This document shows, piece by piece, positions 1 to 62,271 of a DNA stretch of 62,271 nt. The translations under genes and the position numbers were made by a program. Location: IMG/VR virus record IMGVR_UViG_3300050135_000024, positions 1 to 62,271 of that record; one strand, written 5' to 3'. The notes beneath the pieces were generated by a model. The model ran no database searches. It had not been told where the DNA came from and saw only the letters and a program-made list of their open reading frames with translations. Positions within the stretch are counted from its first letter, which is position 1; every line of letters starts with the position of its first letter. Origin of the DNA: a virus.

Positions 1-47
1 CCCCACCCCCGTTCGCTCCGGTGTAGTCCATCATAATTTCGTCCCCA

Positions 48-65
48 CCCCCCCCCCCCCCCCCC
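48..65. repeat. C18 homopolymer
   Basis: An uninterrupted run of 18 C lies about 55 bases upstream of the capsid gene and follows a shorter C-rich stretch at the window start. I see no gene in positions 1-119. It may be an assembly or sequencing artefact at a contig edge, or a genuine slippage-prone tract in the capsid leader. Confidence 0.8.
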
Positions 66-119
66 TTACGGCCCACGAGGCGCCGGTCAAGCCTCGGACC
101 TACTCCAAACGGAGGACCC

Positions 120-1430
120 ATGATGACGACGTTCTCACCCGAGCAGCAGGCGGAGGTGGACCGGATCGTCGGCGAGCGCCTGGCGCGCGACCGGCAGACC
201 CGCGTTACACATGAGCCGCGCACCTACGGCCTTCACTCGCCGCACTCGTTCTACGGCGACTGCGCCGTGCGCCGGTATGAGGATCTGCTCGGGCACCGGG
301 CGGCTGTCGAACGGCTGGCGCGCTACAGCCGCGAGCTGGGGCATGAGATCGACCAGCGCTCCCGTGAGGGTGTGCGGGCCGAGCGGATACTCCGTGCGCG
401 GGAACGCGTGGGCGATGAAGGCGAGCACCGGGCCCGCACGAGCAAACTGCTTGCGGAGCTACGCGGGTTCGGCACCGATGGCGGCATCAGCGCGGCGGCG
501 GCCGGCGAAGCGGCGTCGTTCGTCTCGCCGGCAGTGCTGCTCGCCGAGTGGGCGCCGTTCCGCGGGGCGCAGCGAGTGTTCGCCGACGCATGCCGGTCTC
601 TGCCGCTCCCGGCGTTCGGTATGAAACTGTACGTGCCCTACGTCAGCGGCACGGATGCGGTGGGCGAACAGCCCGAGGGTGGCGCGGTGGCGGAAACCGA
701 GCCGACGACAGCACTCGAAGCCTCGCCGACGGTCGGCACCGTCACCGGGCAGATCACGACGAGCATGCAGCTACACGATCGCGGCGGAAGCGGCGGCGGC
801 AGCCTCGACGCGATCCTCGGCGGCCAGCTGCACGAGCAACTCGACGAAGCGGTCGACAAGTACGCCCTCAACCAGGCGATCAAAAACGGCACGACGATCG
901 CTGGCAACTCGGGCGCCTACTCGAATGAAAAGTTCCTGCAAGACCTAGCGACAGCACGCAAGGAAATCGCCGACGTCTCGGGCACCCGCCTGCGTGCCAC
1001 GCATGTGTTCTCGTCAACGGACTTCTACGGCTTCTACACCAGGCAGTTCGACAAAAACGAACGCCCGTTCATGACGCCGCACTTCGTGCCGAGCTTCCCG
1101 GTGTCCACTGGCGCCGATGACTTCGACGTAGGGGACGCGCCCGCATGGTCGCGCTTCCTAGGCACGGTGATGCCCGGAGGCGTCGTCTGGATGGCTGACG
1201 ACTCGATTCCCAATGTGGGAACCACGACCGGCATTCAGATCCTCGTGTCGGCGCCCGCGACAGCGATCATCCTGTTCAAGGACGATCCCGTGTTGACCAC
1301 GTTCGTGGAAACGAAAGCCGACACACTGCGAGTGATCTTGAACCTGCGGTGCTACGTGGGCGTGGCCACGAGGCATTCAGCGGGGACAAGCATCGTGAGC
1401 GGAGCCGCGTACACTTCGCTGCTCCACTAG
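120..1430 (+). CDS. HK97-fold major capsid protein
   Basis: 436 residues, read as the major capsid protein. Residues 1-115 are charged and helix-rich, like the delta/scaffold domain of HK97-type capsid proteins. Residues from about 120 onward begin with an Ala/Gly-rich linker (GISAAAAGEAASF) and then a beta-rich shell domain ending in a conserved-looking segment with NLRCYVGVATRH. A strong GGAGG lies 5 bases before ATGATG. It precedes the sugar-modification genes and, farther on, the head-tail connector. I recognise the fold type from organisation and composition rather than from an exact family; cleavage of the N-terminal domain is inferred, and no protease gene is visible in the window upstream. 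Confidence 0.8.
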   Translation: MMTTFSPEQQAEVDRIVGERLARDRQTRVTHEPRTYGLHSPHSFYGDCAVRRYEDLLGHRAAVERLARYSRELGHEIDQRSREGVRAERILRARERVGDEGEHRARTSKLLAELRGFGTDGGISAAAAGEAASFVSPAVLLAEWAPFRGAQRVFADACRSLPLPAFGMKLYVPYVSGTDAVGEQPEGGAVAETEPTTALEASPTVGTVTGQITTSMQLHDRGGSGGGSLDAILGGQLHEQLDEAVDKYALNQAIKNGTTIAGNSGAYSNEKFLQDLATARKEIADVSGTRLRATHVFSSTDFYGFYTRQFDKNERPFMTPHFVPSFPVSTGADDFDVGDAPAWSRFLGTVMPGGVVWMADDSIPNVGTTTGIQILVSAPATAIILFKDDPVLTTFVETKADTLRVILNLRCYVGVATRHSAGTSIVSGAAYTSLLH

Positions 1431-1436
1431 AATTCG

Positions 1437-1664
1437 ATGGCGAGCGACGGAAAAGAGCGGCCCCCTCAGACGGGGCAAATCCCGGAGGATGGCGATCCGG
1501 GCTCGGGCAACAGGCCGCAAGGCGCTGCACGCACGCTGGGACGCGAGGCGACAAGGCGTCCGGGTAGCTCAACCAGCCCAAACCGCCACCGGATGCTCCG
1601 CCGGTTCGTCACGCGCGGCGGCGAGCTGGTGGAGATCGAGTCCGTAGTCAGGGAGACGCGGTGA
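1437..1664 (+). CDS. small basic hypothetical protein
   Basis: 75 residues, Pro/Gly/Arg-rich for the first 50 residues and then a short segment with RRFVTRGGELVEIES. It starts 7 bases after the capsid stop, in the same transcript. No family recognised. The disordered N-terminus and position suggest a small virion or head-completion-associated protein, but that is inference. Confidence 0.5.
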   Translation: MASDGKERPPQTGQIPEDGDPGSGNRPQGAARTLGREATRRPGSSTSPNRHRMLRRFVTRGGELVEIESVVRETR

Positions 1665-1700
1665 GCGTCATCGTGATAGGTTCCCCTTCATACGGCGTGC

Positions 1701-1868
1701 TCAGGTCGGGCAAGGCGGGGCATGGCACGGTCGGGTGTGGTCGGGTCCGGTGCGGTGTGGCATGGTGTGGTCGGATTGGGCTCGGTGCGCTTCGGCGCGG
1801 TTGGGCAAGCTGAGGCATGGCGAGGCTGGCCGTGGCGAGGGTCTGAGGCGCGGTATGGCAAGGTTCGG
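1701..1868 (+). repeat. degenerate pentanucleotide tract, 33 units of YNNGG
   Basis: From 1701 to 1840 the sequence reads as 28 consecutive 5-mers, nearly all of form Y-N-N-G-G (tcagg tcggg caagg cgggg). After a 3-base slip the pattern resumes for five more units at 1844-1868. Position 1 is T/C and positions 4-5 are GG, while positions 2-3 vary freely. The period is 5, so it is not codon-driven. It sits exactly between the capsid operon end and the first glycosyltransferase-like gene, whose best start follows at 1873. Confidence 0.9.
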
Positions 1869-1872
1869 GCGA

Positions 1873-2385
1873 ATGTCCGAGCCGGTTGTTCTCGCCAGCC
1901 ACTTGCCCGATGAGCCGATCTTCGAGTCGCAGCGCTTCGAGGTCGTGCCGATCCTGTGCGTTGAGCCCGAGGACTATCACGCTGGAGTCGCGCGCTGGTG
2001 GGGCTCGGACCGCACGATCATCAACCTCGAGCATGACCATGAGGTCAGCGACGAGCTGATCCAGACCCTGCTCGACTGCGACTGCGCGTTCGGAACCTGG
2101 GCCTACTGGCTGGGCATCCCGTCGGGTGGCCCGCACTGGGCTCACCGCACAGGCAAACAGCCCCCATGTGGAGGAGTGTGGATCGAGACGGGCGACGAGT
2201 GGGCGGACTTCGGCGGGATCGGGTTCTGCAAGATCGAGCCGAGCGTGCGCGTGCGGCCGTTGCCTGAGCAGACCTGGCAGTTCGTGGACATCGCCGTGTT
2301 CCAAGCAGTCGATGAGCGGGTGCATGTTCATTGGAAAGCCGACCCGGACGGTAACCTCATCGGTGTCGAGCACCTCCACCGATAG
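1873..2385 (+). CDS. glycosyltransferase-like protein
   Basis: 170 residues from the ATG at 1873; an in-frame ATG at 1855 lies inside the pentamer tract. The segment around INLEHDHEVSD resembles the nucleotide-sugar/metal-binding region of GT-A enzymes, and the C-terminus has a paired-His pattern (VHVHW). The same layout (hydrophobic strand, EHD, Cys/Trp-rich centre, HVH end) recurs in the protein at 4808-5338, so the two appear to be diverged paralogues. Substrate unknown. First gene of the sugar-modification island. Confidence 0.55.
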   Translation: MSEPVVLASHLPDEPIFESQRFEVVPILCVEPEDYHAGVARWWGSDRTIINLEHDHEVSDELIQTLLDCDCAFGTWAYWLGIPSGGPHWAHRTGKQPPCGGVWIETGDEWADFGGIGFCKIEPSVRVRPLPEQTWQFVDIAVFQAVDERVHVHWKADPDGNLIGVEHLHR

Positions 2386-2395
2386 GGAGCGCCCG

Positions 2396-2635
2396 TTGGA
2401 TTCGGTGTGGACCGTAGGCGAGGACGTATACGAGCGTCACGATCCCGACTTCATAGCCGCGACATTTGACGATGCGGTCGCGCTCGTCAAGGGCGAGCCG
2501 CACTCTCGTGACGAGTGGACCCTCGTGGCCGATGGCGAAGACTGCTGGCGGCTCTACAACGGACCCGAGCAGGACTTCAAGTACACGATGTGGCACATCC
2601 GGCGCTTCGATGTCGTTCGCGCCCCTCCCGGGTAA
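2396..2635 (+). CDS. hypothetical protein
   Basis: 79 residues starting at a TTG with AGGGAG six bases upstream; GTG 2405 is an alternative. Acidic with several Trp/Tyr residues (CWRLYNGPEQ). It ends two bases before the next gene. No family recognised; the compact alpha/beta pattern could be a small accessory protein of the island. Confidence 0.5.
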   Translation: MDSVWTVGEDVYERHDPDFIAATFDDAVALVKGEPHSRDEWTLVADGEDCWRLYNGPEQDFKYTMWHIRRFDVVRAPPG

Positions 2636-2636
2636 G

Positions 2637-3140
2637 ATGCAAGGAGTGGACTCGACGATCAAGATCGGGCTGGACTCGTCGGACGTGGACGCGCTCATCG
2701 AGAAGCTGGAGCGAGCGACGGAGCTTGCGTCGGGGCTCGCTGACCTGTGGCCATATCTCCGGCCACGCGTGCAGGCGCGCGACTACGCGGCGGAGCCGAT
2801 CACGCATGCCGAGCGCGAGTCCGACCGCAAGTTCTTTGCTGATGCGGCAGCGCCGAAGGGCGCGGTCAACATCAATGTGCCCCCGATGGATGCCGCAGCG
2901 ATTGCACGCGAGTTCGCTGCTCGGCCACCAGATGCCACCGAGGATGGTTTGACCGACGCCGAGCGCGTCATCAGCGAGCACCTCGTCGAGGCGGTCAAGG
3001 CCTTCGGCAAGCTTGATCGCCAGCACCCCAGCGAGCTGCGCGAATTCGTTGACGGCATCCACGCCTGCCAGAACCAGCTCGCATGGCGGATCGTTCAGCG
3101 CCACTACCCGAAGGCGTGGCCGATCAAGCCCGTCGAGTGA
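2637..3140 (+). CDS. hypothetical phage protein with C-terminal helical hairpin
   Basis: 167 residues. Residues 1-60 carry charged helices. Residues 100-165 form two predicted helices around an invariant-looking core HPSELREFVDGIHACQ and end in HYPKAWP. I associate this two-helix motif with small actinophage proteins of unknown role; a remote relation to the Acb2/Tad1 hairpin fold is possible but unproven. The start could be ATG 2637 or GTG 2646. The stop overlaps the next GTG by 4 bases, so translation is coupled. Confidence 0.6.
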   Translation: MQGVDSTIKIGLDSSDVDALIEKLERATELASGLADLWPYLRPRVQARDYAAEPITHAERESDRKFFADAAAPKGAVNINVPPMDAAAIAREFAARPPDATEDGLTDAERVISEHLVEAVKAFGKLDRQHPSELREFVDGIHACQNQLAWRIVQRHYPKAWPIKPVE

Positions 3141-3751
3141 ACCTCGCCGCGTGGTTCCACTGCTGGACACCGGGCGACTGGTCTGAGCCCACGATCGAGT
3201 TCGCCGACGCCTTGCAGGAGTCTGGGTTCGCTGGCCCGGTCTTCCTCGGGCTCATCGGCGACCCGCTCTGGTGCGCATCCGCTCATGGCGTGTTCCCCGA
3301 GGCGCAGGTCGCGGTCGAAGCCGAGACTGGCTTTGAGCAGGTCACGCTCGCCAAGGTCCGCGAGTACGCGCTCGAGCATGACGGGGCGTGCCTTTACGGA
3401 CACACCAAGGGTTCGGCGGACGTGACGGACTTCCGGGCGAAATGGCGCCGGAGCATGACACGGCTGGTCGTCTCGGACTGGCGGATCAACCTCCAGCACC
3501 TCGACCGCTTCGACGCGGTGGGCTGCCACTGGCTCACCCGCGAGGGCTTCCCAGGCTTCGAGCAGGAGTTCCCCGACGGAACACCGTTCTTCGGCGGCAA
3601 CTTCTGGATGGCCCGCTGCGACTACCTGCGCACGCTCCCGGAGCCTTCGACACGGAGCCGGTTCGATGCTGAGCGGTGGATCGGGCTGGGCGAGCCGCGT
3701 GTGCTCAATCTTCTGCCGGGGTGGCCGGCGGCTAGCCTGTTCGTCACGTGA
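3137..3751 (+). CDS. glycosyltransferase-like protein
   Basis: 204 residues from a GTG that overlaps the previous stop (GTGA). The segment GTPFFGGNFWMARCDYLRTL is typical of GT-A-like phage and bacterial proteins that keep an acceptor-site FFGGNFW patch, and YGHTKGS earlier resembles capsule-type transferases. Trp-rich N-terminus. Probably transfers a sugar to a virion or host surface component; donor and acceptor unknown. Confidence 0.6.
   Translation: MNLAAWFHCWTPGDWSEPTIEFADALQESGFAGPVFLGLIGDPLWCASAHGVFPEAQVAVEAETGFEQVTLAKVREYALEHDGACLYGHTKGSADVTDFRAKWRRSMTRLVVSDWRINLQHLDRFDAVGCHWLTREGFPGFEQEFPDGTPFFGGNFWMARCDYLRTLPEPSTRSRFDAERWIGLGEPRVLNLLPGWPAASLFVT
3728..3744 (+). promoter_or_regulatory. 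17-bp repeat with TAGCCT, copy 1
   Basis: GCGGCTAGCCTGTTCGT occurs identically here and at 4321-4337, each time immediately ahead of a GTG start (3748 and 4338). TAGCCT sits 7-10 bases before the start codon, the spacing of a -10 box for a leaderless transcript. The -35 match is weak here. Confidence 0.45.
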
Positions 3752-4305
3752 CCTGTATCGCTGGCATCGAGCACGACGGGAAGGTGTGGATCGGCGGCGA
3801 CTCGGCGGGAAGCAATGGCCGCTCGCTGACGATCCGGGCCGACGAGAAGGTCTGGTCCGACAAGGGCTTCGCGTTCGGCTTCACGAGCAGCTTTCGCATG
3901 GGCCAGCTCTTGCGCTACAAGCTGACGCTCGCGCTGGAGCGCCATGAGGTCCCAGCGGACGACGCGGCAGCCGAGATCAAGTTCATGTCCACGGCGTTCA
4001 TCGATGGCGTGCGCACTGTGCTCAAAGAGGGCGGCTACGCGAAAGCTCTCAATGGCGTCGAGAGTGGCGGCACGTTCCTTGTCGGCTGGCGCGGCAAGCT
4101 CTACCAAGTCGAGGATGACTTCCAGGTCGGGCGCGCGAGCGCTGGCTTTGATGCCGTCGGTTCGGGCGGTGACTGTGCAGTCGGCGCGCTGTACGCGCTG
4201 CGGCAGCTCAAGCAGACCCCGGAAGCTAAGCTGCTCACCGCCCTTGAGGCCGCCCAAGAGCTGACGCCGTATGTGCGCGGGCCGTTCAAGGTCGTATCGG
4301 CGTGA
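3748..4305 (+). CDS. Ntn-hydrolase-like (proteasome/HslV fold) protein
   Basis: 185 residues. The N-terminus MTCIAGIEHDGKVWIGGDSA matches the strand-turn-strand opening of Ntn hydrolases of the proteasome/HslV class, in which the residue after Met (here Thr2) is the nucleophile. Further features are a Lys at about position 33 (ADEKVW), a central GGTFLVGW strand and an AVGSGGDCAVGAL glycine turn near the C-terminus. Phages carry such stand-alone homologues; substrate unknown. It lies inside the sugar island, so it may be a maturation or amidohydrolase activity rather than a protease. Confidence 0.7.
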   Translation: MTCIAGIEHDGKVWIGGDSAGSNGRSLTIRADEKVWSDKGFAFGFTSSFRMGQLLRYKLTLALERHEVPADDAAAEIKFMSTAFIDGVRTVLKEGGYAKALNGVESGGTFLVGWRGKLYQVEDDFQVGRASAGFDAVGSGGDCAVGALYALRQLKQTPEAKLLTALEAAQELTPYVRGPFKVVSA

Positions 4306-4306
4306 C

Positions 4307-4323
4307 GGGCCACGAGACCAGCG
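4307..4323 (+). repeat. 17-bp direct repeat, copy 1 of 2
   Basis: GGGCCACGAGACCAGCG here recurs exactly at 4813-4829. Copy 1 is directly followed by the 17-bp TAGCCT element at 4321-4337. The pair flanks the gene at 4338-4811 and suggests duplication of an upstream regulatory segment. Confidence 0.8.
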
Positions 4324-4337
4324 GCTAGCCTGTTCGT
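4321..4337 (+). promoter_or_regulatory. 17-bp repeat with TAGCCT, copy 2; candidate leaderless promoter
   Basis: Identical to the element at 3728-3744. TAGCCT (4326-4331) is followed after 6 bases by GTG 4338, so transcription about 7 bases past the -10 would start at the codon itself. GTGACG at 4302-4307 gives a four-of-six match to the -35 consensus with an 18-bp spacer. Confidence 0.5.
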
Positions 4338-4811
4338 GTGAGCGACCGTCCGCGCAATGGCGACGAACCGTGGAGGGAGTTGCCACGCGGGCTCAGCGTG
4401 GCGGCGCTGCCCGAGGGCGTTATGGCGTTCGGGCATCAGATGGTCCGAGCGATTGGCCCGGCGGGGGAGCAGCACGAGCTTGTCCAGCAGATCGAGCGTG
4501 AGGCGGTCAAGCACAAAGCCTCCAGGGTCTTTCTGAGCAAGTGCTACTTTCGCGTGTTGCCTCAGACCTACGGCGGCGGTGTCCTCGGCGGCAAGATGTT
4601 GCTCGAACAGCACTACTGCTACGCGACGTTCACCGATATCGCGGTGCCGGTCCACGTCGAACGTCGCAAGGATGCGATCGGCGAGTACGAGGAGCGCTGG
4701 ATGATCGAGCCGCCGGCCGAGACCATCCCTTACCGTGTGCTGGACGACTCGTGGAACGATGACTATTCGGCGCGGACGATTCGGCGCTGGCAAGTGATAA
4801 GTCGCTCGTGA
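4338..4811 (+). CDS. hypothetical protein
   Basis: 157 residues with GTG start directly after the repeated TAGCCT element. Central aromatic/Cys-rich region (CYFRVLPQTYGGGVLGG) and conserved-looking Trp residues near the C-terminus. No recognised family. Embedded among glycosyltransferase-like genes, with its stop overlapping the next GTG by 4 bases. Confidence 0.6.
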   Translation: MSDRPRNGDEPWRELPRGLSVAALPEGVMAFGHQMVRAIGPAGEQHELVQQIEREAVKHKASRVFLSKCYFRVLPQTYGGGVLGGKMLLEQHYCYATFTDIAVPVHVERRKDAIGEYEERWMIEPPAETIPYRVLDDSWNDDYSARTIRRWQVISRS

Positions 4812-5338
4812 GGGGCCACGAGACCAGCGTGGTGATGCCCTACGTTCCGCCGCTTCGCCCCGAGGTGGTGCAGGCACTCGCAGGCTGGGATGTGGCGTTC
4901 GTCGATGTGTCCGGGAGCGACGAGGCGTACTGGCAACTGCTCGCCGACCTGTGGGCCAAGGGCGCCGGATTCCTCATCATCGAGCACGACATTCTCGTCA
5001 GGCCCGACTCCCTCGACGAGCTTGTGGCCTGCCATGAGCCGTGGTGCAGCTTCCAGGTTCCCTATGTCGGCCGGGTCTACGCGGGCCTGTCGTGCGCGAA
5101 GTTCTCGGCCGGCCTGATCGCCCGGTATCCCGACGCGCTTGACCGGATCGCCGAACTTGAAGACGAGAGGCATCCACCTAAGCATTGGTGTCGTCTAGAT
5201 AGTCATCTACAGTCGCACGTGTTGAATCCTGGAGGCGAGACGATGCATGTGCATGGGCCACCGTTGGGGCACCTTCGGGACGACTTGTCGCCCGCGAGCC
5301 CGTGGGCGATCGCGCCAGCGCACGACTGCTGGCGGTAA
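4808..5338 (+). CDS. glycosyltransferase-like protein
   Basis: 176 residues from a GTG overlapping the previous stop. FLIIEHDILVRPDSLDEL matches the strand plus acidic motif of GT-A folds; WCSFQVPYVGRVYAGLSC and the terminal MHVHGPPLGH follow. It shares this layout with the protein at 1873-2385. Predicted to act in the cytoplasm on a nucleotide-sugar; substrate unknown. Confidence 0.6.
   Translation: MRGHETSVVMPYVPPLRPEVVQALAGWDVAFVDVSGSDEAYWQLLADLWAKGAGFLIIEHDILVRPDSLDELVACHEPWCSFQVPYVGRVYAGLSCAKFSAGLIARYPDALDRIAELEDERHPPKHWCRLDSHLQSHVLNPGGETMHVHGPPLGHLRDDLSPASPWAIAPAHDCWR
4813..4829 (+). repeat. 17-bp direct repeat, copy 2 of 2
   Basis: Exact copy of 4307-4323, here just inside the 5' end of the coding region at 4808-5338 and without the TAGCCT element behind it. 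Confidence 0.8.
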
Positions 5339-5359
5339 ACAATCCGAAACGGAGCTGCG

Positions 5360-5653
5360 ATGGGACTACACAAGCGGACGAACAAGGCGGGCAAACTCGA
5401 CGGGCAGGCGCCCGAGGTCGAGTTCGAGAAGGTCTACCGGGACCGGATCACCGGGTTCGAGGGCAAGTGCACGGGGTTCGTGAGCTACATCAGCGGCTGC
5501 GACCAGGTGTTGCTGCACGCCGGGCTCGACAAGGACGGCAAGATGCAGGCAGGCCAGTGGTTTGACGACGATCGGCTGATCGACGTCGAGGCCGAGGAGC
5601 AGGTCGCGAGCAAAGCACGCCGAGGCGCGGACACGCCAGCACCCGTGCGCTAA
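5360..5653 (+). CDS. conserved small phage protein, SH3/KOW-like barrel
   Basis: 97 residues. The core VYRDRITGFEGKCTG, then SYISGCDQVLLHAG and QWFDDDRL, matches a widespread family of 70-100 residue siphovirus proteins with a KOW/SH3-like barrel (D-x-I-T-G-F-x-G, later W-F-D-x-x-R-L). Function not established. In this window it sits among the sugar genes rather than next to tail genes. Confidence 0.7.
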   Translation: MGLHKRTNKAGKLDGQAPEVEFEKVYRDRITGFEGKCTGFVSYISGCDQVLLHAGLDKDGKMQAGQWFDDDRLIDVEAEEQVASKARRGADTPAPVR

Positions 5654-5709
5654 GCGCCGCAGGCGAAGATGGAAGTCCAGCGCGACCCGTCGTGGCCCTG
5701 GCGGCGCCC

Positions 5710-6366
5710 ATGAGCTTCGCCCTGACGGTCACCACCGACGGCCGCGGTGACTATCTGCTCCAGGCCATCGACAGCCTGCGCGTGTCGCTGGACCCGTGGC
5801 CGGAGTGGCGCTGCATGGTCGATGACTCGGGCGACCCGGCCTACGCTGCCATGCTGCGCCGATGCCATAGGGACTTCCTGATCCGCGCCCACACGGGGCG
5901 ACATGGCCTCGCCGCTGCAGTCCGGTCAGCGTGGTTGCTGGCGTTCGCCGGCCGAAGCCGCTACATCTTCCACGCCGAGGACGACTTCATCTACCGCGAG
6001 CCCGTCGACCTCGCAGGCATGGCCCGACTGCTTGACGAGAACCCGCATCTAGCCCAGGTGGTGCTCAAGCGACAGCCGTGGGGCGAGGATGAGATCGCCG
6101 CAGGCGGCCAAATCGAGGTCGCGCCCAGCGAGTACACCGACCGTGAGGGGTTCGTCGAACACCGGCGTCTGTTCAGCCTGAACCCGTCGCTGATCCGCCG
6201 CGAGGCGATCGAGCTGGCCTTGGCCGAGCCCGGCGACGGACTCGAGCGCGGCATCACCGACACGCTGCTCGAGCACGGCTATTCGTTCGCCTACTGGGGT
6301 GCGCGCAAGGACGCCCCGCGGTGCGAGCACATCGGCGTGCGCCGCTCGGAGGGCTATCGATGGTGA
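5710..6366 (+). CDS. GT-A family glycosyltransferase
   Basis: 218 residues from ATG 5710 (GTG 5692 adds six residues). The N-terminus MSFALTVTTDGRGDYLLQAI is a typical GT2-like opening strand with the DGR turn, MVDDSGDP follows as donor-site acidic patch, and FHAEDDFIY supplies the DxD-like metal site (EDDF). SLNPSLIRR and a later GITDTLLEHG match acceptor-side elements. The most clearly recognisable transferase of the island. Overlaps the next gene by 7 bases. Confidence 0.75.
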   Translation: MSFALTVTTDGRGDYLLQAIDSLRVSLDPWPEWRCMVDDSGDPAYAAMLRRCHRDFLIRAHTGRHGLAAAVRSAWLLAFAGRSRYIFHAEDDFIYREPVDLAGMARLLDENPHLAQVVLKRQPWGEDEIAAGGQIEVAPSEYTDREGFVEHRRLFSLNPSLIRREAIELALAEPGDGLERGITDTLLEHGYSFAYWGARKDAPRCEHIGVRRSEGYRW

Positions 6367-6893
6367 CGCTGATCGGCACGGGCTCGCACAGCCGCGACAT
6401 ACAGGCGATCGCCGCCCGACGTGGCCAGCAGCTACGGGTAGTCGAGGGCGACGACTTCGACGCCTACTGCGGCGATCTGATCCTGGTCGGCATCAATGAT
6501 CCGCGCACGCGCCGACTGGTAGCGCAGCGCTGGGGCGGCTGGGCGATGCCGCTGATCGACCCGAGCGCCATCTGCGGCGCCGGCGTGGGCATCGACTTCG
6601 GCTGCGTGATCGCCCCGAACGCCATCCTGCTCACAGGCGTGACCCTCGGCGCGCACGTCCACATCAACTACGCGTCTGCGCTCACCCGCTGCACGGTCGG
6701 GGCGTTCACGACGATCGCCCCAGGCGTCACGATTTGCGGCGACGTCCAGATCGGCGAGGCCGTGTTCATCGGCGCGGGCGCCACGATCTGCAACCTGCTG
6801 AAGATCGGCGACGGGGCAACGATCGCCGCCGGCGCCGTGGTGATCCATGACGTGCCCGCGGGCGAGACAGTGAGAGGAGTGCCAGCGGCATGA
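6360..6893 (+). CDS. sugar O-acyltransferase, PglD/NeuD-type left-handed beta-helix
   Basis: 177 residues. Residues 1-60 form a small alpha/beta nucleotide-sugar-binding lobe (LIGTGSHSRDIQAIA is the PglD-like GxGxHxR start). Residues 70-177 contain imperfect hexapeptide repeats of a left-handed beta-helix (VGIDFGCVIAPNAI, TIAPGVTICG, GATIAAGAVVI) and end in VRGVPAA, the standard tail of the family. Likely acetylates an amino or hydroxyl group of a nucleotide-sugar used by the neighbouring transferases. Confidence 0.85.
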   Translation: MVTLIGTGSHSRDIQAIAARRGQQLRVVEGDDFDAYCGDLILVGINDPRTRRLVAQRWGGWAMPLIDPSAICGAGVGIDFGCVIAPNAILLTGVTLGAHVHINYASALTRCTVGAFTTIAPGVTICGDVQIGEAVFIGAGATICNLLKIGDGATIAAGAVVIHDVPAGETVRGVPAA

Positions 6894-7183
6894 TCGGCTA
6901 CGACATCGACGGCGTTGTCACGGCGGGCGTTGTCCCGGGGCCGGGATCGGTCGTGATCTCTGGCCGCACCTTCGCCGAGTACGACGACATCTGCCGGGAG
7001 CTTGCCCAGCGCCTGCCGGTCTACATTCGCGGCGTCGGCGCGTTCGGCGACGAGGAGGCGGCCGGGCGCTTCAAGGCCATGATGATCCGCCATCTCGGGG
7101 TGACGCGCTTCCACGAGGACAGCCCGCCGCAGGTGGAGATCATCCGGGCCGCGTGCCCCGACGTGGAAATCGTGACGCCGTGA
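6890..7183 (+). CDS. small HAD-like phosphatase
   Basis: 97 residues beginning GYDIDGVVTAG, the HAD motif I DxDG(V/T). SGRT at about 25-28 gives motif II Ser/Thr, FKAMMI supplies motif III Lys, and FHEDSPPQVEII gives motif IV ED. It is short and capless. Probably removes a phosphate from a sugar or nucleotide-sugar intermediate. ATGA overlap with the acyltransferase and GTGA overlap with the methyltransferase indicate coupled expression. Confidence 0.75.
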   Translation: MIGYDIDGVVTAGVVPGPGSVVISGRTFAEYDDICRELAQRLPVYIRGVGAFGDEEAAGRFKAMMIRHLGVTRFHEDSPPQVEIIRAACPDVEIVTP

Positions 7184-7866
7184 TCGTCACCAGACGCGGC
7201 GTCACCTGGGACGTAGACGAACCGCCCTTCGAGCCGCCTTACACCGAAGGCCCAACCCCCGGCTTCTGGAACGAATGGGCGGCCGACAACTGGGAGCGCG
7301 ACACGCTGGACGTGATGGCCCGGTTCGTCAAGCCCGGCCAGACGTTCGTGGATCTCGGCGCGTGCATCGGTGCTCTGTCGATGTGGGCCGCGCGCCACGG
7401 CGCCGACGTCGTCGCTGTCGAGCCCGACCCCGTGGCTTACGAGTACCTCGTGCGTCACTGCGAGCGCAACGTGCCCGGCAAGGTGCGCTGCGTGCGCGCC
7501 GCAGTCGCCGACTATGACGGCACCTGCACGATCTCAAGCCACCCCCAGGGCTGGGCGTCGTCGATGTCCTCCGTGATCCGCTACGCCGACAGCGAGAAAA
7601 GCGAGACGGTGCCGTGCTTCACGTTGCAGCGGATCTTCGCCGACTACCAGATCCAGGACTGCTGCCTGGTCAAGATGGACATCGAGGGCATGGAGGCGCT
7701 CGTCTTGGAGAGCGTCGCCCCGTTCCTTGCCGCCAAGGGCGTCCCGCTGCATCTCTCCACACACGAGCCGTTCTGGCCCAACCCTGTTGACCCGGCATGG
7801 TTCGGTGGGTTCTCGGAGCTGGAGGGCCGGCTCGGGGGCTGGGAGCATGTGGTGGCGGTCCCGTGA
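7180..7866 (+). CDS. FkbM-family SAM-dependent methyltransferase
   Basis: 228 residues. VDLGACIGALSMWAARHGA is SAM motif I (DxGAxxG), VAVEPDPVAYEYL motif II, and VKMDIEGMEALVLESV is the FkbM hallmark near residues 160-175. FkbM enzymes O-methylate sugars or polyketides; here the likely acceptor is a glycan built by the surrounding transferases. Start GTG 7180 overlaps the HAD stop. Confidence 0.85.
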   Translation: MIVTRRGVTWDVDEPPFEPPYTEGPTPGFWNEWAADNWERDTLDVMARFVKPGQTFVDLGACIGALSMWAARHGADVVAVEPDPVAYEYLVRHCERNVPGKVRCVRAAVADYDGTCTISSHPQGWASSMSSVIRYADSEKSETVPCFTLQRIFADYQIQDCCLVKMDIEGMEALVLESVAPFLAAKGVPLHLSTHEPFWPNPVDPAWFGGFSELEGRLGGWEHVVAVP

Positions 7867-8594
7867 TGCTGGCCCTGATCGGCACCTCGAAGAACGAGGG
7901 CGACATTATGGAGTGCTGGCTGCGCCATCATCTCGCCGAGGGCGTGGACCTGATCTTGGTCGCCGATGCGTCTGACCCTGGCGAGGGAACACGCGAGACC
8001 CTGATTTGCTTGGCCGACGAGACGGGCTGCGTCTACTGGCAGGATGCGCCCGGCCCGATCCATCGCCAGCCCGAGCTGATGAACGAGCTTGCGGAGCGCG
8101 CGCGCCAGGCCGGTGCAGATTGGGTGCTCGCCTCCGACATCGACGAGCTGTGGACCGCCACGACCCGCGAGTCCGTCGCGTCGCTGCTCGCCGTCTGCCC
8201 CTGCGACACGCTCACCGCGAAACGCTACCTGCACCACGATTGGGACCATCGCCGTGTCGAGCCCGAGCGCCTCGGCAAGATCGCCTTCCGCCCGCGCCCC
8301 GACCGGCTACTGACCAACGGCAACCACGCCGTCAGCGACCTTGGCCTCACGACGCTGGTCGACGTCCTCGAGATCCGCGAGCTGCACTACCGAGGCTTCG
8401 AGCACTTCCTGCGTAAGGTCAGCGAACGCAACGCCACGCTGGACCCGGCCGCGCGCGCCCGCGGCGACGGCTCCCACCACACCCGCTTGGAAGGGATGAG
8501 CGAGCAGGAGCTCCGCGCAGAGTACGACGCGTGGCTTGCCGTGCCGACCGTGTATGACCCGATCCCGTCGAGGACGACATGCAGGCCGGGCTAG
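7863..8594 (+). CDS. family-2-type glycosyltransferase
   Basis: 243 residues (GTG 7863, followed at once by ATG 7866). LIGTSKNEGDIMECWLRHHL is the opening of the Glyco_tranf_2_4 class (K-N-E...W..HH), and VLASDIDELW carries the D-x-D metal motif. The C-terminal half has LHYRGFEHFLRKV, also typical. Predicted to add a sugar residue to a glycan or protein. Confidence 0.85.
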   Translation: MMLALIGTSKNEGDIMECWLRHHLAEGVDLILVADASDPGEGTRETLICLADETGCVYWQDAPGPIHRQPELMNELAERARQAGADWVLASDIDELWTATTRESVASLLAVCPCDTLTAKRYLHHDWDHRRVEPERLGKIAFRPRPDRLLTNGNHAVSDLGLTTLVDVLEIRELHYRGFEHFLRKVSERNATLDPAARARGDGSHHTRLEGMSEQELRAEYDAWLAVPTVYDPIPSRTTCRPG

Positions 8595-9157
8595 ATCCAT
8601 TGCCAGCAGATGCGGCAGACGCGGTCGCTCTGTAGTCGGTGACCGAGTATGCGACAGCGAGCACGGCGCCACCCGTAAGGAACGCATCGGAGGACGCGCC
8701 CGCGCCACCATTGACGCGGTGAACGCACTGCGTACCGGCAGTTGGCGCAGAGCGTCTCGATTCGCTGCTGGGTGGTCCGATCCTCCCCGAAGAACCCTGT
8801 CGGCCAGCCGTAGTAGGGACGCGCGCCAACGTTCAGAACACCCTCCGAATCCTCGCGGGGCGCATAGCCGCAGCGCACGTATTTCTCATCGAAGCCGAGG
8901 TCCCATTCCCAGCCGCACTCGCAGCAGCACGGCCCGTCGTGCCCGCGAACGAGATCGCAGCCGTGCGAGCCCCAGTAGACGCGGCAGTCCGGCGCTCGGT
9001 CGTCGTGACACCACAGGCGCATTCCGAACGGCAGCAACACAAGCTCGTCTACGAGCTCGGTATAGAACCATCGCCCTCCGCCTGCGGTCTCGCCACTATT
9101 GGTCAGACCGACGATGCTCATCGCCGGAAGCATAAGGCCGGGAGGCGCGAACGACAT
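8591..9157 (-). CDS. Cys-rich protein, opposite strand to the island
   Basis: About 188 residues from ATG 9157; ATGs at 9133 and 9121 are alternatives and none has a good Shine-Dalgarno. The middle carries CCCECGWEW and the C-terminus CRILGH...CRICWQW, a layout of possible zinc sites common in small phage proteins. It runs against the operon, and its ATG overlaps the ATG of the plus-strand gene at 9156 (shared CATG). Function unknown; an antisense or independently regulated insertion is plausible. Confidence 0.5.
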   Translation of the reverse strand: MSFAPPGLMLPAMSIVGLTNSGETAGGGRWFYTELVDELVLLPFGMRLWCHDDRAPDCRVYWGSHGCDLVRGHDGPCCCECGWEWDLGFDEKYVRCGYAPREDSEGVLNVGARPYYGWPTGFFGEDRTTQQRIETLCANCRYAVRSPRQWWRGRVLRCVPYGWRRARCRILGHRLQSDRVCRICWQWI

Positions 9158-9761
9158 GCAGGCCCCGATCACAGTCCTGACCGTCACGATCCGCGGCCGC
9201 GAGTCCCTACTGGCCGAGAACGTCGCCTCCGTCAACGCCCAAACCATCCCCGTCACAGCCCAGCTCGTCTGCTCGCACCCCGTCGGCGACGACGAGCCAA
9301 TGGTGCAGTACGCACACGCCAAGAACTTGCTCCTGCCTGCCGTCACGACGCCCTGGGTCGCGGTCCTCAACGATGACGACTCCTGGTTGCCGCACCACGT
9401 CGAGACGGTGCTCCCCCACCTCGACCACGCCGACGTCGTCTACTCCTGGGACGTGGACGGCCACAAGCCCCGCAAGAACTGCAACGACTGGACCATCGAG
9501 GCGCTGCGCGAGACGTTCGCCCGCACGAACTTCATCGACGGCAACTGCCTGATCCGCCTATCGCTGCTCGAGCAGGCTGGCGGCTTTCCGACCGACTGGG
9601 AGGGGCCGGGGCCATGGGAGGGCGGCCACTACGCGGGGTCGATCGCGCGGTGGGAGGATTGGCGCTTGTTCCAACGCCTGGTCGACCTCGGCGCGCGCTT
9701 CCGCTGCGTGCCCGTCGCCACCTGGACCTACGGCAAGACACCAGGGCAAATCTGTGGATGA
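9156..9761 (+). CDS. family-2 glycosyltransferase
   Basis: 201 residues with GGGAGG ten bases before ATG. VLTVTIRGRESLLAENV opens the GT2 fold, WVAVLNDDDSWLP is the donor-site DDD motif, and GNCLIRLSLLEQAGGF matches the acceptor-helix region. A WEDWRLFQRLV segment near the C-terminus is also typical of GT2 enzymes. Active-looking and complete. Confidence 0.85.
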   Translation: MQAPITVLTVTIRGRESLLAENVASVNAQTIPVTAQLVCSHPVGDDEPMVQYAHAKNLLLPAVTTPWVAVLNDDDSWLPHHVETVLPHLDHADVVYSWDVDGHKPRKNCNDWTIEALRETFARTNFIDGNCLIRLSLLEQAGGFPTDWEGPGPWEGGHYAGSIARWEDWRLFQRLVDLGARFRCVPVATWTYGKTPGQICG

Positions 9762-10023
9762 CTTTGAGGCCGAGCTGATGCGGGAACTCCGCGCGGGGCG
9801 CGAGCTGCCGGAAGGAACGATGGCGGTCAAGATCCCCGTCGTCAGGACGACCGCCGGCGAGATACGCATCTCGAACCAACTACTGTATGACCGCTTCGCC
9901 TACCGCCCACCGCGTGCGCGGCTGGTGCGCGCCCGGTTCTGGCTGCGCGTGCGGGCGATCCGATCACGCGGGCGCATCGCCGAATGGATCGCTCCATGGC
10001 TGCGCGATGACGCGGACTACTGA
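9754..10023 (+). CDS. small basic hypothetical protein
   Basis: 89 residues from GTG 9754, overlapping the transferase stop by 8 bases. A central Arg-rich stretch (RARLVRARFWLRVRAIRSRG) and an acidic N-terminus. No family recognised; may be an island accessory protein. Confidence 0.5.
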   Translation: MDDFEAELMRELRAGRELPEGTMAVKIPVVRTTAGEIRISNQLLYDRFAYRPPRARLVRARFWLRVRAIRSRGRIAEWIAPWLRDDADY

Positions 10024-10028
10024 GCCGC

Positions 10029-10637
10029 ATGGACAGCACGGCCATCCTCATTCCCGCGATGCGTCCGGCGAAGCTTGCCCCGCTGGTGGAGAACATCGAG
10101 CAGGCCACCCCCGAGCCGCACACGGTCTACTTGATCGCTACAGGAGAGGTCGCCGACTTCGCGCAACTCACGGGTGCCCAGGTGATCCGCGACGAGGGCG
10201 GCTCGTGGGCGAAGCGCATCAACCTCGGCTACCGCCAGACCAGCGAGCCGTACCTGTTCCTCGGAGCGGAGGACGTGCTGTTTCACCCTGGCTGGCTCTC
10301 GGCCGCACTCGCGGTCTGCGACGAGAACGTGGTGATCGTCAACGACCTGCACAACCCGCACGGGACGATGGCGCTCGTCGCCCGCGCCTACGCGGACCTC
10401 GGCACGATCGACGGGCCCGGCATTCTCCACGAGGGGTACCGGCACAGCTACGTCGATGGTGAGTTGTTCGGCACCGCCCGCTTGCGTGGCCGGCTCGTCG
10501 AGTGCCCCGAGTCCGTGGTCGAGCACCTACATCCCGCAGCCGGGAAGGGCGAGGACGACTGGGTCTATGAGATCGGCCGGGCAGCCTGGGACGACGACAC
10601 GGCGCTGTTCAACGAGCGGCTGCGGCTGTGGACGTGA
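10029..10637 (+). CDS. glycosyltransferase-like protein
   Basis: 202 residues. TAILIPAMRPAKLAPLVEN is a GT2-like first strand and helix, YLFLGAEDVLF gives the acidic motif at the donor site, and GELFGTARLRGRL plus VVEHLHPAAG resemble the C-terminal part of small GT-A proteins. ATG 10029 lies 6 bases after the previous stop. Confidence 0.75.
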   Translation: MDSTAILIPAMRPAKLAPLVENIEQATPEPHTVYLIATGEVADFAQLTGAQVIRDEGGSWAKRINLGYRQTSEPYLFLGAEDVLFHPGWLSAALAVCDENVVIVNDLHNPHGTMALVARAYADLGTIDGPGILHEGYRHSYVDGELFGTARLRGRLVECPESVVEHLHPAAGKGEDDWVYEIGRAAWDDDTALFNERLRLWT

Positions 10638-10642
10638 CGGTT

Positions 10643-10840
10643 CTATACCCGGAAGTCGGGATGCACGTCGCGGATGATGCAGTCCAACTGATCGGCGAGC
10701 ATCGAGAGGGCGCTCCACTTGATCTCGGCGGCCAGCGTCTCGGCTGATGAGCCGCTTTCCATGTCGCAGCGCTCGGCCGCTCGTTCGGCCGCCCGCTTGA
10801 CCGCTTCGAGCGCCTCCTGAGTCGCTGACTCCACATGCAA
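10643..10840 (-). CDS. small helical protein on the opposite strand
   Basis: About 65 residues from TTG 10840 (GTG 10834 is an alternative). Nearly all-helical, Ala/Glu-rich (ALEAVKRAAERAAERC), then SMLADQLDCIIRDVHPDF. It fills an otherwise empty gap, and its start overlaps the ATG 10835 of the divergent plus-strand gene, as also happens at 9156/9157. No family recognised. Confidence 0.45.
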   Translation of the reverse strand: MHVESATQEALEAVKRAAERAAERCDMESGSSAETLAAEIKWSALSMLADQLDCIIRDVHPDFRV

Positions 10841-11458
10841 AGCGTACCCGTCTTTATCAACTGCCGTGATCGCGTCACTGACCTGCGCGCACTCGTGGAG
10901 TGGCTGGAGCGCGCGGGCCACGAGCGGATCACGCTCATCGACAACGCCTCCACCTGGCCGCCGCTGGTGGACTACCTGTCGCGCACGCCGCATGGCGTCA
11001 TCGAACTCGGCCGCAATCTCGGCTCCCGCGCCCTGTGGCACGCCGGCCTTGTCCCAGGCGAGCCCTACGTCCTCACTGACCCGGACATCGTCCCGACCGA
11101 CGACTGCCCGCTCGACTTGGTGGAGCACCTGCAGACACTGCTCGACCGCTACCCGCAGTTCTCAAAGGCCGGTCCCGGCCTGTTCCTCGACGATGTGGGA
11201 GACATCCCGTCACTCGCCCATGAGCGGGAGCTGGTCTCCGAGGCGCGAGAGCTTGAGCCCGGCGTGTTCGCCAGCCTGATCGACACCACCTTCGCGCTCT
11301 ACCGTGCCGGGACGGGGTTCGGCTACCAAGGGATCCGCACGGGCGCCCCATTCCAGGCCAGGCATCTTGGTTGGTATCAGCGTGAGCCCGACGCAGAGAC
11401 CCGCTTCTATCTCGACCACGCGATGCGAGGACCGGAGGGCACTACCTCCTGGGGCTAG
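10835..11458 (+). CDS. family-2-like glycosyltransferase
   Basis: 207 residues. VPVFINCRDRVTDLRALVEW is the opening strand-helix, ITLIDNAST the second strand, and YVLTDPDIVPTDDCPLDLVE holds the D-x-D motif. The later SLIDTTFALYRAG matches the acceptor side. This arrangement is known in small GT2 proteins of phages and bacteria. Last recognisable transferase of the island. Confidence 0.8.
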   Translation: MQSVPVFINCRDRVTDLRALVEWLERAGHERITLIDNASTWPPLVDYLSRTPHGVIELGRNLGSRALWHAGLVPGEPYVLTDPDIVPTDDCPLDLVEHLQTLLDRYPQFSKAGPGLFLDDVGDIPSLAHERELVSEARELEPGVFASLIDTTFALYRAGTGFGYQGIRTGAPFQARHLGWYQREPDAETRFYLDHAMRGPEGTTSWG

Positions 11459-11471
11459 CGGGCCTACCGGG

Positions 11472-11816
11472 TCAAGCCGGAAGGCGAACCTCGACGCAGA
11501 GTCGACCGCCTCGTAGCTCGGGCAGCGCTCTGGCGAGGGTGTCAAGAGCAGCGCGCGCAACGATCGTGGTGTCCCGCCAGTCGAGATCGGGTGGAAAGGC
11601 CTCGGCGCAGAATCGGAGATGGACCGTGGTCTGCGAATCAAGATAGGGCAGATCGCGCTCCTTTAGATCCACGAGAATCGGCGTGGCGGCGTGCAGGACG
11701 AATAGCCCCGGTGGGATGAGGTCACCCCCGAGCTTCGAGGGGTTGAGGGCACACCATCGCGCGACATCGGGGCCGCTGACCATCGCCTTAACCTCCGCAA
11801 AGCTCATCGCGGCCAA
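11472..11816 (-). CDS. hypothetical protein, opposite strand
   Basis: 114 residues from TTG 11816 or 111 from ATG 11807. Balanced composition with a beta-rich middle (TTVHLRFCAEAFPPDLDW) and an Arg-rich C-terminal strand. It sits between the sugar island and the connector genes and is convergent with the upstream gene. No family recognised. Confidence 0.5.
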   Translation of the reverse strand: MAAMSFAEVKAMVSGPDVARWCALNPSKLGGDLIPPGLFVLHAATPILVDLKERDLPYLDSQTTVHLRFCAEAFPPDLDWRDTTIVARAALDTLARALPELRGGRLCVEVRLPA

Positions 11817-11834
11817 GACTACCGGAGGTGCGCC

Positions 11835-12818
11835 ATCGCGTTCTCACGCCGCACGATCACGCATAGGTTCGCCAGCCCGTCGGGTGCCGCGCTCGCGGGC
11901 GCCGCTGAGTTCACTTTGTCCGAACGCATGTCCCAGCCTGGCACAAGCATCTTGCCCGAAGCCGTCACGGCCACCTTCAACAGCGCGGGCGAAATGTCGG
12001 TCGAACTGCCCTCGAACAAGGACGCCGAAACGACGCCCGGCAACACGCAATACCGGCTCGACCTGCGCGTCGTCGGCCAAGACCCCCAGACGTTCTGGAT
12101 CACCGTCCCGACCGGCCCCGGCACGACAGACCTGTACTCGCTGCTGCCCCTCTCAGACCCCGGGAACGCCTACACCTACGACACGAACCCGCAATGGGCG
12201 ACATTCGTTGATGTGGAGGCGGATGTAAAGCCCTGGCTCCAGTTTGGTGATGTCCCCGAAGCCGGCGAAGAGGCCAAGCTCAAGATGGTCACCGACTCGG
12301 TGTGCTGGGACCTCCAGAGCTACCTCGGCCGTCCCCTCGGCCCGTCGCTGTTCGCCCGCCGTTTCTCGCAGTGGAGTGGCAACACGCTGATGCTGCCCTA
12401 CTACCCGGTCGTCGGATCACCGATACGGGTCGCTGAGTTCTGGGGCGTCAACGGTGAACACTTGCTCGAAGAACAGACCCCCGAGCATCAAGGCTCGAAC
12501 GAAATGTACACAGTAGATCCGCTGCGCGGCTACATCGTGCGCTCATTCCAGGGCCTCGTGCCGCGGCCGTTCTTCCCCGGGCTGCGCAACATCGAGGTGG
12601 TGTGGACCGCTGGGTATGACCCTCTCCCCCCGCCGGTCCGTGATGCCGCGTTGAAACAGATCGCCCATGAGTGGCGCAAGGAGCAGCAGGCCTCGCGAGG
12701 CGGCGGCGCTCCAATGATGCAGGGCGAGCATGGGGATATCGAACCCGGCCTCTTGCCCGACATGCTGCCCGAAGTGAAACGCAAGCTCGGACCGTTCGTC
12801 CAGGTAGGGATGGGCTAG
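11835..12818 (+). CDS. head-tail connector with N-terminal structural domain; ATC start
   Basis: 327 residues if translation begins at ATC 11835. GGAGGT at 11824-11829 is five bases upstream, and the frame is open with no ATG/GTG/TTG until TTG 11916, which has no ribosome site. Residues 2-25 (AFSRRTITHRFASPSGAAL) continue naturally into the downstream protein and match the beginning of a phage surface-domain family. Residues 1-125 look like a beta-rich decoration-type domain. Residues 130-327 resemble gp6/gp15-like adaptor proteins (AKLKMVTDSVCWDLQSYLGR, VVWTAGYDPLPPPVRDA, KQIAHEWRKEQQ). The fusion of the two is itself unusual. Confidence 0.7.
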   Translation: MAFSRRTITHRFASPSGAALAGAAEFTLSERMSQPGTSILPEAVTATFNSAGEMSVELPSNKDAETTPGNTQYRLDLRVVGQDPQTFWITVPTGPGTTDLYSLLPLSDPGNAYTYDTNPQWATFVDVEADVKPWLQFGDVPEAGEEAKLKMVTDSVCWDLQSYLGRPLGPSLFARRFSQWSGNTLMLPYYPVVGSPIRVAEFWGVNGEHLLEEQTPEHQGSNEMYTVDPLRGYIVRSFQGLVPRPFFPGLRNIEVVWTAGYDPLPPPVRDAALKQIAHEWRKEQQASRGGGAPMMQGEHGDIEPGLLPDMLPEVKRKLGPFVQVGMG

Positions 12819-12822
12819 CGCG

Positions 12823-13344
12823 ATGAGCGAACCGACCTTCATCTCCTCCGTCCCCGGCATCTACGAAGGGCTGCTCAAGCTCATCCGCGAAGCCGCGGCC
12901 GAACAGTCACAGCCGGTCAGCGTGTTCCCGGCGGCGCTCGCCCAGTTCGAGCCCGCGCGTTACATCATCGTCGGCCCGATCAAGGGACCGCGCTATGACT
13001 GGCACGCCCACCCGATACAGCTCGAAGAGGACTACGAGATCCAGGGCAAAGCGACCGTGTTCTCCGGGGAAAGCGCAGCCACGAACCAGACCCTCGCGGC
13101 GGAAGTGCTCACACAGACCTTCGAAGTGCTCGAAAAGTGTGTGATGGGACCGGCGATCGCGAACCGGGACGCGCCGACGTTCGGCACGAGCGGCCCCAAC
13201 GCCCAAGTCATGTTTCCGATCCAGGCCGACTACGAAGCCGGACTCGACATCATGGCCGGCCAGCCGAGCGGTTGGGGCGGCGTTATCGACTGGGCGTTGA
13301 CGTTCAAGGCGATCATCAACCCGGCCCCATATCTCCCGACGTAG
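12823..13344 (+). CDS. tail completion/terminator protein
   Basis: 173 residues located between the connector and the tail tube genes, where siphoviruses encode the neck or tail-terminator protein. Mixed alpha/beta with a long helix-rich N-terminus (GIYEGLLKLIREAAAEQ) and a beta C-terminus (GVIDWALTFKAIINPAP). No diagnostic motif; assignment rests on position, size and fold pattern. Confidence 0.55.
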   Translation: MSEPTFISSVPGIYEGLLKLIREAAAEQSQPVSVFPAALAQFEPARYIIVGPIKGPRYDWHAHPIQLEEDYEIQGKATVFSGESAATNQTLAAEVLTQTFEVLEKCVMGPAIANRDAPTFGTSGPNAQVMFPIQADYEAGLDIMAGQPSGWGGVIDWALTFKAIINPAPYLPT

Positions 13345-13352
13345 GAGGATTT

Positions 13353-13592
13353 ATGCCTCGCCTGTACAGCCTTGACCCCTTCCCGGTGGTCCCGAACATC
13401 CACGCCCCAGCCGTGCTCCCCGGCGATGGCTATGACTTCACCGACGAGCAGGTCGCGGCCGGCATCACTGGCCAGTGGTCAGAGAACGATCCGCGCGGCC
13501 CCGCGCCGCAGGTGAAAGTGGAGACAACCGCGCCCGCGACGCCGACGGCACCGGGGCCGACAACCGAGCCGGCACCGCCGGAGAAGGAGTAA
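13353..13592 (+). CDS. small head-tail region protein
   Basis: 79 residues with GGAGG before ATG 13353. N-terminal 45 residues are ordered-looking (GDGYDFTDEQVAAGITGQW); the remainder is a Pro/Thr/Glu tail. Similar small acidic proteins occur in this position in actinophages. Function unknown. Confidence 0.5.
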   Translation: MPRLYSLDPFPVVPNIHAPAVLPGDGYDFTDEQVAAGITGQWSENDPRGPAPQVKVETTAPATPTAPGPTTEPAPPEKE

Positions 13593-13599
13593 GCCAGCA

Positions 13600-14682
13600 A
13601 TGCCTACCTACACGGCTGGGTCGGGCCTCGGGGTATACGGGGCCTTGTCCCGCAAGAAAGAATACACCGGCGCGTTCGTCACCCCAACACGAACCCTGTA
13701 TCTGAAGACGTTCAAACCGACGTGGGACCCCCACTTCGTGCAGGGCGGTCCCTATCTCGGCTACGGCCGCATCGCGGACATAGGCTCGGCGCACGTCAAG
13801 GTCGGCACGGACGCGAAAGCGACGCTTACCGGCGACGTGATGACCTCCGCACAGGCGCTGCTGCTCGCGTCGGCGTTCGGATGTAACCCCACGCTGAAAC
13901 AGATCGGCACGACATCCGCATACGAACTCTTCCACACGCCGCCCGGTGGTGCCGCAGAAGCCGGGCTCGTGCTCGAAGCCCCCGAGAGTCACGACGCAGA
14001 AAAACTCTCCTCATTCCTCGACATGCAGATCGGCGTGCCGTACACCAACGCCGAACTCAACCCCCAGAACTACAAGTCCGGGGTGGTCATGAAGGCCGAG
14101 TTTGTCTTCGACCGCATGGGGCTCGTCAGCTACAGCTACGACATCGACTTTCGTGCTGTCGAACCGTCGGGCGGGACGCTGATCGTGCCCTCCGCGACAG
14201 TCGCCGGCGTCCCGTTCGCGATGAACGAAGGCAGCTCGGCGTTCAAGATCGGCGCCCCGGGCAGCGCAGTGGCACTCCAGGGTGTTCGGAAGATGACGGT
14301 GACCCTGGAGCACAAGCTGGCGACCGACCGCTGGTATCTCGGAGAAGCCGAAAAGTCGCTGCCCGTGTCGAACGGGCTGGTCGACATCGGCGTGTCCGTC
14401 GAAGCCGACTACACCGAATCAGCGAAGAACGTGTTCGAAGGCTTCCTGAAAAACGAACCGAAGGAAATCATCGCCGAAGCGTTCGGTGCGGAAATCGGCT
14501 CGTCCGGCAAGAAAAACACGTTCACGTTCAAGATGCCGAACGTGTTCATCAACAGCGGCGCCGAGCCCCCGATCGACGGGCCGGATATTATCCGCAACAC
14601 GATGGCAGCGAAAGCCACCATCAACGCGACGAACGAACCTGTCGTGTCCGCGACTTTGGTTACAGCTGATAGCACGTTTTGA
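13600..14682 (+). CDS. major tail tube protein
   Basis: 360 residues, the largest beta-rich gene directly upstream of the frameshifted chaperone pair, the standard place for the tail tube subunit. The centre (KMTVTLEHKLATDRWYLGE, VDIGVSVEADYTESAK) has the alternating strand pattern of tube proteins, and the last 70 residues may be an extra Ig-like domain exposed on the tube. Assigned by position, size and composition. Confidence 0.75.
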   Translation: MPTYTAGSGLGVYGALSRKKEYTGAFVTPTRTLYLKTFKPTWDPHFVQGGPYLGYGRIADIGSAHVKVGTDAKATLTGDVMTSAQALLLASAFGCNPTLKQIGTTSAYELFHTPPGGAAEAGLVLEAPESHDAEKLSSFLDMQIGVPYTNAELNPQNYKSGVVMKAEFVFDRMGLVSYSYDIDFRAVEPSGGTLIVPSATVAGVPFAMNEGSSAFKIGAPGSAVALQGVRKMTVTLEHKLATDRWYLGEAEKSLPVSNGLVDIGVSVEADYTESAKNVFEGFLKNEPKEIIAEAFGAEIGSSGKKNTFTFKMPNVFINSGAEPPIDGPDIIRNTMAAKATINATNEPVVSATLVTADSTF

Positions 14683-14729
14683 GCGGACCCGTCTGCTCGC
14701 CGGCGCCAGCGCGTCGGATTCTAGGACTT

Positions 14730-14745
14730 GGCGCCTTCGGGCGCT
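14730..14745 (+). terminator. UUCG-capped hairpin between tail tube and chaperone genes
   Basis: GGCGCC-TTCG-GGCGCT forms a 6-bp stem with a stable tetraloop. There is no T-tract, so it is more likely a partial attenuator or RNA-stability element that reduces downstream expression relative to the abundant tube protein. The rest of 14683-14824 shows only the ribosome site (GGAGGGAG) for the next gene. Confidence 0.5.
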
Positions 14746-14824
14746 GAGCGCGGCGGCAGCTATGCCCTGACGCCGCGTCAACTGCACACGTCCGCCCGGC
14801 ATAGGGGCGGAGGGAGAAAACACG

Positions 14825-15202
14825 ATGGCTGATTTCAAGCTCACGGTCGGCGAGGACGAGTATGTGTTCTCGCCGGAGATGCTCACGCAGTCCCGGCTCT
14901 CCAAGGTCAAGGAATGGTATCCGCAACGCGGGCCCTTTGAGCCGCCGATCTACCGATACAACGACTTCATCACAGCGTTCTTCGATGGCGACCCGGATGC
15001 GGCGAAGTGCGCCGTGTGGATTGCCAGGAAGGCGGCGGGCGAGCCGAACCCGCCGGAGCCGCAGCAGATGGGGGACTTCTCGCTGGCACAGTGGATCAAA
15101 CCCGGCCAGACAGCCAAGGCCGAGGAGGAGGCAGAGGCAGAGGTAAACCCTACTACCGACCCGCCCCCGACCGCAGATACAACGGAGACCCCGACGAGCT
15201 AA
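14825..15202 (+). CDS. tail assembly chaperone (G-type)
   Basis: 125 residues, translated in frame without slippage. Acidic C-terminus (AKAEEEAEAEVNPTTD) and position between tail tube and tape measure are those of lambda G-type chaperones. These proteins coat the tape measure during tail assembly. The downstream -1 frame continues openly to 15342 and provides the T extension. Confidence 0.75.
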   Translation: MADFKLTVGEDEYVFSPEMLTQSRLSKVKEWYPQRGPFEPPIYRYNDFITAFFDGDPDAAKCAVWIARKAAGEPNPPEPQQMGDFSLAQWIKPGQTAKAEEEAEAEVNPTTDPPPTADTTETPTS

Positions 15203-15342
15203 GGGGACGGCACCTCTGGGACGTCGCCTACGTCTTCAAGTGGAGCCCGCAAGAAATAGGGGACCTCTGGTGGATCGATTTCGTGACGAGCATCTTGTTC
15301 GCTGAGAGTCTGATGAAGGCCGAGGCGCAGAAGGGACTGTAA
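15007..15342 (+). CDS. chaperone T extension reached by -1 frameshift
   Basis: The -1 frame relative to the gene at 14825 is open to 15342. Its last 55 residues (HLWDVAYVFKWSPQEIGDLW, then a WIDFVTS and ILFAESLM segment) look like the conserved T domain of gpGT-type fusions, while no good start exists for independent translation. Slippage must occur before 15202. No perfect X-XXY-YYZ heptamer is evident; candidates are GGGGGAC (15070-15076), G-GTA-AAC (15142-15148) and G-CCC-CCG (15163-15169). The product would be about 170 residues from ATG 14825. Confidence 0.65.
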   Translation: MRRVDCQEGGGRAEPAGAAADGGLLAGTVDQTRPDSQGRGGGRGRGKPYYRPAPDRRYNGDPDELRGRHLWDVAYVFKWSPQEIGDLWWIDFVTSILFAESLMKAEAQKGL

Positions 15343-15783
15343 ATGATCGTTGAGTTCGACACCAAGCAGTTCTCTGCTCTCGTCCGCGGCATCCGTGCAT
15401 CGGGACCTGCGGGTAAAGCTGCGGTGCGCACAACGATGCGCGAGAGTGCGGAGATCGTCAAGGCGGAGGCTGCGCAGCGGGCATCGTTCTCGTCGCGCAT
15501 CCCCGGCTCGTTGACAGCTCGGGCAACGGCGACGAACTTCAAGGTGTCTGCCGGCGGCGAAGCGGCGCCCAATGCTGCCCCGATCGAGAACAAAGGCCGC
15601 GGGCACGTCCGTCACCCTACGTTCTCGCCGCGGCCCGGCGTCCCAGAAAGGGTCGGCTGGACAAGCCAAAACAGCCCTCCGGCGTTCCTCTCGCCGGCGC
15701 TTGAGGCGAAGGAGGAGGAAATCGCCGAGCTGATCGCCGACCGGCTCGTGAAGGCGATAGCCGACGCGATCGGGGCACGCTGA
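15343..15783 (+). CDS. HK97 gp10-like protein
   Basis: 146 residues starting immediately at the chaperone stop. The N-terminal helix (KQFSALVRGIRASGPAGKAA), then SSRIPGSLTARAT and a HVRHPTF segment near residue 88, match the HK97-gp10-like family of head-tail/tail-completion proteins. Its place between the chaperone and the tape measure is unusual; it normally lies upstream of the tail tube gene. Confidence 0.7.
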   Translation: MIVEFDTKQFSALVRGIRASGPAGKAAVRTTMRESAEIVKAEAAQRASFSSRIPGSLTARATATNFKVSAGGEAAPNAAPIENKGRGHVRHPTFSPRPGVPERVGWTSQNSPPAFLSPALEAKEEEIAELIADRLVKAIADAIGAR

Positions 15784-18700
15784 TGCCAGTACGTACGATC
15801 ACGATCGTCGGGCTCGGCGACTTCAAGCAGCAGCAGGACGAACTCGTGCGGACCGGGGTCATCGCTGACAAGTCGGCTACCACGATGGCCGACTCGTCGA
15901 AACGGGCTGGCGCGGCAGCAGCAGAGCAGGCAAAGCTAGCCGGAGACTCGGCGGACAAGCAGATCGCGGCTGCGGCTCGCGCTGCTGCGGCGTACGAGAA
16001 GTCCCAGGAGACGATGAGCCGGGCGGCGAAGGCGGCCTCCCGCGCTGCTGTCGAGGCAGGCAAGGCGGCTGGTCTGAGTGCCGATCAGCAGGTCGCGGCC
16101 TCGAAGCGCACCGCAGCCGCGATGGACGCGCACTCCAAAGTCTCAAAAGTAGGAGGGGCCGTAGCGCTCGGCCTCGCTGGAGCGGCCGTGGAGGCAGTGA
16201 AACTCGGCATGGCCTACCAGACGGCGCAGGCGTCGATCCAGGGCGCGACGGGCCAGTCGGTGAAGTCGACCGAACAGCTCACGGGTGCCTTCAACACTCT
16301 GGGCACCGGGTCCCAGGCGGCGGTCGGCTCAGGCATGCAGATGGAGAGCGCCTACGCCGGGGTTGCCGGCCAGTTGAAGCTGACAGAGGGCCACGCGCTC
16401 TCCACCGCAGAAGCGACGAAGTTCAGCGCAGCGGCGAACAATCTGGCGGAGAGCGGCGCGGCCAGTCTCTCAGAAGCGTACAGCGCGACGGCGAAGGTGA
16501 TGCAGACCTTCCATCTCTCCGCAGACCAGGCGGCGGGAGTCACCGACACGCTGTACAGCACCTCGAAGGCCGTCAACGTACCCGTCGAACAGATCGCCTC
16601 GGCGATGGGCAAACTTCACGCCGGGCTGGGTGCCGTCGCACCGTCGATGCGGGACGTGTCAGGGCTGATGGTTGCGCTCGGCGGGCGTGGGCTGACGGGC
16701 GGCAAGGGGATTCAGGTTGTGAGCAGCGCGTTCCAGACGCTGCTCGGCAGCTCAAAGCCGGTCCATAGCGTCCTGAAAGACCTCGGCGTCACGCTCACCG
16801 ACTCAAGCGGCAAGTTCATCGGGATGGAAAAGGCGATCGGCCTGCTTCAGCCGAAGCTCGCGGCGCTCCCTGAAAGCGAGCGCCGGTACGCGGAGCAGAC
16901 GCTGCTAGGCAAGGGTGCCACGGAAAAGCTTGGGCAGGTGATACTCGCCGGTGTCCCGGCGTTCGAGGCGGCGACCGCGGCAGCGAACAAGCATGCGGCG
17001 GCCCAGAAAGCCGCGGAAGCGCAGGCCAAGACATTCAAGGATGAGATGGAGGCTATGAAGCACACCGTCGAGACGCTCGGCGGTGACCTCGGGCTGATCC
17101 TGATCCCGCCCCTGCAGAAGGTCGCGACAGTCCTCCTTGAAGGCATCAGCGTGCTCGAGAAGCACAAGGATGCGTGCATCGCGCTCGGCGCGGTCATCAC
17201 CGGCGTGCTCGGCACGGCAGTCGCGGTGTTCGCCTACGACAAGGCAGTGGCGTTCGGCAAGGGCGTGACGCGAATGACGGAAGGGCTGAAAAGCCTCGTC
17301 ACGAGCTCGAGTGAGACTGCGGGGGCAGTCGAGGCCGACCAGGCGGCGCAGGCCGCGGCGGTCGAAGCGAACGCGGCGAAGATGCAGGAGGCGAACGCTA
17401 CAACTGGCGGGAGCTTCACGGCCGTTGGCACGGACGCAGCGGCCGGCGAGACAGCCGTTGCCGGTGCCGTCGGCACGGAGGCTGGCGCCGTCACCACGGC
17501 GGATGGTGTCATCGAGGCCGACAACGTAGCTGCGGGTGCATCCTTTACTGCCCTGCTCGGGCCGATCGGCCTGGCGGCCGCCGCCGCTTACGGGGCCGTG
17601 AAGCTGATGGAGAAAGTCACAGGCGGACACGTCGACGAACTGCTCGGCGGCAATCAGCCTGGGGAATCGACCAAGGAAGGCAACGAAGGCGCAGTCAAGG
17701 GCCAGCCCTTCTCGCTGAAGTCGGGTGCGAACACTACCGCTACGAGCTTCGCTCAATCTGCGCTCGGCGCACTTGGAGCCCCGACGACGGGAAGCTCTCT
17801 CAAGGCATTTGAAGCATGGGAGGCGCAGGAGGGCGGCAACTGGCACAACTCCGCCAAGTACAACCCGCTTAACACGACACTGAACATGCCCGGTGCCGGC
17901 AACACCGGCTCGCAGGGCAACATCAAGGTCTACAAGGACTGGCAGCAGGGACTCGAAGCGACAGTAAAAACCCTGCAAGGCAGCTCATACAAGACCATCG
18001 TCGCCGACCTGAAGAAGGGTGCCAGCGTCTCAGAAATCGAGTCGGCGATCAACGCCAGCCCGTGGGGCACTCACTTCTCCAACACCGCCGGAGCCAGTCA
18101 GTCTGCGACGGGCGGCACGCACCTGTCAAAGTCCCAGATCAAGCAGGCCAGCGGCGGTGATCCCGCGCTTCAGCAGGCGATGGAAGAACAGGCCGGGCTG
18201 ATACCCAAAAAGAAAGCGCCCGAAGCGGAGAAAGAATACCTCGGCGCCAACAATCAGATCGTTGACGAAACGGCCGCGCAGCACGCACATAAGGCGCTGC
18301 TCGAAAAGAAAGCCAAGGCTGAAGGCAAGGAAACGACTGCGGCGATGGGCATCCCCGCAGGCGTCGTGACGATGCTGAAGACAGCGGAAGCGCTGATCGG
18401 GGCACCGTACAAGTCCGGCGGCGGGCATGGCTCATCTGCCGACGATCCGATCGCGATGCTGAAGCAGATCGGCATTGACTGCTCGGGGTTCGTCTCCAAG
18501 GTGCTCTCCTCGGGGGGCGTGCCGGGCGTGTCCGGTCTGACGACGCAGGGACTGTCGAAGAATCTCGCCAAGGGACCGGGCAAGTATGTGACGGTTGAGG
18601 ACCGCCCTGAAGGTTCGCAGGCGCACACGATCATCGACGTTCTCGGCAAATGGTTCGAGTCCGGCGGCAAGCTTGGCGGTGGTGTCAAGGCGTTGACCAA

Positions 18701-20312
18701 GGCGCAGGCAGGCCAGGAGCTGGCCGGCGGTGGCTTCGAGGCGTTCCACCCCGCCGGCCTGAACGCCGCTGTAAAGGGCGGCGTGTCCGCGACCGGCCTC
18801 AAGCAGATCACCAGTGCCGCGGAAGCCGCCGAAAAAGCGGAAACGAAACGGGTGACAGCGCTCGAAACGGCAGCAAAAAAAATGCTGGGCGAAACCACGC
18901 CAAGGGGGAGCCTGGCGAGCGCGAACCAGTCGGCTACCGTCCCGCAGCTCGAGAAAGTGCTCGGGGTTACAACGGGTGGAGCGATCGGCAAGAAGCTCTC
19001 GGGACTCCTCGGCGGTTCCGGCGGGCTCTCGCAAGGCACTCTGGAGCACGAGATCATGCCGGTGCTGGGAAAGAGCAGCGAAGCGTCCGGGACGGGCAAA
19101 GCCTTCGACAAGCTCATCTCAGAACTGAAGGGCGTCCACACCGCCGCGACGCAGGCGATGGTCGTTGGTCTGGAGCAGGCTCACAAGCAGGCGCTTGCGA
19201 ACCTTGGCCGCGAGCTGTACGCGGTGACGCAGGAAAAGGAGGCGCAGCAGCTCACGAACGAAGCGACCGAGCAGAAGGACCGTACCACTCAGGCTGCGAA
19301 CCTCGCCTCGAAGGAATTGCAGGTCGCGAAGGACACCTCGACACAGGTCACGGACGCGATGAGCGCCTCGGCGACGCAGATCGACGATGCGACGACGATC
19401 ATCAAGGACTCGTTCGCAGAGATGGTTGAAGCGGTCTCCAACGCCACGCAGAAGATGGCGGACATCGCCTCGGGTGAAGTCACCGCGACCCAGGACACGA
19501 CAGCCACGAAGATCGCGGAACTCGGAGAGCGCGGGAAGTACGGTCTCGAACTCATCGCACAGAAGCTCGAAGTCCAGCTCGACCAGATGAAGGAGACCTA
19601 CGACGTCCAGATCCAGCAGGCGAAGATGGCTTTGGACCAGGCGAAGATTTCAGGACAGGCGCTGGTCGCCGAGAAGCAGCAGGGTATGGACCTGTTGCAG
19701 GCCCATCAGGATGCGCTGGTCGGGGTCGCACAGGCCCACTCGGACGCGGTGCAGGTCGCCGGCGACCAACAGGAGGTCACGGCGCAGGGCATCGTCGACG
19801 CGGCGCAGATCTCAAGCGATGCTCGCACTGACGCGACCTACCTCGCCACCGTCCTCGTCGCTGGCGGCACGAAGGCCCAGCAGGATGCCGCCAAGGGCAT
19901 GCAGACATGGGCGACAGCCAGCGGTGCGGCGCTGATGGCCAACGCAGAAGCGCACAACAAAACAGTGGAAGTTGAAGCGAACAGGGCGATCCAGGGCGCG
20001 CAGGCAAACGTCGCGGTGGCCACGGGCGAAGCGAAGACAGCAATCTCCAACGCCCAGCAGGCTTTGGCTCAGGCCGAAGGGTCCGCGAAGGTGGCGATAG
20101 AAAACGCAGAACTGGGCCTGAGAAGCATTGAAGACACGGCGAAGGTCGCGGAGGCCAAGCTCGAAGGGGAAGTCGCGATCACCAGGGAGCGCTCACAGGT
20201 CCAGTACGCGGGTTCGGGCCTGGTGGTCAATCAGTACGGGATGAACCCGAGTGATGCAGCAGGCAACGCAGCAGAGCTGGGTTGGCTGCTGCGAACCATG
20301 ACGCCGCTATAG
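15783..20312 (+). CDS. tape measure protein with two wall-hydrolase domains
   Basis: 1509 residues, by far the longest gene, directly after the chaperones. Residues 130-450 are a TP901-type tape-measure core; 430-620 carry hydrophobic segments. Residues 655-765 resemble a lysozyme/glucosaminidase-like domain (FEAWEAQEGGNWHNSAKYNP, then a DWQQGLEATVKTL repeat). Residues 870-1020 form an NlpC/P60-like peptidase with catalytic-Cys motif IDCSGFVSKVL (Cys about 900). Residues 1110-1480 are long Ala/Gln/Glu coiled coil. The length sets the tail length (about 0.15 nm per residue, roughly 200 nm). Wall-cleaving domains inside the tape fit peptidoglycan penetration during DNA entry. Confidence 0.9.
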   Translation: MPVRTITIVGLGDFKQQQDELVRTGVIADKSATTMADSSKRAGAAAAEQAKLAGDSADKQIAAAARAAAAYEKSQETMSRAAKAASRAAVEAGKAAGLSADQQVAASKRTAAAMDAHSKVSKVGGAVALGLAGAAVEAVKLGMAYQTAQASIQGATGQSVKSTEQLTGAFNTLGTGSQAAVGSGMQMESAYAGVAGQLKLTEGHALSTAEATKFSAAANNLAESGAASLSEAYSATAKVMQTFHLSADQAAGVTDTLYSTSKAVNVPVEQIASAMGKLHAGLGAVAPSMRDVSGLMVALGGRGLTGGKGIQVVSSAFQTLLGSSKPVHSVLKDLGVTLTDSSGKFIGMEKAIGLLQPKLAALPESERRYAEQTLLGKGATEKLGQVILAGVPAFEAATAAANKHAAAQKAAEAQAKTFKDEMEAMKHTVETLGGDLGLILIPPLQKVATVLLEGISVLEKHKDACIALGAVITGVLGTAVAVFAYDKAVAFGKGVTRMTEGLKSLVTSSSETAGAVEADQAAQAAAVEANAAKMQEANATTGGSFTAVGTDAAAGETAVAGAVGTEAGAVTTADGVIEADNVAAGASFTALLGPIGLAAAAAYGAVKLMEKVTGGHVDELLGGNQPGESTKEGNEGAVKGQPFSLKSGANTTATSFAQSALGALGAPTTGSSLKAFEAWEAQEGGNWHNSAKYNPLNTTLNMPGAGNTGSQGNIKVYKDWQQGLEATVKTLQGSSYKTIVADLKKGASVSEIESAINASPWGTHFSNTAGASQSATGGTHLSKSQIKQASGGDPALQQAMEEQAGLIPKKKAPEAEKEYLGANNQIVDETAAQHAHKALLEKKAKAEGKETTAAMGIPAGVVTMLKTAEALIGAPYKSGGGHGSSADDPIAMLKQIGIDCSGFVSKVLSSGGVPGVSGLTTQGLSKNLAKGPGKYVTVEDRPEGSQAHTIIDVLGKWFESGGKLGGGVKALTKAQAGQELAGGGFEAFHPAGLNAAVKGGVSATGLKQITSAAEAAEKAETKRVTALETAAKKMLGETTPRGSLASANQSATVPQLEKVLGVTTGGAIGKKLSGLLGGSGGLSQGTLEHEIMPVLGKSSEASGTGKAFDKLISELKGVHTAATQAMVVGLEQAHKQALANLGRELYAVTQEKEAQQLTNEATEQKDRTTQAANLASKELQVAKDTSTQVTDAMSASATQIDDATTIIKDSFAEMVEAVSNATQKMADIASGEVTATQDTTATKIAELGERGKYGLELIAQKLEVQLDQMKETYDVQIQQAKMALDQAKISGQALVAEKQQGMDLLQAHQDALVGVAQAHSDAVQVAGDQQEVTAQGIVDAAQISSDARTDATYLATVLVAGGTKAQQDAAKGMQTWATASGAALMANAEAHNKTVEVEANRAIQGAQANVAVATGEAKTAISNAQQALAQAEGSAKVAIENAELGLRSIEDTAKVAEAKLEGEVAITRERSQVQYAGSGLVVNQYGMNPSDAAGNAAELGWLLRTMTPL

Positions 20313-20324
20313 GGGGGTCGAGCC

Positions 20325-22211
20325 ATGACGCTTGTCAAGCCCGTTGTCGTCAACGGCGTCACGAAAGCCAACGCCGAACTCTTCAACGAATACGGCAGTG
20401 ATCTCGAACTGATCGCCAACACGATGTTGGGGGCCGGCGCGATCGGCGAATCGCAGCTCGCCTCGTCGCTGCTCGGGCCGGCCAGCAACAAATACGGTCT
20501 GCGCAAGCTCGGGACGGGCGCGACGGAAGCGTTGGCGGGCAACACGGCGATCCTCAGCAAAGCCGAAACGGAACTGATCGCTGTCGAAAAGGCGGCTGAA
20601 GCCTCGAGAAAGACTGCACTGGAAGGCGCCCGGGTGGTCGCCACGGCGAACCTGACCCTGTCGGGTCTACAGACCGTAGACGGCGTCACGCTCGTCGAAG
20701 GCAACGTGGTGCTCGCGACCGAACAGACGGAAAAAAAGAACAACGGCAAGTGGGAAGTGAAGAGCGGCGCCTGGGTCAGGCCCACGGACTATGCCAACGG
20801 TGCGACCCTGAGCCCAGCCGCGATTTTCGTGCCCGTCACGAGCGGCTCGGCATCACACTCCGGCTCGACATGGTTGATCAAAACACCAAGCACCACCGTC
20901 ACGGTCGGGACGACCGAAACGACATGGGAGGAAAACAGTGCCGGCTCCGGGGTCGTGACGGGCGTTATCACCACGCAGTCACGGACGGCTCTCGGCGTCG
21001 AAGCGCTCGCGGACGACGAAACGGGCCACTTCAACACGGCCATCGGCTACCAGGCGTTGCAGAACGCCAAACAGGAGTCCTTCACCTTCACCGCCAAAAT
21101 CACCTCCGGGTCAACCCAACTGACAGGGCTCACGTTGACCTACGCCGAAGTCACAGCGAAACTCAACTTCGGCGGCTTCCTCTCATGCGCGGCGCACCCC
21201 GGAGCGCTGTTTCCAGAAGTCACGCTCGCGATGCTCCCCACCGAAGCCGAATACAACGCGAAAAAAGAACTCACAATGGAACACGTCGCGTTGGAAAGCG
21301 TGACCAGCGCGAGCATCCTCCAGCTATGGGGCGCTAGCTACAACACCGTCCTCGGCTACAAGGCCGCCCAGAACGTCACGACAGGCTCAGGTAACATCAT
21401 TATCGGTGAGATCGCGGGGGGCAGCATCAGTACCGGTGGGGAAAATATCGCGATCGGGACTGAAGCGCTGGTCCATAACTCAACGGAATCGAACCTGATC
21501 GCCATCGGGTTTGCCGCGTTGAACGAAACGACTGCAGGGCCAAACATCGGGATCGGCCAGGGCGCGCTGTCCGAGTGCACGACGGGCGTCTACAACCTCG
21601 GGATCGGCGCAGGCGCGTTGCAGCACAACGAAACCGAACCGTACAACGTAGTTATCGGGCATCTCTCGTGCAACAACAACAACGGGAAAGCCAATACGGT
21701 CATCGGCACTGACTGCCTCCAGAAAGCCACTACAGCATCGGAAAACACCTGCGTCGGCTGGGCGACCCTGTCGAATGCCACCTCGTCGTTCAACACCGCG
21801 ATCGGCTACTTCGCCGCAGGCAAACTCACGACTGGCGCCAAGAACACCGTGCTGGGCTGGAAGTCCGGTGTGCTGCTGACGACCGGCGAACTGAATGTGC
21901 TGCTGGGCTACAACGCGGGCGGCGCGCTGACGACAACCAGCAACCAGCTCTACATCGCCAACTCGGAAACCGGCGAACCGCTCATCAAGGGCGAATTCCC
22001 GAACGTGAGCCTACAGTTCAACGCCGGGAAACTCGGCTTCAACAAAAAAGCGCCCGTGACCCTGATAGCGGAAAACCTGGAAACGGGCGCACTGAAAGCC
22101 GCGGGGACCGTCGCGCCGTTCGGCTTTGAAACGAAAGCAGAAGTCGAAAAAGTCATCAAATTCGTCGAAAAATGGTCCAAATTCATGCACGAAAGTGGGT
22201 TGACGGCATGA
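20325..22211 (+). CDS. tail fiber with YadA-like head repeats
   Basis: 628 residues. Residues 1-230 are an N-terminal attachment region. From about 230 to 560 the protein is built of degenerate 15-20 residue repeats of the form N-T-A-I-G-x-x-A-L (FNTAIGYQALQ, NLIAIGFAALNE, NTVLGWKSG), the left-handed parallel beta-roll seen in trimeric adhesin heads. A C-terminal helix (KAEVEKVIKFVEKWSKFMHE) could form a trimeric coil. Probably a receptor-binding fiber. Encoded right after the tape measure, before the Dit-like protein. Confidence 0.8.
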   Translation: MTLVKPVVVNGVTKANAELFNEYGSDLELIANTMLGAGAIGESQLASSLLGPASNKYGLRKLGTGATEALAGNTAILSKAETELIAVEKAAEASRKTALEGARVVATANLTLSGLQTVDGVTLVEGNVVLATEQTEKKNNGKWEVKSGAWVRPTDYANGATLSPAAIFVPVTSGSASHSGSTWLIKTPSTTVTVGTTETTWEENSAGSGVVTGVITTQSRTALGVEALADDETGHFNTAIGYQALQNAKQESFTFTAKITSGSTQLTGLTLTYAEVTAKLNFGGFLSCAAHPGALFPEVTLAMLPTEAEYNAKKELTMEHVALESVTSASILQLWGASYNTVLGYKAAQNVTTGSGNIIIGEIAGGSISTGGENIAIGTEALVHNSTESNLIAIGFAALNETTAGPNIGIGQGALSECTTGVYNLGIGAGALQHNETEPYNVVIGHLSCNNNNGKANTVIGTDCLQKATTASENTCVGWATLSNATSSFNTAIGYFAAGKLTTGAKNTVLGWKSGVLLTTGELNVLLGYNAGGALTTTSNQLYIANSETGEPLIKGEFPNVSLQFNAGKLGFNKKAPVTLIAENLETGALKAAGTVAPFGFETKAEVEKVIKFVEKWSKFMHESGLTA

Positions 22212-22555
22212 CCACGCCACGCAAAAAGCAGGTGCGCCTCGTGCGTATGCACGTGCGCCCCGCGTTCGACACGGTCATCGTCTCCGCGAAGGACTGGAGA
22301 CGCTTCCACGAGCAGCCGCTCGGCCAGCCCGTCGGCTATGACATCCAGCCGGAGATCGTCTACGACGACGGCGAGACGCTCGAGAAGGTCGAGCACCCGG
22401 CGGTCCGTATCGCTGCGGAGAACTGGGTGGAGTATGTCTCCAAGACCTTCCCGGCGGAGGTGAAGGCGTGGCAGGCCCAGTTGGATGCCGAGCAGCCTAA
22501 CCGGGCGCAGCGGCGGGCGAAGCCTGGAGCGGCAAAGACCCGAGCCCGGAAGTAA
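22208..22555 (+). CDS. hypothetical tail-region protein
   Basis: 115 residues, ATGA overlap with the fiber. Basic termini and a YDIQPEIVYDDGETLEKVEH core; the C-terminal 20 residues are Arg/Lys/Ala-rich. No recognised family. Placement suggests a baseplate or chaperone role for the preceding fiber. Confidence 0.55.
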   Translation: MTTPRKKQVRLVRMHVRPAFDTVIVSAKDWRRFHEQPLGQPVGYDIQPEIVYDDGETLEKVEHPAVRIAAENWVEYVSKTFPAEVKAWQAQLDAEQPNRAQRRAKPGAAKTRARK

Positions 22556-22558
22556 CCC

Positions 22559-23479
22559 GTGCCGACCGTCGGCGAAGGACTGATCGTCGGCGAGTTCACC
22601 GTCGGCGAGGAAGAAGCCAGCGAAGAACTTGCCGAATGGCAGTGGCTTTTTCGCGGCTACAAGTTCGGCCCGAAAACGTCGCTTGAGGTCAGGGAAATCG
22701 AGGGGCTCGATCTGCCGGTCGTGCGTTCTGGCGACAGTGGACGTCCGCGCGACCAGGGCATGTTCATCGGACTGGACGTGCTCGCCGGACGCGAAATCAC
22801 GATCGAGGGCGATCTGCAGCCGCCTTCCTCGAGCTTCCAGGCAGCGTGGGAAGCGCTCGCGACCGCGACGGTCCCGACGGGCACCGAACAGTACCCTCTG
22901 CAAGTGCACCTACCGGGCTACGGGGTGCTGACGTGCAACGCGAGGGTCCGTAAGCGCCAGATCCCGGTCGACATCCAGTTCACGCTCGGCAAGCTCGCTA
23001 AGGTCACGCTGCTGTTCGCCGCGGCGGACCCGAGGTGGTATGGGGCGACACAGGAGGTGTCGGTCAAACCGCCCCTGTCGGTTGGCGGCTTCACGTGGCC
23101 GCTGAAATGGCCGCTGAAATGGGGAGGGGGCGGCTACACGGGCGCGCTGTCAGTCACGAACGCAGGGAACTTCGAGACGCGGCCGGTTCTGACGATCGAA
23201 GGGCCGTGCGTGAACCCGTCGATCCAGAACGCCACGGCACCAGGCGGCCCGACGCTCGCGTTCAACCTTACGCTCGGCGCCGGCGAAAGGCTCGTGATCA
23301 ACACCGACATGCACATCGCGACCCTCTACTCGTCGCCGACAACTCCTGGGTCGGCAAGGACGGGAACTCTCATCGCTGGGTCGAGGTGGTGGACGCTCGA
23401 ACCAGGCACCAGCACGATTCAGTTCCTCGCCAGCGAAGGCGCGTTGTCAGTTGAATACGCGAGCGCGTGGATTATCTGA
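22559..23479 (+). CDS. distal tail (Dit-like) protein
   Basis: 306 residues from GTG 22559. Residues 30-140 (GYKFGPKTSLEVREIEGL and a following RDQGMFIGLDV segment) match the N-terminal Dit domain of siphovirus tail components (R-S-x-D-x-x-R-x-Q-G). C-terminal 150 residues are a beta-sandwich with TLGAGERLVINTD, as in galectin-like Dit domains. It lies directly before the next baseplate gene. Confidence 0.8.
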   Translation: MPTVGEGLIVGEFTVGEEEASEELAEWQWLFRGYKFGPKTSLEVREIEGLDLPVVRSGDSGRPRDQGMFIGLDVLAGREITIEGDLQPPSSSFQAAWEALATATVPTGTEQYPLQVHLPGYGVLTCNARVRKRQIPVDIQFTLGKLAKVTLLFAAADPRWYGATQEVSVKPPLSVGGFTWPLKWPLKWGGGGYTGALSVTNAGNFETRPVLTIEGPCVNPSIQNATAPGGPTLAFNLTLGAGERLVINTDMHIATLYSSPTTPGSARTGTLIAGSRWWTLEPGTSTIQFLASEGALSVEYASAWII

Positions 23480-24750
23480 TGGCTGGCAACCCCTTTGGCT
23501 ACCTTGCCTATGACCTGCTGACGGGCCGGTTCCTCGACTGGCTCCCGCTCCGCGGCGTGACCTTCGGCCAGCAGTTGAACACGCCCGGCACGCTCTCGGG
23601 CACGCTCGACCTCCGCGACCCGCGAATCCAGGCAGCCGAACCGCTCTCCTCCACAGTCCCGAACCGGACGCTGGTCGTCGTCGACTACCTGGAGTCGGTG
23701 CAGTGGGGCGGCATCGTGCTGCCCCGCAAATGGAAAGTCGAATCGTCGCCTCAGTCCACCAGCGGGCCGCTCGAAGTGTCCTGCTCGGAGGGTTGGGCGT
23801 ACTTCCAGAACCGCGTCCAGGCGACCGACTACTCGAGCCCGCCGTACTCGGGCATCACCGGGGCGAGCCCGATGGCCTACTGGACGCAGACGCCGTGGGA
23901 TGCGTCGTTGATCGCCTGCCAGATCATCGCGGATGCGATCGGCTACTCCGACGGTGCGCTGCAGCCATACGGAGATCTCCTGGGTGGCCTGGAGCTGAAG
24001 CTGAACGGAAAGACGCCGGCCGGCTCCGAACCAGCGGCAGCAGAAGGCGACTACATCGCGGTGAGCTACCCGTTTACGTCGATGCAGACCGTCGACACGA
24101 TCGTCAGCCAGCTCGCGCAACTCGGGCTCGGTGTCGGGTTCGACTTCGGACTGGACATCGCCTACAGCGAAGGACCCGGCTCGCCACCCGTCGGGGCGAT
24201 CAACATCAGCTACCCAAGACGCGGCAGGACATTCGCTGAAAACGGGCTGATGCTCGATGTCACGACCGCGCGCGGCTACGAATTTCCGGAGGACGGCACA
24301 CAGACCGCCAACCAGATCTACGAGCTGGGGGGGTCCGGTGCGATCAACGTGTCAGAGAACGTCGTCCCGCTCGAACAGGGCTACCCACTCTGGGAGCGCG
24401 TGATCTCACGCGCGAACATCCAGTCGCAGAACATCGAGGGGCTGCTCGAACAGATTGGCTTCTCCGACCTCGCGATCTACAGCTACCCGCCCGTCACGGC
24501 CACCGTCACGATCGGCGTGAACGACGCCAACTTGCCCCTAGGGTCCTTCACCGTCGGCGACGACGTAAGGGTCGTGATCCCGGAAACGGCACCGTCCGGC
24601 GAAGTGTTTGACCCGCGTTTCGTTGGGGGACTGGATCGGGAGTTGCGCATCATCGCCTGGAGCTGCGAAGTGGCTGACAGCGGCGACGCGACAGTCAAGT
24701 TGACCCTAGGGCGCCCACCGCTGCTTCAAGCACTGAACCCTGTGATCTGA
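23479..24750 (+). CDS. baseplate protein, Gp37-like minor tail protein
   Basis: 423 residues from ATG 23479. The opening YDLLTGRFLDWLPLRGVTFG and the following GTLSGTLDL are typical of the ReqiPepy6 Gp37-like/Tal-type minor tail proteins that follow Dit in actinophages. A central SEGWAYFQNR motif and a C-terminal GDDVRVVIPE strand also fit. Expected to form the hub through which the tape measure exits. Confidence 0.75.
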   Translation: MAGNPFGYLAYDLLTGRFLDWLPLRGVTFGQQLNTPGTLSGTLDLRDPRIQAAEPLSSTVPNRTLVVVDYLESVQWGGIVLPRKWKVESSPQSTSGPLEVSCSEGWAYFQNRVQATDYSSPPYSGITGASPMAYWTQTPWDASLIACQIIADAIGYSDGALQPYGDLLGGLELKLNGKTPAGSEPAAAEGDYIAVSYPFTSMQTVDTIVSQLAQLGLGVGFDFGLDIAYSEGPGSPPVGAINISYPRRGRTFAENGLMLDVTTARGYEFPEDGTQTANQIYELGGSGAINVSENVVPLEQGYPLWERVISRANIQSQNIEGLLEQIGFSDLAIYSYPPVTATVTIGVNDANLPLGSFTVGDDVRVVIPETAPSGEVFDPRFVGGLDRELRIIAWSCEVADSGDATVKLTLGRPPLLQALNPVI

Positions 24751-25163
24751 TGCCCGGCTACGCAGAACCCGCAAATGGCTGGCTCGCCCAAAAGCTCTCC
24801 CAGCTCGGCGAAGATATCGCAATCCTGAAGGCGCTGAGCGCGGGAGGACGCGACTGGGCCGAACCAACGCTGCTGAACTCCTGGGCGAACCAGGGGGGAG
24901 GGCGGCTCACGGTCGCCTACCGTCGTCAGGCGAACGTGGTGCGGCTTCGCGGTTCGCTGTTCGGTGGTGCGAGCGCGTCGGCCGCGTTTGTGCTGCCGGA
25001 AGGGTTCAGGCCAACTGCAGACGCGTTCGCCTCAAGCGGCGGCTACACCACTCAGGTGTCTCCTACAGGCGTCGTGGTAAAAGCGACCGGAGAAGTGGTC
25101 TTGTACTTCGATTCATCAGCCACACAGGCAGCGATCGATGGCGTGACTTTTACCATCGACTAA
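24750..25163 (+). CDS. minor tail protein
   Basis: 137 residues, ATG overlapping the upstream stop by one base. N-terminal 30-residue helix (LAQKLSQLGEDIAILKAL) followed by a beta-rich domain with LRGSLFGGASASAAFVLPEG, a pattern common in small fiber-like actinophage tail proteins. It ends 7 bases before the first dif-like repeat. Confidence 0.65.
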   Translation: MPGYAEPANGWLAQKLSQLGEDIAILKALSAGGRDWAEPTLLNSWANQGGGRLTVAYRRQANVVRLRGSLFGGASASAAFVLPEGFRPTADAFASSGGYTTQVSPTGVVVKATGEVVLYFDSSATQAAIDGVTFTID

Positions 25164-25170
25164 GGTATCA

Positions 25171-25198
25171 ACGCGCGATAATGCATGTTATTGCTACC
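25171..25198 (+). other. dif-like site 1 (28-bp Xer architecture)
   Basis: Left arm ACGCGCGATAA, 6-bp centre TGCATG, right arm TTATTGCTACC. The ATAA-N6-TTAT core and 11+6+11 layout match XerC/XerD dif sites. The 23 bases 25169-25191 recur exactly at 29401-29423 in the same orientation, while the flanks differ. Confidence 0.6.
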
Positions 25199-25266
25199 AG
25201 ATTCGTGCCCTAATATCACACGGGCGCTAAGCGTGTCGGCTGACGTTGGACGGGGGAGGAGATTCG

Positions 25267-25470
25267 ATGGCCATCGAACGCGTCTTCCACTGCGACGCCG
25301 AGGACTGCACCACCCACGTCGGCTCTCTGCATGCCGAGCCAGAGTGCCCCGGCTGGCTGCTCGTAACCGAAACAGGGCACAAGCCCGTGAAGCACCACTT
25401 CTGCTGCTGGGACTGCGCCATGAAGTACGCAGCGAAGTTCCCGCCGCCTACCGTGATTCCGTGCGAATAG
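25267..25470 (+). CDS. small Cys/His-rich protein
   Basis: 67 residues behind a strong GGGGAGGA. FHCDAEDC at the N-terminus and HHFCCWDCAMKY at the C-terminus give two CxxC-like pairs suggesting one zinc site. Similar small proteins occur in actinophages without known function. First gene after dif-like site 1; its 3' end overlaps a convergent small gene by 23 bases. Confidence 0.65.
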   Translation: MAIERVFHCDAEDCTTHVGSLHAEPECPGWLLVTETGHKPVKHHFCCWDCAMKYAAKFPPPTVIPCE

Positions 25471-25624
25471 GCGTCTCGGGCGTCATGGTCTGCCGGGTCG
25501 TCGCACAGACTGCCACGGCCGCCCGTTCCGACGGATAGTCCTTGCTCCAGAACAGCAGCTTGCTGTTCTCGTCGTAGAGGCGAGCGTGGTAGCCATGCTC
25601 GGTTTTCACGATCAGGAAGTACAT
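25448..25624 (-). CDS. YegP/DUF1508-like small protein
   Basis: 58 residues from ATG 25624. YFLIVKTEHGYHARLYDEN followed by LLFWSKDYPSE matches the single-repeat DUF1508 fold (strand - G-Y-x-A-R-x-Y-D - x-x-L-L-x-x-S-x-x-Y). Family function is unclear, with some members stress-linked. Convergent with and slightly overlapping the preceding gene. Confidence 0.6.
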   Translation of the reverse strand: MYFLIVKTEHGYHARLYDENSKLLFWSKDYPSERAAVAVCATTRQTMTPETPIRTESR

Positions 25625-25695
25625 CGCAGAGCAGTCTCGAACATGGCGCCGCGCCCTGGCTAGCCGCGTCTACGACGGACGGGAGGTGATGACCT

Positions 25696-26796
25696 ATCGC
25701 GGTAGAAGTTTTTGGTTTGCAAGATAACTCTGCCGGCGAAAGCGCGGAGCGAACAAGAAGGGCGATCAACTTCATGCTAAAGCGCGGAGCCACGATCGGC
25801 TCCGTGGCCGGGGGCTTGGTCGCCGCCACCGACTTGCAGACCACGTACCAGGGCGCCGGGCTGAAAGTGGAAATCGCCGCCGGGGAGGCGATCGTCCCTA
25901 ACAATGTCTCGGCTAGCGGCACGGGCTACTACCTCAGACTCTCCGCGACGTCTACGGTCACGCTGCCAGCCGCAAACTCGTCCAATGCCCGTGTGGAAGC
26001 GGTAGCCGCCTACATTAAGGACGAATCGTACTCCGGGTCGGGCAACGAAGGGCTCGTCGAAGTCCTAGCCGGAAACGCCAAAGCCGGCGCGACGCTTGGG
26101 AATCTCGAAGGGGCACCCGGCCAGTCGGGCGGACCAGCGCTCCCCAAAAACGTGCTCGTGCTCGCATACATCCTCGTCCCGGCAGCCGCCACAACCATCA
26201 GCAACGCGGACATCAAGAACGTGGCGGAACGCGCGAACCTCGGCCTGTCGGCGGGGCTGAACATGGTGGACACCTCCTCGGGAAGGGAAATCCTCAACGG
26301 AGAATTCACGGAGGTCTCCGCAGCAGTCACAATGACGGTCACGCCCAGCGTGAACCTCTACTGCGGCGCCATCAACCGATCCGGTGGCACGGTCACGATC
26401 AAAGCCAACTCGGGGAGCATCTACGGCGACTTCCTGAATGGCGTCTCAGAATTCAAGCTCGCGACCAACCAGCATGTGCTGCTGCTCTCCGAAGGCGCCA
26501 ACCTGTACATCATCGCCGGGGAACCCAAGCGCGAATTCAACGAGGTGGCCAGTGGGCGGACGATAGGCGAAGCGCACGAACCGAGCGCGACGCGACCCAC
26601 GTTCGTGACTGGATACGTCACGGTCGCTGCCGGCAAAACCGCCGAAGTGAAAGTGGGCGAAGAACGGCTGTGGGGCAAACTTGCAAACAACAGCGCTATC
26701 GAAGAGACGTTTACGGTGGGCTTCTGGATAGGCGCTGGAGAGACCTACAAGATCACGGAAGCGACGCTTGCGTGGCTCACCTACCAGATTTGGTAG
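25696..26796 (+). CDS. tail fiber/receptor-binding protein; ATC start
   Basis: 366 residues if initiated at ATC 25696. GGAGGT (25682-25687) is eight bases upstream, an in-frame TGA lies at 25690-25692, and the first internal alternative is TTG 25717. The eight residues gained (AVEVFGLQ) complete an N-terminus I recognise from actinophage fibers (A-V-E-x-F-x-x-Q-D). Residues 1-180 are a repeat-containing attachment domain, the remainder a beta-rich tip. Lies inside the block bounded by dif-like sites, a natural spot for host-range exchange. Confidence 0.7.
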   Translation: MAVEVFGLQDNSAGESAERTRRAINFMLKRGATIGSVAGGLVAATDLQTTYQGAGLKVEIAAGEAIVPNNVSASGTGYYLRLSATSTVTLPAANSSNARVEAVAAYIKDESYSGSGNEGLVEVLAGNAKAGATLGNLEGAPGQSGGPALPKNVLVLAYILVPAAATTISNADIKNVAERANLGLSAGLNMVDTSSGREILNGEFTEVSAAVTMTVTPSVNLYCGAINRSGGTVTIKANSGSIYGDFLNGVSEFKLATNQHVLLLSEGANLYIIAGEPKREFNEVASGRTIGEAHEPSATRPTFVTGYVTVAAGKTAEVKVGEERLWGKLANNSAIEETFTVGFWIGAGETYKITEATLAWLTYQIW

Positions 26797-26850
26797 TGGC
26801 CCCGGTAGGCGACCAGCGCGCCCGTCGGCATGCGGCACACGCCGGCCGCT

Positions 26851-27366
26851 TTAGTAGAAGGCTTCGCAGCGCGGCGGATTGATCGCGTTCCATAGGCTCA
26901 TCTCGGATGGTGGACCCGTCTGTGTCTCGGACATGCCAAGGAGGTTGCCGTACTCGCGCACCATGTCGCTACAGAATTCGACAAACCATTGATCCTCGGC
27001 GACTTCCGACGGCCAGCGCTTCGAGTTGAAGGTGATCATGCAGTCGGCGAAGGTGCTGGATGGCGGCGCCTTGCTGTTGGGGCCATCCGGTGACTGCCAG
27101 GAGGACCAGGATTCGGCGTGGATCGGGCGCCCATAGTAGGCCAGGTAGCTCGCTTCCATCGCTGATGTCTCGGGGGCGTAGGTGATCGTGATAGCGCCAC
27201 CGCATGGGGTGGCCTGCCAGTAGCGGGAAGCGATGCGCTGAGCGAGCGCCACCGGGTAGTCCTGCACGACTTGCGTCACCGGGTCTGTGGCCGTGTGTGC
27301 CCCTGCTGTAGCTGGTGAGAGCGCGAGCGAGACGAGAAAAACAACGAGCGAGACCCTATTCCGCAT
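26851..27366 (-). CDS. secreted protein with zincin-like fold but degenerate HExxH
   Basis: 171 residues with a signal peptide (RNRVSLVVFLVSLALSP, cleavage near AGA). The mature part contains SRYWQATPCGGAITITYAP, a Cys pair, and FCSDMVREYGNLLGMSE. In related host proteins I would expect H-E-Y-G-H at the last site; here both His are replaced (R-E-Y-G-N). It may therefore be a catalytically dead metallopeptidase-like protein, for example a binding or inhibitor role outside the membrane. The family link is inference. Confidence 0.55.
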   Translation of the reverse strand: MRNRVSLVVFLVSLALSPATAGAHTATDPVTQVVQDYPVALAQRIASRYWQATPCGGAITITYAPETSAMEASYLAYYGRPIHAESWSSWQSPDGPNSKAPPSSTFADCMITFNSKRWPSEVAEDQWFVEFCSDMVREYGNLLGMSETQTGPPSEMSLWNAINPPRCEAFY

Positions 27367-27574
27367 CGGGGCGCCTCACGATGATCAGAGCCCAGTTGCG
27401 ACGAAACGGCCAGCCGAACTGAAAGTCAACGTTGCTCGTGATGCTGATGATCGCGTCAGCCGGGTATGGGTCGAGTGTCGTGCAAATGCGTATTGCTAGC
27501 GTCTCTTTGGTCCAGGCCTTGAGCACGAAAGCTGCGTATTGACGGCGCGCACGCTTCGGTTTGGCTCGGCTCAT
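27356..27574 (-). CDS. small basic hypothetical protein
   Basis: 72 residues, Arg/Lys-rich at the N-terminus, then ETLAIRICTTLDPYPADAII and a WPFRRNWALIIVRR end. It overlaps the secreted protein gene by 11 bases and the lipophilic protein gene by 4 bases, so all three form one minus-strand unit. No family recognised. Confidence 0.5.
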   Translation of the reverse strand: MSRAKPKRARRQYAAFVLKAWTKETLAIRICTTLDPYPADAIISITSNVDFQFGWPFRRNWALIIVRRPDAE

Positions 27575-27981
27575 TCCGATGCCTCGATCGCGCGTTCGCT
27601 GCTGATCATCGATTCGATCTCGTGTTCGTCCGCGGTGGAGGGGTTTTCACCATTCAGCTTTTCCATCTCGCATCGGCTTTCGCGGATCTCGGCGAGATTT
27701 GTTGATGCACTGGCCGGAAGGTCGTTGCAATCGGTGGACGCGGTGGTGGAGGTTGGTTCCGTTGGCGTTGGCGTTGGGGCAGTTACCGTGTGGGTGTGCA
27801 CGACTACATGGGTAACGGTCCGGGTCGGCGATGATGCGGCGCGGGCGCGTACCGTCGTGACGCCGCCTGCGATAGTGACCGTTGACGCGCGAGACGTCGT
27901 GGAATGGCCGATGGCTACGCCGACGAGAGTCCCCAGCGCGAGAGCGGCAACGGCGACGAGTGCTACTACCAGCTTGTTCAT
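27571..27981 (-). CDS. membrane-anchored Thr/Pro-rich exported protein
   Basis: 136 residues from ATG 27981 with AAAGGA ten bases upstream. N-terminal hydrophobic segment (KLVVALVAVAALALGTLVG) anchors it, followed by a Thr/Pro/Ser spacer and a short helical tail rich in Glu. It resembles small host cell-surface proteins. Possibly a moron affecting the envelope of the lysogen; this is inference. Confidence 0.55.
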   Translation of the reverse strand: MNKLVVALVAVAALALGTLVGVAIGHSTTSRASTVTIAGGVTTVRARAASSPTRTVTHVVVHTHTVTAPTPTPTEPTSTTASTDCNDLPASASTNLAEIRESRCEMEKLNGENPSTADEHEIESMISSERAIEASE

Positions 27982-28022
27982 CTGAGAGTCCTTTCCTTTT
28001 CGATCAACAGGAGGCATCTATG

Positions 28023-28328
28023 TCACTCGGGAACGTCGGCGTGAAAGAAGCGGACGTGCCCGCAGTTGGGGCAGATGGCGGCGTAGAGAGGCATCCCGAC
28101 CGGCTGCTTCTGACCGGGCTTGGTCACGACGGAGAGGAAGTACGTGTCCTCGGCGACCGTCCGTTGAACATCGAGACCGCACGCCTCGCACCGCGCGAGG
28201 AACTCCTTCGCGTCGAGCTTCGCTTTGGTCCCTTCCGGCTGCGTGTCCGCGCCAGGATCCTTGCGGACCCGGTCAGCCGGCATCTCGGCTGGCCGGAGCG
28301 GGGGTTGCTCTGAGTCCTCACCCGACAC
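28023..28328 (-). CDS. zinc-ribbon protein
   Basis: 101 residues from GTG 28328, with AAGG nine bases upstream; the open frame extends to TTG 28358. CEACG and CPNCGHVRFFH give two CxxC pairs of one zinc ribbon, preceded by a charged disordered N-terminus. Typical small phage DNA- or protein-binding ribbon; no specific function. Confidence 0.55.
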   Translation of the reverse strand: MSGEDSEQPPLRPAEMPADRVRKDPGADTQPEGTKAKLDAKEFLARCEACGLDVQRTVAEDTYFLSVVTKPGQKQPVGMPLYAAICPNCGHVRFFHADVPE

Positions 28329-28641
28329 GGCTGAGAGCCTTCGCGGTTGCGCGCACAACTATCGCGCGGGTTGGAACAGGGGCGTAGACTCGTCTGCGCA
28401 TCGGGAGCTCGTATCTCCTGGTGTAAGCCCCCGGTGACGTCTGTGGCGAAGCCGGGGGCGCTGTGTGGGCGCGTAGTTTAGACGAAGGTGTCGAACAATC
28501 GTCTTTACACGAATTGCTGGGCGACGCGAAGTCGTCATAAGGTTTGTTATCGAGCGTCGCCGCCGAGATGTCGAAAACGACGGCTGACGGGCAGCGGCAC
28601 CCGCGTCTAGCGTTGCGAGACAGCAACCAGAAAGAAACGCC
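28329..28641. other. intergenic region with hairpin and divergent starts
   Basis: About 310 bases between the minus-strand zinc-ribbon gene and the plus-strand gene at 28642. It contains the GC hairpin at 28427-28459. No tRNA or further gene is seen. As a divergent gap it should hold promoters in both directions, but no clear -35/-10 pair stands out. Confidence 0.5.
28427..28459. terminator. GC hairpin, 8-bp stem
   Basis: GCCCCCGG (28427-28434) pairs with CCGGGGGC (28452-28459) around a 17-base loop. No T-tract on either side. It may be a bidirectional boundary element or structured leader. Confidence 0.45.
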
Positions 28642-28815
28642 ATGCCTGCAACTGCGCCGTTCCACACCAGCGAGGACGAGGACCATCCGGTCTACCACGA
28701 CAACTCCGCTTGCGCGTTTGGCAAGGAGATCATCGCGAACGATCATCGGGTCGCTGGCGATGACGACCGGGATCGGTGCAAAGAGTGCGCGCGTCTGCAC
28801 CGTCAGGGGCGTTAG
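28642..28815 (+). CDS. small conserved phage protein with Cys motif
   Basis: 57 residues with AGAAAG before ATG. FHTSEDEDHPVYHDNSAC, then a RCKECARLH end, matches a family of 50-60 residue actinophage and proteobacterial-phage proteins (P-V-x-H-x-N-S-A-C...C-x-x-C). Function unknown. Its 3' end overlaps the convergent minus-strand gene by about 86 bases. Confidence 0.65.
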   Translation: MPATAPFHTSEDEDHPVYHDNSACAFGKEIIANDHRVAGDDDRDRCKECARLHRQGR

Positions 28816-29338
28816 CCTCCCGCCAACGCAAGAACTCTTCGCGGTCACGAACCTCCTGGGCATTCCATGCCTCACGTAGCTCGGCGAGCCGGCGAGGATG
28901 GAAGACGATCGACCACGTTGGATGGTCTTCGGGACAGCCGTCCTCGATACGCCAGCTGCGCGTGATCTCCATCACGGGCATTCCGTAGTCGTTCGCTACG
29001 TCCAGAGCCTTCCAAGGCTGGCGGCCGATATCCACCGTGGGGTAGGGATAGGCGTGGCCGTCCCCTCCCTGGCACGACTGGCGCGTTTCGATCCCGTGCT
29101 CCATAAAAAGCCGCACGACATGAGCGATCCCCGGATCGATGCGTTCGCCTCGGAAATGCTCCAGCGCCCAGGCGTAGTCGCTCTGGAGGTCCAGGTTGGG
29201 TCCCTCGCGCCAGCCCGGCTCCCTTGGCGTCTCGGCATCTTCGAGGGCATGCAGCTGCTCGCGCGGCAGACTCATCGCGTCCAGCCACCACTCGGGCACA
29301 TCATCGCGAGTGCGACGATGCTCTCCGTCGCCGCTCAT
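28730..29338 (-). CDS. conserved phage hypothetical protein
   Basis: 202 residues. The core SDYAWALEHF, then IDPGIAHVVRLFMEHGIET, RQSCQGGDGHAYPYPTVD and FHPRRLAELREAW match a protein widespread in phages of many hosts (A-H-V-V...G-I-E-T-x-x-S-C-Q-G-G-x-G-H). Function unknown; the invariant S-C-Q-G-G pattern suggests an enzymatic or binding pocket. The N-terminal 60 residues are variable. Confidence 0.7.
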   Translation of the reverse strand: MSGDGEHRRTRDDVPEWWLDAMSLPREQLHALEDAETPREPGWREGPNLDLQSDYAWALEHFRGERIDPGIAHVVRLFMEHGIETRQSCQGGDGHAYPYPTVDIGRQPWKALDVANDYGMPVMEITRSWRIEDGCPEDHPTWSIVFHPRRLAELREAWNAQEVRDREEFLRWREANAPDGADARTLCTDPGRHRQRPDDRSR

Positions 29339-29402
29339 GCTTCCGCCACTAGGCTTATGTCAACGGGCCACGGAAATAGCCTGCAAATACGCGCTTTCTG
29401 CA

Positions 29403-29430
29403 ACGCGCGATAATGCATGTTATGGCAGCG
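29403..29430 (+). other. dif-like site 2 (28-bp Xer architecture)
   Basis: ACGCGCGATAA - TGCATG - TTATGGCAGCG. Left arm and centre are identical to site 1; the right arm diverges after TTAT. Same orientation as site 1, so recombination would excise about 4.2 kb as a circle. The 23-bp inverted repeat starts within its right arm. Confidence 0.6.
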
Positions 29431-29514
29431 ATGAGCCCCGCGAAGCAGTCCCCGGGCGCCCTTGGACGGGGCCTTGTGCCTAACGCCAGACGACTGCTTC
29501 GCGGGGCTCATCGC
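29428..29514. repeat. perfect 23-bp inverted repeat beside dif-like site 2
   Basis: The arm at 29428-29450 (starting GCGATGAGCCCCGCGAAGCA) is perfectly complementary to 29492-29514, with a 41-base spacer that itself is GC-rich. On the minus strand it follows the last gene of the replication operon, so a strong terminator is the simplest reading, but there is no T-tract and the arm length exceeds usual terminators. Confidence 0.75.
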
Positions 29515-29723
29515 CCTGGGCTGACGCGATAGCGAACCGAGTGTTCGCGCTTGGCCCGAGTGAGCTGTCCTTGTGCGACGAGTTCGGCGAGCTTGCGGTG
29601 GACGATGTTGGGGCTCACGCCTGGCATCTGCCGGCAGATCTGTCGCGCGGTCGGCCAGTCGCCGCCGGGTTCGCGTGCGGCGGCCTCAACAGCGTCGAGG
29701 ACGGCTTGATCTTGGACGGTCAT
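29508..29723 (-). CDS. winged-helix DNA-binding protein
   Basis: 71 residues from ATG 29723. TARQICRQMPGVSPNIVHRK is a helix-turn-helix with recognition helix, followed by LAELVAQGQLTRAKRE and a beta wing. Small regulators of this kind often control phage early genes. Last gene of the minus-strand replication operon; its 3' end lies in the inverted repeat. Confidence 0.65.
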   Translation of the reverse strand: MTVQDQAVLDAVEAAAREPGGDWPTARQICRQMPGVSPNIVHRKLAELVAQGQLTRAKREHSVRYRVSPGR

Positions 29724-30058
29724 CGCCCAGCCCCGAACAGCTCGGGTGCCATGCGCCGCAGGAGATCCTCGGGCGCCTCGACGTGCTGCAGGACGCCCTC
29801 GGCGCCGCAGAATGGGCACCAGCCGCTCTCGGGGAGGGGGTCGTGGTCGTAACCCCAAGCGCGAGGCTCAGCCGGTACGCCCCACGCTCCGGTCTTGCAG
29901 TGCGGGCATTCGTAGCTGAGCATCGTGCGGTCGCCGCCGTTTGGCGCGCACCGCGCTGGCGCATCGGACGGGGCGCGGAAGATGCCGCGCGAGACGTAGA
30001 GCGCCCGTCGCGCGGCGAGGTCGTCGCCGAGGGCAAGCTGGTCGTCTACCCAGCTCAT
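29720..30058 (-). CDS. zinc-ribbon protein
   Basis: 112 residues. YECPHCKTGAWG and SGWCPFCGAEGVL form one zinc ribbon between a helical N-terminus (WVDDQLALGDDLAARRAL) and a helical tail. Four-base overlaps with both neighbours. No specific family. Confidence 0.55.
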   Translation of the reverse strand: MSWVDDQLALGDDLAARRALYVSRGIFRAPSDAPARCAPNGGDRTMLSYECPHCKTGAWGVPAEPRAWGYDHDPLPESGWCPFCGAEGVLQHVEAPEDLLRRMAPELFGAGR

Positions 30059-30237
30059 CGAGGCACCGTGATGGGCTGGAGGGCGGCTCGGATCTCGTGC
30101 AGCTCCAGGGCGATTGAGGCCAACGCGAGCGGCGTGACGAGATGCGCGGCGATGTAGGCCAGCTTCTTTTCGTCGGCGTCGGCGTACTGCTCGATCGCCC
30201 GTATGAGTCTGGCGTGTACGTCGTCCTGTGCCGTCAT
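30055..30237 (-). CDS. small helical protein
   Basis: 60 residues, all-helical (ARLIRAIEQYADADEKKLAY followed by a second amphipathic helix). ATGA overlaps at both ends. Function unknown. Confidence 0.5.
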   Translation of the reverse strand: MTAQDDVHARLIRAIEQYADADEKKLAYIAAHLVTPLALASIALELHEIRAALQPITVPR

Positions 30238-30446
30238 GGCGTCTGCTTGGGTGGTTGTGGGCCGCTCTTGACGATCGCGCTGGTGACGGGCGCAGCGTTC
30301 GCCAGCGCCTGCGCTTCACAAAGACGGTCTGCGCCGTTCCGGTCGCGTACTGGTAGGTGGGCGTGGATGAGGGCGACGCAGCCGTACAGGGCGCCCGCGG
30401 CGCCAAGCACGCCGGCACATAGCGCCACGACGGCAAGGGTGCTCAC
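30234..30446 (-). CDS. small membrane protein
   Basis: 70 residues with one N-terminal transmembrane segment (LAVVALCAGVLGAAGALYG) and a polar C-terminus. Embedded in the replication operon by 4-bp overlaps. Unknown function; membrane anchoring of replication or superinfection exclusion are possibilities. Confidence 0.5.
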   Translation of the reverse strand: MSTLAVVALCAGVLGAAGALYGCVALIHAHLPVRDRNGADRLCEAQALANAAPVTSAIVKSGPQPPKQTP

Positions 30447-31192
30447 GATGCGACCTCCCCCTCTGGCTCCGTTGTAGCTGCGAGCGCAGCACGGGCTTGG
30501 TCGATGAGCTTCGTGAGCGAGATTGTCTGTCGGGTGGACCGCGCCTCGGGCATATCCAATGCGACGACGAACTCTGCGAACTGCCTCAGCTTGGCCTGCT
30601 GGCGCTCCAACTGGATCTGTTCTCGCTCGGCCCGTTCGGCTCGCTGCATCTGCTTGGTGAGGTCGCGGTCGATGACGCGGTAGGAGTCGAGCCGTTCAGC
30701 GGCCAGGGCCTCGGCTGCGTGTGCTCGCTGCTCCATGTCTGCCGCTGCCTCGATCGCGGCGACCTTCCGATCCTCGGCGTATTCGGCGCGGGCGACCTGA
30801 GTGCAGAAGTCAGGCCATGCCAATAGTCGGCTTGGCCAGTGGGGCACCTCGCCCGCGAGGTTGTACATCTGGATCTTCTCATGCTCTTGCGGATCTGCGG
30901 CCTGCTGCTCGACATGACGCTGCTCGACGGCCTGCGCATCCCGGCTGCGAATACTCCGTAGATGGCAATCAAGGTCACTCGGGAAGGTCCATCGGCCACC
31001 GCAAGCGCACGTCAGATCGCCAGTCGCTTCATGCTCAACGTCTCTCGAGCGCTCGTAGGCGATAGCGGCACGCCACATATGCAGGTAAGGCGTACCCGAC
31101 CGAACGTAGTCAGAGGGCAGAATCGCCAGCGCATTCTTGAGCGCAGACTCCATCGCGTCGCGTTCTACCGGCGATAGCTCCCGGTCAGGCAT
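30443..31192 (-). CDS. coiled-coil protein of the replication operon
   Basis: 249 residues from ATG 31192. Residues 50-100 contain CACGGRWTFPSDLDCH, a possible zinc site. Residues 120-215 form a long coiled coil (MEQRAHAAEALAAERLDSYR and a following QRAERAEREQIQLE). Not recognised. The operon context suggests a replication accessory or scaffolding role. Confidence 0.5.
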   Translation of the reverse strand: MPDRELSPVERDAMESALKNALAILPSDYVRSGTPYLHMWRAAIAYERSRDVEHEATGDLTCACGGRWTFPSDLDCHLRSIRSRDAQAVEQRHVEQQAADPQEHEKIQMYNLAGEVPHWPSRLLAWPDFCTQVARAEYAEDRKVAAIEAAADMEQRAHAAEALAAERLDSYRVIDRDLTKQMQRAERAEREQIQLERQQAKLRQFAEFVVALDMPEARSTRQTISLTKLIDQARAALAATTEPEGEVAS

Positions 31193-31409
31193 CAGGCAAC
31201 GCCCCTGCACAGATGCGAGCCGCCTTGGCCAAGCGTTCCCAGCGGGTTGCTCGCCGCAATAGCTCGCGACGCCAATAAGGGCCGGTGGCGTGGTGCATCG
31301 GTCCCTCGCCAGGGCGATACGGCGCATTCCACACGACGCCATGAATAGACCGCGCTGCTGCTTCAACCTCGGGAGCGAGAACTCGGGGTTGGGTGTCCTC
31401 GGAGGGCAT
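31185..31409 (-). CDS. hypothetical protein
   Basis: 74 residues, ATGA overlap with the upstream stop. Trp-rich centre (HGVVWNAPYRPGEGPMHHAT) followed by a basic helix (RRELLRRATRWERLAKAAR). No family recognised. Confidence 0.5.
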   Translation of the reverse strand: MPSEDTQPRVLAPEVEAAARSIHGVVWNAPYRPGEGPMHHATGPYWRRELLRRATRWERLAKAARICAGALPDA

Positions 31410-31846
31410 CACCAGCGTGCCCGTTCCTCGGCGAGCGCCTTGGCGTCGGCGAGCTTGTACCCCGTTGCCTGCCTCGCCAAAGCGAAGCGCTCGGGGTGCG
31501 AACGCCCCGGCGATTCGCACAAGACGTTCTCGCCAGCTACCGGTCTGGTGTTGCAGGGCTTACCCTTGGCGCCGCACACTGGGCACTTGACCTTGCGCGG
31601 CGTGACGCTTTGCGTGGTCATCGCGTGTGCTCCCGTTCTTCGGCGTCGGCCTGCTGCTCGAGCGCGATGTCGGGCCTCAGCGTCCTGCAGCAACTCCATT
31701 CGCCGCTCGAACGCTGCCTCGTCTTCGCCGAGCGCCGCGTCAAGCATGTTCGAGTAGTGATCCAAAGCAGCCGGGGTTGGTCGCTGGTCCTGCTCTCGAT
31801 AGCGCTGGACCACCGCGGGATCTATCAGTTCATGGCCGAGGCACAT
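31409..31846 (-). CDS. zinc-knuckle protein with helical N-domain
   Basis: 145 residues from ATG 31846, behind a strong AAGGAG. Residues 1-75 are helical (DPAVVQRYREQDQRPTPAAL). Residues 88-110 hold VKCPVCGAKGKPCNT, a short zinc motif seen in phage DNA-modification and recombination accessory proteins, followed by SHPERFALAR. Overlaps the helicase-loader-like gene by 17 bases. Confidence 0.6.
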   Translation of the reverse strand: MCLGHELIDPAVVQRYREQDQRPTPAALDHYSNMLDAALGEDEAAFERRMELLQDAEARHRARAAGRRRRTGAHAMTTQSVTPRKVKCPVCGAKGKPCNTRPVAGENVLCESPGRSHPERFALARQATGYKLADAKALAEERARW

Positions 31847-32474
31847 GGGTTTCTCCTTCAGGTCGTGGAGCGGGCAAGGTTGGGTGCGGCGGCGGACCGA
31901 GCGGGTCAAGCCTGCGGAGGCCGTCGCGCCGGCCGGATGCGAGCGCGGCGATCTGGCGGCTGTCGGTGGCGTCGACCATCGAGTCCCAGGCGTCGTGTAG
32001 CTCGTGAACGCGGGCTGGCCCCCACTCGTCGTCGAGCGCGCCAGCGAGCCGCTCCCAGCCCTGGACGGCCACGAACCGCTGCACGGTGGGATGCGTATGC
32101 GCGAGGGCGGCCTGACGAGCATTGTCGCGCAGCGCGCGGTCGCTCACGTCGCTGAGAAACGTGGTCCCGGCCGCCGCGAAGTGCTGGCGCCGCGCGTCGG
32201 CGTAGCCGGGCGCGGTCAGCGCGCGGCGGATGAGCAGCCACGCCTCGTCCCACGTCGGCGCTGAGGGGTCCTGTCGCGCTGCATGCTGGAGCTCGCCAGC
32301 GGAGGGCGGGAACTTCGACTCAGACGACCGCATCGCCTGGATCGCGCCGTCGGGCGTAATGCCGTGCGCCTGCAGCTCGGCGACGTAGGCGGCGATCGCC
32401 TCACGCCCCCAGCCGGCGACCTGCGACGGCCATGAGCCGAGCAGCACCTGCCCCACGTCCATCCAGTCGCTCAC
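31830..32474 (-). CDS. helicase-loader-like replication protein
   Basis: 214 residues. QVLLGSWPSQVAGWGREAIA, AELQAHGITPDGAIQAMRSS and KFPPSAGEL resemble the N-terminal domain of phage proteins encoded after an initiator and related to helicase loaders. A C-terminal WDSMVDATDSRQIAALASGR follows. No Walker motif, so it would be a P/gp61-like non-ATPase loader. The initiator-like gene precedes it with a 4-bp overlap. Confidence 0.55.
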   Translation of the reverse strand: MSDWMDVGQVLLGSWPSQVAGWGREAIAAYVAELQAHGITPDGAIQAMRSSESKFPPSAGELQHAARQDPSAPTWDEAWLLIRRALTAPGYADARRQHFAAAGTTFLSDVSDRALRDNARQAALAHTHPTVQRFVAVQGWERLAGALDDEWGPARVHELHDAWDSMVDATDSRQIAALASGRRDGLRRLDPLGPPPHPTLPAPRPEGETHVPRP

Positions 32475-33211
32475 GCCGAAAACCCCATTGCTCGCAGCAG
32501 GTCCGATGGCGACTCACGCCGTGCGGCCGCAGCGGGCCTGCCGATGAAGCTCTCCAGCTTGGTCGCGTTGCGGCAGATTAGCTCGATGTCGTCGAAGCGC
32601 TTGCCGGCCTCGTTTACGAATGCGCCTCTTGCCGCACCGTCGATCGCTTCCTGGATCTGCGGCGCCGTGAAGCCTTCGCGCAGCCGACCCTCGATCTTGC
32701 CGCGCCGCTCGGGGCTCAGCTTCGCCTGGGGGTGCCCACATTGCTCTTGCCAGTAGGCGAACAGCTCGCGGACGCCAGTAGTGCTAGCCGTCTTCTCTCG
32801 GGCACGTGGCAAACGCCACTCTGAGACGGCCGGAAACCCTTCGCGGCGGTCCTCGACGCCGAGCCGCACGCGCGCCCGCTGTAGCGTCCGTACGGCGATG
32901 TTCTCGGCCTTCGCTCGTGCCTTGATCTTCCCGCTCGCCACCCATTCGCCGTCGGCGAGCTCACCAGAGAGCCATTGGGCCGCAATGCCACAGTTGTGCC
33001 CAGTTGTGCCCAGTTGTGCCACAGTTGTGCCAGCGGTTGTGCCACTCCCCTGAACCCTCGTGGTGTCCCTCATCGCCTTTCTCGCGTTCTCCGTAATCGC
33101 TCTACTCACTGCTCCACGCTTCCGACTCTTAATGGCGCGTCGCGGTTGAGCCTGACGCTCCGACGATCGCCGCGTCGGGCTCAACTTCGCATTGACCGCT
33201 GAGAACTTCAT
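32471..33211 (-). CDS. replication initiator / replisome organiser-like protein
   Basis: 246 residues from ATG 33211, which overlaps the upstream stop (ATGA); ATG 33073 with GAAAGG is an alternative. Residues 85-135 carry a winged-helix segment (GKIKARAKAENIAVRTLQRA, then SEWRLPR), residues 150-230 a helical domain (RELFAYWQEQCGHPQAKLSP). The gene contains the iteron array at 32991-33043, as phage initiators often encode their own origin. Expected to bind the iterons and recruit the helicase through the next gene product. Confidence 0.6.
   Translation of the reverse strand: MKFSAVNAKLSPTRRSSERQAQPRRAIKSRKRGAVSRAITENARKAMRDTTRVQGSGTTAGTTVAQLGTTGHNCGIAAQWLSGELADGEWVASGKIKARAKAENIAVRTLQRARVRLGVEDRREGFPAVSEWRLPRAREKTASTTGVRELFAYWQEQCGHPQAKLSPERRGKIEGRLREGFTAPQIQEAIDGAARGAFVNEAGKRFDDIELICRNATKLESFIGRPAAAARRESPSDLLRAMGFSA
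32991..33043. repeat. iteron-like array, 5 copies; candidate replication origin
   Basis: CAGTTGTGCC occurs perfectly at 32991, 33001, 33011 and 33022, with a fifth variant (CGGTTGTGCC) at 33034. Spacings are 10, 10, 11 and 12 bases, about one helical turn each. The array lies inside the initiator-like gene, as in lambda ori within O. No AT-rich element sits directly beside it, though 33060-33120 is less GC-rich. Confidence 0.7.
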
Positions 33212-33435
33212 CGGGAACTCGACAGCTTTCCGCAACCAGCGGTTTCGTCTCGACTCCACTCTTCCGGGCCAGGAACGGCAGCATCCGAGCGAGCGATCGC
33301 CTCGTCTCGCTCTGCCACCCACACTTCGACGGCATCAAGCGCGTAGCTCGCTTCGCCGCGCTCGACCGCTCGCTTGACCGCGTCTGCGACATCCTCGGGG
33401 ATGACCCGCTTCTTCGGTAGGCTGCTGCTCGTCAC
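33208..33435 (-). CDS. hypothetical protein, first gene of replication operon
   Basis: 75 residues from GTG 33435 with GGAG six bases upstream. Helical, acidic (EDVADAVKRAVERGEASYAL). Translationally coupled to the initiator. Unknown role, possibly a regulator. Confidence 0.5.
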   Translation of the reverse strand: MTSSSLPKKRVIPEDVADAVKRAVERGEASYALDAVEVWVAERDEAIARSDAAVPGPEEWSRDETAGCGKLSSSR

Positions 33436-33458
33436 GACGACTCCAATTCGTTGTGGCC

Positions 33459-33489
33459 GGGCGCCCGTGTGAGACCGGGCGCCCTTTAT
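33459..33489 (+). terminator. rho-independent-type terminator
   Basis: Two copies of the self-complementary GGGCGCCC (33459-33466 and 33477-33484) pair as an 8-bp stem with a 10-base loop, followed by TTTAT. It sits in the divergent gap between the replication operon and the gene at 33594. Confidence 0.6.
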
Positions 33490-33593
33490 GCGTCTACTGC
33501 GAGACTACTCCGACCCAGGCAAGATGTCAATTGCGTGCGCAACGACCGTCGGGGGCGGCGCAGTCGTGCGACTCGCTGGTAGGCTCAGCAGGC

Positions 33594-34145
33594 ATGACCG
33601 AACTCGAAGATGGCCGAAGCGTTGACCGGCGACTCGATGACCTCGAGCGAGACCTGCGCGACGTTAGGCGCGCGATACATTCAATCAAGGAGAACCAGAT
33701 GTCAGAGCAGGAGCAGTTGGGCGCGCTCGAAACCGCCGTCGCCAAGGTCGGCGAGGACCTCGCGACCACACGAAGCACGTTGCAGGACGAGCTCAACACC
33801 TTGCAGGCGCAGATCAACGCGGGCGAACAGCCAAACCTCGCCAACCTGACTGCGGCCGTGGCCACGCTGGATCCAGCGGTGGAGGCTCTCGCCGCGCTCA
33901 AGCCCGAAGCGGCGCCGGCGCAGCCGACCAGCGAAACCGTTTCCGTGCCGATCGCCGCGAACGGCGAAGGGAGCATCCAGATCCCGCACCCGGTGGCGCA
34001 GGTCACGATCACCACCGGACCAGTTACCGGCACGGCGACGCTTTCCGAAGTCGCAGAAGCCTCGCCGCCCGCAACCACGCTGACCATCGTCGGGGCGTCG
34101 CCCGAATCGACACAGACCGTCGTCCTCTCCATCGCAGCCGAGTAG
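33594..34145 (+). CDS. coiled-coil protein with C-terminal Ig-like domain
   Basis: 183 residues from ATG 33594. A second start, ATG 33699, has the better site (AAGGAG six bases upstream), giving 148 residues; both may be used. Residues 1-105 are coiled coil (RRLDDLERDLRDVRRAIHSI). Residues 115-183 form a strand-rich Ig-like domain with Thr/Val repeats (PVAQVTITTGPVTGTATL). This suggests a virion surface or tail decoration protein expressed from a single-gene unit with its own terminator. Confidence 0.6.
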   Translation: MTELEDGRSVDRRLDDLERDLRDVRRAIHSIKENQMSEQEQLGALETAVAKVGEDLATTRSTLQDELNTLQAQINAGEQPNLANLTAAVATLDPAVEALAALKPEAAPAQPTSETVSVPIAANGEGSIQIPHPVAQVTITTGPVTGTATLSEVAEASPPATTLTIVGASPESTQTVVLSIAAE

Positions 34146-34161
34146 CAAACGTCTGGCGAAT

Positions 34162-34195
34162 CGCCCCCGTCTCTTCACTGGAGGGGACGGGGGCG
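34162..34195 (+). terminator. terminator hairpin, 10-bp stem
   Basis: CGCCCCCGTC pairs perfectly with GACGGGGGCG around a 14-base loop, 16 bases after the stop of the coiled-coil gene. No long T-tract, as is common for GC-rich actinophage terminators. Confidence 0.7.
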
Positions 34196-34399
34196 CGCAG
34201 CTATCATCCGGGCGCTGGCCGGTGTACTGGAGTGGCTACGCCAGGTGACGGCGCGGCAAAGCGGGGACGACCCTTTCTCGGCGCGCTCTTTGGCCCCGCC
34301 GCCTTCTATCGGCTGATCCCCGCGAGCTGGGGGATATCGGACCTGGGGCTGAGAGCGCGCACCACTTCCCCTACGCTGGGCGTCGTGACCACTCCGCAA

Positions 34400-34426
34400 G
34401 GAGCCCGGCACGATTGGCCGGGCTCC
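34400..34426. terminator. terminator-like hairpin, 10-bp stem
   Basis: GGAGCCCGGC and GCCGGGCTCC pair perfectly with a 7-base loop. It lies just beyond the 3' end of the minus-strand HNH gene at 34464, so it can terminate that minus operon. Confidence 0.65.
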
Positions 34427-34463
34427 AGTGCGCTAGGGGGTCGCCATGTGAGGGTTAGGGCTC

Positions 34464-34862
34464 TTAGGCGACCCGCGAAGTCTGTTGTCTGCGCGCCTCG
34501 TCTGCTAGCCAGTGGCACGGACTGCACAGCCAGCGTATCTCCAGCGGCTTGCTGTAGTCGTCGTGATGGGCTTCAAGGCGCACCCCGGCGTTCCCGCAAT
34601 CATCGCAGGCAACAGGGCGGATGATGCGTTTCGCCCTGAGAGCGGCCCGTACGGCTAGGCCGGCTTTGAGCTGCTCCGCAGTAGCACGGACCTTTCTACG
34701 TCGCTCCGGGTGAGCATCGGTCCACCGCTTCGTTAGCCGACGTGTTCGGGCACGGTAGCAGTCCTTGCACTCACCACGTCGCCCATCGCGCGTTTTGGGG
34801 TTGAGGGGAAAGCTATCCAGGGACTTCACTCTCCCGCAAGTTTTGCAAGGCTTTTCAGCCAC
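34464..34862 (-). CDS. HNH-type endonuclease
   Basis: 132 residues from GTG 34862. Residues 5-35 contain CKTCGRVKSLDSF and ECKDCYRAR (zinc pair), residues 80-125 carry ACDDCGNAGVRLEAHHDDYS and WLCSPCHW, the H-H...C-x-x-C-H pattern of HNH nucleases. Homing-type free-standing HNH genes are common in phages. Overlaps the upstream gene by 8 bases. Confidence 0.75.
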   Translation of the reverse strand: MAEKPCKTCGRVKSLDSFPLNPKTRDGRRGECKDCYRARTRRLTKRWTDAHPERRRKVRATAEQLKAGLAVRAALRAKRIIRPVACDDCGNAGVRLEAHHDDYSKPLEIRWLCSPCHWLADEARRQQTSRVA

Positions 34863-35067
34863 TTCGGGCGACCTCCGAAGACTCGGGATCGAAGTAGCCG
34901 CGCTCAGGATCGTCGGCGTCATACACCATCCAGTGCTCCTGGTGGAGACTGCTGTTCAGGCGACGGTGGCGTAGTCGGTCAAGCGCCTCGCCTTTGTCGG
35001 TGCCATAGCTCTGCACGTCGATCGGGTTGCCATCGCGGTAGACGACCGCGAGCGTGTAGTCAGCCAT
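34855..35067 (-). CDS. hypothetical protein
   Basis: 70 residues. TLAVVYRDGNPIDVQSYGT then a helix and HWMVYDADDPERGYFD. Small alpha/beta protein without a recognised family. In one minus-strand unit with the HNH gene. Confidence 0.5.
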   Translation of the reverse strand: MADYTLAVVYRDGNPIDVQSYGTDKGEALDRLRHRRLNSSLHQEHWMVYDADDPERGYFDPESSEVARSG

Positions 35068-35070
35068 CCT

Positions 35071-35331
35071 TCAGCCCTCATGCAGCGCACATACCGACGC
35101 TGCGCGCTCCAGGAGGGGAACAATGTCGCATCGATCCACTGTCTCACGGCGACCGTGACGCCATTCGACCATGTAGTCGCAGCCCTCGTTGGTCGGGCCG
35201 TCCACGACGTGGCCCTGTCGTCCGTCTGGTCGATTCTCCCGGACCGCTTGGCCTATTTCGAACGAAGGCATGGTTTGCTCCTGTAGTTGCTCGGCCAGGA
35301 TGGTCAGTCGCTTTGTGATCTCACTCGCCAT
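35071..35331 (-). CDS. small protein with SH3/KOW-like core
   Basis: 86 residues. An N-terminal helix (TKRLTILAEQLQEQ) precedes FEIGQAVRENRPDGRQGHVV, DYMVEWRHGRRET and DIVPL, the strand order of a small barrel. A second internal ATG lies at 35271. Unknown function. Confidence 0.5.
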   Translation of the reverse strand: MASEITKRLTILAEQLQEQTMPSFEIGQAVRENRPDGRQGHVVDGPTNEGCDYMVEWRHGRRETVDRCDIVPLLERAASVCALHEG

Positions 35332-35334
35332 CCC

Positions 35335-35550
35335 TCAGCCCTCCTGTCCCGCAGGGGCGGCGTGGCCCTCGCAGTATTCCGTCCAGGACTGGCACTGAGG
35401 ACAGATGTTCGTGGAGATATAGAAGGCAGCGACCGCCGCGCTTACATCCTCGCCGCTGAGTGCGGACTCCATCAGGCCGCATAGCTCGTTGAGCTGGCCG
35501 CGAAGCGTGCGGCCGTCGAAGTCGGGTCCCGGGTCTCGGCCTGCCGGCAC
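35335..35550 (-). CDS. small Cys-containing hypothetical protein
   Basis: 71 residues from GTG 35550. Helical N-terminus (LNELCGLMESALSGED) and a C-terminal ICPQCQSWTEYCEGH possible zinc site. Its first 79 bases overlap the 3' end of the next-upstream gene in another frame. Confidence 0.45.
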   Translation of the reverse strand: MPAGRDPGPDFDGRTLRGQLNELCGLMESALSGEDVSAAVAAFYISTNICPQCQSWTEYCEGHAAPAGQEG

Positions 35551-35720
35551 CCGCAGCTAACCGTACGGTCGGGGCGCAACTGGTCCTTGCGCACGATGGT
35601 CTTGTTTCCGCAGTCGCAGAGGCACAGCCAGCGGGAGTGGCGGCCAGTATCCGACGGGCGCGGATTCAGCGCCCAAAGCCTGCCGAACCGCTGGAACGTC
35701 AAGTCGATTCGGGCGGCCAT
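35472..35720 (-). CDS. orphan DNA-binding half of an HNH-type homing protein
   Basis: 82 residues. LTFQRFGRLWALNPRPS and WLCLCDCGNKTIVRKDQLRP then SCGCR match the N-terminal zinc module of phage HNH proteins such as the complete one at 38296-38832. The nuclease half is missing; after SCGC the sequence becomes unrelated. It is probably a decayed or domesticated remnant. Confidence 0.6.
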   Translation of the reverse strand: MAARIDLTFQRFGRLWALNPRPSDTGRHSRWLCLCDCGNKTIVRKDQLRPDRTVSCGCRQAETRDPTSTAARFAASSTSYAA

Positions 35721-35749
35721 TGCTCAAACACCCTACGCTGGGAGGGCCG

Positions 35750-36823
35750 ATGCGTCTGCTGCTGATCCTCGCTAGTAGCGTCATTATGTTTCTGCTCGCC
35801 GGCTGTGGCGCGCACCCCTCGCGCCTTCCCTCCAAGCAGCCAGCGAGCACGAAAGTGTCGAGGCTCGAGCGAACTAACTCAACAACGACAACTTCGCCCA
35901 CGCTCACCTTCTCTGAGCCGAGTGGCCCGAAGTGCGTCACCCGCGTGCCTCCCTCGATGGGCGAATGCGTCCGCCAGGCGATGCAGGCCGAAGGCAAGAA
36001 GCTCGGTCTCGTCACGGCCACGGAGTCGCAGTGCGCGGACTGGTCGCAATGGCAAGGCTGGTATCCACAGACCGCGGGCCTTCATTGCGTCATCATCCAG
36101 GCCGCGTTCGGGCTGAACCAGGAGCCCTCTCTCCGCGAACAGATCCGCGACGCGCGCGACCACGGTCTCCCCTACGGCGTCTATGACTTCGGGGAGCCCG
36201 GCTTCTCCGGCGCCTCAGAGATGGCGTTCACGCACGAGCTCGTGCCTCACGCCCCGTTGGGCTACTGGTTCGACGCCGAGGTGTCCGGCGTGTTCTGGCG
36301 CTCCTGCGAGTTCACCAGCGAGGCGCAGGCTCTCGGCGTCCCGATCTTCGGCGTGTTCTCCTACCCCGGCGGATATGCGGCCGGCGGCGGTGGGCATTGC
36401 GCGGGCTACCTGTGGGCGAGCGAGTGGAATGTCGCCGGCCCGTCGCCGTTCGGCGGCTACCCCGCATCGGCGATCGTGCTCTGGCAATCCTGTGGCACCT
36501 GCTCGCGGTTCGGGGTGACGACAGACCTCGACCAGAACCGGGGGCTGATCGAACTCAACGAGAAACCCCCAAAGCCGAAGCCCAAGCCCAAACCGCCAAG
36601 CCGTGGCCAGCTCAAGCGGCAGCTCCACAGCGACCTCGCGACGCGCACGACACTCCGCGCGCTCGAGGCCAAGCACGACTGCCGCAACCCACCCTTCCAC
36701 CGTCCCCTGCCCGACACGGCCGGCTACCGGCACGCCTGCTACGGCGTGTGGGTCCCGCAAGGCAGGAGCACGGACAAGCAGATCGTCGCCCTCGAACACG
36801 AGCTGAGGCGGGCGCTCGCCTGA
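35750..36823 (+). CDS. GH25-like lysozyme made as a lipoprotein (endolysin)
   Basis: 357 residues from ATG 35750 with GGGAGG nine bases upstream. A lipoprotein signal (RLLLILASSVIMFLLAGCG) has a lipobox ending in Cys19. Residues 85-265 form a GH25-type domain (CADWSQWQGWYP, PYGVYDFGE, WFDAEVSGVFW, where D-A-E is the catalytic acid pair). Residues 270-357 include a KPKPKPKPP linker and a short C-terminal binding module. An exported, lipid-anchored endolysin would need no classical holin to reach the wall; the small membrane proteins downstream may be the timing factors. Confidence 0.75.
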   Translation: MRLLLILASSVIMFLLAGCGAHPSRLPSKQPASTKVSRLERTNSTTTTSPTLTFSEPSGPKCVTRVPPSMGECVRQAMQAEGKKLGLVTATESQCADWSQWQGWYPQTAGLHCVIIQAAFGLNQEPSLREQIRDARDHGLPYGVYDFGEPGFSGASEMAFTHELVPHAPLGYWFDAEVSGVFWRSCEFTSEAQALGVPIFGVFSYPGGYAAGGGGHCAGYLWASEWNVAGPSPFGGYPASAIVLWQSCGTCSRFGVTTDLDQNRGLIELNEKPPKPKPKPKPPSRGQLKRQLHSDLATRTTLRALEAKHDCRNPPFHRPLPDTAGYRHACYGVWVPQGRSTDKQIVALEHELRRALA

Positions 36824-37035
36824 TGTTCATGGTCGTGGCGCGGGTCGAGATGCCGTTGGAGTCCTCGAGGCTCAAGGACTACTGGATCGACCCGGATGGG
36901 ACACCGCGATGCGAGGACGTGCCAGCCACCACGCGCGTCCACTACGGCCCGTTCGGCAGCGAGAGCGACGCGGCCGAGTATGCGCGGGTGGTCGATGGAC
37001 GCGTGCACGAGCTGGTGCTGCCGGTGACGGCCTGA
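36823..37035 (+). CDS. small hypothetical protein
   Basis: 70 residues, start overlapping the lysozyme stop (TGATG). Compact alpha/beta with VHYGPFGSESDAAEYARVVD. Might be a lysis accessory, from position only. Confidence 0.55.
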   Translation: MFMVVARVEMPLESSRLKDYWIDPDGTPRCEDVPATTRVHYGPFGSESDAAEYARVVDGRVHELVLPVTA

Positions 37036-37289
37036 TGGGCGACGGCTTCAGCTTGGCTCTTGCGTTCGATCGCAGCGGCGCAGACGATCACCCGTTCGTC
37101 ATGGGCGTAGAGGTCGGCCGGCTGTGGGAGATGCTAAAGGACCCGGAGGGCTTCGAGCAGACGATCCACAGCGAGAACGTGGAGATGGTCATGCGGATCC
37201 AGGAGGCCACGGGCCGCGATATGCGCATCGAGGACCATGACGATGAGTGGTGCTTCCTGATCGTCGAGCCCGCCGAGGTCATCGCCTGA
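37035..37289 (+). CDS. small acidic hypothetical protein
   Basis: 84 residues. LAFDRSGADDHPFVMGVEVG, then helical, with a DDEWCFLIVEPAE C-terminal strand. TGATG overlap with the upstream gene. No family recognised. A 16-codon open frame beginning at 37289 follows and I do not call it. Confidence 0.55.
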   Translation: MGDGFSLALAFDRSGADDHPFVMGVEVGRLWEMLKDPEGFEQTIHSENVEMVMRIQEATGRDMRIEDHDDEWCFLIVEPAEVIA

Positions 37290-37338
37290 TGGGCAAGAGC
37301 ACCAGCTGCATGCGGTGCGGCGCTCTACGCCCTGAGTA

Positions 37339-37436
37339 GCGCCCGGCGGCTTGCCAGACCGCGACCGGTTCCCAGGGTCGCCGACTCTTTCGGGGTCCAG
37401 TACGAGCGGTGCCCCAGGCATCTGAGCTACAGGCGC
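37339..37436 (-). ncRNA. tRNA-like fragment (degenerate)
   Basis: Read on the minus strand it starts with a 7-base arm GCGCCTG, then TAGCTCAG with a GCTC/GGGC D-like stem, and ends with GCGGT-CTGGCAA-GCCGC followed directly by CGGGCGC, which pairs with the first arm. The T arm is absent, and the 50 bases between D-like and anticodon-like arms are unexplained. It may be a decayed or highly derived tRNA, or coincidence. Confidence 0.25.
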
Positions 37437-37547
37437 GCATCCGATCCTACCGGCCCGGCCCGTCGCCTTCGCCTCATCGATAGCCAGAGCGCCCCCGGCA
37501 ACCACCTCGCCGGGGGCGCCGACCCACCAAGGAGATCTGACCTCCCG

Positions 37548-38000
37548 ATGAGCAATCCCAAAGGGCTACATCAGCAGAAGCTACCTAAACCCTCTAGTTC
37601 TGGACCTGGGCGGGGGCGCGTCGTGACCCCGCAGCCTGCGCCTGGGGGAGGCGAGATGGAGACCGACCGCGAACGCGAGGACAAGGCCAAGCAGCTCGCT
37701 TATGAGCGCGGCCGGCGTGAGCAGCAGGTCGATAGCCGCCTTGATGGCCATGACAGGCATCTGAAGGCGATCAACGGATCGATCGAGCGAGGCGCCAAGG
37801 CAACCGAGCGGGTCGAGGACAAGGTGGACAAACTTTCCGAGCAGCTCCGTGTCGAGGGCGCCGTCTCGCGTGCCCTGGCGGAGCAGGCAACGAAGGCGAT
37901 CCAGAAACAGGTCTCCACCCGGGACTTCCGGATCGGCGTAGCAACAGTGGTCATCATGCTGCTCGGCGTGATCGTGGCGCTCATCGCGGCGGTGCACTGA
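37548..38000 (+). CDS. coiled-coil protein with C-terminal membrane anchor
   Basis: 150 residues behind AAGGAG. A basic, Pro/Gly-rich N-terminus is followed by a coiled coil (HLKAINGSIERGAKATERVE) and one C-terminal transmembrane segment (VVIMLLGVIVALIAAVH). Near the lysozyme, this layout fits holin-like or lysis-associated actinophage proteins. Confidence 0.6.
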   Translation: MSNPKGLHQQKLPKPSSSGPGRGRVVTPQPAPGGGEMETDREREDKAKQLAYERGRREQQVDSRLDGHDRHLKAINGSIERGAKATERVEDKVDKLSEQLRVEGAVSRALAEQATKAIQKQVSTRDFRIGVATVVIMLLGVIVALIAAVH

Positions 38001-38080
38001 TGGAGCGCCGAGGGTTCCTCACGGCCGGCCTGATCATCGTGTTGTTGACCGTCATCGTCGCCGCGGCCCACACCGGCTGA
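38000..38080 (+). CDS. 26-residue single-pass membrane peptide
   Basis: Starts on the last base of the upstream stop. Basic residues (ERRG) then one membrane helix (LTAGLIIVLLTVIVAAA). Tiny hydrophobic proteins of this type can act as holin partners. Confidence 0.5.
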   Translation: MERRGFLTAGLIIVLLTVIVAAAHTG

Positions 38081-38238
38081 CTCGGAGGGAGATATGGCAC
38101 TCATCCTGGCGGGTTCTTTCGCGTAGCTCCGTGTTGGCCGAGTTGACGATCATTGCAGGCAAGCGGCGTGGAGATCCCAAAGACCCCGCGTGAGCAGGCG
38201 CGGATACCGCCCCCTGCCGCGCCGATGCCCGAGAAGCC

Positions 38239-38295
38239 GTGACACCGCTGCTGTTCCACTGGCCGCACTGGACCTACTCGGTGTCGTGGCTCTGG
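38239..38295 (+). other. 5' remnant of a gene interrupted by HNH insertion
   Basis: GTG 38239 follows a 24-codon frame (38168-38242) with a GTGA overlap and begins with an aromatic, membrane-like sequence (LLFHWPHWTYSVSWLW), consistent with neighbouring membrane-protein genes. The minus-strand HNH gene begins at 38296 and the frame loses coding character. I infer that the HNH insertion truncated this gene. Confidence 0.35.
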
Positions 38296-38832
38296 CTACC
38301 GGGCGTACTTCCACTCGGATCGCGGCCGGCGATTCGCGTTCTGCTCGTGAATGGTCGCCCAGCGCACATTCCCAGGTTCATACCCGCGCTTGCCGTCGAT
38401 CCGGTCGAGCGAATACGTCGAGCGGGGAGCGTCGGACGGACCGCCTGGCCGCGGACCTATATGCGCAAAGAACGCCTCGAACGAGTGCATCCACTCTGCG
38501 CAGACCGTGATTCCGCGGCCACCGTAGAGGTAGAACTTCTTGTCGTTCGGATTACAGCAGCGGTTCTTCATATGCTGCCATGCCCGGTACTCGGGGGTGC
38601 CCTTCTGGCCGTGAGTCCGCGCCGATGGTTTGGGACGCCGCCGCGACTCCGCCAGAAGACAGCCGCAGCTTTTGGCGAGCCCCCTCTTGATGTTCTGCGC
38701 GTTGTTCTCCGTGGCGTTGCCGCAGTCGCATATGCAAGCGTAGTAGCGCTGGCCGTTGCGGTCCGGGGCGTCCCCCACAACCTCAAGACGGCCTGAACGC
38801 AGGCCGATTGGAGCGGGTAGCTTGGGCTTCAT
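38296..38832 (-). CDS. HNH-type homing endonuclease
   Basis: 178 residues. N-terminal zinc module (GRLEVVGDAPDRNGQRYYAC, CDCGN, SCGCL) followed by THGQKGTPEYRAWQHMKNRC, YGGRGITVCAEW, and a C-terminal SLDRIDGKRGYEPGNVRWAT, the signature of free-standing phage HNH homing proteins. It runs opposite to the lysis genes and seems to have inserted between two membrane-protein genes. Confidence 0.85.
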   Translation of the reverse strand: MKPKLPAPIGLRSGRLEVVGDAPDRNGQRYYACICDCGNATENNAQNIKRGLAKSCGCLLAESRRRPKPSARTHGQKGTPEYRAWQHMKNRCCNPNDKKFYLYGGRGITVCAEWMHSFEAFFAHIGPRPGGPSDAPRSTYSLDRIDGKRGYEPGNVRWATIHEQNANRRPRSEWKYAR

Positions 38833-38854
38833 TGGTCAACAAATTGTACATGCC

Positions 38855-39154
38855 GTGAGCGATCAGTGGCTCCAGCCAGACTCCTACAACTTCTGGAGCA
38901 GCGGCTGGGGCGAATCGCTGCTGGAGATCGTCAAGGTCGGCATCCTGTTCCTGCTGCTGCGCCCCCTCTACCGGCGTCTGACGAAGCACCTGGAATGCCA
39001 CGTCGACGGCTGCACGCACATCGGGTATCCAGTCCACGGGACGGGCTATCGGGCTTGCCACGTCGCCGGCCATCACCCAGGGATCAAGCACAAGCCGGGC
39101 GAGGCGATCACGGCCGAGCACATCGCCCAGGCGCACGCCGACGCACGCCGATGA
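38855..39154 (+). CDS. membrane protein with Cys/His tail
   Basis: 99 residues from GTG 38855. One transmembrane segment (LLEIVKVGILFLLLRPLY) and a C-terminal domain with CHVDGCTHIGYPVHGTGYRAC and HVAGHH, a zinc-like module seen in actinophage membrane proteins near lysis genes. Its C-terminal helix (AEHIAQAHADAR) is soluble. Confidence 0.6.
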   Translation: MSDQWLQPDSYNFWSSGWGESLLEIVKVGILFLLLRPLYRRLTKHLECHVDGCTHIGYPVHGTGYRACHVAGHHPGIKHKPGEAITAEHIAQAHADARR

Positions 39155-39456
39155 CCCCGCTCGAGCTGGCGTTCCTCGCGGCCGCCGCCATGATCGTCCA
39201 AGACACCGTGGCTGTCGTGATGGTCCAGGCAGAGGCGAAGAATCTCGGTTGGACCGCGGGCTTCATGGACGCGATTGGCTGGCTCGTCGCGTTCGTGTCG
39301 CTGCGGATCTCGATCACCTCCCACGGAGCGGGCGAGATCGAGGCCGTGGTGCTCGTCTCCGTCGCCAACGTCCTCGGGACGAAGCTCGGCCAGGTGACCG
39401 GCAAGCGGTTCCTGCGAGAGAAGACTCGCGTGAGCCCAGGCGACCCGCGCCGATGA
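39151..39456 (+). CDS. multi-pass membrane protein
   Basis: 101 residues with three hydrophobic segments (ELAFLAAAAMIVQDTVAVVM, FMDAIGWLVAFVSL, AVVLVSVANVLGTKLG). The pattern L-A-A-x-A...Q-D-T...V-Q-A-E-A recurs in actinophage membrane proteins close to endolysin genes, so it is a holin candidate. Confidence 0.6.
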   Translation: MTPLELAFLAAAAMIVQDTVAVVMVQAEAKNLGWTAGFMDAIGWLVAFVSLRISITSHGAGEIEAVVLVSVANVLGTKLGQVTGKRFLREKTRVSPGDPRR

Positions 39457-39614
39457 GGCTCGTCTCATCCTGGGGGGAAGCTGTCGAGGTCGTGGCCTGT
39501 ATAGCGGGGCTCATCGGTCTCCGTCTGCATATAAGCTGTAACGAGATTCGCTGTATCAGGCGGGAACTCTCGCCGACTGGGTTCTGTCGAAGACATCAAC
39601 CGAAAGGAACGTGA
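39453..39614 (+). CDS. small membrane-associated protein
   Basis: 53 residues, ATGA overlap upstream. Hydrophobic segment AVEVVACIAGLIGLRLHIS and a Cys-rich tail (CNEIRC, GFCRRH). Unknown role. Confidence 0.5.
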   Translation: MRLVSSWGEAVEVVACIAGLIGLRLHISCNEIRCIRRELSPTGFCRRHQPKGT

Positions 39615-39616
39615 CC

Positions 39617-39823
39617 GTGCCACTCTCAAGCCTTGAGGCAGCGCTCGCGGCTCTCATCGTCGGTATCGGCAACGCCGTCGTCGCCCTCGGAGTGATCGGG
39701 GTCGAACAGGCGACGACCCTGGAGTCCACGATCGTCGGCGTGATCGCCGGGATCTTCGTGCTCGCCAACGCAGTGATCCACTCGGGGGTCTCGCGAGCGA
39801 CCAGCAAGGACGCGAGCGAGTAG
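39617..39823 (+). CDS. two-segment membrane protein, holin candidate
   Basis: 68 residues from GTG 39617 with AAAGGA ten bases upstream (GTG 39611 possible). Two hydrophobic segments (AALIVGIGNAVVALGVIGV and IVGVIAGIFVLANAVI) with a short turn and a polar tail, the layout of class II holins. Confidence 0.6.
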   Translation: MPLSSLEAALAALIVGIGNAVVALGVIGVEQATTLESTIVGVIAGIFVLANAVIHSGVSRATSKDASE

Positions 39824-40741
39824 GTGGGTCCTCTCGGCTGCATCATCCCCAAGGACAAACCGCACGTGCTGGCGAGCCCGCTCTCAGCGACACCGGGTGG
39901 GGCACCGACGGACGTGCCGGTGGTGGTCGGCTTCAACTGGTACACCAGCTTCGACACGCCGAAAGAGATCGAAGGCACCTTCCACCTACCGGATGTGGCG
40001 AAGGGCGAAGACCTCGGCAGCATCCGGGGTGGCCACTGCTTCTGCTTCGAGCCGATGTATTCGGTGGTCTTGGACCGGCGTCCTGCTCAGGTGTTCTACA
40101 ACCAGGGCCAGGAAGGCGCCTGTGTCGGGTTCGGCAACAGCCGGGCGATCACGATCCACAAGGCCGCTCATCCGATGGCCACGCCGACAGTTGAGCAGGT
40201 CGAGGCAGGAGCGAGAGCGGCGTTCTTTCAGGACGACCTCGGCGGCCACATCAAGGGGAAGTGGACGTTCGACACGATTCCCGAGGGGGGGCGCGAGAAC
40301 TACCGCGAAATGGTCCGAGCGGTGCTGGGCGCTGCCCTCGCTGCTGGCGAAGTCGAGTTCTTCGACGCCTTCTGGCTCTACGACGAAGCCCGGCGTCTCG
40401 AAGGCACCTACCCGTCCGGCGAAGGCGCGAGCGTCAAGGCCGGCGCCGAGGTGCTGCTCGAGAAAGGCCACCGGCTCCAGACCGGCCAGCAGGTCTGCAC
40501 GCGAGACGCCGGCGACGCCGCTCCCTCGCTGATCGATGGGATCAAGACGATCCGGTGGGCCACCACGGTCGAGGAAGTGCTGGCCGCACTCGCCCGGCCC
40601 GGTGCCCAGGCGATTCCCTTCGAGAACAGCTGGGGACTTGCTTATCCCTCGGCTGAGACATCGGTGGTCTGGATGCCCGTCGCCACCTTCGCTCAGCTAC
40701 TCGCTGAAGGCGGAGAAGCCGGGGTCTATGTAGAGGCGTGA
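39824..40741 (+). CDS. papain-like (C1) cysteine peptidase with rearranged segment order
   Basis: 305 residues from GTG 39824. Catalytic-Cys motif NQGQEGACVGFGNSR at about 90, and FENSWGLAYP near 270 supplies the Asn. In related C1 proteins the His segment (V-V-x-G-x-N-W-Y...G-G-H) lies between them. Here it is at the N-terminus instead (VPVVVGFNWYTSFDTP, RGGHCFCFEP, residues 30-72), and the usual place is closed up (RPGAQAIPFENSWG). All three catalytic elements are therefore present but permuted. Substrate unknown; could act on capsid, host surface or peptidoglycan-linked peptides. Confidence 0.75.
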   Translation: MGPLGCIIPKDKPHVLASPLSATPGGAPTDVPVVVGFNWYTSFDTPKEIEGTFHLPDVAKGEDLGSIRGGHCFCFEPMYSVVLDRRPAQVFYNQGQEGACVGFGNSRAITIHKAAHPMATPTVEQVEAGARAAFFQDDLGGHIKGKWTFDTIPEGGRENYREMVRAVLGAALAAGEVEFFDAFWLYDEARRLEGTYPSGEGASVKAGAEVLLEKGHRLQTGQQVCTRDAGDAAPSLIDGIKTIRWATTVEEVLAALARPGAQAIPFENSWGLAYPSAETSVVWMPVATFAQLLAEGGEAGVYVEA

Positions 40742-40756
40742 GGTAGGATCGCAGAT

Positions 40757-40853
40757 GCGCTCGTAGCTCAGTGGTTAACCGTAACCTTCGGGGTGCGGGA
40801 AGAGCAGCGGTCTTTCAAGCCGCAGGTCGCGTGTTCGATTCACGTCGGGCGCA
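40757..40853 (+). tRNA. tRNA-Glu(TTC) with enlarged D loop
   Basis: Acceptor GCGCTCG/CGGGCGC, D stem GCTC/GAGC, anticodon arm GCGGT-CTTTCAA-GCCGC (anticodon TTC), T arm GCGTG-TTCGATT-CACGT, discriminator A. The D loop is 32 bases and contains an extra hairpin CCGTAACC-TTCG-GGGTGCGG. TAGGAT ten bases upstream is a -10 candidate. All other tRNA elements are canonical. Confidence 0.75.
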
Positions 40854-40875
40854 TGCCAGAATCGGGGAGGTGAGC

Positions 40876-41103
40876 ATGGCTCCGCTGTCTCTGTGGTCAT
40901 ATCCGGCGTTCGACGAAGCCCTGCATTGGGCAATCCGCACGCAGCGCGAGGTCAAGCGGATCGCGCGCCGAATCCTACCGCCGTGGAGGTGGGTACCCCC
41001 CGCGCAGCCGCTCGCGCCCGCGCTCGCATGCCGGGTCATCCACGCGCCGTTCGATGTCGCGCACTGGTTGCCGAACATGCCGAGGGGTCACGAAACCCTG
41101 TAG
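40876..41103 (+). CDS. hypothetical basic protein
   Basis: 75 residues from ATG 40876 (GTG 40870 possible), with GGGGAGG upstream. Trp/Arg/Pro-rich (RIARRILPPWRWVPPAQP). No family recognised. Follows the tRNA in the same direction. Confidence 0.5.
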   Translation: MAPLSLWSYPAFDEALHWAIRTQREVKRIARRILPPWRWVPPAQPLAPALACRVIHAPFDVAHWLPNMPRGHETL

Positions 41104-41202
41104 CGGGGCGGCGCCCGCGTTACCAACGCCGATGGGTGTGCCGAAACGCAGCAGGCACGCGGGTTAATTGGACGCAAGACCCCGCACCATCCACGCTCCG
41201 GA

Positions 41203-41236
41203 AGCCCTGTCTGGCCATGCGCTGGGCAGGGCTTTC
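41203..41236 (+). terminator. terminator hairpin
   Basis: AGCCCTG (41203-41209) pairs with CAGGGCT (41227-41233), followed by TTCGT. It closes the transcript running from the tRNA and the gene at 40876. The 100 bases before it hold no gene. Confidence 0.65.
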
Positions 41237-41241
41237 GTCGT

Positions 41242-42066
41242 TCAGGAGCACGCGGGCGTAAGATCCCGGCTGACCCTCTCCGGTCCCTCATGAGCGCCCC
41301 GCATTGGCCCCCTCGGGGCTGAGGCGGGGCGTTCGGTCGTAGAATCCTTGCTCCGGGTCTCGCTGCCCGAGAAGCAACAGCGAGTGGTGGCCTTGGCTGG
41401 AGCCGCGTCTGACTTCGGTCGGGCGCGGCTCTTTGTCGTTCTGGGGACGGAAGGGGCCGGAGTCGAACCGGCTCGCCCGTGTGGACTCAGCGGCTTAGCA
41501 AGCCGCCCGCTGACCGTTCGCTTCCCTTCCCTATCGTCGGTCCTGCCCCAACCACCGGGCGCGTCTAACCGGGACGCCGGGCTGCTCGCGTTCGGCGATG
41601 CGCTCAGCGCGTGTGAGGAATTCGCTCCGAGGAATGTCTTGGGCTTCGGCGGCTCGTGCTTGGCCCGCACTTTAGATGCGAGCCGGTCGGCATCGATCGT
41701 AATACGGCTGTGAACCCAGATCACCTGCCAGCTCTGGTGAACGCGCAGCCGAGCGCGCATCGAGGCGCGGCACTGGCTCGCGCGGTCCTCCGACGCCGGG
41801 TCCCAATCGCCCTCCCAGAAGCGCGCGACCGCCTGGCAGTCCGTGGCGAACGTCGCCACGTTCATCCCGCGCTCATGGGCCAGCTCCATCGCCCACAGAA
41901 CCGCCTCGAACTCTGCGATCACGTTTGTGGGCGTCTGTGCGTAGCGCCCCTCCGGCCCGATAGCCCCCGTCACCGCGAGCCCCGCGCGACCGGCGCGAAA
42001 GGACGCGTCAGTCACGACGCTCGCAAAGGAGGCCAATGCTGGCTCATCGCGATCGACGGGACGCAA
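41242..42066 (-). CDS. ribonuclease HI-like protein with long C-terminal extension
   Basis: 274 residues from TTG 42066. Residues 15-135 form an RNase HI domain: VVTDASFR (first Asp), NVIAEFEAVLWAMELAHERG (Glu), FATDCQAVARFW (Asp) and TIDADRLASKVRA (last Asp). After residue 140 the frame stays open but becomes low-complexity and runs through a complete tRNA-Ser gene and two GC hairpins, so the extension is probably not functional and the true 3' end may be an evolved read-through. RNase HI would remove primers or R-loops during phage replication. Confidence 0.7.
   Translation of the reverse strand: MRPVDRDEPALASFASVVTDASFRAGRAGLAVTGAIGPEGRYAQTPTNVIAEFEAVLWAMELAHERGMNVATFATDCQAVARFWEGDWDPASEDRASQCRASMRARLRVHQSWQVIWVHSRITIDADRLASKVRAKHEPPKPKTFLGANSSHALSASPNASSPASRLDAPGGWGRTDDREGKRTVSGRLAKPLSPHGRAGSTPAPSVPRTTKSRARPKSDAAPAKATTRCCFSGSETRSKDSTTERPASAPRGPMRGAHEGPERVSRDLTPACS
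41295..41331 (+). terminator. terminator-like hairpin
   Basis: CGCCCCGC (41295-41302) pairs with GCGGGGCG (41324-41331), and the loop can form a smaller inner hairpin. TAAGAT lies about 35 bases upstream as a possible -10 box, suggesting a short independent RNA. Confidence 0.5.
41347..41434 (+). ncRNA. candidate structured small RNA
   Basis: TAGAAT at 41339-41344 could be a -10 box. The RNA would begin with a stem TTGCT/AGCAA enclosing CGGG/CCCG and end with a perfect terminator (AGCCGCG 41401-41407, CGCGGCT 41424-41430, then CTTT). Antisense to the tail of the RNase HI frame. Speculative. Confidence 0.3.
41448..41530 (-). tRNA. tRNA-Ser(GCT)
   Basis: Minus strand: acceptor GGAAGGG/CCCTTCC, discriminator G, anticodon arm GCGGC-TTGCTAA-GCCGC (anticodon GCT), T arm GCCGG-TTCGACT-CCGGC, and a variable arm longer than normal, as in Ser tRNAs. 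The D arm is short and weakly paired. The gene lies within the 3' part of the RNase HI open frame on the same strand. Confidence 0.75.
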
Positions 42067-42372
42067 GTTTCGGCGCTCGCATCACATGAAGCGCCGCCTC
42101 GCGTAGTCGACACGACGCCACCGCGTGAGACGAACGGCACCGCGCCGACTGCCCCGGCACCCGAGTCCCAGCGTGCTCACGCCGCAGCGAGCGGACGGTT
42201 GCCATTGCTCGTCCAGGGCCTGCTTGAGCAACTTCCGTCTGACGGAGCGTGGACGCGGGCGCAGGCACGGGCGTGGCTGCAAATGGCGGCGCTTGCGTTT
42301 GACGTCGTATACGACCTTGGTCCTGACGACGGCCGCCCACTCTGGCCGGCCGATAGGGACCCCCAGAAATGA
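42046..42372 (+). CDS. hypothetical protein, start unclear
   Basis: The frame is convincingly coding for its last 55 residues (RLPLLVQGLLEQLPSDGAWT and a following RAWLQMAALAFDVVY), but no ATG/GTG/TTG is available near its 5' end except far upstream across the RNase HI gene. An ATC at 42046 lies 13 bases after AAAGGAGG; ATG 42036 is in another frame. The 5' part overlaps the divergent RNase HI start. No family recognised. Confidence 0.4.
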   Translation: MAIDGTQVSALASHEAPPRVVDTTPPRETNGTAPTAPAPESQRAHAAASGRLPLLVQGLLEQLPSDGAWTRAQARAWLQMAALAFDVVYDLGPDDGRPLWPADRDPQK

Positions 42373-42466
42373 GCCCACACCCTCCCTTCCAAAAGGAGGT
42401 CCAACTTGGGCTCAGAGCCGGGCGGGCAAGCAGCAGGCGCCGCCCCGTTTCGGCGTCTCCACACAA

Positions 42467-42500
42467 GGTAAGGGCGGTCGTGACAGCGACCGTCCTTACC
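42467..42500. repeat. 14-bp imperfect inverted repeat
   Basis: GGTAAGGGCGGTCG and CGACCGTCCTTACC pair with one mismatch around TGACAG. Located about 80 bases before the transposase remnant. It may be an operator, a hairpin at a recombination boundary, or part of an IS end. Confidence 0.55.
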
Positions 42501-42576
42501 GGAGATTCTACCTACATATCGGCTGGAACGCCAGCAAAAGCGACCCCCGCACGGATAGCCAGCCTCGTAGCGGAGC

Positions 42577-43299
42577 TTGAGGGACGTGGCGATCGACGCC
42601 TCGGACATGCCCGCGTATGCGAACGGGCAGCGCTACAAGTACAAGGGCGGCCCGGAACGCGAGAAGTACAGCGACCCCGACGCCACCTGGGGGCACCGCT
42701 CCGCCGTGTCCACACGGAAGGGTGGCGGCTTCTACGGCTACCGCCTGCACATGGCCGTGTGCGCCAAGACCGATCTTCCGCTCGCGTGGCGGGTCGAGAC
42801 GGCCAGCATGAACGAAACCCAGGCCGTCGCGCCACTGCTGGACAAGCTGCACGCGCTCGGGATCGACCCGGAGACGTGCGCGATGGACAAGGGCTACGAC
42901 GCCGGGCGCATGTACCAGGCGTGCGCTGACCGGGACATCGCGCCGGTCATCTGCTTGAAGAAAACCCCCGCCGTCAAGCGCGGCGAGCACAAGCCCCCGA
43001 CTTGCGAGCATGGCGAGTGGAGGTTCGGCGGGGCGGACCGCAAGCGCGGAGCTACCAAGTGGCGTTGCCCGACCGGGGAGTGCAAGCCCGCGTCCGTGTG
43101 GATCAAGGCCGACCGGCTGCACCCGCTGATCCCGCGCGAGACGCTTCGCTTCAAGGGCCTGTACCGTCGCCGCGCGTCGGTAGAGCGCGGGTTCGGCAGG
43201 CTCAAGAACGAATGGGCGCTCGCGCCGCTGCGAGTGCGCCGGATCGAGCGGGTGCGGCTACACGCCGACCACCAGCGTGAGATCCGCATAGCAGCCTAG
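42577..43299 (+). pseudogene. DDE transposase remnant, both ends lost
   Basis: About 240 codons matching the catalytic part of IS1182/IS5-like transposases: VAIDASDMPAYANG (first Asp), AMDKGYD (second Asp), RRASVERGFGRLKNEW (Glu). An in-frame TAG at 42568 precedes it and the normal N-terminal domain (about 200 residues) is absent. At the C-terminus the typical R-x-x-L-H-A-D-L-T-x-L motif is cut after HAD. A fragment acquired with neighbouring host-like genes. Confidence 0.8.
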
Positions 43300-43446
43300 A
43301 AACTTCTTCGTCCATCTCGCGTTCTTTTCTGGGGAAAACCCCGAAACTAGGCCGATCTCTGGCATACTAGAAGTTCCAACGGGGATTGAAAACTGGCCGT
43401 TGATGTGCTATACGCGGCGGACTTGAACTTTGATCGACTGGAGAAC

Positions 43447-43674
43447 ATGATGACGAGCATCGGATTTGGTGGAGGGGAGGTTATTCAAGTCGATCTATCG
43501 CTGGATGAGGTGCGCAAACTTCTTCAGGATGCTCTTGCTAAGCGCGAGATGGCTGAGATCAAGGCCCAAAATGGCGAGACAGTCCTCATCAACCCAGAGC
43601 AAGTCAAGGTTCTGCAGAACTCCGCGGGCGGTCCTGAGCGCTTTCCCCGGAATCAGGACCAGCTAGCCGTCTAG
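43447..43674 (+). CDS. small host-like protein
   Basis: 75 residues from ATG 43447 with GGAG six bases upstream; the frame opens earlier (GTG 43405). GGGEVIQVDLSLDEVRKLLQ and a VLINPEQVKVLQN segment resemble small bacterial cytoplasmic proteins. Base composition is clearly less GC-rich than the surroundings, suggesting recent acquisition. Convergent overlap of 71 bases with the next gene. Confidence 0.5.
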   Translation: MMTSIGFGGGEVIQVDLSLDEVRKLLQDALAKREMAEIKAQNGETVLINPEQVKVLQNSAGGPERFPRNQDQLAV

Positions 43675-44089
43675 ACCGCTCCCCGACCGTCTTGGCTGGC
43701 ATAGGGCCTGCCTTAGGTGGCATGATGCCCTCCTTCTGCGGTGGGGTGCCCGTCTTTGATGGGAGCGACCCCTCAACCAGCGACTCGCTGACGGTCATCG
43801 TCTTTGTGTAGCCGGTTGGCATGTCGGCTGACAGCTCGATGCCACCGTCGCCAGAGGCTTTGATGTTGAGCTTGAGCACGCCGAGCGCTAGCAGAAAGCC
43901 CGCTATCACGAGGAGTACGCCCGCAAGGACGAACAGGATGCGAAGCGGTCCCCAGAGACCAGCAAACACCGCTGCTACGGCAATGAGAGCGATGCCCACG
44001 AGAACCATAGCTCCACAGATGCCTATATGGAGCCGCCCCGGGGGGTCTGGATGCATCTCCTCGGTTTCGACCCTCGGTCCAGAAGCCAC
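43604..44089 (-). CDS. two-span membrane protein
   Basis: 161 residues from GTG 44089. Two membrane helices (ICGAMVLVGIALIAVAAVFA and ILFVLAGVLLVIAGFLLALG) followed by a soluble tail of about 80 residues. Lower GC content than the phage core. Possibly a moron such as a superinfection-exclusion or envelope protein; inference from location beside an IS remnant. Confidence 0.55.
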   Translation of the reverse strand: MASGPRVETEEMHPDPPGRLHIGICGAMVLVGIALIAVAAVFAGLWGPLRILFVLAGVLLVIAGFLLALGVLKLNIKASGDGGIELSADMPTGYTKTMTVSESLVEGSLPSKTGTPPQKEGIMPPKAGPMPAKTVGERSRRLAGPDSGESAQDRPRSSAEP

Positions 44090-44227
44090 AACACCATTTT
44101 AGGTGCGCGTATCGTTTAGAACAAAGAATGCCGCAATCTGCGAACTATTCGGGCTGCGCTAACCGTAGGCGCAAGGCAACCGAGTGAGCGCCACGCCCAA
44201 CGGTCGACGTGGCGCCCTGGCGGAGCG

Positions 44228-44494
44228 TCAGACGACTTGGCCGACCATCTGCACGAGCCGTACGGCAGCACGGGAGGCGAACACGAACCCGTCACTCGTC
44301 TGGTAGATCAACCCGGCTTGCAGCAGGCCACAGACGGCCACGTCCGCGTCCCTCGCGTTAGCGAGCTGCCGGGCGAGGTCCGGGACCGACCAAACCGGCT
44401 GCCCATCGCCGGGTTCGGTCAAGAGATACAGCAAGTCTCGTTCGGCTCCGTCGAGCCGGACGGCAGGACTCTCAGGGGTAGGCTGGTCAGGCAT
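44228..44494 (-). CDS. small winged-helix protein
   Basis: 88 residues. GAERDLLYLLTEPGDGQPVW, SVPDLARQLANARDADVAVC and AGLIYQTSDGFVFASRAAVR resemble a family of small winged-helix proteins I associate with Thermoleophilia genomes. Likely a host-derived regulator. Positions 44090-44227 contain no other gene. Confidence 0.6.
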   Translation of the reverse strand: MPDQPTPESPAVRLDGAERDLLYLLTEPGDGQPVWSVPDLARQLANARDADVAVCGLLQAGLIYQTSDGFVFASRAAVRLVQMVGQVV

Positions 44495-44642
44495 GGGAGT
44501 ACACGCTCCTGTGTCATGGCCGGGGGGCAGTTCGCGCTGTCGCCCCGGCCACTTGGTTGATTGGAGCGAGGACCGTAGGCCCCCAAAACGACGGAATGAG
44601 CGGCGCTTTCCGGCTTATACAGTGGCTGCCCATATGTGACCA

Positions 44643-45014
44643 ATCACATTCGGAGAGCTGCGCCGTCTCTACGACGCACCGCACACCATCGCTGAGATGG
44701 TCGAGATCACGGGGATTCCCTCGACAACGATTTGGCGTCGGCTCGATGTCAGCGGCGGCACGCGGGGGCGCGCTCATCACCGTCGCCGATCCCACACCCA
44801 TCCCCCGGTCACGTACGAGGTGCTTCGCCAGGTGCAGGCCATGTACGTGGAGCAGGAAATGTCAACCCGTGAGATCGCCGTGGCCCTCGGGATTGATCGC
44901 CGATCAGTCGGGTATCGACTCCGCAAGGCTGGGGTCCAACGCCGCGACCACGACGAGGCGATCCGGCTTGCCGTCGCTCGACGTCGCGCAACACCAGCAG
45001 TAGCTCCGCCGTGA
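44643..45014 (+). CDS. helix-turn-helix protein with two DNA-binding segments
   Basis: 123 residues if begun at ATC 44643, immediately after an in-frame stop; ATG 44697 gives 105 residues but cuts the first HTH (FGELRRLYDAPHTIAEMVEI). The second HTH is MSTREIAVALGIDRRSVGYR. A basic linker rich in His/Arg joins them. No Shine-Dalgarno is seen, so the ATC start is weaker here than at 11835 or 25696. Probably a transcription regulator or recombination accessory. Confidence 0.5.
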   Translation: MTFGELRRLYDAPHTIAEMVEITGIPSTTIWRRLDVSGGTRGRAHHRRRSHTHPPVTYEVLRQVQAMYVEQEMSTREIAVALGIDRRSVGYRLRKAGVQRRDHDEAIRLAVARRRATPAVAPP

Positions 45015-45121
45015 CCTGACCGGTCCGCATCATCGTCTCCATGCACCGGGTATCGACGGGTGCGGCCGATGTCTTGAGCAGGGGCTATCGTGGTGGACAC
45101 TCAAGGGTGGACCCGTTGGTC

Positions 45122-45158
45122 GAGCCTCATCTGGCGAGAGCTGGGCGGGGCTCTTTTT
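45122..45158 (+). terminator. rho-independent terminator with T-tract
   Basis: GAGCC (45122-45126) pairs with GGCTC (45149-45153), with an inner CTC/GAG pairing, followed by TTTTT. It ends transcription from the HTH gene about 110 bases upstream. Confidence 0.7.
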
Positions 45159-45183
45159 CGTTCCATCGTGCGGACTCGCGGGG

Positions 45184-45213
45184 TTGACACGCCGCCGCAG
45201 GCGCGGATACGGT
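45184..45213 (+). promoter_or_regulatory. candidate promoter for the transglycosylase gene
   Basis: TTGACA (45184-45189) is a perfect -35, and TACGGT (45208-45213) is a fair -10 with an 18-bp spacer. It lies 95 bases upstream of the transglycosylase frame and downstream of a strong terminator. Confidence 0.45.
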
Positions 45214-45308
45214 CGTCGTCCGCCCATCTGGCGAAGACACGGCGCCAAGTTGCGCGTGTGATCGGTCTCCGACAAACGCGGGGACGAACCGAGAGAGAGG
45301 CGCGATGA

Positions 45309-45740
45309 ATCCTCCGACTCCCACTGACAATCGCCCTGCTACTCGTGGGCGTACAGACGACTACACTTCCCGCAGCCTTCAACGCGACCCCGAGCGCTCG
45401 GGGACGGAGTGGTGTTAGGCGGCACTCCGCGCGGCCCGTACAGCCGCTTAGCGCAGGTCACCGTCGACCAAACTCGCTGAGCGCCTTCGCCCTGTGCGTC
45501 GCAAATCGGGAGGCCGGCTCGCCCGGCTCCGAGTCCGCGAGCACCGTAGACTGGCATATCGTAGATCCGCCCTATGAAGGCGCCTATCAATGGATGCCTT
45601 CAACCTGGGACGCCGCTGGCGGGGGCCGCTACGGCTCGGCGTCCTCAGCGAGCCCCGAGCATCAGACGATCATCTTCGACTATTGGGAGGCGCGAGATCC
45701 GGGGGCGTGGCCTTTGAGCGTGCCTGCTTGTGGCGGCTAA
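45309..45740 (+). CDS. secreted transglycosylase (Rpf/SLT-like); ATC start
   Basis: 143 residues when begun at ATC 45309. A complete signal peptide then appears (LRLPLTIALLLVGVQTTTLP), whereas the next start (GTG 45345) would remove its hydrophobic core. An in-frame stop lies directly before the ATC and GAGAGG eight bases upstream. The mature domain has LCVANREAGS (catalytic Glu), STVDWHIVDPPYEGAYQWMP and IFDYWEARDPGAWPLSVPAC, as in short actinobacterial transglycosylases. An ATG at 45305 opens a different 37-codon frame. Probably remodels host peptidoglycan. Confidence 0.65.
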   Translation: MLRLPLTIALLLVGVQTTTLPAAFNATPSARGRSGVRRHSARPVQPLSAGHRRPNSLSAFALCVANREAGSPGSESASTVDWHIVDPPYEGAYQWMPSTWDAAGGGRYGSASSASPEHQTIIFDYWEARDPGAWPLSVPACGG

Positions 45741-45761
45741 CCCCGCAAGCTGCGGAAGAAA

Positions 45762-45788
45762 TTGACGCGTTGGTACCTTGACACGTTG
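45762..45788 (+). promoter_or_regulatory. direct-repeat operator/promoter before XRE gene
   Basis: TTGACGCGTTG (45762-45772) and TTGACACGTTG (45778-45788) differ at one base and are 16 bases apart. Each includes a -35-like hexamer. The XRE gene starts 25 bases later, so autoregulation by binding both copies is likely. Confidence 0.5.
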
Positions 45789-45812
45789 CCGGTGATGGGG
45801 GAAACTGGGCAG

Positions 45813-46028
45813 ATGCCAAAGCGCATCATGGAAAGCCCGCTCGACGAGGCGTTGGACGCCGCCGGGATCACTGGCGCGCAGCTCGCTGAGCGGCTCGGCA
45901 TCAGCGTCAGCGAGGTGTCCCGGTACCGCCGCCAGCGGGTCACGCCGTACTCCGCTATGCAGGACCGGATCGCTGCGGAGCTTCCCGGCTGGAACGTCGA
46001 GCGGCTCTGGCCCGAGGACAAGGCATGA
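45813..46028 (+). CDS. XRE-family regulator (Cro/CI-type)
   Basis: 71 residues from ATG 45813; ATG 45795 and 45828 also possible. AGITGAQLAERLGISVSEVS is a classical helix-turn-helix with the recognition helix VSEVSRYRRQ. Gene leads a long plus-strand operon of early accessory genes, directly behind a direct-repeat operator. Confidence 0.7.
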   Translation: MPKRIMESPLDEALDAAGITGAQLAERLGISVSEVSRYRRQRVTPYSAMQDRIAAELPGWNVERLWPEDKA

Positions 46029-46222
46029 GCCGGGAGAAGTTCGTGCGTCCATGGAGACTTGAGTCGGCGACCGGGATGTCGTGGAACACCTACAAGCACC
46101 TGGACCGCTTGCTCGCTGAGGTAAAGAGTCACCCCGGCCGGTATCAAAGCTGCATCGCACGCAACCGAGAGACGGGCGAGATCATCGACGCCGACGAGAT
46201 CGCCAGGAGGGTCAGCGCGTGA
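46025..46222 (+). CDS. small basic protein, possible excisionase-like
   Basis: 65 residues, ATGA overlap with the XRE gene. KFVRPWRLESATGMSWNTYK and a second helix could form a winged DNA-binding fold, but the match is not diagnostic. Basic and small. Confidence 0.5.
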   Translation: MSREKFVRPWRLESATGMSWNTYKHLDRLLAEVKSHPGRYQSCIARNRETGEIIDADEIARRVSA

Positions 46223-46314
46223 TCGTGTTGCTCGTCATCGGCTGCGTCGTCCTCGTGCTAGCCGGGCTCCTCGCACTCGCCCTGGCTCGCGCTGCGAAGG
46301 ACGATGACAAGTGA
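46219..46314 (+). CDS. 31-residue membrane peptide
   Basis: GTG start overlaps the previous stop. One membrane helix (IVLLVIGCVVLVLAGLLALA) with a charged end (AAKDDDK). Overlaps the next GTG by 4 bases. Confidence 0.5.
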   Translation: MIVLLVIGCVVLVLAGLLALALARAAKDDDK

Positions 46315-46589
46315 GCGACGAGCGCGTAGAGGTCAGCATCGAGGATGCGCTGGCGCGACTGGCGGTCATCCCCGACTATGACGACGGCAACGGGCCACGG
46401 CCCTGCGTTCACACGCTCCGCGATGCGCGCATCGGCCTCCTTGGCGCGCATTGGGGACTGGAGAACGTGCAGGCGGCGATGGAAAAGCACGGGGTTTCCG
46501 AGAGTGGCCGGGCGGCTAGCGGCATGCGCCACGGCCTCGTGGTTATCGACGAGACGGGTCCCGTATTTCTTGAAACGAAGGTCGCCTGA
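46311..46589 (+). CDS. hypothetical protein
   Basis: 92 residues from GTG. VEVSIEDALARLAVIPDYDD, then a second helix-rich part with VHTLRDARIGLLG and VFLETKVA end. No family recognised. One-base overlap with the next start. Confidence 0.55.
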   Translation: MSDERVEVSIEDALARLAVIPDYDDGNGPRPCVHTLRDARIGLLGAHWGLENVQAAMEKHGVSESGRAASGMRHGLVVIDETGPVFLETKVA

Positions 46590-47236
46590 TGCCCCCGCTC
46601 CAAGACCACGACGGGCCGGTGAGCCTCACCGACGCGACGCGAGACGGCTGGAGCGATCGGGACGTCTACGGCGAGCCGGCCGACACAGACTGCGCGGGCG
46701 GCGACGACGCCGTCCTCTCCAACCCCGGCGGCTGCGCACCCCTCGCGGTCACCGGCCGGGCCGAGTCGCCCGCGCACACCCTACCTGTAGCCGAGGCGCG
46801 AGCCTACGGGAGCGCCGTAATCGCGCCCGCTGGTGTAGACCGCTCTGAGGGTAAGGCAGCGCCCAGCCAGCCGCGGGATGCCCTGGAGGTTGGGGCTCGG
46901 CCTCTGCGGCAAGGGCAACCCTGCGCGACCTGCCCGTGGCGCGTGGATCAGCACGCCGACGCGATCCCCAACTTCGATCTCGAACTGGCCGAGAACTTGA
47001 TCGGCACCACGAGCGACCAGTTGGGCGCCCCACTGTTCGCCTGCCACCAGTCGCGCCCCGGCCGCGAGGTCGTCTGCCGGGGCTGGCTCGTCGCGTACGG
47101 GTGGGACAACATCGCGGTGCGGCTCAAGCTCATCAACGGCAGTCTCACCCCGGAGGATCTGACCGCTGGCGAGGACTGGCCCGAGCTGCACTCGACGTTC
47201 GGCGAAGTCATCGAGAAGCTGCGAGCCGACGCATGA
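46589..47236 (+). CDS. DUF6283-family protein
   Basis: 215 residues. N-terminal 105 residues are low-complexity and acidic. The C-terminal domain has CATCPWRVDQHADAIPNFDL, ELAENLIGTTSDQLG, FACHQSR and VCRGWLVAYG, the four-Cys/His arrangement (C-x-x-C-P-W-R...F-A-C-H...C-x-G-W) of DUF6283, which is common in actinophages. Function unknown; probably zinc- or metal-binding. Confidence 0.75.
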   Translation: MPPLQDHDGPVSLTDATRDGWSDRDVYGEPADTDCAGGDDAVLSNPGGCAPLAVTGRAESPAHTLPVAEARAYGSAVIAPAGVDRSEGKAAPSQPRDALEVGARPLRQGQPCATCPWRVDQHADAIPNFDLELAENLIGTTSDQLGAPLFACHQSRPGREVVCRGWLVAYGWDNIAVRLKLINGSLTPEDLTAGEDWPELHSTFGEVIEKLRADA

Positions 47237-47697
47237 GCGCGTCTGCGAACGGCCGCGCCCCACGCCAACGCGTCGGCCCGCGCGCCAAGATCGCCGTGCT
47301 GCTCCCGAGCGGCTGGCTTTACGGAACAGTCAACCGGGCCGAATTCGACCGGGCGGTCAGCGACCCCAAGAAGCACCGGACATTCCGGCTCAGCAAACGA
47401 GGCTGGCACGGAAACACCTCGGTGGTCGACGTCATCAGCTCGCACGTCGACGCGGTGGACTGGCAAGCACCAGCCACCCCAGTGAGACGGAAGAAGGCCG
47501 CCAAACTGAGAGTCACGAAGCCGCTCACCCAGAAACAGGCCGTTGACCTCTCCACCAACATCGAATTCCTCGACGAGAACGCACTCGCGATGTTGTGCCT
47601 CGCCGCCGGAGTGGACTCGATCGAGGCTCTGAGCCAGGCCACTCTCCCTGCATTTCGGGAGGCGTTGGCTGGGTACATGGACGAGGCGCGAGCATGA
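47233..47697 (+). CDS. hypothetical protein
   Basis: 154 residues. A basic beta-rich N-domain (KIAVLLPSGWLYGTVNRAEF) and a C-terminal helical domain (LDENALAMLCLAAGVDSIEA). Resembles a two-domain nucleic-acid-binding protein but no family is recognised. Confidence 0.55.
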   Translation: MSASANGRAPRQRVGPRAKIAVLLPSGWLYGTVNRAEFDRAVSDPKKHRTFRLSKRGWHGNTSVVDVISSHVDAVDWQAPATPVRRKKAAKLRVTKPLTQKQAVDLSTNIEFLDENALAMLCLAAGVDSIEALSQATLPAFREALAGYMDEARA

Positions 47698-47912
47698 GCG
47701 CGGAACGCCACTACGGGAACTTCGCGGGCATCCCGATCGCGGAGACATCGTTCCTGCCGCCGGGCACCTGGATGATCGTCAGCGACAACCAGATCATCTG
47801 CAGCCCGGACACCTGGCGGCGCATCCAGTGGATGTGGGGCGGTCTGTGGGAGCGGTTCTCCGTCGAGCTTGATCGGCGCACGAGAGAGCGCATGGCGGGG
47901 GCGCAGCGGTGA
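47694..47912 (+). CDS. hypothetical Trp-rich protein
   Basis: 72 residues. GTWMIVSDNQIICSPDTWRR and WMWGGLWERFSVELDRRT. Four-base overlaps at both ends. No family recognised. Confidence 0.5.
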   Translation: MSAERHYGNFAGIPIAETSFLPPGTWMIVSDNQIICSPDTWRRIQWMWGGLWERFSVELDRRTRERMAGAQR

Positions 47913-48223
47913 GCGTCGGCAGGCCACCGGCGGAGCACGAGAAGCGCGTCGTCGCGGTCCGCTCGGAGGACTGCCAAGCGATGCTGGACCTGGTGCTCGT
48001 GGCGCGCACAAAGCACGTGATCGCCGTCAAGCTCTCCGATGACACGATCGAGCAAGCACCCGAGGTCATCGCTGCTCTCGACGATCCCGAGGTCCACGTC
48101 CACTACACGATGATTCCGCCCGAAGGCGCCCCCGCGTACGTGGCATGGCAGCAGACCGGCTATCCGCTGCTGTTGCAGGTCCGCACGTGCATCGAATGTG
48201 GTGAGCGGGTGTTGTTCGCGTGA
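47909..48223 (+). CDS. hypothetical protein
   Basis: 104 residues from GTG 47909. Alpha/beta (VVAVRSEDCQAMLDLVLVAR, VHVHYTMIPPEG) with a terminal CIECGERVLF Cys pair. No family recognised. Confidence 0.5.
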   Translation: MSVGRPPAEHEKRVVAVRSEDCQAMLDLVLVARTKHVIAVKLSDDTIEQAPEVIAALDDPEVHVHYTMIPPEGAPAYVAWQQTGYPLLLQVRTCIECGERVLFA

Positions 48224-48558
48224 GCGCCCCGGTCCAGATCGAGCGGTGCTCCGAGACTTGCGGGCGAAAGCCGGGTCACTCGGGGCCACACACTGACATC
48301 CCGACTGAGCGCGACCGCGAACGGGCACGCGAGCTGGCCAAGGCGATTCCTTTGGGGATGCGTCGTCGTGTAGCCGTCGGCACCCGCGTCGAATCCCGCG
48401 TGCGCAGCGTGTGCGGCAAGGATGGCCAGCGTCGCTGGGCCCGAGGCATAGTCGTCGGGCACGAGCCCTCGCTTGACCTGCCGCTGGTCTGGTGGGACGA
48501 CGAACGCGGGCTCACACCCGAGGCCGTAACAGACGACGAATTCGAGGTGTGCGGGTGA
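48220..48558 (+). CDS. hypothetical protein
   Basis: 112 residues. N-terminal CSETCGRKPGHSGPH resembles a metal site; the C-terminal half contains GIVVGHEPSLDLPLVWWDDE and RGLTPEAV. The latter part is similar to the protein at 48555 (PLVEWSDERGLSPEAV), so the two are partial paralogues. Confidence 0.55.
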   Translation: MSAPVQIERCSETCGRKPGHSGPHTDIPTERDRERARELAKAIPLGMRRRVAVGTRVESRVRSVCGKDGQRRWARGIVVGHEPSLDLPLVWWDDERGLTPEAVTDDEFEVCG

Positions 48559-48707
48559 GCAGGAAGATCCCGCTTCGGGCACGCGATGGCAGCATTCGAA
48601 TGCCGCCTGACCTCGCCATCGTCGAGGACTTGCCGCTGGTGGAGTGGTCGGATGAACGTGGCCTCTCGCCCGAGGCGGTCCAGGACCAGTACGAGATCGT
48701 GCGATGA
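48555..48707 (+). CDS. short paralogue of the upstream gene product
   Basis: 50 residues from GTG 48555. PLVEWSDERGLSPEAVQDQY matches the end of the protein at 48220-48558, suggesting tandem duplication followed by truncation. 4-bp overlaps both sides. Confidence 0.5.
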   Translation: MSRKIPLRARDGSIRMPPDLAIVEDLPLVEWSDERGLSPEAVQDQYEIVR

Positions 48708-48913
48708 CGAGCGCCCAGGTTCAGGCGGCGGCGTGCTTGGGCTGCGGCCAGGCTTGGCTGTTCCCCGACGAGCTGCCCGAGTCCAACGACCCGCGCAACC
48801 AGTTTCCCGTTGAGTCCGGGCCGTGGGACTTGCCCTGCCCCGACTGCGAAGGTGTGATCTGGATCACGGACCCGATGCCACGCAGCGAGTTCGAGGCGAG
48901 CCGCAATGTCTGA
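48704..48913 (+). CDS. small zinc-ribbon protein
   Basis: 69 residues. CLGCGQAWLF and LPCPDCEGVIW give a CxxC...CxxC zinc ribbon. Overlaps the nuclease gene start by 8 bases. Confidence 0.55.
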   Translation: MTSAQVQAAACLGCGQAWLFPDELPESNDPRNQFPVESGPWDLPCPDCEGVIWITDPMPRSEFEASRNV

Positions 48914-49802
48914 CCTCGCCGTCGTCCAAGACCTGTCGCTCGTCCCAGGTGGGATGGAGCGGAAGCTCTGGCGCGAGGTCCCAGGCGGCCTGATCGAATA
49001 CCTCGAGGCCGAGGCTGGCTGGCTGACGTTGAAGGGCGAGCCCCGGCTGCGCCCCTACCGCAGGTATCTCTGGACGCCAACCGACGGCGAGCCGATCAAG
49101 CTCCCGTCGGTCAGCCACATCTGCGACCAGGTGTGCCCGAAGGACGGGATCCCCTACTGGAGCGAGGCCCGAGGAATTGAAGGAGCGCTGACCGCATTCA
49201 AGGCTGGCTGGCTGACGGTCACGAGCCGAGCCTTGGACGCGATCGCCATCGTCCGCGAGCACAACCTCGGCGCTGAGGCGGCGAAGAACCGGGCGGCCAA
49301 ACGGGGGTTGAACGTCCACGCGATCAATGACCACTACATGAAAACTGGCGAGCCGCCTAAGCAGTCGGACCACCCGGCCGAACATCGCGGCTTCATCCGC
49401 TCGTGGTCCAAGGCGACGCTCATCCTCAAGCCCGAGCCTGTCGCGGTCGAGCAGCTAGTCGTGCATCCGGACGACCTCTACGCAGGCCGCCTGGACATGC
49501 GCGCGATCGTCCGAGGCGAGTTGGAGCTCGACGAGTTTAAGACCCAGGAGTGGGGCGGCCTGTTCAGCTCGACGCATCTCCAAGCGATGCTGTATGAGCG
49601 CGCCGCCGTGCGCTGCGGCGATGAGCCGGCCGCGCGCCTGCGAGCGATCGTGCTCCCCGCAGATGGCGACTGGAACGAGGACCAGCACACCATGATCGTG
49701 GCTTGGCCTGACTCGAAGGTCGAAGCTGCGCTCGCCTGGTTCCGGGAGAAACGAGCCATCGACTCTGCCTGCGGAGCCCGTAACCGGGCGGTGAGGACGT
49801 GA
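48906..49802 (+). CDS. PD-(D/E)XK nuclease, Cas4/RecB-like
   Basis: 298 residues. RGLNVHAINDHYMKTG gives the H-x-x-N/H part, HPDDLYAGRLDMRAIVRGEL the catalytic Asp, and LELDEFKTQEWG the D/E-x-K motif. THLQAMLYERAAVR is the downstream Q-x-x-x-Y motif of RecB-like nucleases. No Cys cluster for an iron-sulphur site. In phages these nucleases take part in recombination or DNA processing. Confidence 0.8.
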   Translation: MSDLAVVQDLSLVPGGMERKLWREVPGGLIEYLEAEAGWLTLKGEPRLRPYRRYLWTPTDGEPIKLPSVSHICDQVCPKDGIPYWSEARGIEGALTAFKAGWLTVTSRALDAIAIVREHNLGAEAAKNRAAKRGLNVHAINDHYMKTGEPPKQSDHPAEHRGFIRSWSKATLILKPEPVAVEQLVVHPDDLYAGRLDMRAIVRGELELDEFKTQEWGGLFSSTHLQAMLYERAAVRCGDEPAARLRAIVLPADGDWNEDQHTMIVAWPDSKVEAALAWFREKRAIDSACGARNRAVRT

Positions 49803-50398
49803 GCGCGCACCGGGTTGTGATCGAGTTCGATGATGGCGTGCGGGCCAAGCTCGTCTGCCCAGAGTCGGGCTGCATGCCAGCGCAGAACTGCGCTCAATGC
49901 GGCCGGGACCTACGACCGCGTGACGAGGCCGAGCAGCAGGCGGAAGGCATCGAGCCTTGCTACGACTGCAAGGACGCCGAGTCATGGCGAGACGAGTGCT
50001 GGATCAAGACGTGGTTCGACAACATCGACGCCACAGAACTGCTCGCCGGGAAGGTGACGGTCGAGATCGACGCCGAGTGGGACCTAGACCACATGGTCGC
50101 ACACATCATCGAAACGGAGCCATCGGCCGGAGAGGCAGGCACGGGCGTGAGCGCGGACCGCACCCTGACGGGCGTGATCGCCGAGCGGCAACGTGAGCGC
50201 AACCGCCTACATCGGCTCGCCGGAGCACTGCGCCGCGTGCTTGACGACCAGCGCGCAGAGACGGGCGTGGACGAGTGGGACGAGTCGGACTTCCGCTGCT
50301 ACGCCTACAACGCCGCCGAAGCAGTGCTGGAGCGCGGCATCCACGGCGACGCGCGCCTCGATGAGTGCCTTGACCAGGCAGACCCGGAGGCCCTATGA
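49799..50398 (+). CDS. hypothetical protein with zinc motif
   Basis: 199 residues from GTG 49799. CAQCGRDLRP and CYDCKDAESW form a zinc pair at residues 30-70. Residues 105-199 are helix-rich with a VIAERQRERNRLHRLAGALR repeat. Function unknown. Confidence 0.5.
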   Translation: MSAHRVVIEFDDGVRAKLVCPESGCMPAQNCAQCGRDLRPRDEAEQQAEGIEPCYDCKDAESWRDECWIKTWFDNIDATELLAGKVTVEIDAEWDLDHMVAHIIETEPSAGEAGTGVSADRTLTGVIAERQRERNRLHRLAGALRRVLDDQRAETGVDEWDESDFRCYAYNAAEAVLERGIHGDARLDECLDQADPEAL

Positions 50399-50754
50399 CC
50401 CCCGTCTCCCCCTCCCACAAAGCCGGCGACGGCGTCTTCGAGTACCTGGCCGAGCGCCCTTCCATCGGGCTCACGCCTACGGAGTTGGCATACGCACTCA
50501 AGCGGCCCGTAGAGGAGATCGAGACCGACGTGGCGCAGCTTCTCGTTGACGGCCGGCTAAACGCCGGCTACGGCCACTACAGCGCGCGTCCCTGCGGACA
50601 GGAGTCGCCCGCGCCGGTCGAGGTCCACTACGGCATCTGTCGTCTGCCTGTCGGGCATCGTGGCCCCTGCGAGTGGACGCCTGCTCACACACGAAGCGAG
50701 CCCGGTATGACTGTCGGCTCCCCCTCCCACGAAGCCCACAGGAGGCTGATATGA
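50395..50754 (+). CDS. winged-helix-like protein
   Basis: 119 residues. FEYLAERPSIGLTPTELAYA followed by KRPVEEIETDVAQLLVDGRL is a small winged-helix DNA-binding domain. The C-terminus has CRLPVGHRGPCEW. Contains copies of the SPSHEA repeat at both ends (50404 and 50716). Confidence 0.55.
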   Translation: MTPVSPSHKAGDGVFEYLAERPSIGLTPTELAYALKRPVEEIETDVAQLLVDGRLNAGYGHYSARPCGQESPAPVEVHYGICRLPVGHRGPCEWTPAHTRSEPGMTVGSPSHEAHRRLI

Positions 50755-50999
50755 AGATCATCGTCCAGCATGGCGGGTACGGGTGCGACACGGGCTGTTG
50801 CGGGCACTGGGTAGAGTGCGACGACCCCGAGCAGCAGCCGCCGAGAACACGGGGTGGCTTCACTTTCGAGCACGCCTCCCATGACGGCGAGACTCCTCAG
50901 CAGTTCGCGGAACGGCTCGTGCGCGAAACCTTCGGCGATGAGCATGTAGCTGACCTTGACTGGGAGAACTGCCAAGTCGTCGAGGATTGTGATTGGTGA
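50751..50999 (+). CDS. small Cys/His-rich protein
   Basis: 82 residues from ATG 50751 with GGAGG 5 bases before. IVQHGGYGCDTGCCGHWVEC then FEHASHDGETPQQFAERLVR, conserved-looking in actinophages. GGAGG here is complementary to the CCTCC in the repeat just upstream. Confidence 0.6.
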   Translation: MKIIVQHGGYGCDTGCCGHWVECDDPEQQPPRTRGGFTFEHASHDGETPQQFAERLVRETFGDEHVADLDWENCQVVEDCDW

Positions 51000-51035
51000 T
51001 GCGGGGCTCCCCCTCCCACGAAGCCAAGGCGGCCG

Positions 51036-51362
51036 ATGCTTAGCGGTCTCGACAGGGAGATCGTCGGCGTGAACGTCGCGGGATGCGACGCGCTCTGCTT
51101 GCCGTGCGCGGCGAAGCGACTGGGCGAACCTCGCTGCGCACGAGTGATCGCGGGGCTTGAGGATCGCCGGCACCTTGAATGGGGTGCGCCCGAACCGATC
51201 AACCGATACAACGCCGAAGACTGGGCGCAGGACAATGCCGAGGAATGCAACTGCGAGCGTGAAGTGCCGCTCGGCGAGGTCTGCGAGAACTGCTGGATGC
51301 TGTGCTGTCCCGACTGCGGCAAGCGCCTCGACGAGCCGCCGAAGGCCGAGGCTGCGACATGA
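51036..51362 (+). CDS. Cys-rich zinc-binding protein
   Basis: 108 residues with CDALCLPCAAK, CNCEREVPLG, and CENCWMLCCPDCG (two likely zinc sites). Starts 11 bases after a copy of the five-fold repeat. Function unknown. Confidence 0.55.
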   Translation: MLSGLDREIVGVNVAGCDALCLPCAAKRLGEPRCARVIAGLEDRRHLEWGAPEPINRYNAEDWAQDNAEECNCEREVPLGEVCENCWMLCCPDCGKRLDEPPKAEAAT

Positions 51363-51399
51363 CCGGCTCCCCCTCCCACGAAGCCGGCGAGGCGACGTG

Positions 51400-51630
51400 A
51401 TGGTCGTCTATGCGATCGGCACGCGCTTGCGTCATCACGCTGGCAGCCTGTGGGAAGTCACAGGACACAACGAGCTCACGGGCGACTATGGGATCAAATG
51501 CCTGATCGGGACGGTGCGAGAGGGCCTGATCGGTGGCGAGGTCGCGGGCTCCGTGCGCTCGGGCATCCACGCCGACTACCTGCACGGCGACGGCTGGCGA
51601 GTCGAGATGGCCGATGAGGTGGACTGGTAA
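51400..51630 (+). CDS. small beta-barrel-like protein
   Basis: 76 residues from ATG 51400. YAIGTRLRHHAGSLWEVTGH and GIKCLIGTVREG suggest a KOW/SH3-like barrel; terminal YLHGDGWRVEMADEVDW. Sits between two repeat copies. Confidence 0.5.
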   Translation: MVVYAIGTRLRHHAGSLWEVTGHNELTGDYGIKCLIGTVREGLIGGEVAGSVRSGIHADYLHGDGWRVEMADEVDW

Positions 51631-51667
51631 TGGGCGTCTCCCCCTCCCACGAAGCCAAGGCGGGCGA

Positions 51668-51880
51668 ATGAGCAAGCGAGGCAAGCGAGCGTCGGCGCGT
51701 AAGTGGCGAGGCGGCACGTCGGGCGGCATGAGCAAGCACCGCACGTCGGGCCGCGCTCCGCAGTTCGGGACGCAGGAGATCGCGCGACTGATGAACGAGG
51801 AAGCCACGAGGCGACCGAGGGCCTATCGCATGTTCGCGTCTATGGCGGCGCTGATGCGCTCACGGCGGGGGCCGGTATGA
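51668..51880 (+). CDS. small basic protein
   Basis: 70 residues, strongly basic N-terminus (SKRGKRASARKWRGG) and helix with EIARLMNEEATRRPRAYRMF. Possibly DNA/RNA-binding. Follows the fifth repeat copy. Confidence 0.5.
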   Translation: MSKRGKRASARKWRGGTSGGMSKHRTSGRAPQFGTQEIARLMNEEATRRPRAYRMFASMAALMRSRRGPV

Positions 51881-52206
51881 GGCGCGTCTTGCTTCAACGT
51901 GGCACGTACCCCTCTGGGTGGAAGCTGACGCTACTCTCACCCACCTTCGAACCGGGCGCGAGACACCACAGGTATGGCCTTCGGCTAGAGGTTCGCCGTC
52001 CGGCCGGCCACACTCAGCACACGCGGATCGTCGAATGCTTCATCGGCCGGCCACACCCTGACCTGCGTCACGGCGGTGTGGGCACCCTGACGGTGGAAGC
52101 AAAGACATGGCGTGCGTGGCTGCACAAGTCTGCGGGTCCGGGGTCCAGTGCAGGCCGCAAGGTGTTCATTCGGCTGAAGGTGGGCACAGGCGGGAAGCGC
52201 GGATGA
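51877..52206 (+). CDS. hypothetical beta-rich protein
   Basis: 109 residues with ATGA overlap. RRVLLQRGTYPSGWKLTLLS and HTRIVECFIGRPHPDL strands, then KTWRAWLHKSA. No family recognised. Confidence 0.5.
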   Translation: MRRVLLQRGTYPSGWKLTLLSPTFEPGARHHRYGLRLEVRRPAGHTQHTRIVECFIGRPHPDLRHGGVGTLTVEAKTWRAWLHKSAGPGSSAGRKVFIRLKVGTGGKRG

Positions 52207-52502
52207 CGCCGACTGACTCCGCAGCCGCCAAGGCCAGTGATCCGTCGCCCTCGCAGTTGCGGGCGCGTGCCAAGGAGCGGCGGCTGGAACTTCTCGCATG
52301 GATCCGCGAGCGGCCCGAGCACCAAGGACTGACCACGCGAGAGCTTGTGAACCTGTCGGGCATCTACGACCGGGACGAGTATTGCGGCTGGCTCGGGAGC
52401 CCGATCTCACGCGCCAATCGCGATGTGAGGGCACTCCAGCGCGAAGGGCTGCTTAGGTATGCGGTCTATTCCTATCCCGCTCGCTGGGAGCTTGCCTCGT
52501 GA
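52203..52502 (+). CDS. winged-helix protein
   Basis: 99 residues. ERRLELLAWIRERPEHQGLT, TRELVNLSGIYDRDEYCGWL and ISRANRDVRALQREGLLRYA form an HTH plus wing. Probably a regulatory or DNA-binding accessory protein. Confidence 0.6.
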   Translation: MTPTDSAAAKASDPSPSQLRARAKERRLELLAWIRERPEHQGLTTRELVNLSGIYDRDEYCGWLGSPISRANRDVRALQREGLLRYAVYSYPARWELAS

Positions 52503-52918
52503 CCGTCACCCGCTCCAGCACGGCCAAGAGCGGCGTCCTCCCCATCCCCAAACCCGAGCGCCCTCCGAAGGGACGACGCGAGCGCGAGAGGCCGGCGCTC
52601 TACACCTACGGGTTCCTGCCGGGGGAGAAGCCCGAGTGCTGGCTGAAACAGTTCGCGCCCGACGTGCCGTGCGATGGCCGGATGCAGTGGTGTCACCTGA
52701 TCCGCGAACAGACGATCCGCAAAGAGGTCTCGCGCGCGAAGGCTGTGCTGTGGGACCAGCGCGTTCTCCAGGCCGCCTGCTATCGGCATCACACGGCTCT
52801 CGACCACTTGAAACTGGTCATCCCGCGCTCGGCTCTCCCCGCGAGCGTTGAGGAATTCGCCGCAGAGCACAAGATCGACTGGTGGCTGACGAAACGCTAC
52901 GGGGAGCGGACGGCGTGA
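52499..52918 (+). CDS. HNH-like nuclease or recombination protein
   Basis: 139 residues from GTG 52499. CDGRMQWCHLIREQTIRKEV and LQAACYRHHTALDHLKLVIP provide Cys/His residues in an HNH-like order (C...W-C-H...A-C-x-x-H-H). Proteins with this layout occur in actinophage early regions. Possibly a structure-specific nuclease. Confidence 0.6.
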   Translation: MTVTRSSTAKSGVLPIPKPERPPKGRRERERPALYTYGFLPGEKPECWLKQFAPDVPCDGRMQWCHLIREQTIRKEVSRAKAVLWDQRVLQAACYRHHTALDHLKLVIPRSALPASVEEFAAEHKIDWWLTKRYGERTA

Positions 52919-53097
52919 GCTCTCGCCGAAGCGCTGTCTTTTTTGCGTCGGACGTGACGACAGCGGCGGAGGAGGCGGCCTGCGCGATGGCGGACCACCT
53001 GCCCAGCGACGACTTGCTTCCCGAGCTGTCTAACTCAGTCGAATGCGCGATCGTTGAGTTCTTTCAGAAGCTCTCGAACGGGGAGCGTACCGCGTGA
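52915..53097 (+). CDS. small acidic protein
   Basis: 60 residues from GTG. Helical (ASDVTTAAEEAACAMADHLP and LSNSVECAIVEFFQKLSN). The final NGERTA repeats the end of the upstream protein (YGERTA), hinting at a duplicated 3' end. Confidence 0.5.
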   Translation: MSSRRSAVFFASDVTTAAEEAACAMADHLPSDDLLPELSNSVECAIVEFFQKLSNGERTA

Positions 53098-53774
53098 CCG
53101 CGCACACGGCGATGCTGCGGCTCTACGCTGCGGATGAGCTTGGCCCGGACGGCTACCCGCTGGTCTGGCATCGCTGCCCGCGCTGTAAGGGAACGGGCAA
53201 GGTTGGGAACCCCGAGCACCCGGACTGCTGCGGCACGTTCGCTGGCGGCTGCGGGGGCAGCGGGTCCCTGAAGGCCCGCGTCCGCTCCGAAGCTGGCAAC
53301 CGCTGCGTGCGCTGCCAGCATCCCTACCAGCCGGGCGCGGGTGAGTGGTCGCGTTGCGATGAGCGATGTGTCCACGACGGGCCGCTCCGCGTCGGAGGGC
53401 GCCCGGAGGTCAAGGACCCCTTCACTGCGATTACGCCACCGCCTATCGACCCCGGCTTGGCACCACCCCGTGTGTGGGTCGAGCGCGGCTGGGCCTGCTA
53501 CGCGCAGTGGCGCATCCTCACCGTCCACCACCTCGGGGGCCCGACGCGCAAGTTCGACTGCCGCTGGCATCAGCTCGTGGCCCTTTGCCAGCGATGCCAT
53601 CTTGAGATTCAAGGGAAGGTCAACATGGAGCGCGCCTTCATCTTCGAGCACAGCGCTTGGTTCAAGCCTTATGCAGCAGGCTGGTATGCCTGGAAGTATG
53701 AGGGCCGGGAGATCGATCGTGCCGAGGCAGAAGCAGATCAGGACCGGCTACTCGCATTGGAGCGCCTGGTTTGA
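53094..53774 (+). CDS. HNH endonuclease with DnaJ-type zinc motif
   Basis: 226 residues. CPRCKGTGKVGNPEHPDCCG is a DnaJ-like CxxCxGxG zinc knuckle at residues 28-48. Residues 165-195 hold TVHHLGGPTRKFDCRWHQLV, ALCQRCHLEIQGKVN, the HNH fold (HH...C-x-x-C-H). Might be a homing enzyme or DNA-packaging-associated HNH. Confidence 0.7.
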   Translation: MTAHTAMLRLYAADELGPDGYPLVWHRCPRCKGTGKVGNPEHPDCCGTFAGGCGGSGSLKARVRSEAGNRCVRCQHPYQPGAGEWSRCDERCVHDGPLRVGGRPEVKDPFTAITPPPIDPGLAPPRVWVERGWACYAQWRILTVHHLGGPTRKFDCRWHQLVALCQRCHLEIQGKVNMERAFIFEHSAWFKPYAAGWYAWKYEGREIDRAEAEADQDRLLALERLV

Positions 53775-54277
53775 TGGCGTGGCAATCGAAACAGGCGCAG
53801 CGTGACTATCTCCGGGCGAGGGAGCGGCGGCTGATTGCCGCCGGTGGCTGCCGCGTTTGCCTTACGACACCCGCCGACCCCGGCTATGCGAGCTGCGAGC
53901 GATGCCGTACGAAAGAGCGCGAGAAGTACGCGTGTCGGCGTGACGCTGGAGCACATGATCTCGGTGCCCGACGTGCGGCGACCCTGCTGAGACGCTACGG
54001 GATCACGGCGGCTGAGTATGACGCGCTGTTCGCGCGACAGGGCGGCCTATGCGCACTCTGTCGCAAGTCGAATAAAGGACGCGGTCGAATGGCGGTTGAC
54101 CACGATCACGCGACTGGACGCGTTCGTGGCCTGCTCTGCTTCCACTGCAACACCGCACTCGGGCGACTGGAGTCCATCGGGCTTGACGCTGTGGCCATCT
54201 ATCTCGGACAGGAGCTTGACCGCCCCGAGGCCGAGGCGCGCCTCGATGAGCTGCTGGCGTACGAGAGGCTCGCATGA
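53774..54277 (+). CDS. recombination endonuclease VII-like protein
   Basis: 167 residues from ATG 53774. LRRYGITAAEYDALFARQGG, CALCRKSNKGRGRMAVDHDH and GRVRGLLCFHCNTALGRL are the hallmark of the endonuclease VII (T4 gp49) family, with CxxC...D-H-D-H...C-x-x-C-N. It resolves branched DNA before or during packaging. An extra N-terminal zinc pair (CRVCLTTPADPGYASCERC) is present. Confidence 0.9.
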   Translation: MAWQSKQAQRDYLRARERRLIAAGGCRVCLTTPADPGYASCERCRTKEREKYACRRDAGAHDLGARRAATLLRRYGITAAEYDALFARQGGLCALCRKSNKGRGRMAVDHDHATGRVRGLLCFHCNTALGRLESIGLDAVAIYLGQELDRPEAEARLDELLAYERLA

Positions 54278-54438
54278 CCGACCTCGCCGCGATGGTCTGC
54301 ACCTGCGGGCATAGCGCCTACTGGCACCAAGGCTGCTGCGACAAATGCGACTGCCCGAAGTTCTCGCTCGCCCGCATTGACACCTACGAATCGCTGCGCG
54401 GCGAGATCGCCCGGCTGACCAAGGAGCGTCCGGCGTGA
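54274..54438 (+). CDS. small Cys-rich protein
   Basis: 54 residues. CTCGHSAYWHQGCCDKCDC forms a compact zinc motif, then a helix (SLARIDTYESLRGEIARLTK). 4-bp overlaps at both ends. Confidence 0.55.
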   Translation: MTDLAAMVCTCGHSAYWHQGCCDKCDCPKFSLARIDTYESLRGEIARLTKERPA

Positions 54439-54911
54439 GCGATCTTGCGCAAGCGCTCATGGTGGCGATCCGCGTGCACGCCGACCAGCGCGACAAACAG
54501 GGCGAGCCATATCTGCTGCACGTGCTGCGGGTCGTGGAGGCCGTCACCTACGACACGAGGGTTGTCGCGGCGCTACACGATGTGCTGGAGGACGGGACGC
54601 CCAGCGTCGAGCATTTGCGTCCCGTTGGGCTGTCAGAGGACGAGTGGATCGCACTGGAAGCCCTGACACGGAAGCCGGATCGCTGGTCCTACAGGGAGTA
54701 CATTGACCAGATCGCGGGACACGCGGGCAGCGGCGGCGACATCGCCCGCGAGGTCAAGCTAGCCGACCTCCGCGACAACCTCGGACGCATCCCGGGCCCC
54801 GACCTATTGCTGAGCTTCGCGCCCGTGGAGCGGGACGCAGTGGCCGCGAAGTGGGCATCTCTCAAAGCCCGTTACGAGAAGGCGATCGACACCTTGGAGC
54901 GGGTCGCGTGA
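54435..54911 (+). CDS. MESH1/SpoT-like (p)ppGpp hydrolase
   Basis: 158 residues from GTG 54435. HADQRDKQGEPYLLHVLRVV, AALHDVLEDGTPSVEHL and VKLADLRDNLGRI match the HD-domain order of small alarmone hydrolases (H-x-x-Q-x-x-K-x-G-x-x-Y...H-D-x-x-E-D...K-x-A-D-x-x-x-N). No synthetase domain. It may lower (p)ppGpp to keep the host growing or to counter alarmone-based defence. Confidence 0.85.
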   Translation: MSDLAQALMVAIRVHADQRDKQGEPYLLHVLRVVEAVTYDTRVVAALHDVLEDGTPSVEHLRPVGLSEDEWIALEALTRKPDRWSYREYIDQIAGHAGSGGDIAREVKLADLRDNLGRIPGPDLLLSFAPVERDAVAAKWASLKARYEKAIDTLERVA

Positions 54912-55228
54912 GCGCGCAGCCGCGACGATGGACGCTGCGACGGCCGAGCGATGCCTTCATGGCTCGTCAGGCGATGCCCAGCCTCCTGGGAGGCCTCGGC
55001 GCACCAGGCGATGCTTGTCCAGCGATCGAGCCCGGCGAGAAAGAGGTCCGCGTGCGTGAGGATCGAGCGACCGCAGCCGACATCGAGGCCGCGACGGAGG
55101 CGATCATGGCGAGCTACCGCAACCCTCAACGGGGCGATCGTAAAGCCCTCGAACGGCAGCGCTCAACAGCGCGTAAGCAGGCCCGGCTCGCCCTCGCTGC
55201 CGTGTTCTCAGAGGTGGAAGATGGCTGA
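54908..55228 (+). CDS. hypothetical protein
   Basis: 106 residues from GTG 54908. N-terminal RRWTLRRPSDAF, C-terminal helix (ERQRSTARKQARLALAAVFS). PRRWTLRRP resembles PRTWTLSRRP in the next protein. Unknown function. Confidence 0.5.
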   Translation: MSAQPRRWTLRRPSDAFMARQAMPSLLGGLGAPGDACPAIEPGEKEVRVREDRATAADIEAATEAIMASYRNPQRGDRKALERQRSTARKQARLALAAVFSEVEDG

Positions 55229-55358
55229 GAGCACACCCCGGACATGGACGCTGAGCCGACGGCCACACCCCGACCACTTCCAGACTCTGGCCGAGGGAGA
55301 GCGGGTCGAGGTCATCGAGAATGGGGTATCCACTTTGATGGCCCGGAGGGAGAGGTGA
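55221..55358 (+). CDS. 45-residue protein
   Basis: TPRTWTLSRRPHPDHFQTLA, then EGERVEVIENGVSTLM. Its opening resembles the upstream protein's N-terminus. Overlaps neighbours by 8 and 4 bases. Confidence 0.5.
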   Translation: MAESTPRTWTLSRRPHPDHFQTLAEGERVEVIENGVSTLMARRER

Positions 55359-55576
55359 GGTATCGCTTCGCAATCTGGCTCCTGCGCCCGCTGCTCATAG
55401 CTGAGCGCTGGAGATGTATAGGCGCGCTGGAGGCAACGGACGCAACCGACCGCAAAGGGCTGCGTTCTAGCGGCTATTTCCAGGGCCGTATCGGCGTTCT
55501 CGATGATCTGATCGCGCGCAAGTCGATCCCATGGATGGGACGCGGTCCCGTCACATTCGGAGACGACGATGCCTGA
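55355..55576 (+). CDS. hypothetical protein
   Basis: 73 residues from GTG 55355. Basic and hydrophobic N-terminus (RYRFAIWLLRPLLIAERW) may associate with the membrane; C-terminus is polar. No family recognised. A nine-codon frame starts at 55569 and is not called. Confidence 0.45.
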   Translation: MRYRFAIWLLRPLLIAERWRCIGALEATDATDRKGLRSSGYFQGRIGVLDDLIARKSIPWMGRGPVTFGDDDA

Positions 55577-55594
55577 CCAGGGCCGGAGCGAGAC

Positions 55595-56353
55595 ATGAAG
55601 CCGTTCTACGAGGACGAGCTGACGACGATCTATCACGGCGACTGTGTAAAGCTGCTACCGGAGTTGCCCAAGGCGGATCTGATCTTCACGTCGCCTCCCT
55701 ACAACCTCGGTATCACGACGGGCGGTGGCTTCGCTGACGTTCGGAAGTATCCCGATATGGCGATGGGGAAGTGGAGCGGCGGGAAGCTTGCTTACGGCTA
55801 CGAGGGCCACGAGGATGCAATGCCACTGGACGAGTACGAGGCGTGGCAGCGCTGCGTACTCCGCGGCTGCTGGGCCCAGCTCAGCGAGGTCGGGGCGATC
55901 TTCTACAACCACAAGCCGCGCGTCCAGGGCGGACTCCTTTGGATGCCATTGGAGTGCAATCCGGGGCTGCCGCTGCGACAGATCATCATCTGGGCCCGCG
56001 CTGGTGGTGTTAACTTCGCGCCGACGCACTATTGCCCGACGCACGAGTGGATCATGGTTCTCGCCAAGCCGGATTGGCGGCTCAAGAACAAGGGTGTGTC
56101 GGGCCTCGGGGATGTTTGGCGAGTCAATCAGGAGCCGAGCGACCATCCGGCGCCGTTCCCGCTTGGCCTGCCCGGCAAAGCGATTGAGTCGGTCGGGCCC
56201 AGCCTAGTGCTCGACCCGTTCATGGGCTCTGGCACGACCCTCAGGGCGGCGAAGGACGCGGGTATCCGTTCAATCGGAATCGAGACGAGTGAGCGCTACT
56301 GCGAGATGGCCGTCAAGCGGCTCGCGCAGGAGGCGCTCACATGGGCCAGCTAA
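55595..56353 (+). CDS. DNA methyltransferase, N4-cytosine/N6-adenine beta-class
   Basis: 252 residues. IFTSPPYNLGITTGGGF is catalytic motif IV in TSPPY form (usual for N4-cytosine enzymes). WARAGGVNFAPTHYCPTHEW and a C-terminal SLVLDPFMGSGTTLRAAKDA motif I follow in beta-class order. The specificity domain lies between. Probably protects phage DNA from host restriction; no cognate nuclease is recognised. Confidence 0.9.
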   Translation: MKPFYEDELTTIYHGDCVKLLPELPKADLIFTSPPYNLGITTGGGFADVRKYPDMAMGKWSGGKLAYGYEGHEDAMPLDEYEAWQRCVLRGCWAQLSEVGAIFYNHKPRVQGGLLWMPLECNPGLPLRQIIIWARAGGVNFAPTHYCPTHEWIMVLAKPDWRLKNKGVSGLGDVWRVNQEPSDHPAPFPLGLPGKAIESVGPSLVLDPFMGSGTTLRAAKDAGIRSIGIETSERYCEMAVKRLAQEALTWAS

Positions 56354-56523
56354 GTAGATACCCCATCATCGAGAAGGAGCCGGTCTTCGACCTGCTGGAG
56401 CGCTGGTTTGAACTGCGGCCCAGACGGGCTCCCCTCCCGGGGTCGGTCGGCGAGGAGCTCGTGCAGCTTACCGAGGCCTTTCTCCGCGACCACGGCCGTC
56501 TGAAAGCCGACTCCGATGAGTGA
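56341..56523 (+). CDS. small helical protein
   Basis: 60 residues beginning inside the methyltransferase 3' end (13-base overlap). EPVFDLLERWFELRPRRAPL and EELVQLTEAFLRDHGRL. Unknown; may be cofactor of the methyltransferase. Confidence 0.5.
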   Translation: MGQLSRYPIIEKEPVFDLLERWFELRPRRAPLPGSVGEELVQLTEAFLRDHGRLKADSDE

Positions 56524-56764
56524 GCGCGCAGTGAAGCGACCTTGCCACGGCGATGTCTGGGAGCAGATGCCAATGCGGGAGGGGAGTCCTAGCCCGCGCG
56601 GTAGATTCGTGGTTCTGCACGTATGCGGTCATCATGAGCCGCCAGAGGTTACGGGCGTGTGGCAGTCCAACGGACACGCTGATCCAGCGCTGCCTGATTC
56701 GATTCCCCTCCCGCGATTCGAGGAGCAGTTTCGGCTGGTAGAGCGGGAAGCCACCGATGAGTGA
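56516..56764 (+). CDS. hypothetical protein
   Basis: 82 residues. Starts MSERAVKRPCHGDVW and contains VVLHVCGHHEPPEV. It and the next two genes all begin MSER, with almost the same start-site sequence, which suggests duplication of a translation-initiation segment. Confidence 0.5.
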   Translation: MSERAVKRPCHGDVWEQMPMREGSPSPRGRFVVLHVCGHHEPPEVTGVWQSNGHADPALPDSIPLPRFEEQFRLVEREATDE

Positions 56765-57161
56765 GCGGGACGTGAGCGGATTGAGTTTTGGGGGTCTGCG
56801 CGAGCGCGTGATCGACGAGGGGATCGAGGCCGTACGCCGGGACTATACGAGGGCCGATCAGAAGGAAAAGCTGGAGGGGTCAGTCGCGGGCTTTGAGGGA
56901 TGCCGTGGCCTCGACCAGAACGAGCTGGCGGACCTGCTCACGACTGCGCGCGGGTGGGCGAACAAGCGGGCGCTGAGGGCCTACGACGATGCCGAGGCTG
57001 GCCGTAGCTACTGGTGGCACCGCTGCTTTGAGCTTGAGGTCGAGTGGGTCTGCAACGTTCTTTCTGCCGCCTTGATGAACAGCGGCCTGCCGACCATCGT
57101 TCCGCCGACCGCACGCGGGGCCATGAAGGCGGCGCAGATCCTCGGAGTGGCTGACCGATGA
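56757..57161 (+). CDS. hypothetical protein
   Basis: 134 residues beginning MSERDVSGLSFGGL. Helical with GRSYWWHRCFELEVEWVCNV. No family recognised. 8-base overlap upstream, 4-base overlap downstream. Confidence 0.55.
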   Translation: MSERDVSGLSFGGLRERVIDEGIEAVRRDYTRADQKEKLEGSVAGFEGCRGLDQNELADLLTTARGWANKRALRAYDDAEAGRSYWWHRCFELEVEWVCNVLSAALMNSGLPTIVPPTARGAMKAAQILGVADR

Positions 57162-57565
57162 GTGAGCGTCTACAGGTCGAGGTCATACGAGCCGACGAGC
57201 TTGCCGTGGGCGACGAGGCGATCATCGTGGAGTTCCGGGGCAAGGTCGCCGCGACGCGAGCGCTGACCCGCAACGACGGTCCACACTTTCGACAAGGGGT
57301 CTGGATCACCCTGGCCAGCGACGAGGGCGCAGAACTGTCGAGCGACTCACCCGTCTTGCGTGTGGTTCGTGCCCCAGCCGAGCCGACAGAGGCACACGCG
57401 AAGGCGCTCGCGGCGCTTCTCTACGAAGACCAGAACCCCGGCACTCTCGGGCATCGCGTATGGGCCGACATTCCGCCCGTCTATCGAGAGGCGTGGTTCA
57501 GGCGAGCCAACCAGCTTCTCGCTCTCGTTGCTCGCGCCGAGACGGACTCGGAGAAGCCGTCGTGA
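57158..57565 (+). CDS. hypothetical protein
   Basis: 135 residues beginning MSERLQVEVIRAD. Beta-rich first half (VGDEAIIVEFRGKVAATRAL), helical C-terminus. No family recognised. A 12-codon frame (57562-57600) bridges to the next gene. Confidence 0.55.
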   Translation: MSERLQVEVIRADELAVGDEAIIVEFRGKVAATRALTRNDGPHFRQGVWITLASDEGAELSSDSPVLRVVRAPAEPTEAHAKALAALLYEDQNPGTLGHRVWADIPPVYREAWFRRANQLLALVARAETDSEKPS

Positions 57566-57596
57566 CCGTAGCCGTCTACGACCGCTTCCTCGCGCC

Positions 57597-58157
57597 GTGA
57601 GACTCGCGTACGCTGATCCGCCCTACCTCGGCTGCTGTGGCCTGTACGGCCACGATCACCGTGAGGATTGGGGATGCTGGGACTTCGCGGTGAGCCACGC
57701 GAAGCTGATTGAGCACCTAACGATCCGCTACCCGGATGGCTGGGCGCTAAGCGCCAGCTCCCCTTCGCTGAGGACGCTTCTGCCGCTTTGCCCCGAGGAT
57801 GTGCGTGTCGCTGCGTGGGTCAAGCCGTTCTGTGCGTTCAAGCGTGGCGTGCGCCCCTGCTATGCATGGGAGCCAGTGAGCTTCCGCGGCGGCCGCAACC
57901 CCCCCGGCACGCCCCACGCGCCCCCAGAGAAGAACGGCGCGCAGACAACGCCCAAGGACTTCATCGCCGAGTCGATCACGCTACAGAAGGGGCTGACGGG
58001 CGCTAAGCCCCTGAAGGTCTGTCGCTGGATTCTCGAACTACTCGGCTACCAAGAGGACGACCAGCTGGTGGACCTATTCCCTGGCACTGGAGCAATGGAC
58101 GATGCGTTGGCTCGGCCTCCCCTGTTCGACACCCTGGAGCCAGTGACGTGGCGCTAA
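57597..58157 (+). CDS. second DNA methyltransferase-like protein
   Basis: 186 residues from GTG 57597. ADPPYLGCCGLYGHDH is motif IV (DPPY, as in N6-adenine enzymes) at the N-terminus; DQLVDLFPGTGAMDDAL at the C-terminus is a motif I-like F-x-G-x-G-A. A shortened beta-class order with no visible specificity domain. Its stop overlaps the TnpB stop, so the TnpB insertion lies right at its 3' end and may have changed its C-terminus. Confidence 0.7.
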   Translation: MRLAYADPPYLGCCGLYGHDHREDWGCWDFAVSHAKLIEHLTIRYPDGWALSASSPSLRTLLPLCPEDVRVAAWVKPFCAFKRGVRPCYAWEPVSFRGGRNPPGTPHAPPEKNGAQTTPKDFIAESITLQKGLTGAKPLKVCRWILELLGYQEDDQLVDLFPGTGAMDDALARPPLFDTLEPVTWR

Positions 58158-59308
58158 GCGGCTTCGCGATCAATGGCACGGGCTTCTTCTCCCCACCGTT
58201 GACGATCGCTGGCCCCGTCCGGGCCGATTGCTCGAGCGAGGACCACGCGGGCAGCGTTTACGTCACGGTCTGCTCGGTAGCCGCATGCGCACTCATGTAC
58301 GCGCTGCTCGAGCGTCTTGGCCGCGATCGTGCCGCACTCCGCGCACGTCCTGCTCGTGTTCCTTGCATCGACCGGGATCACCTGGCGGCCAGCATCTTCC
58401 GCTTTGTCCGCCAGGTACGTGAGGAACTGTCCCCACCCCTGATCGTTCACGTCTCGTGCGAGGGCGCTCCGGGCGAGCCCACGCACATTCAAGTTCTCGA
58501 CCGCGATCACGTCGAAGCGCTCGACCAGCTGCCGGCTCAGCTTGTGCGCGTGGTCGCGACGCACATTGCGCTCGTGTTCACGGTGGCGGCCGAGCAGCGT
58601 CGCCGCCTTGCGCCTGCCGTGAGAGCCGCGCTGACGCCGGGCGACCCTGCGCGCGGCGCGTCTGACCTTCGCGGCTGCGGCGCGCTGCGCCCGCGGCCCG
58701 GCGATCAGCTCGCCAGTCGAGAGGGCCGCGAAGGTGGAGACGCCAAGATCGAGCCCGACGCTCTCGCCCGTCGCCGGCAGCGGCCGGGGTGCCACGCCGT
58801 CGAGCGCGATCGACGCGAACCATCGGCCGTTGCGGCGTGTCACCTGCGCGGTGCAGAGCTTCGCGCCAGCGGGGAGCGCCCGGTGCATCTTGAGCTTGAC
58901 GTGCCCGACGGCCTGCAAGCGCAGCCGGCCCGCGTCCGTGACCGCAGCGCCATTACCGATCGCCCACTCCAGCGTGTCGAACCGCTGACGACTGCGGAAC
59001 CTCGGATAGCCCGGCTTCTCGCCCGCCTTGCATCGACGGTAGAACGCCTGCATCGCTCGATCGAGACGGCGCAGCGTGGCCCGCTGCGAGTTGAAGCTGA
59101 CCTCGGGGTCGAGGATTCCCTCAGCACGGAGCGTCTTGAGCTCGGCATCCTGGTCATAGAGGCTGACCGACCGGCCCTGCTCGTGCCACGCGTCGCGGCG
59201 ATGCTGGAGCGCCGCGTTGTACAGGTCGCACGCTTCGCCGAGCTGCTGCTCGAGCGCCTGTGCCTGCCTGCGCGTCGGATACAGGCGATATCGGTAGGTG
59301 CGGCGCAC
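58154..59308 (-). CDS. tnpB: TnpB (IS200/IS605-type RNA-guided nuclease)
   Basis: 384 residues. N-terminal RRTYRYRLYPTRRQAQALEQ, RuvC motif I SVGLDLGVSTFAAL, motif II DVIAVENLNVRGLARS, zinc ribbon CAECGT...ECACGYRADRDVNAA containing the last catalytic Asp. All three RuvC acids are present. No TnpA is adjacent. TnpB normally works with an omega-RNA transcribed from its own 3' end and the element's right end; here the stop abuts the converging methyltransferase gene, leaving no room for a separate right end. It may be active, guided by the following sequence, or a trapped copy. Confidence 0.9.
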   Translation of the reverse strand: MRRTYRYRLYPTRRQAQALEQQLGEACDLYNAALQHRRDAWHEQGRSVSLYDQDAELKTLRAEGILDPEVSFNSQRATLRRLDRAMQAFYRRCKAGEKPGYPRFRSRQRFDTLEWAIGNGAAVTDAGRLRLQAVGHVKLKMHRALPAGAKLCTAQVTRRNGRWFASIALDGVAPRPLPATGESVGLDLGVSTFAALSTGELIAGPRAQRAAAAKVRRAARRVARRQRGSHGRRKAATLLGRHREHERNVRRDHAHKLSRQLVERFDVIAVENLNVRGLARSALARDVNDQGWGQFLTYLADKAEDAGRQVIPVDARNTSRTCAECGTIAAKTLEQRVHECACGYRADRDVNAARVVLARAIGPDGASDRQRWGEEARAIDREAA

Positions 59309-59358
59309 CCGCGCATCGTCTACAACGCGCCGGACATCACCGCGACCCTGGAGTCAGC

Positions 59359-59562
59359 GTGACCCCGCAACTGCGCGCCGCTCTCGATGATCCGAAGGTG
59401 GCGGCGGCAAAGGCGGCTCTGGATGAGGCTGAGCGAGCCGAGCATGCCATGTTGGAGATCGCAGCAGCAGCAGAACGCGCCTGGAAGGAGGCGGTTGCTC
59501 GCCGGGAGGCCCGTTTCTGGGCCTACGCAAAGGCGCTCGAACGCTATCGGGAGCGAGCGTGA
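59359..59562 (+). CDS. small coiled-coil protein
   Basis: 67 residues from GTG 59359. Ala/Glu-rich single helix (AAAKAALDEAERAEHAMLEI, EAVARREARFWAYAKALERY). Overlaps the end of a frame (ending 59362) whose last residues (VYNAPDITATLES) look coding and may be the 3' end of a gene interrupted by tnpB. Confidence 0.55.
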   Translation: MTPQLRAALDDPKVAAAKAALDEAERAEHAMLEIAAAAERAWKEAVARREARFWAYAKALERYRERA

Positions 59563-59578
59563 CCCCGGCGGACAAAAC

Positions 59579-59920
59579 ATGATCTTCAAGCCCGAGCTTG
59601 CAGCGAAGGTGATGGCTGGCGAGAAGACGGTCACGCGTCGCCTGTGCTCGGACAACCCGCGCTCGCCGTGGTGGCATGAGCGGTGCATCTACGTGCCGGG
59701 CCAAGAGTTCTCGGTACAGCCGGGGCGTGGCAAGCCGCGCGTCGGCACCGCGTGCGTCGTCCTGTGCTCGAGAATGATGCTCGGCGAAATGTGGAGCGCA
59801 GAGGCCAAGCGAGAGGGCTTCACGAGCGTCTCGGCATTCATCGCCGCATGGTCGGAGATCAACGGCTGCTTTGATGTCTTCGCGCGGGTCTGGCGCGTCG
59901 AGTTCGAGGTGCTCCGGTGA
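59579..59920 (+). CDS. ASCH-domain protein
   Basis: 113 residues. FKPELAAKVMAGEKTVTRRL is the opening of ASCH/PUA-like proteins (K-x-x-T-x-R-R), followed by CIYVPGQEFSVQPGRGKPRV and WRVEFEVLR. ASCH domains bind RNA or modified nucleotides and some are nucleases. Phage ASCH proteins have no fixed role. ATG 59579 overlaps a seven-codon frame. Confidence 0.75.
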   Translation: MIFKPELAAKVMAGEKTVTRRLCSDNPRSPWWHERCIYVPGQEFSVQPGRGKPRVGTACVVLCSRMMLGEMWSAEAKREGFTSVSAFIAAWSEINGCFDVFARVWRVEFEVLR

Positions 59921-60042
59921 GCCGAGACGACCTCAAGCTGGCGGCCGACCTGATTGGCAACCTGCTCTGGCTGGCCATCGCTATCGCCCTGATCGTGCTA
60001 CTTGCCACTGGCGATCTGACCGTCACGGCGCACTTCCGTTGA
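59917..60042 (+). CDS. 41-residue membrane protein
   Basis: GTG overlaps the ASCH stop. One membrane helix (LIGNLLWLAIAIALIVLLAT). Last gene before the convergent recombinase gene; the 60 bases between them contain no clear tRNA-like attP core. Confidence 0.5.
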   Translation: MSRDDLKLAADLIGNLLWLAIAIALIVLLATGDLTVTAHFR

Positions 60043-60102
60043 CGCGAGCCGCGTAACCCCCGTTGCTGGTCCATTAGTTTTGGGGGGCCTGCGAACCCGG
60101 CG

Positions 60103-60807
60103 CTAATCGCCCCAGTCGATCGCCCTCATCTCGGCGGCGAGTTCGGGGTCGTTGACGTGAAGGTAGATGCTGGTGGTCTCGATCGAGGCGTGTCCCATGA
60201 GCTGCTGGAGCTTGAGGATCGAGACGCCGTGGCCCAGGCAGTCGGTCGCAAAAGTGTGGCGCAGCGTGTGCGGGTGCGCCTTCTTTGTGTCGATGCCGGC
60301 CTTGAGCATCCGCCGTCGAATGCTCTTATAGGTCGAGTCGGTGGTGACGCCGAGGTTCGGCAGCTCGCCGTGGCGGCTACATGCGCCACGACGGATTGAG
60401 ATGAACAGCGGCGCGTCGTCCTTGCGGGTGCGCGAGTAGCGCCCGCGCATCTGAAGCCAGCGGGTCAGCAGATCGAGCGTCGCAGCGTCGGCGTAGACGG
60501 TGCGCTCCTTCTTGCCCTTCCCGGTCACGCGAATATTGCCCGTCTCCCAATCGACGTCGCCGAGCCGGACACCGCACGCCTCGTGGATACGCAACCCACA
60601 GCGATACATCAGCTGCATGATGCAGCGGTCGCGGAAGCCTGTCGGCACTCGCATGTTGGGCGTGCTCATCAGCTTCTTGACCTCTGCGGCGGTGAGCACG
60701 CCCGGCAGCCGCCGCCCCTTGCGCGGGCCTCGGTGCGCGGTGCGACTGAGTGCGGTTTTGCTCGCAGGCACGGGCGCCTCTTTCCGGGCTGGCAGGGAGT
60801 GCGACAA
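60103..60807 (-). CDS. tyrosine recombinase, Xer-like, short N-terminus
   Basis: 234 residues from TTG 60807. Catalytic set: Arg in [16 protein letters not shown], Lys in [11 protein letters not shown]-x-x-R in [13 protein letters not shown], His in [12 protein letters not shown], Tyr in SIYLHV. The usual N-terminal SAM-like core-binding domain is almost absent (about 45 residues before the catalytic fold), resembling Xer-like mobile-element enzymes. Candidate for phage integration and for recombination at the dif-like sites at 25171 and 29403. Confidence 0.85.
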
Positions 60808-60859
60808 ATAAGGATTCCTCGCACCCTATCGACCCACTTTGCGGGGCGGCGACGGTAGG

Positions 60860-61252
60860 ATGGACTCTATCGTGCGAAACGACGAGTGCTTTGAGTGTGG
60901 GGCGCCAGCGGTCGAAGATCATCACGTGATCCCTCGATCGCGCGGTGGAACCAAGACCGTGCCGCTCTGCGCAGCCTGCCACAATCTCGTCCACGATCGC
61001 GATGGCAACCGGACGGATTCGGTGGCCACGCTGATCGCTGAGGGCCACTCACTACCGCGCGCCCGCAGCCACCAGCAAGTTCTCCGGGCGCTGCGGCGGG
61101 AGAAAGTTCGAGTGGCCGAGCCGCCGCAGCTGGTCAAGGACCGCACGGTCGCAGGGATGTCCTATGAGGAGTGGCGGCCGTGGCTGGACAAGACGCTCCG
61201 GACCGAACGCGAGCTGCGCGAGAAGGTCCGCGCTGCGCTGGAGGACAACTGA
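60860..61252 (+). CDS. HNH endonuclease-like protein
   Basis: 130 residues from ATG 60860 (GTG 60872 possible). CFECGAPAVEDHHVIPRSRG and VPLCAACHNLVHDRDG form an HNH fold with one zinc pair. The C-terminal helix (DKTLRTERELREKVRAALED) is charged. Divergent from the recombinase gene. Confidence 0.75.
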   Translation: MDSIVRNDECFECGAPAVEDHHVIPRSRGGTKTVPLCAACHNLVHDRDGNRTDSVATLIAEGHSLPRARSHQQVLRALRREKVRVAEPPQLVKDRTVAGMSYEEWRPWLDKTLRTERELREKVRAALEDN

Positions 61253-61255
61253 GCC

Positions 61256-61284
61256 TTGACATACCGGCAGCGGGCCGCTAGCAT
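61256..61284 (+). promoter_or_regulatory. sigma-70-type promoter, near-leaderless
   Basis: Perfect -35 TTGACA (61256-61261), 17-bp spacer, -10 TAGCAT (61279-61284). Transcription would start around 61291, only a few bases before GTG 61295. The -10 resembles TAGCCT in the repeated elements at 3728 and 4321. Confidence 0.7.
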
Positions 61285-61294
61285 CCCGCGTGTT

Positions 61295-61519
61295 GTGAGC
61301 GCACCCGACCAGACCCTCGCCAAGACGCTGCGCCAGGTGCGGCGCCTGCGCCACGAAACCCAGGAGGGCTTGGCGCACAAGGCGGGGCTTACCGGCGCGG
61401 CCTACGCCCGAATCGAGCGCGGCACGGCCAACCCGTCATGGACGACGGTCTGCCGGCTCGCCCGAGCACTCGGGACCAGCGTGAGCGACATCGCGCGCTT
61501 GGTAGAGGACGAGTCGTGA
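61295..61519 (+). CDS. XRE-family repressor-like protein
   Basis: 74 residues from GTG 61295; the upstream TTG overlaps the promoter and is unlikely. RLRHETQEGLAHKAGLTGAA and RIERGTANPSWTTVCRLARA are a standard XRE helix-turn-helix. Located next to the recombinase module, so it may be the lysogeny regulator. Short leader or leaderless mRNA. Confidence 0.75.
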   Translation: MSAPDQTLAKTLRQVRRLRHETQEGLAHKAGLTGAAYARIERGTANPSWTTVCRLARALGTSVSDIARLVEDES

Positions 61520-61559
61520 CCGACCACGACACCCCACAGACCGCACGAGGAGGCCGACC

Positions 61560-61742
61560 GTGGCTAGCGAGGACCGGGAGTGCGCATTTCGATCGCCTCG
61601 GGATGGCGGCACGATCGAGGACAGGCCCTCGAGTGCACCGTGCGAGTTCGCTGGCCATGAATGGCGAGACGCTGGCGGTGGCCTCGAGATCTGTGTGCTG
61701 TGCGAGGCCGAACGTTGGGCTGCGGAGGCCCGTGATGGCTAG
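61560..61742 (+). CDS. small Cys-containing protein
   Basis: 60 residues from GTG 61560 with AGGAGG seven bases upstream. HEWRDAGGGLEICVLCEAER resembles a one-site zinc motif. Starts with MASEDRE, shared with the next gene. Confidence 0.55.
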   Translation: MASEDRECAFRSPRDGGTIEDRPSSAPCEFAGHEWRDAGGGLEICVLCEAERWAAEARDG

Positions 61743-62001
61743 CGTGGACCGGGAGCGATTCTGCAGCTGCGGCGGCTACTGGCAGGTGTTCGAGAACGGG
61801 ACGTTTTGTAAAACGTGCGACAAGAGAAGGATCACGCCGCTCTATCTGACGGATCAGCCGGGCGGCAAGCGCGCTGTTGAGCATGGCTGCACCTGCCCGG
61901 TCGAGCAACCCGAGGCGATGTCTAACCGCTTCACCGCCGACAAAGAATGCCCGCTACACGGCCTGCACATTACCAAGGCGACGATCGAGAGTGCGTCATG
62001 A
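61735..62001 (+). CDS. Cys-rich zinc-binding protein
   Basis: 88 residues from ATG 61735, beginning MASVDRE. FCSCGGYWQVFENGTFCKTC and CTCPVEQ...CPLHGLH give two metal sites. 8-base overlap with the previous gene. Function unknown. Confidence 0.55.
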   Translation: MASVDRERFCSCGGYWQVFENGTFCKTCDKRRITPLYLTDQPGGKRAVEHGCTCPVEQPEAMSNRFTADKECPLHGLHITKATIESAS

Positions 62002-62271
62002 CTGAGGACCGGGAGCTATCGCCAGCAGAACAAGAGGCGCTGGAACGCTCAGCTGGTGCGCGGATTGGACGATGGGAGCACTCGGAAGCTCGTGAGTTGA
62101 AAATCTGGCGTGACGCTATCGCCTACGCCGAGCAGCAACAAGGTGGCGACGTGGTGTTGATCGCTCGGTGTCCCGAGCACGGTCTGCACGGACAGCGCAC
62201 CACCTGCTTCGAGTGCGGTGGACTGGTCGACCAAGTGCCGTTCACGGCCGCCGAGCAGCGTCATGTCGAGC
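61998..62271 (+). CDS. partial gene at window end, zinc motif
   Basis: At least 91 residues, open at the window end. Begins MTEDRELSPAEQEALE, then helix, ARCPEHGLHGQRTTCFECGG zinc motif. The start region (ACTGAGGACCGGGAG) again resembles the two preceding genes. 4-bp overlap upstream. Confidence 0.55.
   Translation, partial: MTEDRELSPAEQEALERSAGARIGRWEHSEARELKIWRDAIAYAEQQQGGDVVLIARCPEHGLHGQRTTCFECGGLVDQVPFTAAEQRHVE

What the first reader, a model, noticed from the sequence alone, without database searches (positions are those of the whole stretch)
25171..29430. dif-like sites bracket the distal fiber and accessory block
Two 23-bp identical repeats in direct orientation have the dif layout (11-bp arm ending ATAA, 6-bp TGCATG, 11-bp arm starting TTAT). 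They enclose 4.2 kb with a fiber (25696), a secreted pseudo-zincin and other accessory genes. Phages that use Xer sites usually carry one, for integration. Two sites around a receptor-binding block suggest modular exchange or excision by host XerC/D or by the phage Xer-like recombinase at 60103. Gene content of the block reads like a cassette.
Basis: partly seen in the sequence, partly recalled or inferred. Interest (0 to 1): 0.85.

Follow-up and report, generated by a model that had tools for sequence, protein, structure and literature searches.

The report
Phage fibre block flanked by dif sites
A tailed virus of soil bacteria (Solirubrobacterales) carries copies of the bacterium's own chromosome-resolution site on both sides of a block holding a fibre-like gene and accessory genes, which suggests that the host's XerC/XerD enzymes could cut out, swap or insert that block.

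Summary
A 23-bp direct repeat (25169-25191, 29401-29423) is exact and not chance. It is a dif-type site. A scan of about 85,000 genomes finds its XerC arm plus core (one N) only in two Solirubrobacterales MAGs, where it continues into a canonical dif XerD arm (TTATGTCAACA). That dif type is mostly single-copy across the order. In the phage the XerC arm and the TGCATG core match the host, while the XerD arm is degenerate, as in TLCphi attP and the gonococcal island dif. Two relatives, one with a different tail, keep both sites at the same two places: left half and core are conserved 20-21/21, XerD arms are not. The window also has a third site (28559-28530, minus strand, core CAAACC). Orientations therefore alternate C|D, D|C, C|D, as in Acinetobacter dif modules, and the segment from site 3 to near site 2 is absent from both relatives. 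An unrelated complete phage has a fibre-like and secreted gene pair between two opposed sites. Relatives with these sites lack detected tyrosine integrases, so host XerCD, not the recombinase at 60103, is the likely enzyme. No excision or exchange product was seen. Mobility is inferred, not shown.

The parts
25169..25198 (+). Site 1: dif-type site, C|D orientation. XerC arm region CAACGCGCGATAA (25169-25181), core TGCATG (25182-25187), degenerate XerD arm TTATTGCTACC (25188-25198)
   Evidence: same site in L007/G1r 53230 (identical through the XerD arm) and L011/G2r 24453
28530..28559 (-). Site 3: inverted dif-type site, D|C on the + strand. XerC arm region CGACGCTCGATAA (11-bp arm ACGCTCGATAA identical to L033/L034 dif), core CAAACC, XerD arm TTATGACGACT; best matrix score in the window (28.0)
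   Evidence: absent from G1 and G2
29401..29430 (+). Site 2: dif-type site, C|D orientation. XerC arm region CAACGCGCGATAA, core TGCATG, degenerate XerD arm TTATGGCAGCG
   Evidence: same site in G1r 56215 and G2r 28184
25164..29430 (.). Accessory block between the tail-gene operon and the early region, bracketed by sites 1 and 2; in dif-module terms a D-type module (sites 1-3) plus a C-type module (sites 3-2)
   Evidence: module grammar from PMC13141974
25246..25470 (+). Small cysteine-rich protein gene; homologue after site 1 in G2
25696..26796 (+). Fibre-like virion protein gene (first standard start TTG at 25717; PHROG 3398 virion structural protein, 3e-10); homologues in G2, G4 and prophage G129
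26851..27366 (-). Secreted protein with degenerate zincin-like motif; 62% identical homologue inside the same bracket in G1
   Evidence: no family hit; low-confidence fold
27571..28017 (-). Small protein with one N-terminal hydrophobic segment
28023..28358 (-). Zinc-ribbon protein (weak, sub-threshold match)
28730..29338 (-). Window-specific gene (202 aa) between sites 3 and 2, absent from G1, G2 and G4
28510..29355 (.). Approximate extent of DNA present in the window but absent from G1 and G2; begins within about 20 bp of site 3
29356..29366 (+). Lone XerD-arm-like sequence TTATGTCAACG, 45 bp left of site 2, kept in G1 and (CTATGTAAACC) G2
29428..29514 (.). Long imperfect hairpin adjoining site 2, kept in G1 and G2; probable terminator or structured element, relation to recombination unknown
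60103..60807 (-). Xer-like tyrosine recombinase, 234 aa, catalytic residues present, core-binding domain missing; not in G1, G2, G4

Best explanation
Sites 1 and 2 are phage-borne dif sites of the TLCphi/GGI type: host-identical XerC arm and 6-bp core, weakened XerD arm. They sit at the junctions of an accessory block (fibre-like gene, secreted proteins) placed between the structural and early regions. Shown: the sequence identity to host dif; conservation of both sites in three phage genomes; a third, inverted site with a different core; and an extra gene-bearing segment in the window, absent from two relatives, that starts within about 20 bp of that third site. Inferred: host XerC/XerD pair sites that share a core and recombine them at low frequency, independently of or refractory to FtsK because the XerD arm is weak. 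The block, or parts of it, is then excised, gained or exchanged with another phage or prophage, much as dif modules move among Acinetobacter plasmids. The same sites would in principle allow recombination with the host dif.
For: Host dif with the same arm and core. Order-wide, mostly single-copy dif with consensus YAAYGCNCGATAA-N6-TTATGTNAAC and zero hits to the reversed control pattern. Exactly 3, 2, 2 and 0 sites in W, G1, G2, G4; none in 300 simulated genomes. Left half and core of the site 20-21/21 identical among relatives while XerD arms diverge (TTAT, TTCT, TTTC). At site 1 the window and G1 share the right flank (85%) but not the left (63%, at the shuffle limit): different tail modules joined at the site. 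Alternating orientation with core-matched direct outer sites, the arrangement from which C+D module pairs are excised (PMC13141974). W-specific 0.8-kb insert beside site 3. Unrelated phage G241 with fibre-like and secreted genes between two opposed sites, one with the dif core of another Solirubrobacterales clade. Host G006 encodes XerD and an XerC-like protein. G1, G2 and G241 have no PF00589 integrase.
Against: No excised, inverted or exchanged form was found; near-identical record G3 also has the intact block. Block genes in W, G1 and G2 are largely homologous, so the block has been kept as well as reshuffled. The right edge of the W-specific insert lies 45 bp left of site 2, not in its core. 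The third site is absent from G1 and G2. The XerD arms of sites 1 and 2 carry changes that may abolish canonical FtsK-activated recombination. Relatives G4 and prophage G129 have fibre homologues without any sites.
Confidence: 0.5

Rival explanations
1. IMEX-type attachment site: the phage lysogenises by recombining a TLCphi-type dif site with the host dif through XerCD. The second copy marks an older insertion or a duplication, and block mobility is secondary.
For: Anatomy equals TLCphi attP and difGGI (PMC5357621). The sites lie between structural and early regions, where actinophage attP/int often lies (general knowledge). Site-less relatives have other integrases: G4 a serine one, prophage G129 a tyrosine one. 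Site-bearing G1, G2 and G241 have no PF00589 match and no large serine integrase. Host and phage cores are identical.
Against: No prophage at dif was found; the only prophage relative in 232 genomes has no dif site. Integration needs one site, not two conserved ones. W and G2 contigs may be incomplete. G1 does carry a small serine recombinase.
Confidence: 0.27
2. A XerCD-binding role other than cassette movement or integration: resolution of phage dimers or concatemers in a plasmid-like state, or titration of host XerC.
For: XerC arm and core are the conserved part. Near-complete phages lack integrases.
Against: Two direct sites would delete the block rather than just resolve dimers. No partition gene was looked for systematically.
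Confidence: 0.1
3. Relics: the sites are leftovers of past Xer-mediated acquisition and have no present use.
For: Degenerate XerD arms; imperfect insert boundaries.
Against: The XerC arm and core at both sites stay 20-21/21 identical in phages whose nearby proteins are 27-86% identical and one of which has a different tail.
Confidence: 0.1
4. Promoter or operator repeat: GATAAT as a -10 box, with site 2 reading into the hairpin and site 1 into the fibre operon.
For: Conservation stops just right of the repeat; site 2 adjoins a conserved hairpin.
Against: The same arm and core occur as the mostly single-copy chromosomal dif of the host order, with a full XerD arm; no conserved -35 at site 1.
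Confidence: 0.03

Closest known systems
dif (pdif) modules of Acinetobacter plasmids (PMC13141974, PMC6449649)
   Same: Accessory genes between short XerC/XerD sites with 6-bp spacers; in W alternating C|D and D|C sites with the outer direct pair sharing a core; in G241 two opposed sites around a fibre-like and a secreted gene; variable cores.
   Different: On tailed phages of an actinobacterial order, not plasmids; cargo is virion/secreted genes, not resistance or toxin-antitoxin; the host-core sites have degenerate XerD arms; no rearrangement has been observed; G1 and G2 lack the inverted middle site.
TLCphi attP and the gonococcal island difGGI (IMEX; PMC5357621)
   Same: XerC side and central region homologous to host dif, XerD side divergent; host recombinases rather than a phage integrase.
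   Different: Tailed double-stranded DNA phage; two conserved direct copies flanking a block; no integrated form found.
Chromosomal dif of Solirubrobacterales (this work) and Frankia alni dif CACGCCGATAATGCACATTATGTCAAGT (PMC3025954)
   Same: XerC arm, 6-bp spacing and TTAT start of the XerD arm; identical core to hosts L033 and L034.
   Different: Phage copies do not keep the outer XerD arm and are present twice or three times.

Membership tests
dif site (XerC/XerD target) | 11-bp XerC arm matching the host's dif | tested here: met
   ACGCGCGATAA against host ACGC[TAG]CGATAA; matrix left score 20.7 of 24.5; exact 21-bp pattern with one N found in host genomes
dif site (XerC/XerD target) | 6-bp central region identical to the host dif | tested here: met
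   TGCATG in sites 1 and 2 and in host genomes G005, G006, G135, G163-G166
dif site (XerC/XerD target) | Canonical XerD arm (TTATGTNAAC in this order) | tested here: not met
   TTATTGCTACC, TTATGGCAGCG; right-arm scores 4.8 and 1.5 of 22
dif site (XerC/XerD target) | Bound and recombined by host XerC/XerD | not testable with these tools
   Host G006 encodes XerD and an XerC-like protein; activity needs an assay
IMEX attP of TLCphi/GGI type | XerC arm and core like dif, XerD arm divergent | tested here: met
   against description in PMC5357621
IMEX attP of TLCphi/GGI type | Element found integrated at host dif | tested here: not met
   One prophage relative in 232 Solirubrobacterales genomes, no dif site on its contig; sampling thin
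dif (pdif) modules | Genes flanked by XerC/XerD sites, adjacent sites in opposite orientation | tested here: met
   W: + 25169, - 28559, + 29401; G241: + 459, - 2202
dif (pdif) modules | Inverted sites also kept in relatives (fused modules are the exception) | tested here: inconclusive
   G1 and G2 have only the two direct sites
dif (pdif) modules | Module content differs between relatives with breakpoints in the sites | tested here: inconclusive
   0.8-kb W-specific insert starts within about 20 bp of site 3 but ends 45 bp short of site 2
dif (pdif) modules | Rearrangement by XerCD shown by junction products | not testable with these tools
   No reads or cultures; no junction form among public viral contigs scanned

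The most novel reading that the evidence does not exclude
Tailed phages of Solirubrobacterales carry a dif-module system: receptor-binding and accessory genes are packaged as Xer-bracketed modules that the host's own chromosome-resolution enzymes shuffle between phages, with spacer identity to the host dif deciding which modules can meet.
Probability: 0.3. Interest if true: 0.85.

Novelty: new variant of a known kind. Interest (0 to 1): 0.68.

Why it matters
Phage mosaicism is usually put down to homologous or illegitimate recombination. Host-matched Xer sites at the edges of a fibre block would offer a site-specific route for changing tail and accessory genes. It also gives a sequence handle (XerC arm plus core) for linking uncultivated phages to hosts of one clade, as it did here. 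The dif-module arrangement has been described mainly on Acinetobacter plasmids; finding its anatomy on tailed phages of a distant phylum would make it a more general strategy.

Tried and rejected
Promoter idea: I first read GATAAT as a -10 box because the right half of the repeat varies among relatives; dropped when the host chromosomal dif proved identical. F6 sRNA match at the hairpin: below the gathering score, matches both strands and microRNA hairpin models as well, so it is a generic hairpin hit. G242 and L154 triple 'sites': these are gene starts coding a repeated (H)DN..YVK motif, so they were not counted as dif. Low-GC hits such as L003, L005, L006, L008 are coding or chance matches in unrelated phages. 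Structure prediction of the secreted protein: pLDDT 46, not used. Pseudo-zincin as a viral-contig probe found only the near-identical record. Searching cultured phages: no match to the major capsid or the secreted protein; distant tail and fibre matches in Arthrobacter and Streptomyces phages only. Literature searches in the held open-access library found no report of dif modules on tailed phages; most subscription journals are not held.
Full report
Observation. The repeat is exact: CAACGCGCGATAATGCATGTTAT at 25169-25191 and 29401-29423, both on the + strand. With up to three mismatches the 19-bp pattern occurs nowhere else in the window and never in shuffles. The window is a virus record of 62,271 bp, 65% G+C. 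It probably lacks part of the genome: no terminase or portal was seen among the genes scanned, though not every gene was scanned.

What the repeat is. A scan of one genome for each of about 85,000 species for CAACGCNCGATAATGCATGTT gave two hits, both Solirubrobacterales MAGs: CAACGCTCGATAATGCATGTTATGTAAACA (L033) and CAACGCTCGATAATGCATGTTATGTCAACA (L034). Both continue into the actinobacterial XerD arm (TTATGTCAA; compare Frankia dif in PMC3025954), lie in a similar gene neighbourhood, and are single copies in their genomes. Across 232 genomes of the order, 89 have a match within three mismatches. All but one of these have one copy, none has the reversed control pattern, and the cores vary by clade. 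Thirty-four loci give the consensus YAAYGCNCGATAA-N6-TTATGTNAAC. The repeat is therefore the XerC arm and core of the host order's dif. The host order is supported independently: a prophage in a Solirubrobacterales genome has a 54% identical tail protein.

How the phage copies differ from dif. The XerD arms are degenerate: TTATTGCTACC and TTATGGCAGCG in the window, TTCTGGAGACC and TTATGGCGCCG in G2 (3300044797_000084), TTATTGCTACC and TTTCGTACACC in G1 (3300027648_000002). The left 21 bp is 20-21/21 identical in all six. A matrix from 44 host dif sites finds exactly these sites in G1 and G2, none in the more distant G4 (3300036790_000795), and three in the window. The third is at 28559-28530 on the minus strand, with the 11-bp XerC arm ACGCTCGATAA identical to host dif, core CAAACC, and the best total score. 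300 simulated genomes gave no such site. XerC side plus core with a divergent XerD side is the layout of TLCphi attP and difGGI (PMC5357621).

Arrangement. On the + strand the window reads C|D (25169), D|C (28559), C|D (29401). In the grammar of Acinetobacter dif modules (PMC13141974) this is a D module followed by a C module between direct outer sites with identical spacers, the configuration from which module pairs have been seen to be lost there. In G1 and G2 the middle site is absent. Where the window has 28510-29355, G1 and G2 have only about 50-100 bp. That window-specific segment carries the 202-aa gene 28730-29338, starts within about 20 bp of site 3, and ends 45 bp left of site 2 beside a lone TTATGTCAACG. 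The fit to a module gain is good on the left and imperfect on the right.

Relatives. W and G2 share most structural genes. G1 has an unrelated structural set with a P2-like gpI tail protein but shares early genes and the block neighbourhood. In all three, site 1 begins within 4-24 bp of the last tail-gene stop. Between W and G1 the right flank of site 1 is 85% identical while the left is at the shuffle limit, so different tail modules meet the same downstream DNA at the site. Block genes are mixed: fibre-like genes, a secreted 26851-type protein in W and G1, a gene shared by G1 and G2 but missing in W, and two stretches 96% identical between W and G2 against about 80% elsewhere. In G4 and in the prophage of G129 a fibre homologue follows the tail gene with no dif site.

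A second lineage. G241 (3300044652_000026, 49.7 kb, end overlap, no protein resemblance to W beyond a methyltransferase and one small protein) has opposed sites at 459 (+, CAACGCACGATAA GCGTCC TTATGTCTACC) and 2202 (-, CAACGCACGATAA TGGTGG CTATGACCACC). They enclose a fibre-like gene (no family match) and a secreted-type gene and lie between terminase and portal. TGGTGG is the dif core of another Solirubrobacterales clade. Again the site with a host core has the weak XerD arm.

Enzyme. G1, G2, G3 and G4, and G241, have no PF00589 recombinase; G1 has only a small serine recombinase and G4 a serine integrase. The window's Xer-like protein (60103-60807) has the catalytic residues but lacks the N-terminal domain. 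Host genome G006, with the TGCATG dif, shows two tyrosine recombinases, XerD above cut-off and an XerC-like one. Host XerCD is therefore the likely actor.

What is shown and what is inferred. Shown: identity with host dif, conservation at both places, the third site, the window-specific insert, the second lineage. Inferred: that XerCD acts on the sites, that the block moves, and that integration at dif is possible. Not seen: any deletion junction, circle or prophage at dif. That the sites are mere relics is unlikely given the conservation of exactly the XerC side and core, but cannot be excluded.

Verdict. The sites are real and dif-derived (about 0.95). A recombination function for a movable block is the best single explanation (0.5), with lysogenic integration by host XerCD the main rival (0.27). 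The kind is known (dif modules, IMEX sites); the setting on tailed phages around a fibre block is new in the literature I could search.

Noticed in passing
window 58154-59308 (-): Stand-alone RNA-guided nuclease TnpB (NF040570, 1e-76) next to the Xer-like recombinase gene.
   Followed up: no
window 29428-29514: Long hairpin (31-nt arms, fold z-score -5) adjoining site 2, kept in G1 and G2; weak generic match to Rfam F6.
   Followed up: partly
window 29356-29366: Lone XerD-arm-like TTATGTCAACG 45 bp left of site 2, at the right edge of the window-specific insert; kept in G1 and G2.
   Followed up: partly
window 25696: Fibre-gene frame seems to begin with ATC where the G2 homologue has ATG; possible rare start or lost start.
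   Followed up: no
L110 140, 1403, 1875 and L154 6573, 5957, 5773: Phages whose small genes share a start sequence reading (H)DN..YVK; its DNA imitates dif. The same three variants occur in the same order in both phages, with different lengths between them.
   Followed up: partly
L094 753 and L114 3159 (IMGVR 3300024283_000005, 3300046719_000014): Orthologous intergenic dif-like site with identical arms but different cores (CGGTGT, GGATGT) in two related phages without PF00589 integrase.
   Followed up: partly
L156 2334 and 3815: Two direct dif-like sites with the same core AACATG 1.5 kb apart in a 42% G+C phage contig.
   Followed up: no
window 41448-41531 (-): tRNA-Ser(GCT) gene.
   Followed up: no
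window 27346-27566 and 27968-28025: Stretches 96% identical to G2 against about 80% elsewhere: recent exchange inside the block, with ends not at the dif sites.
   Followed up: partly
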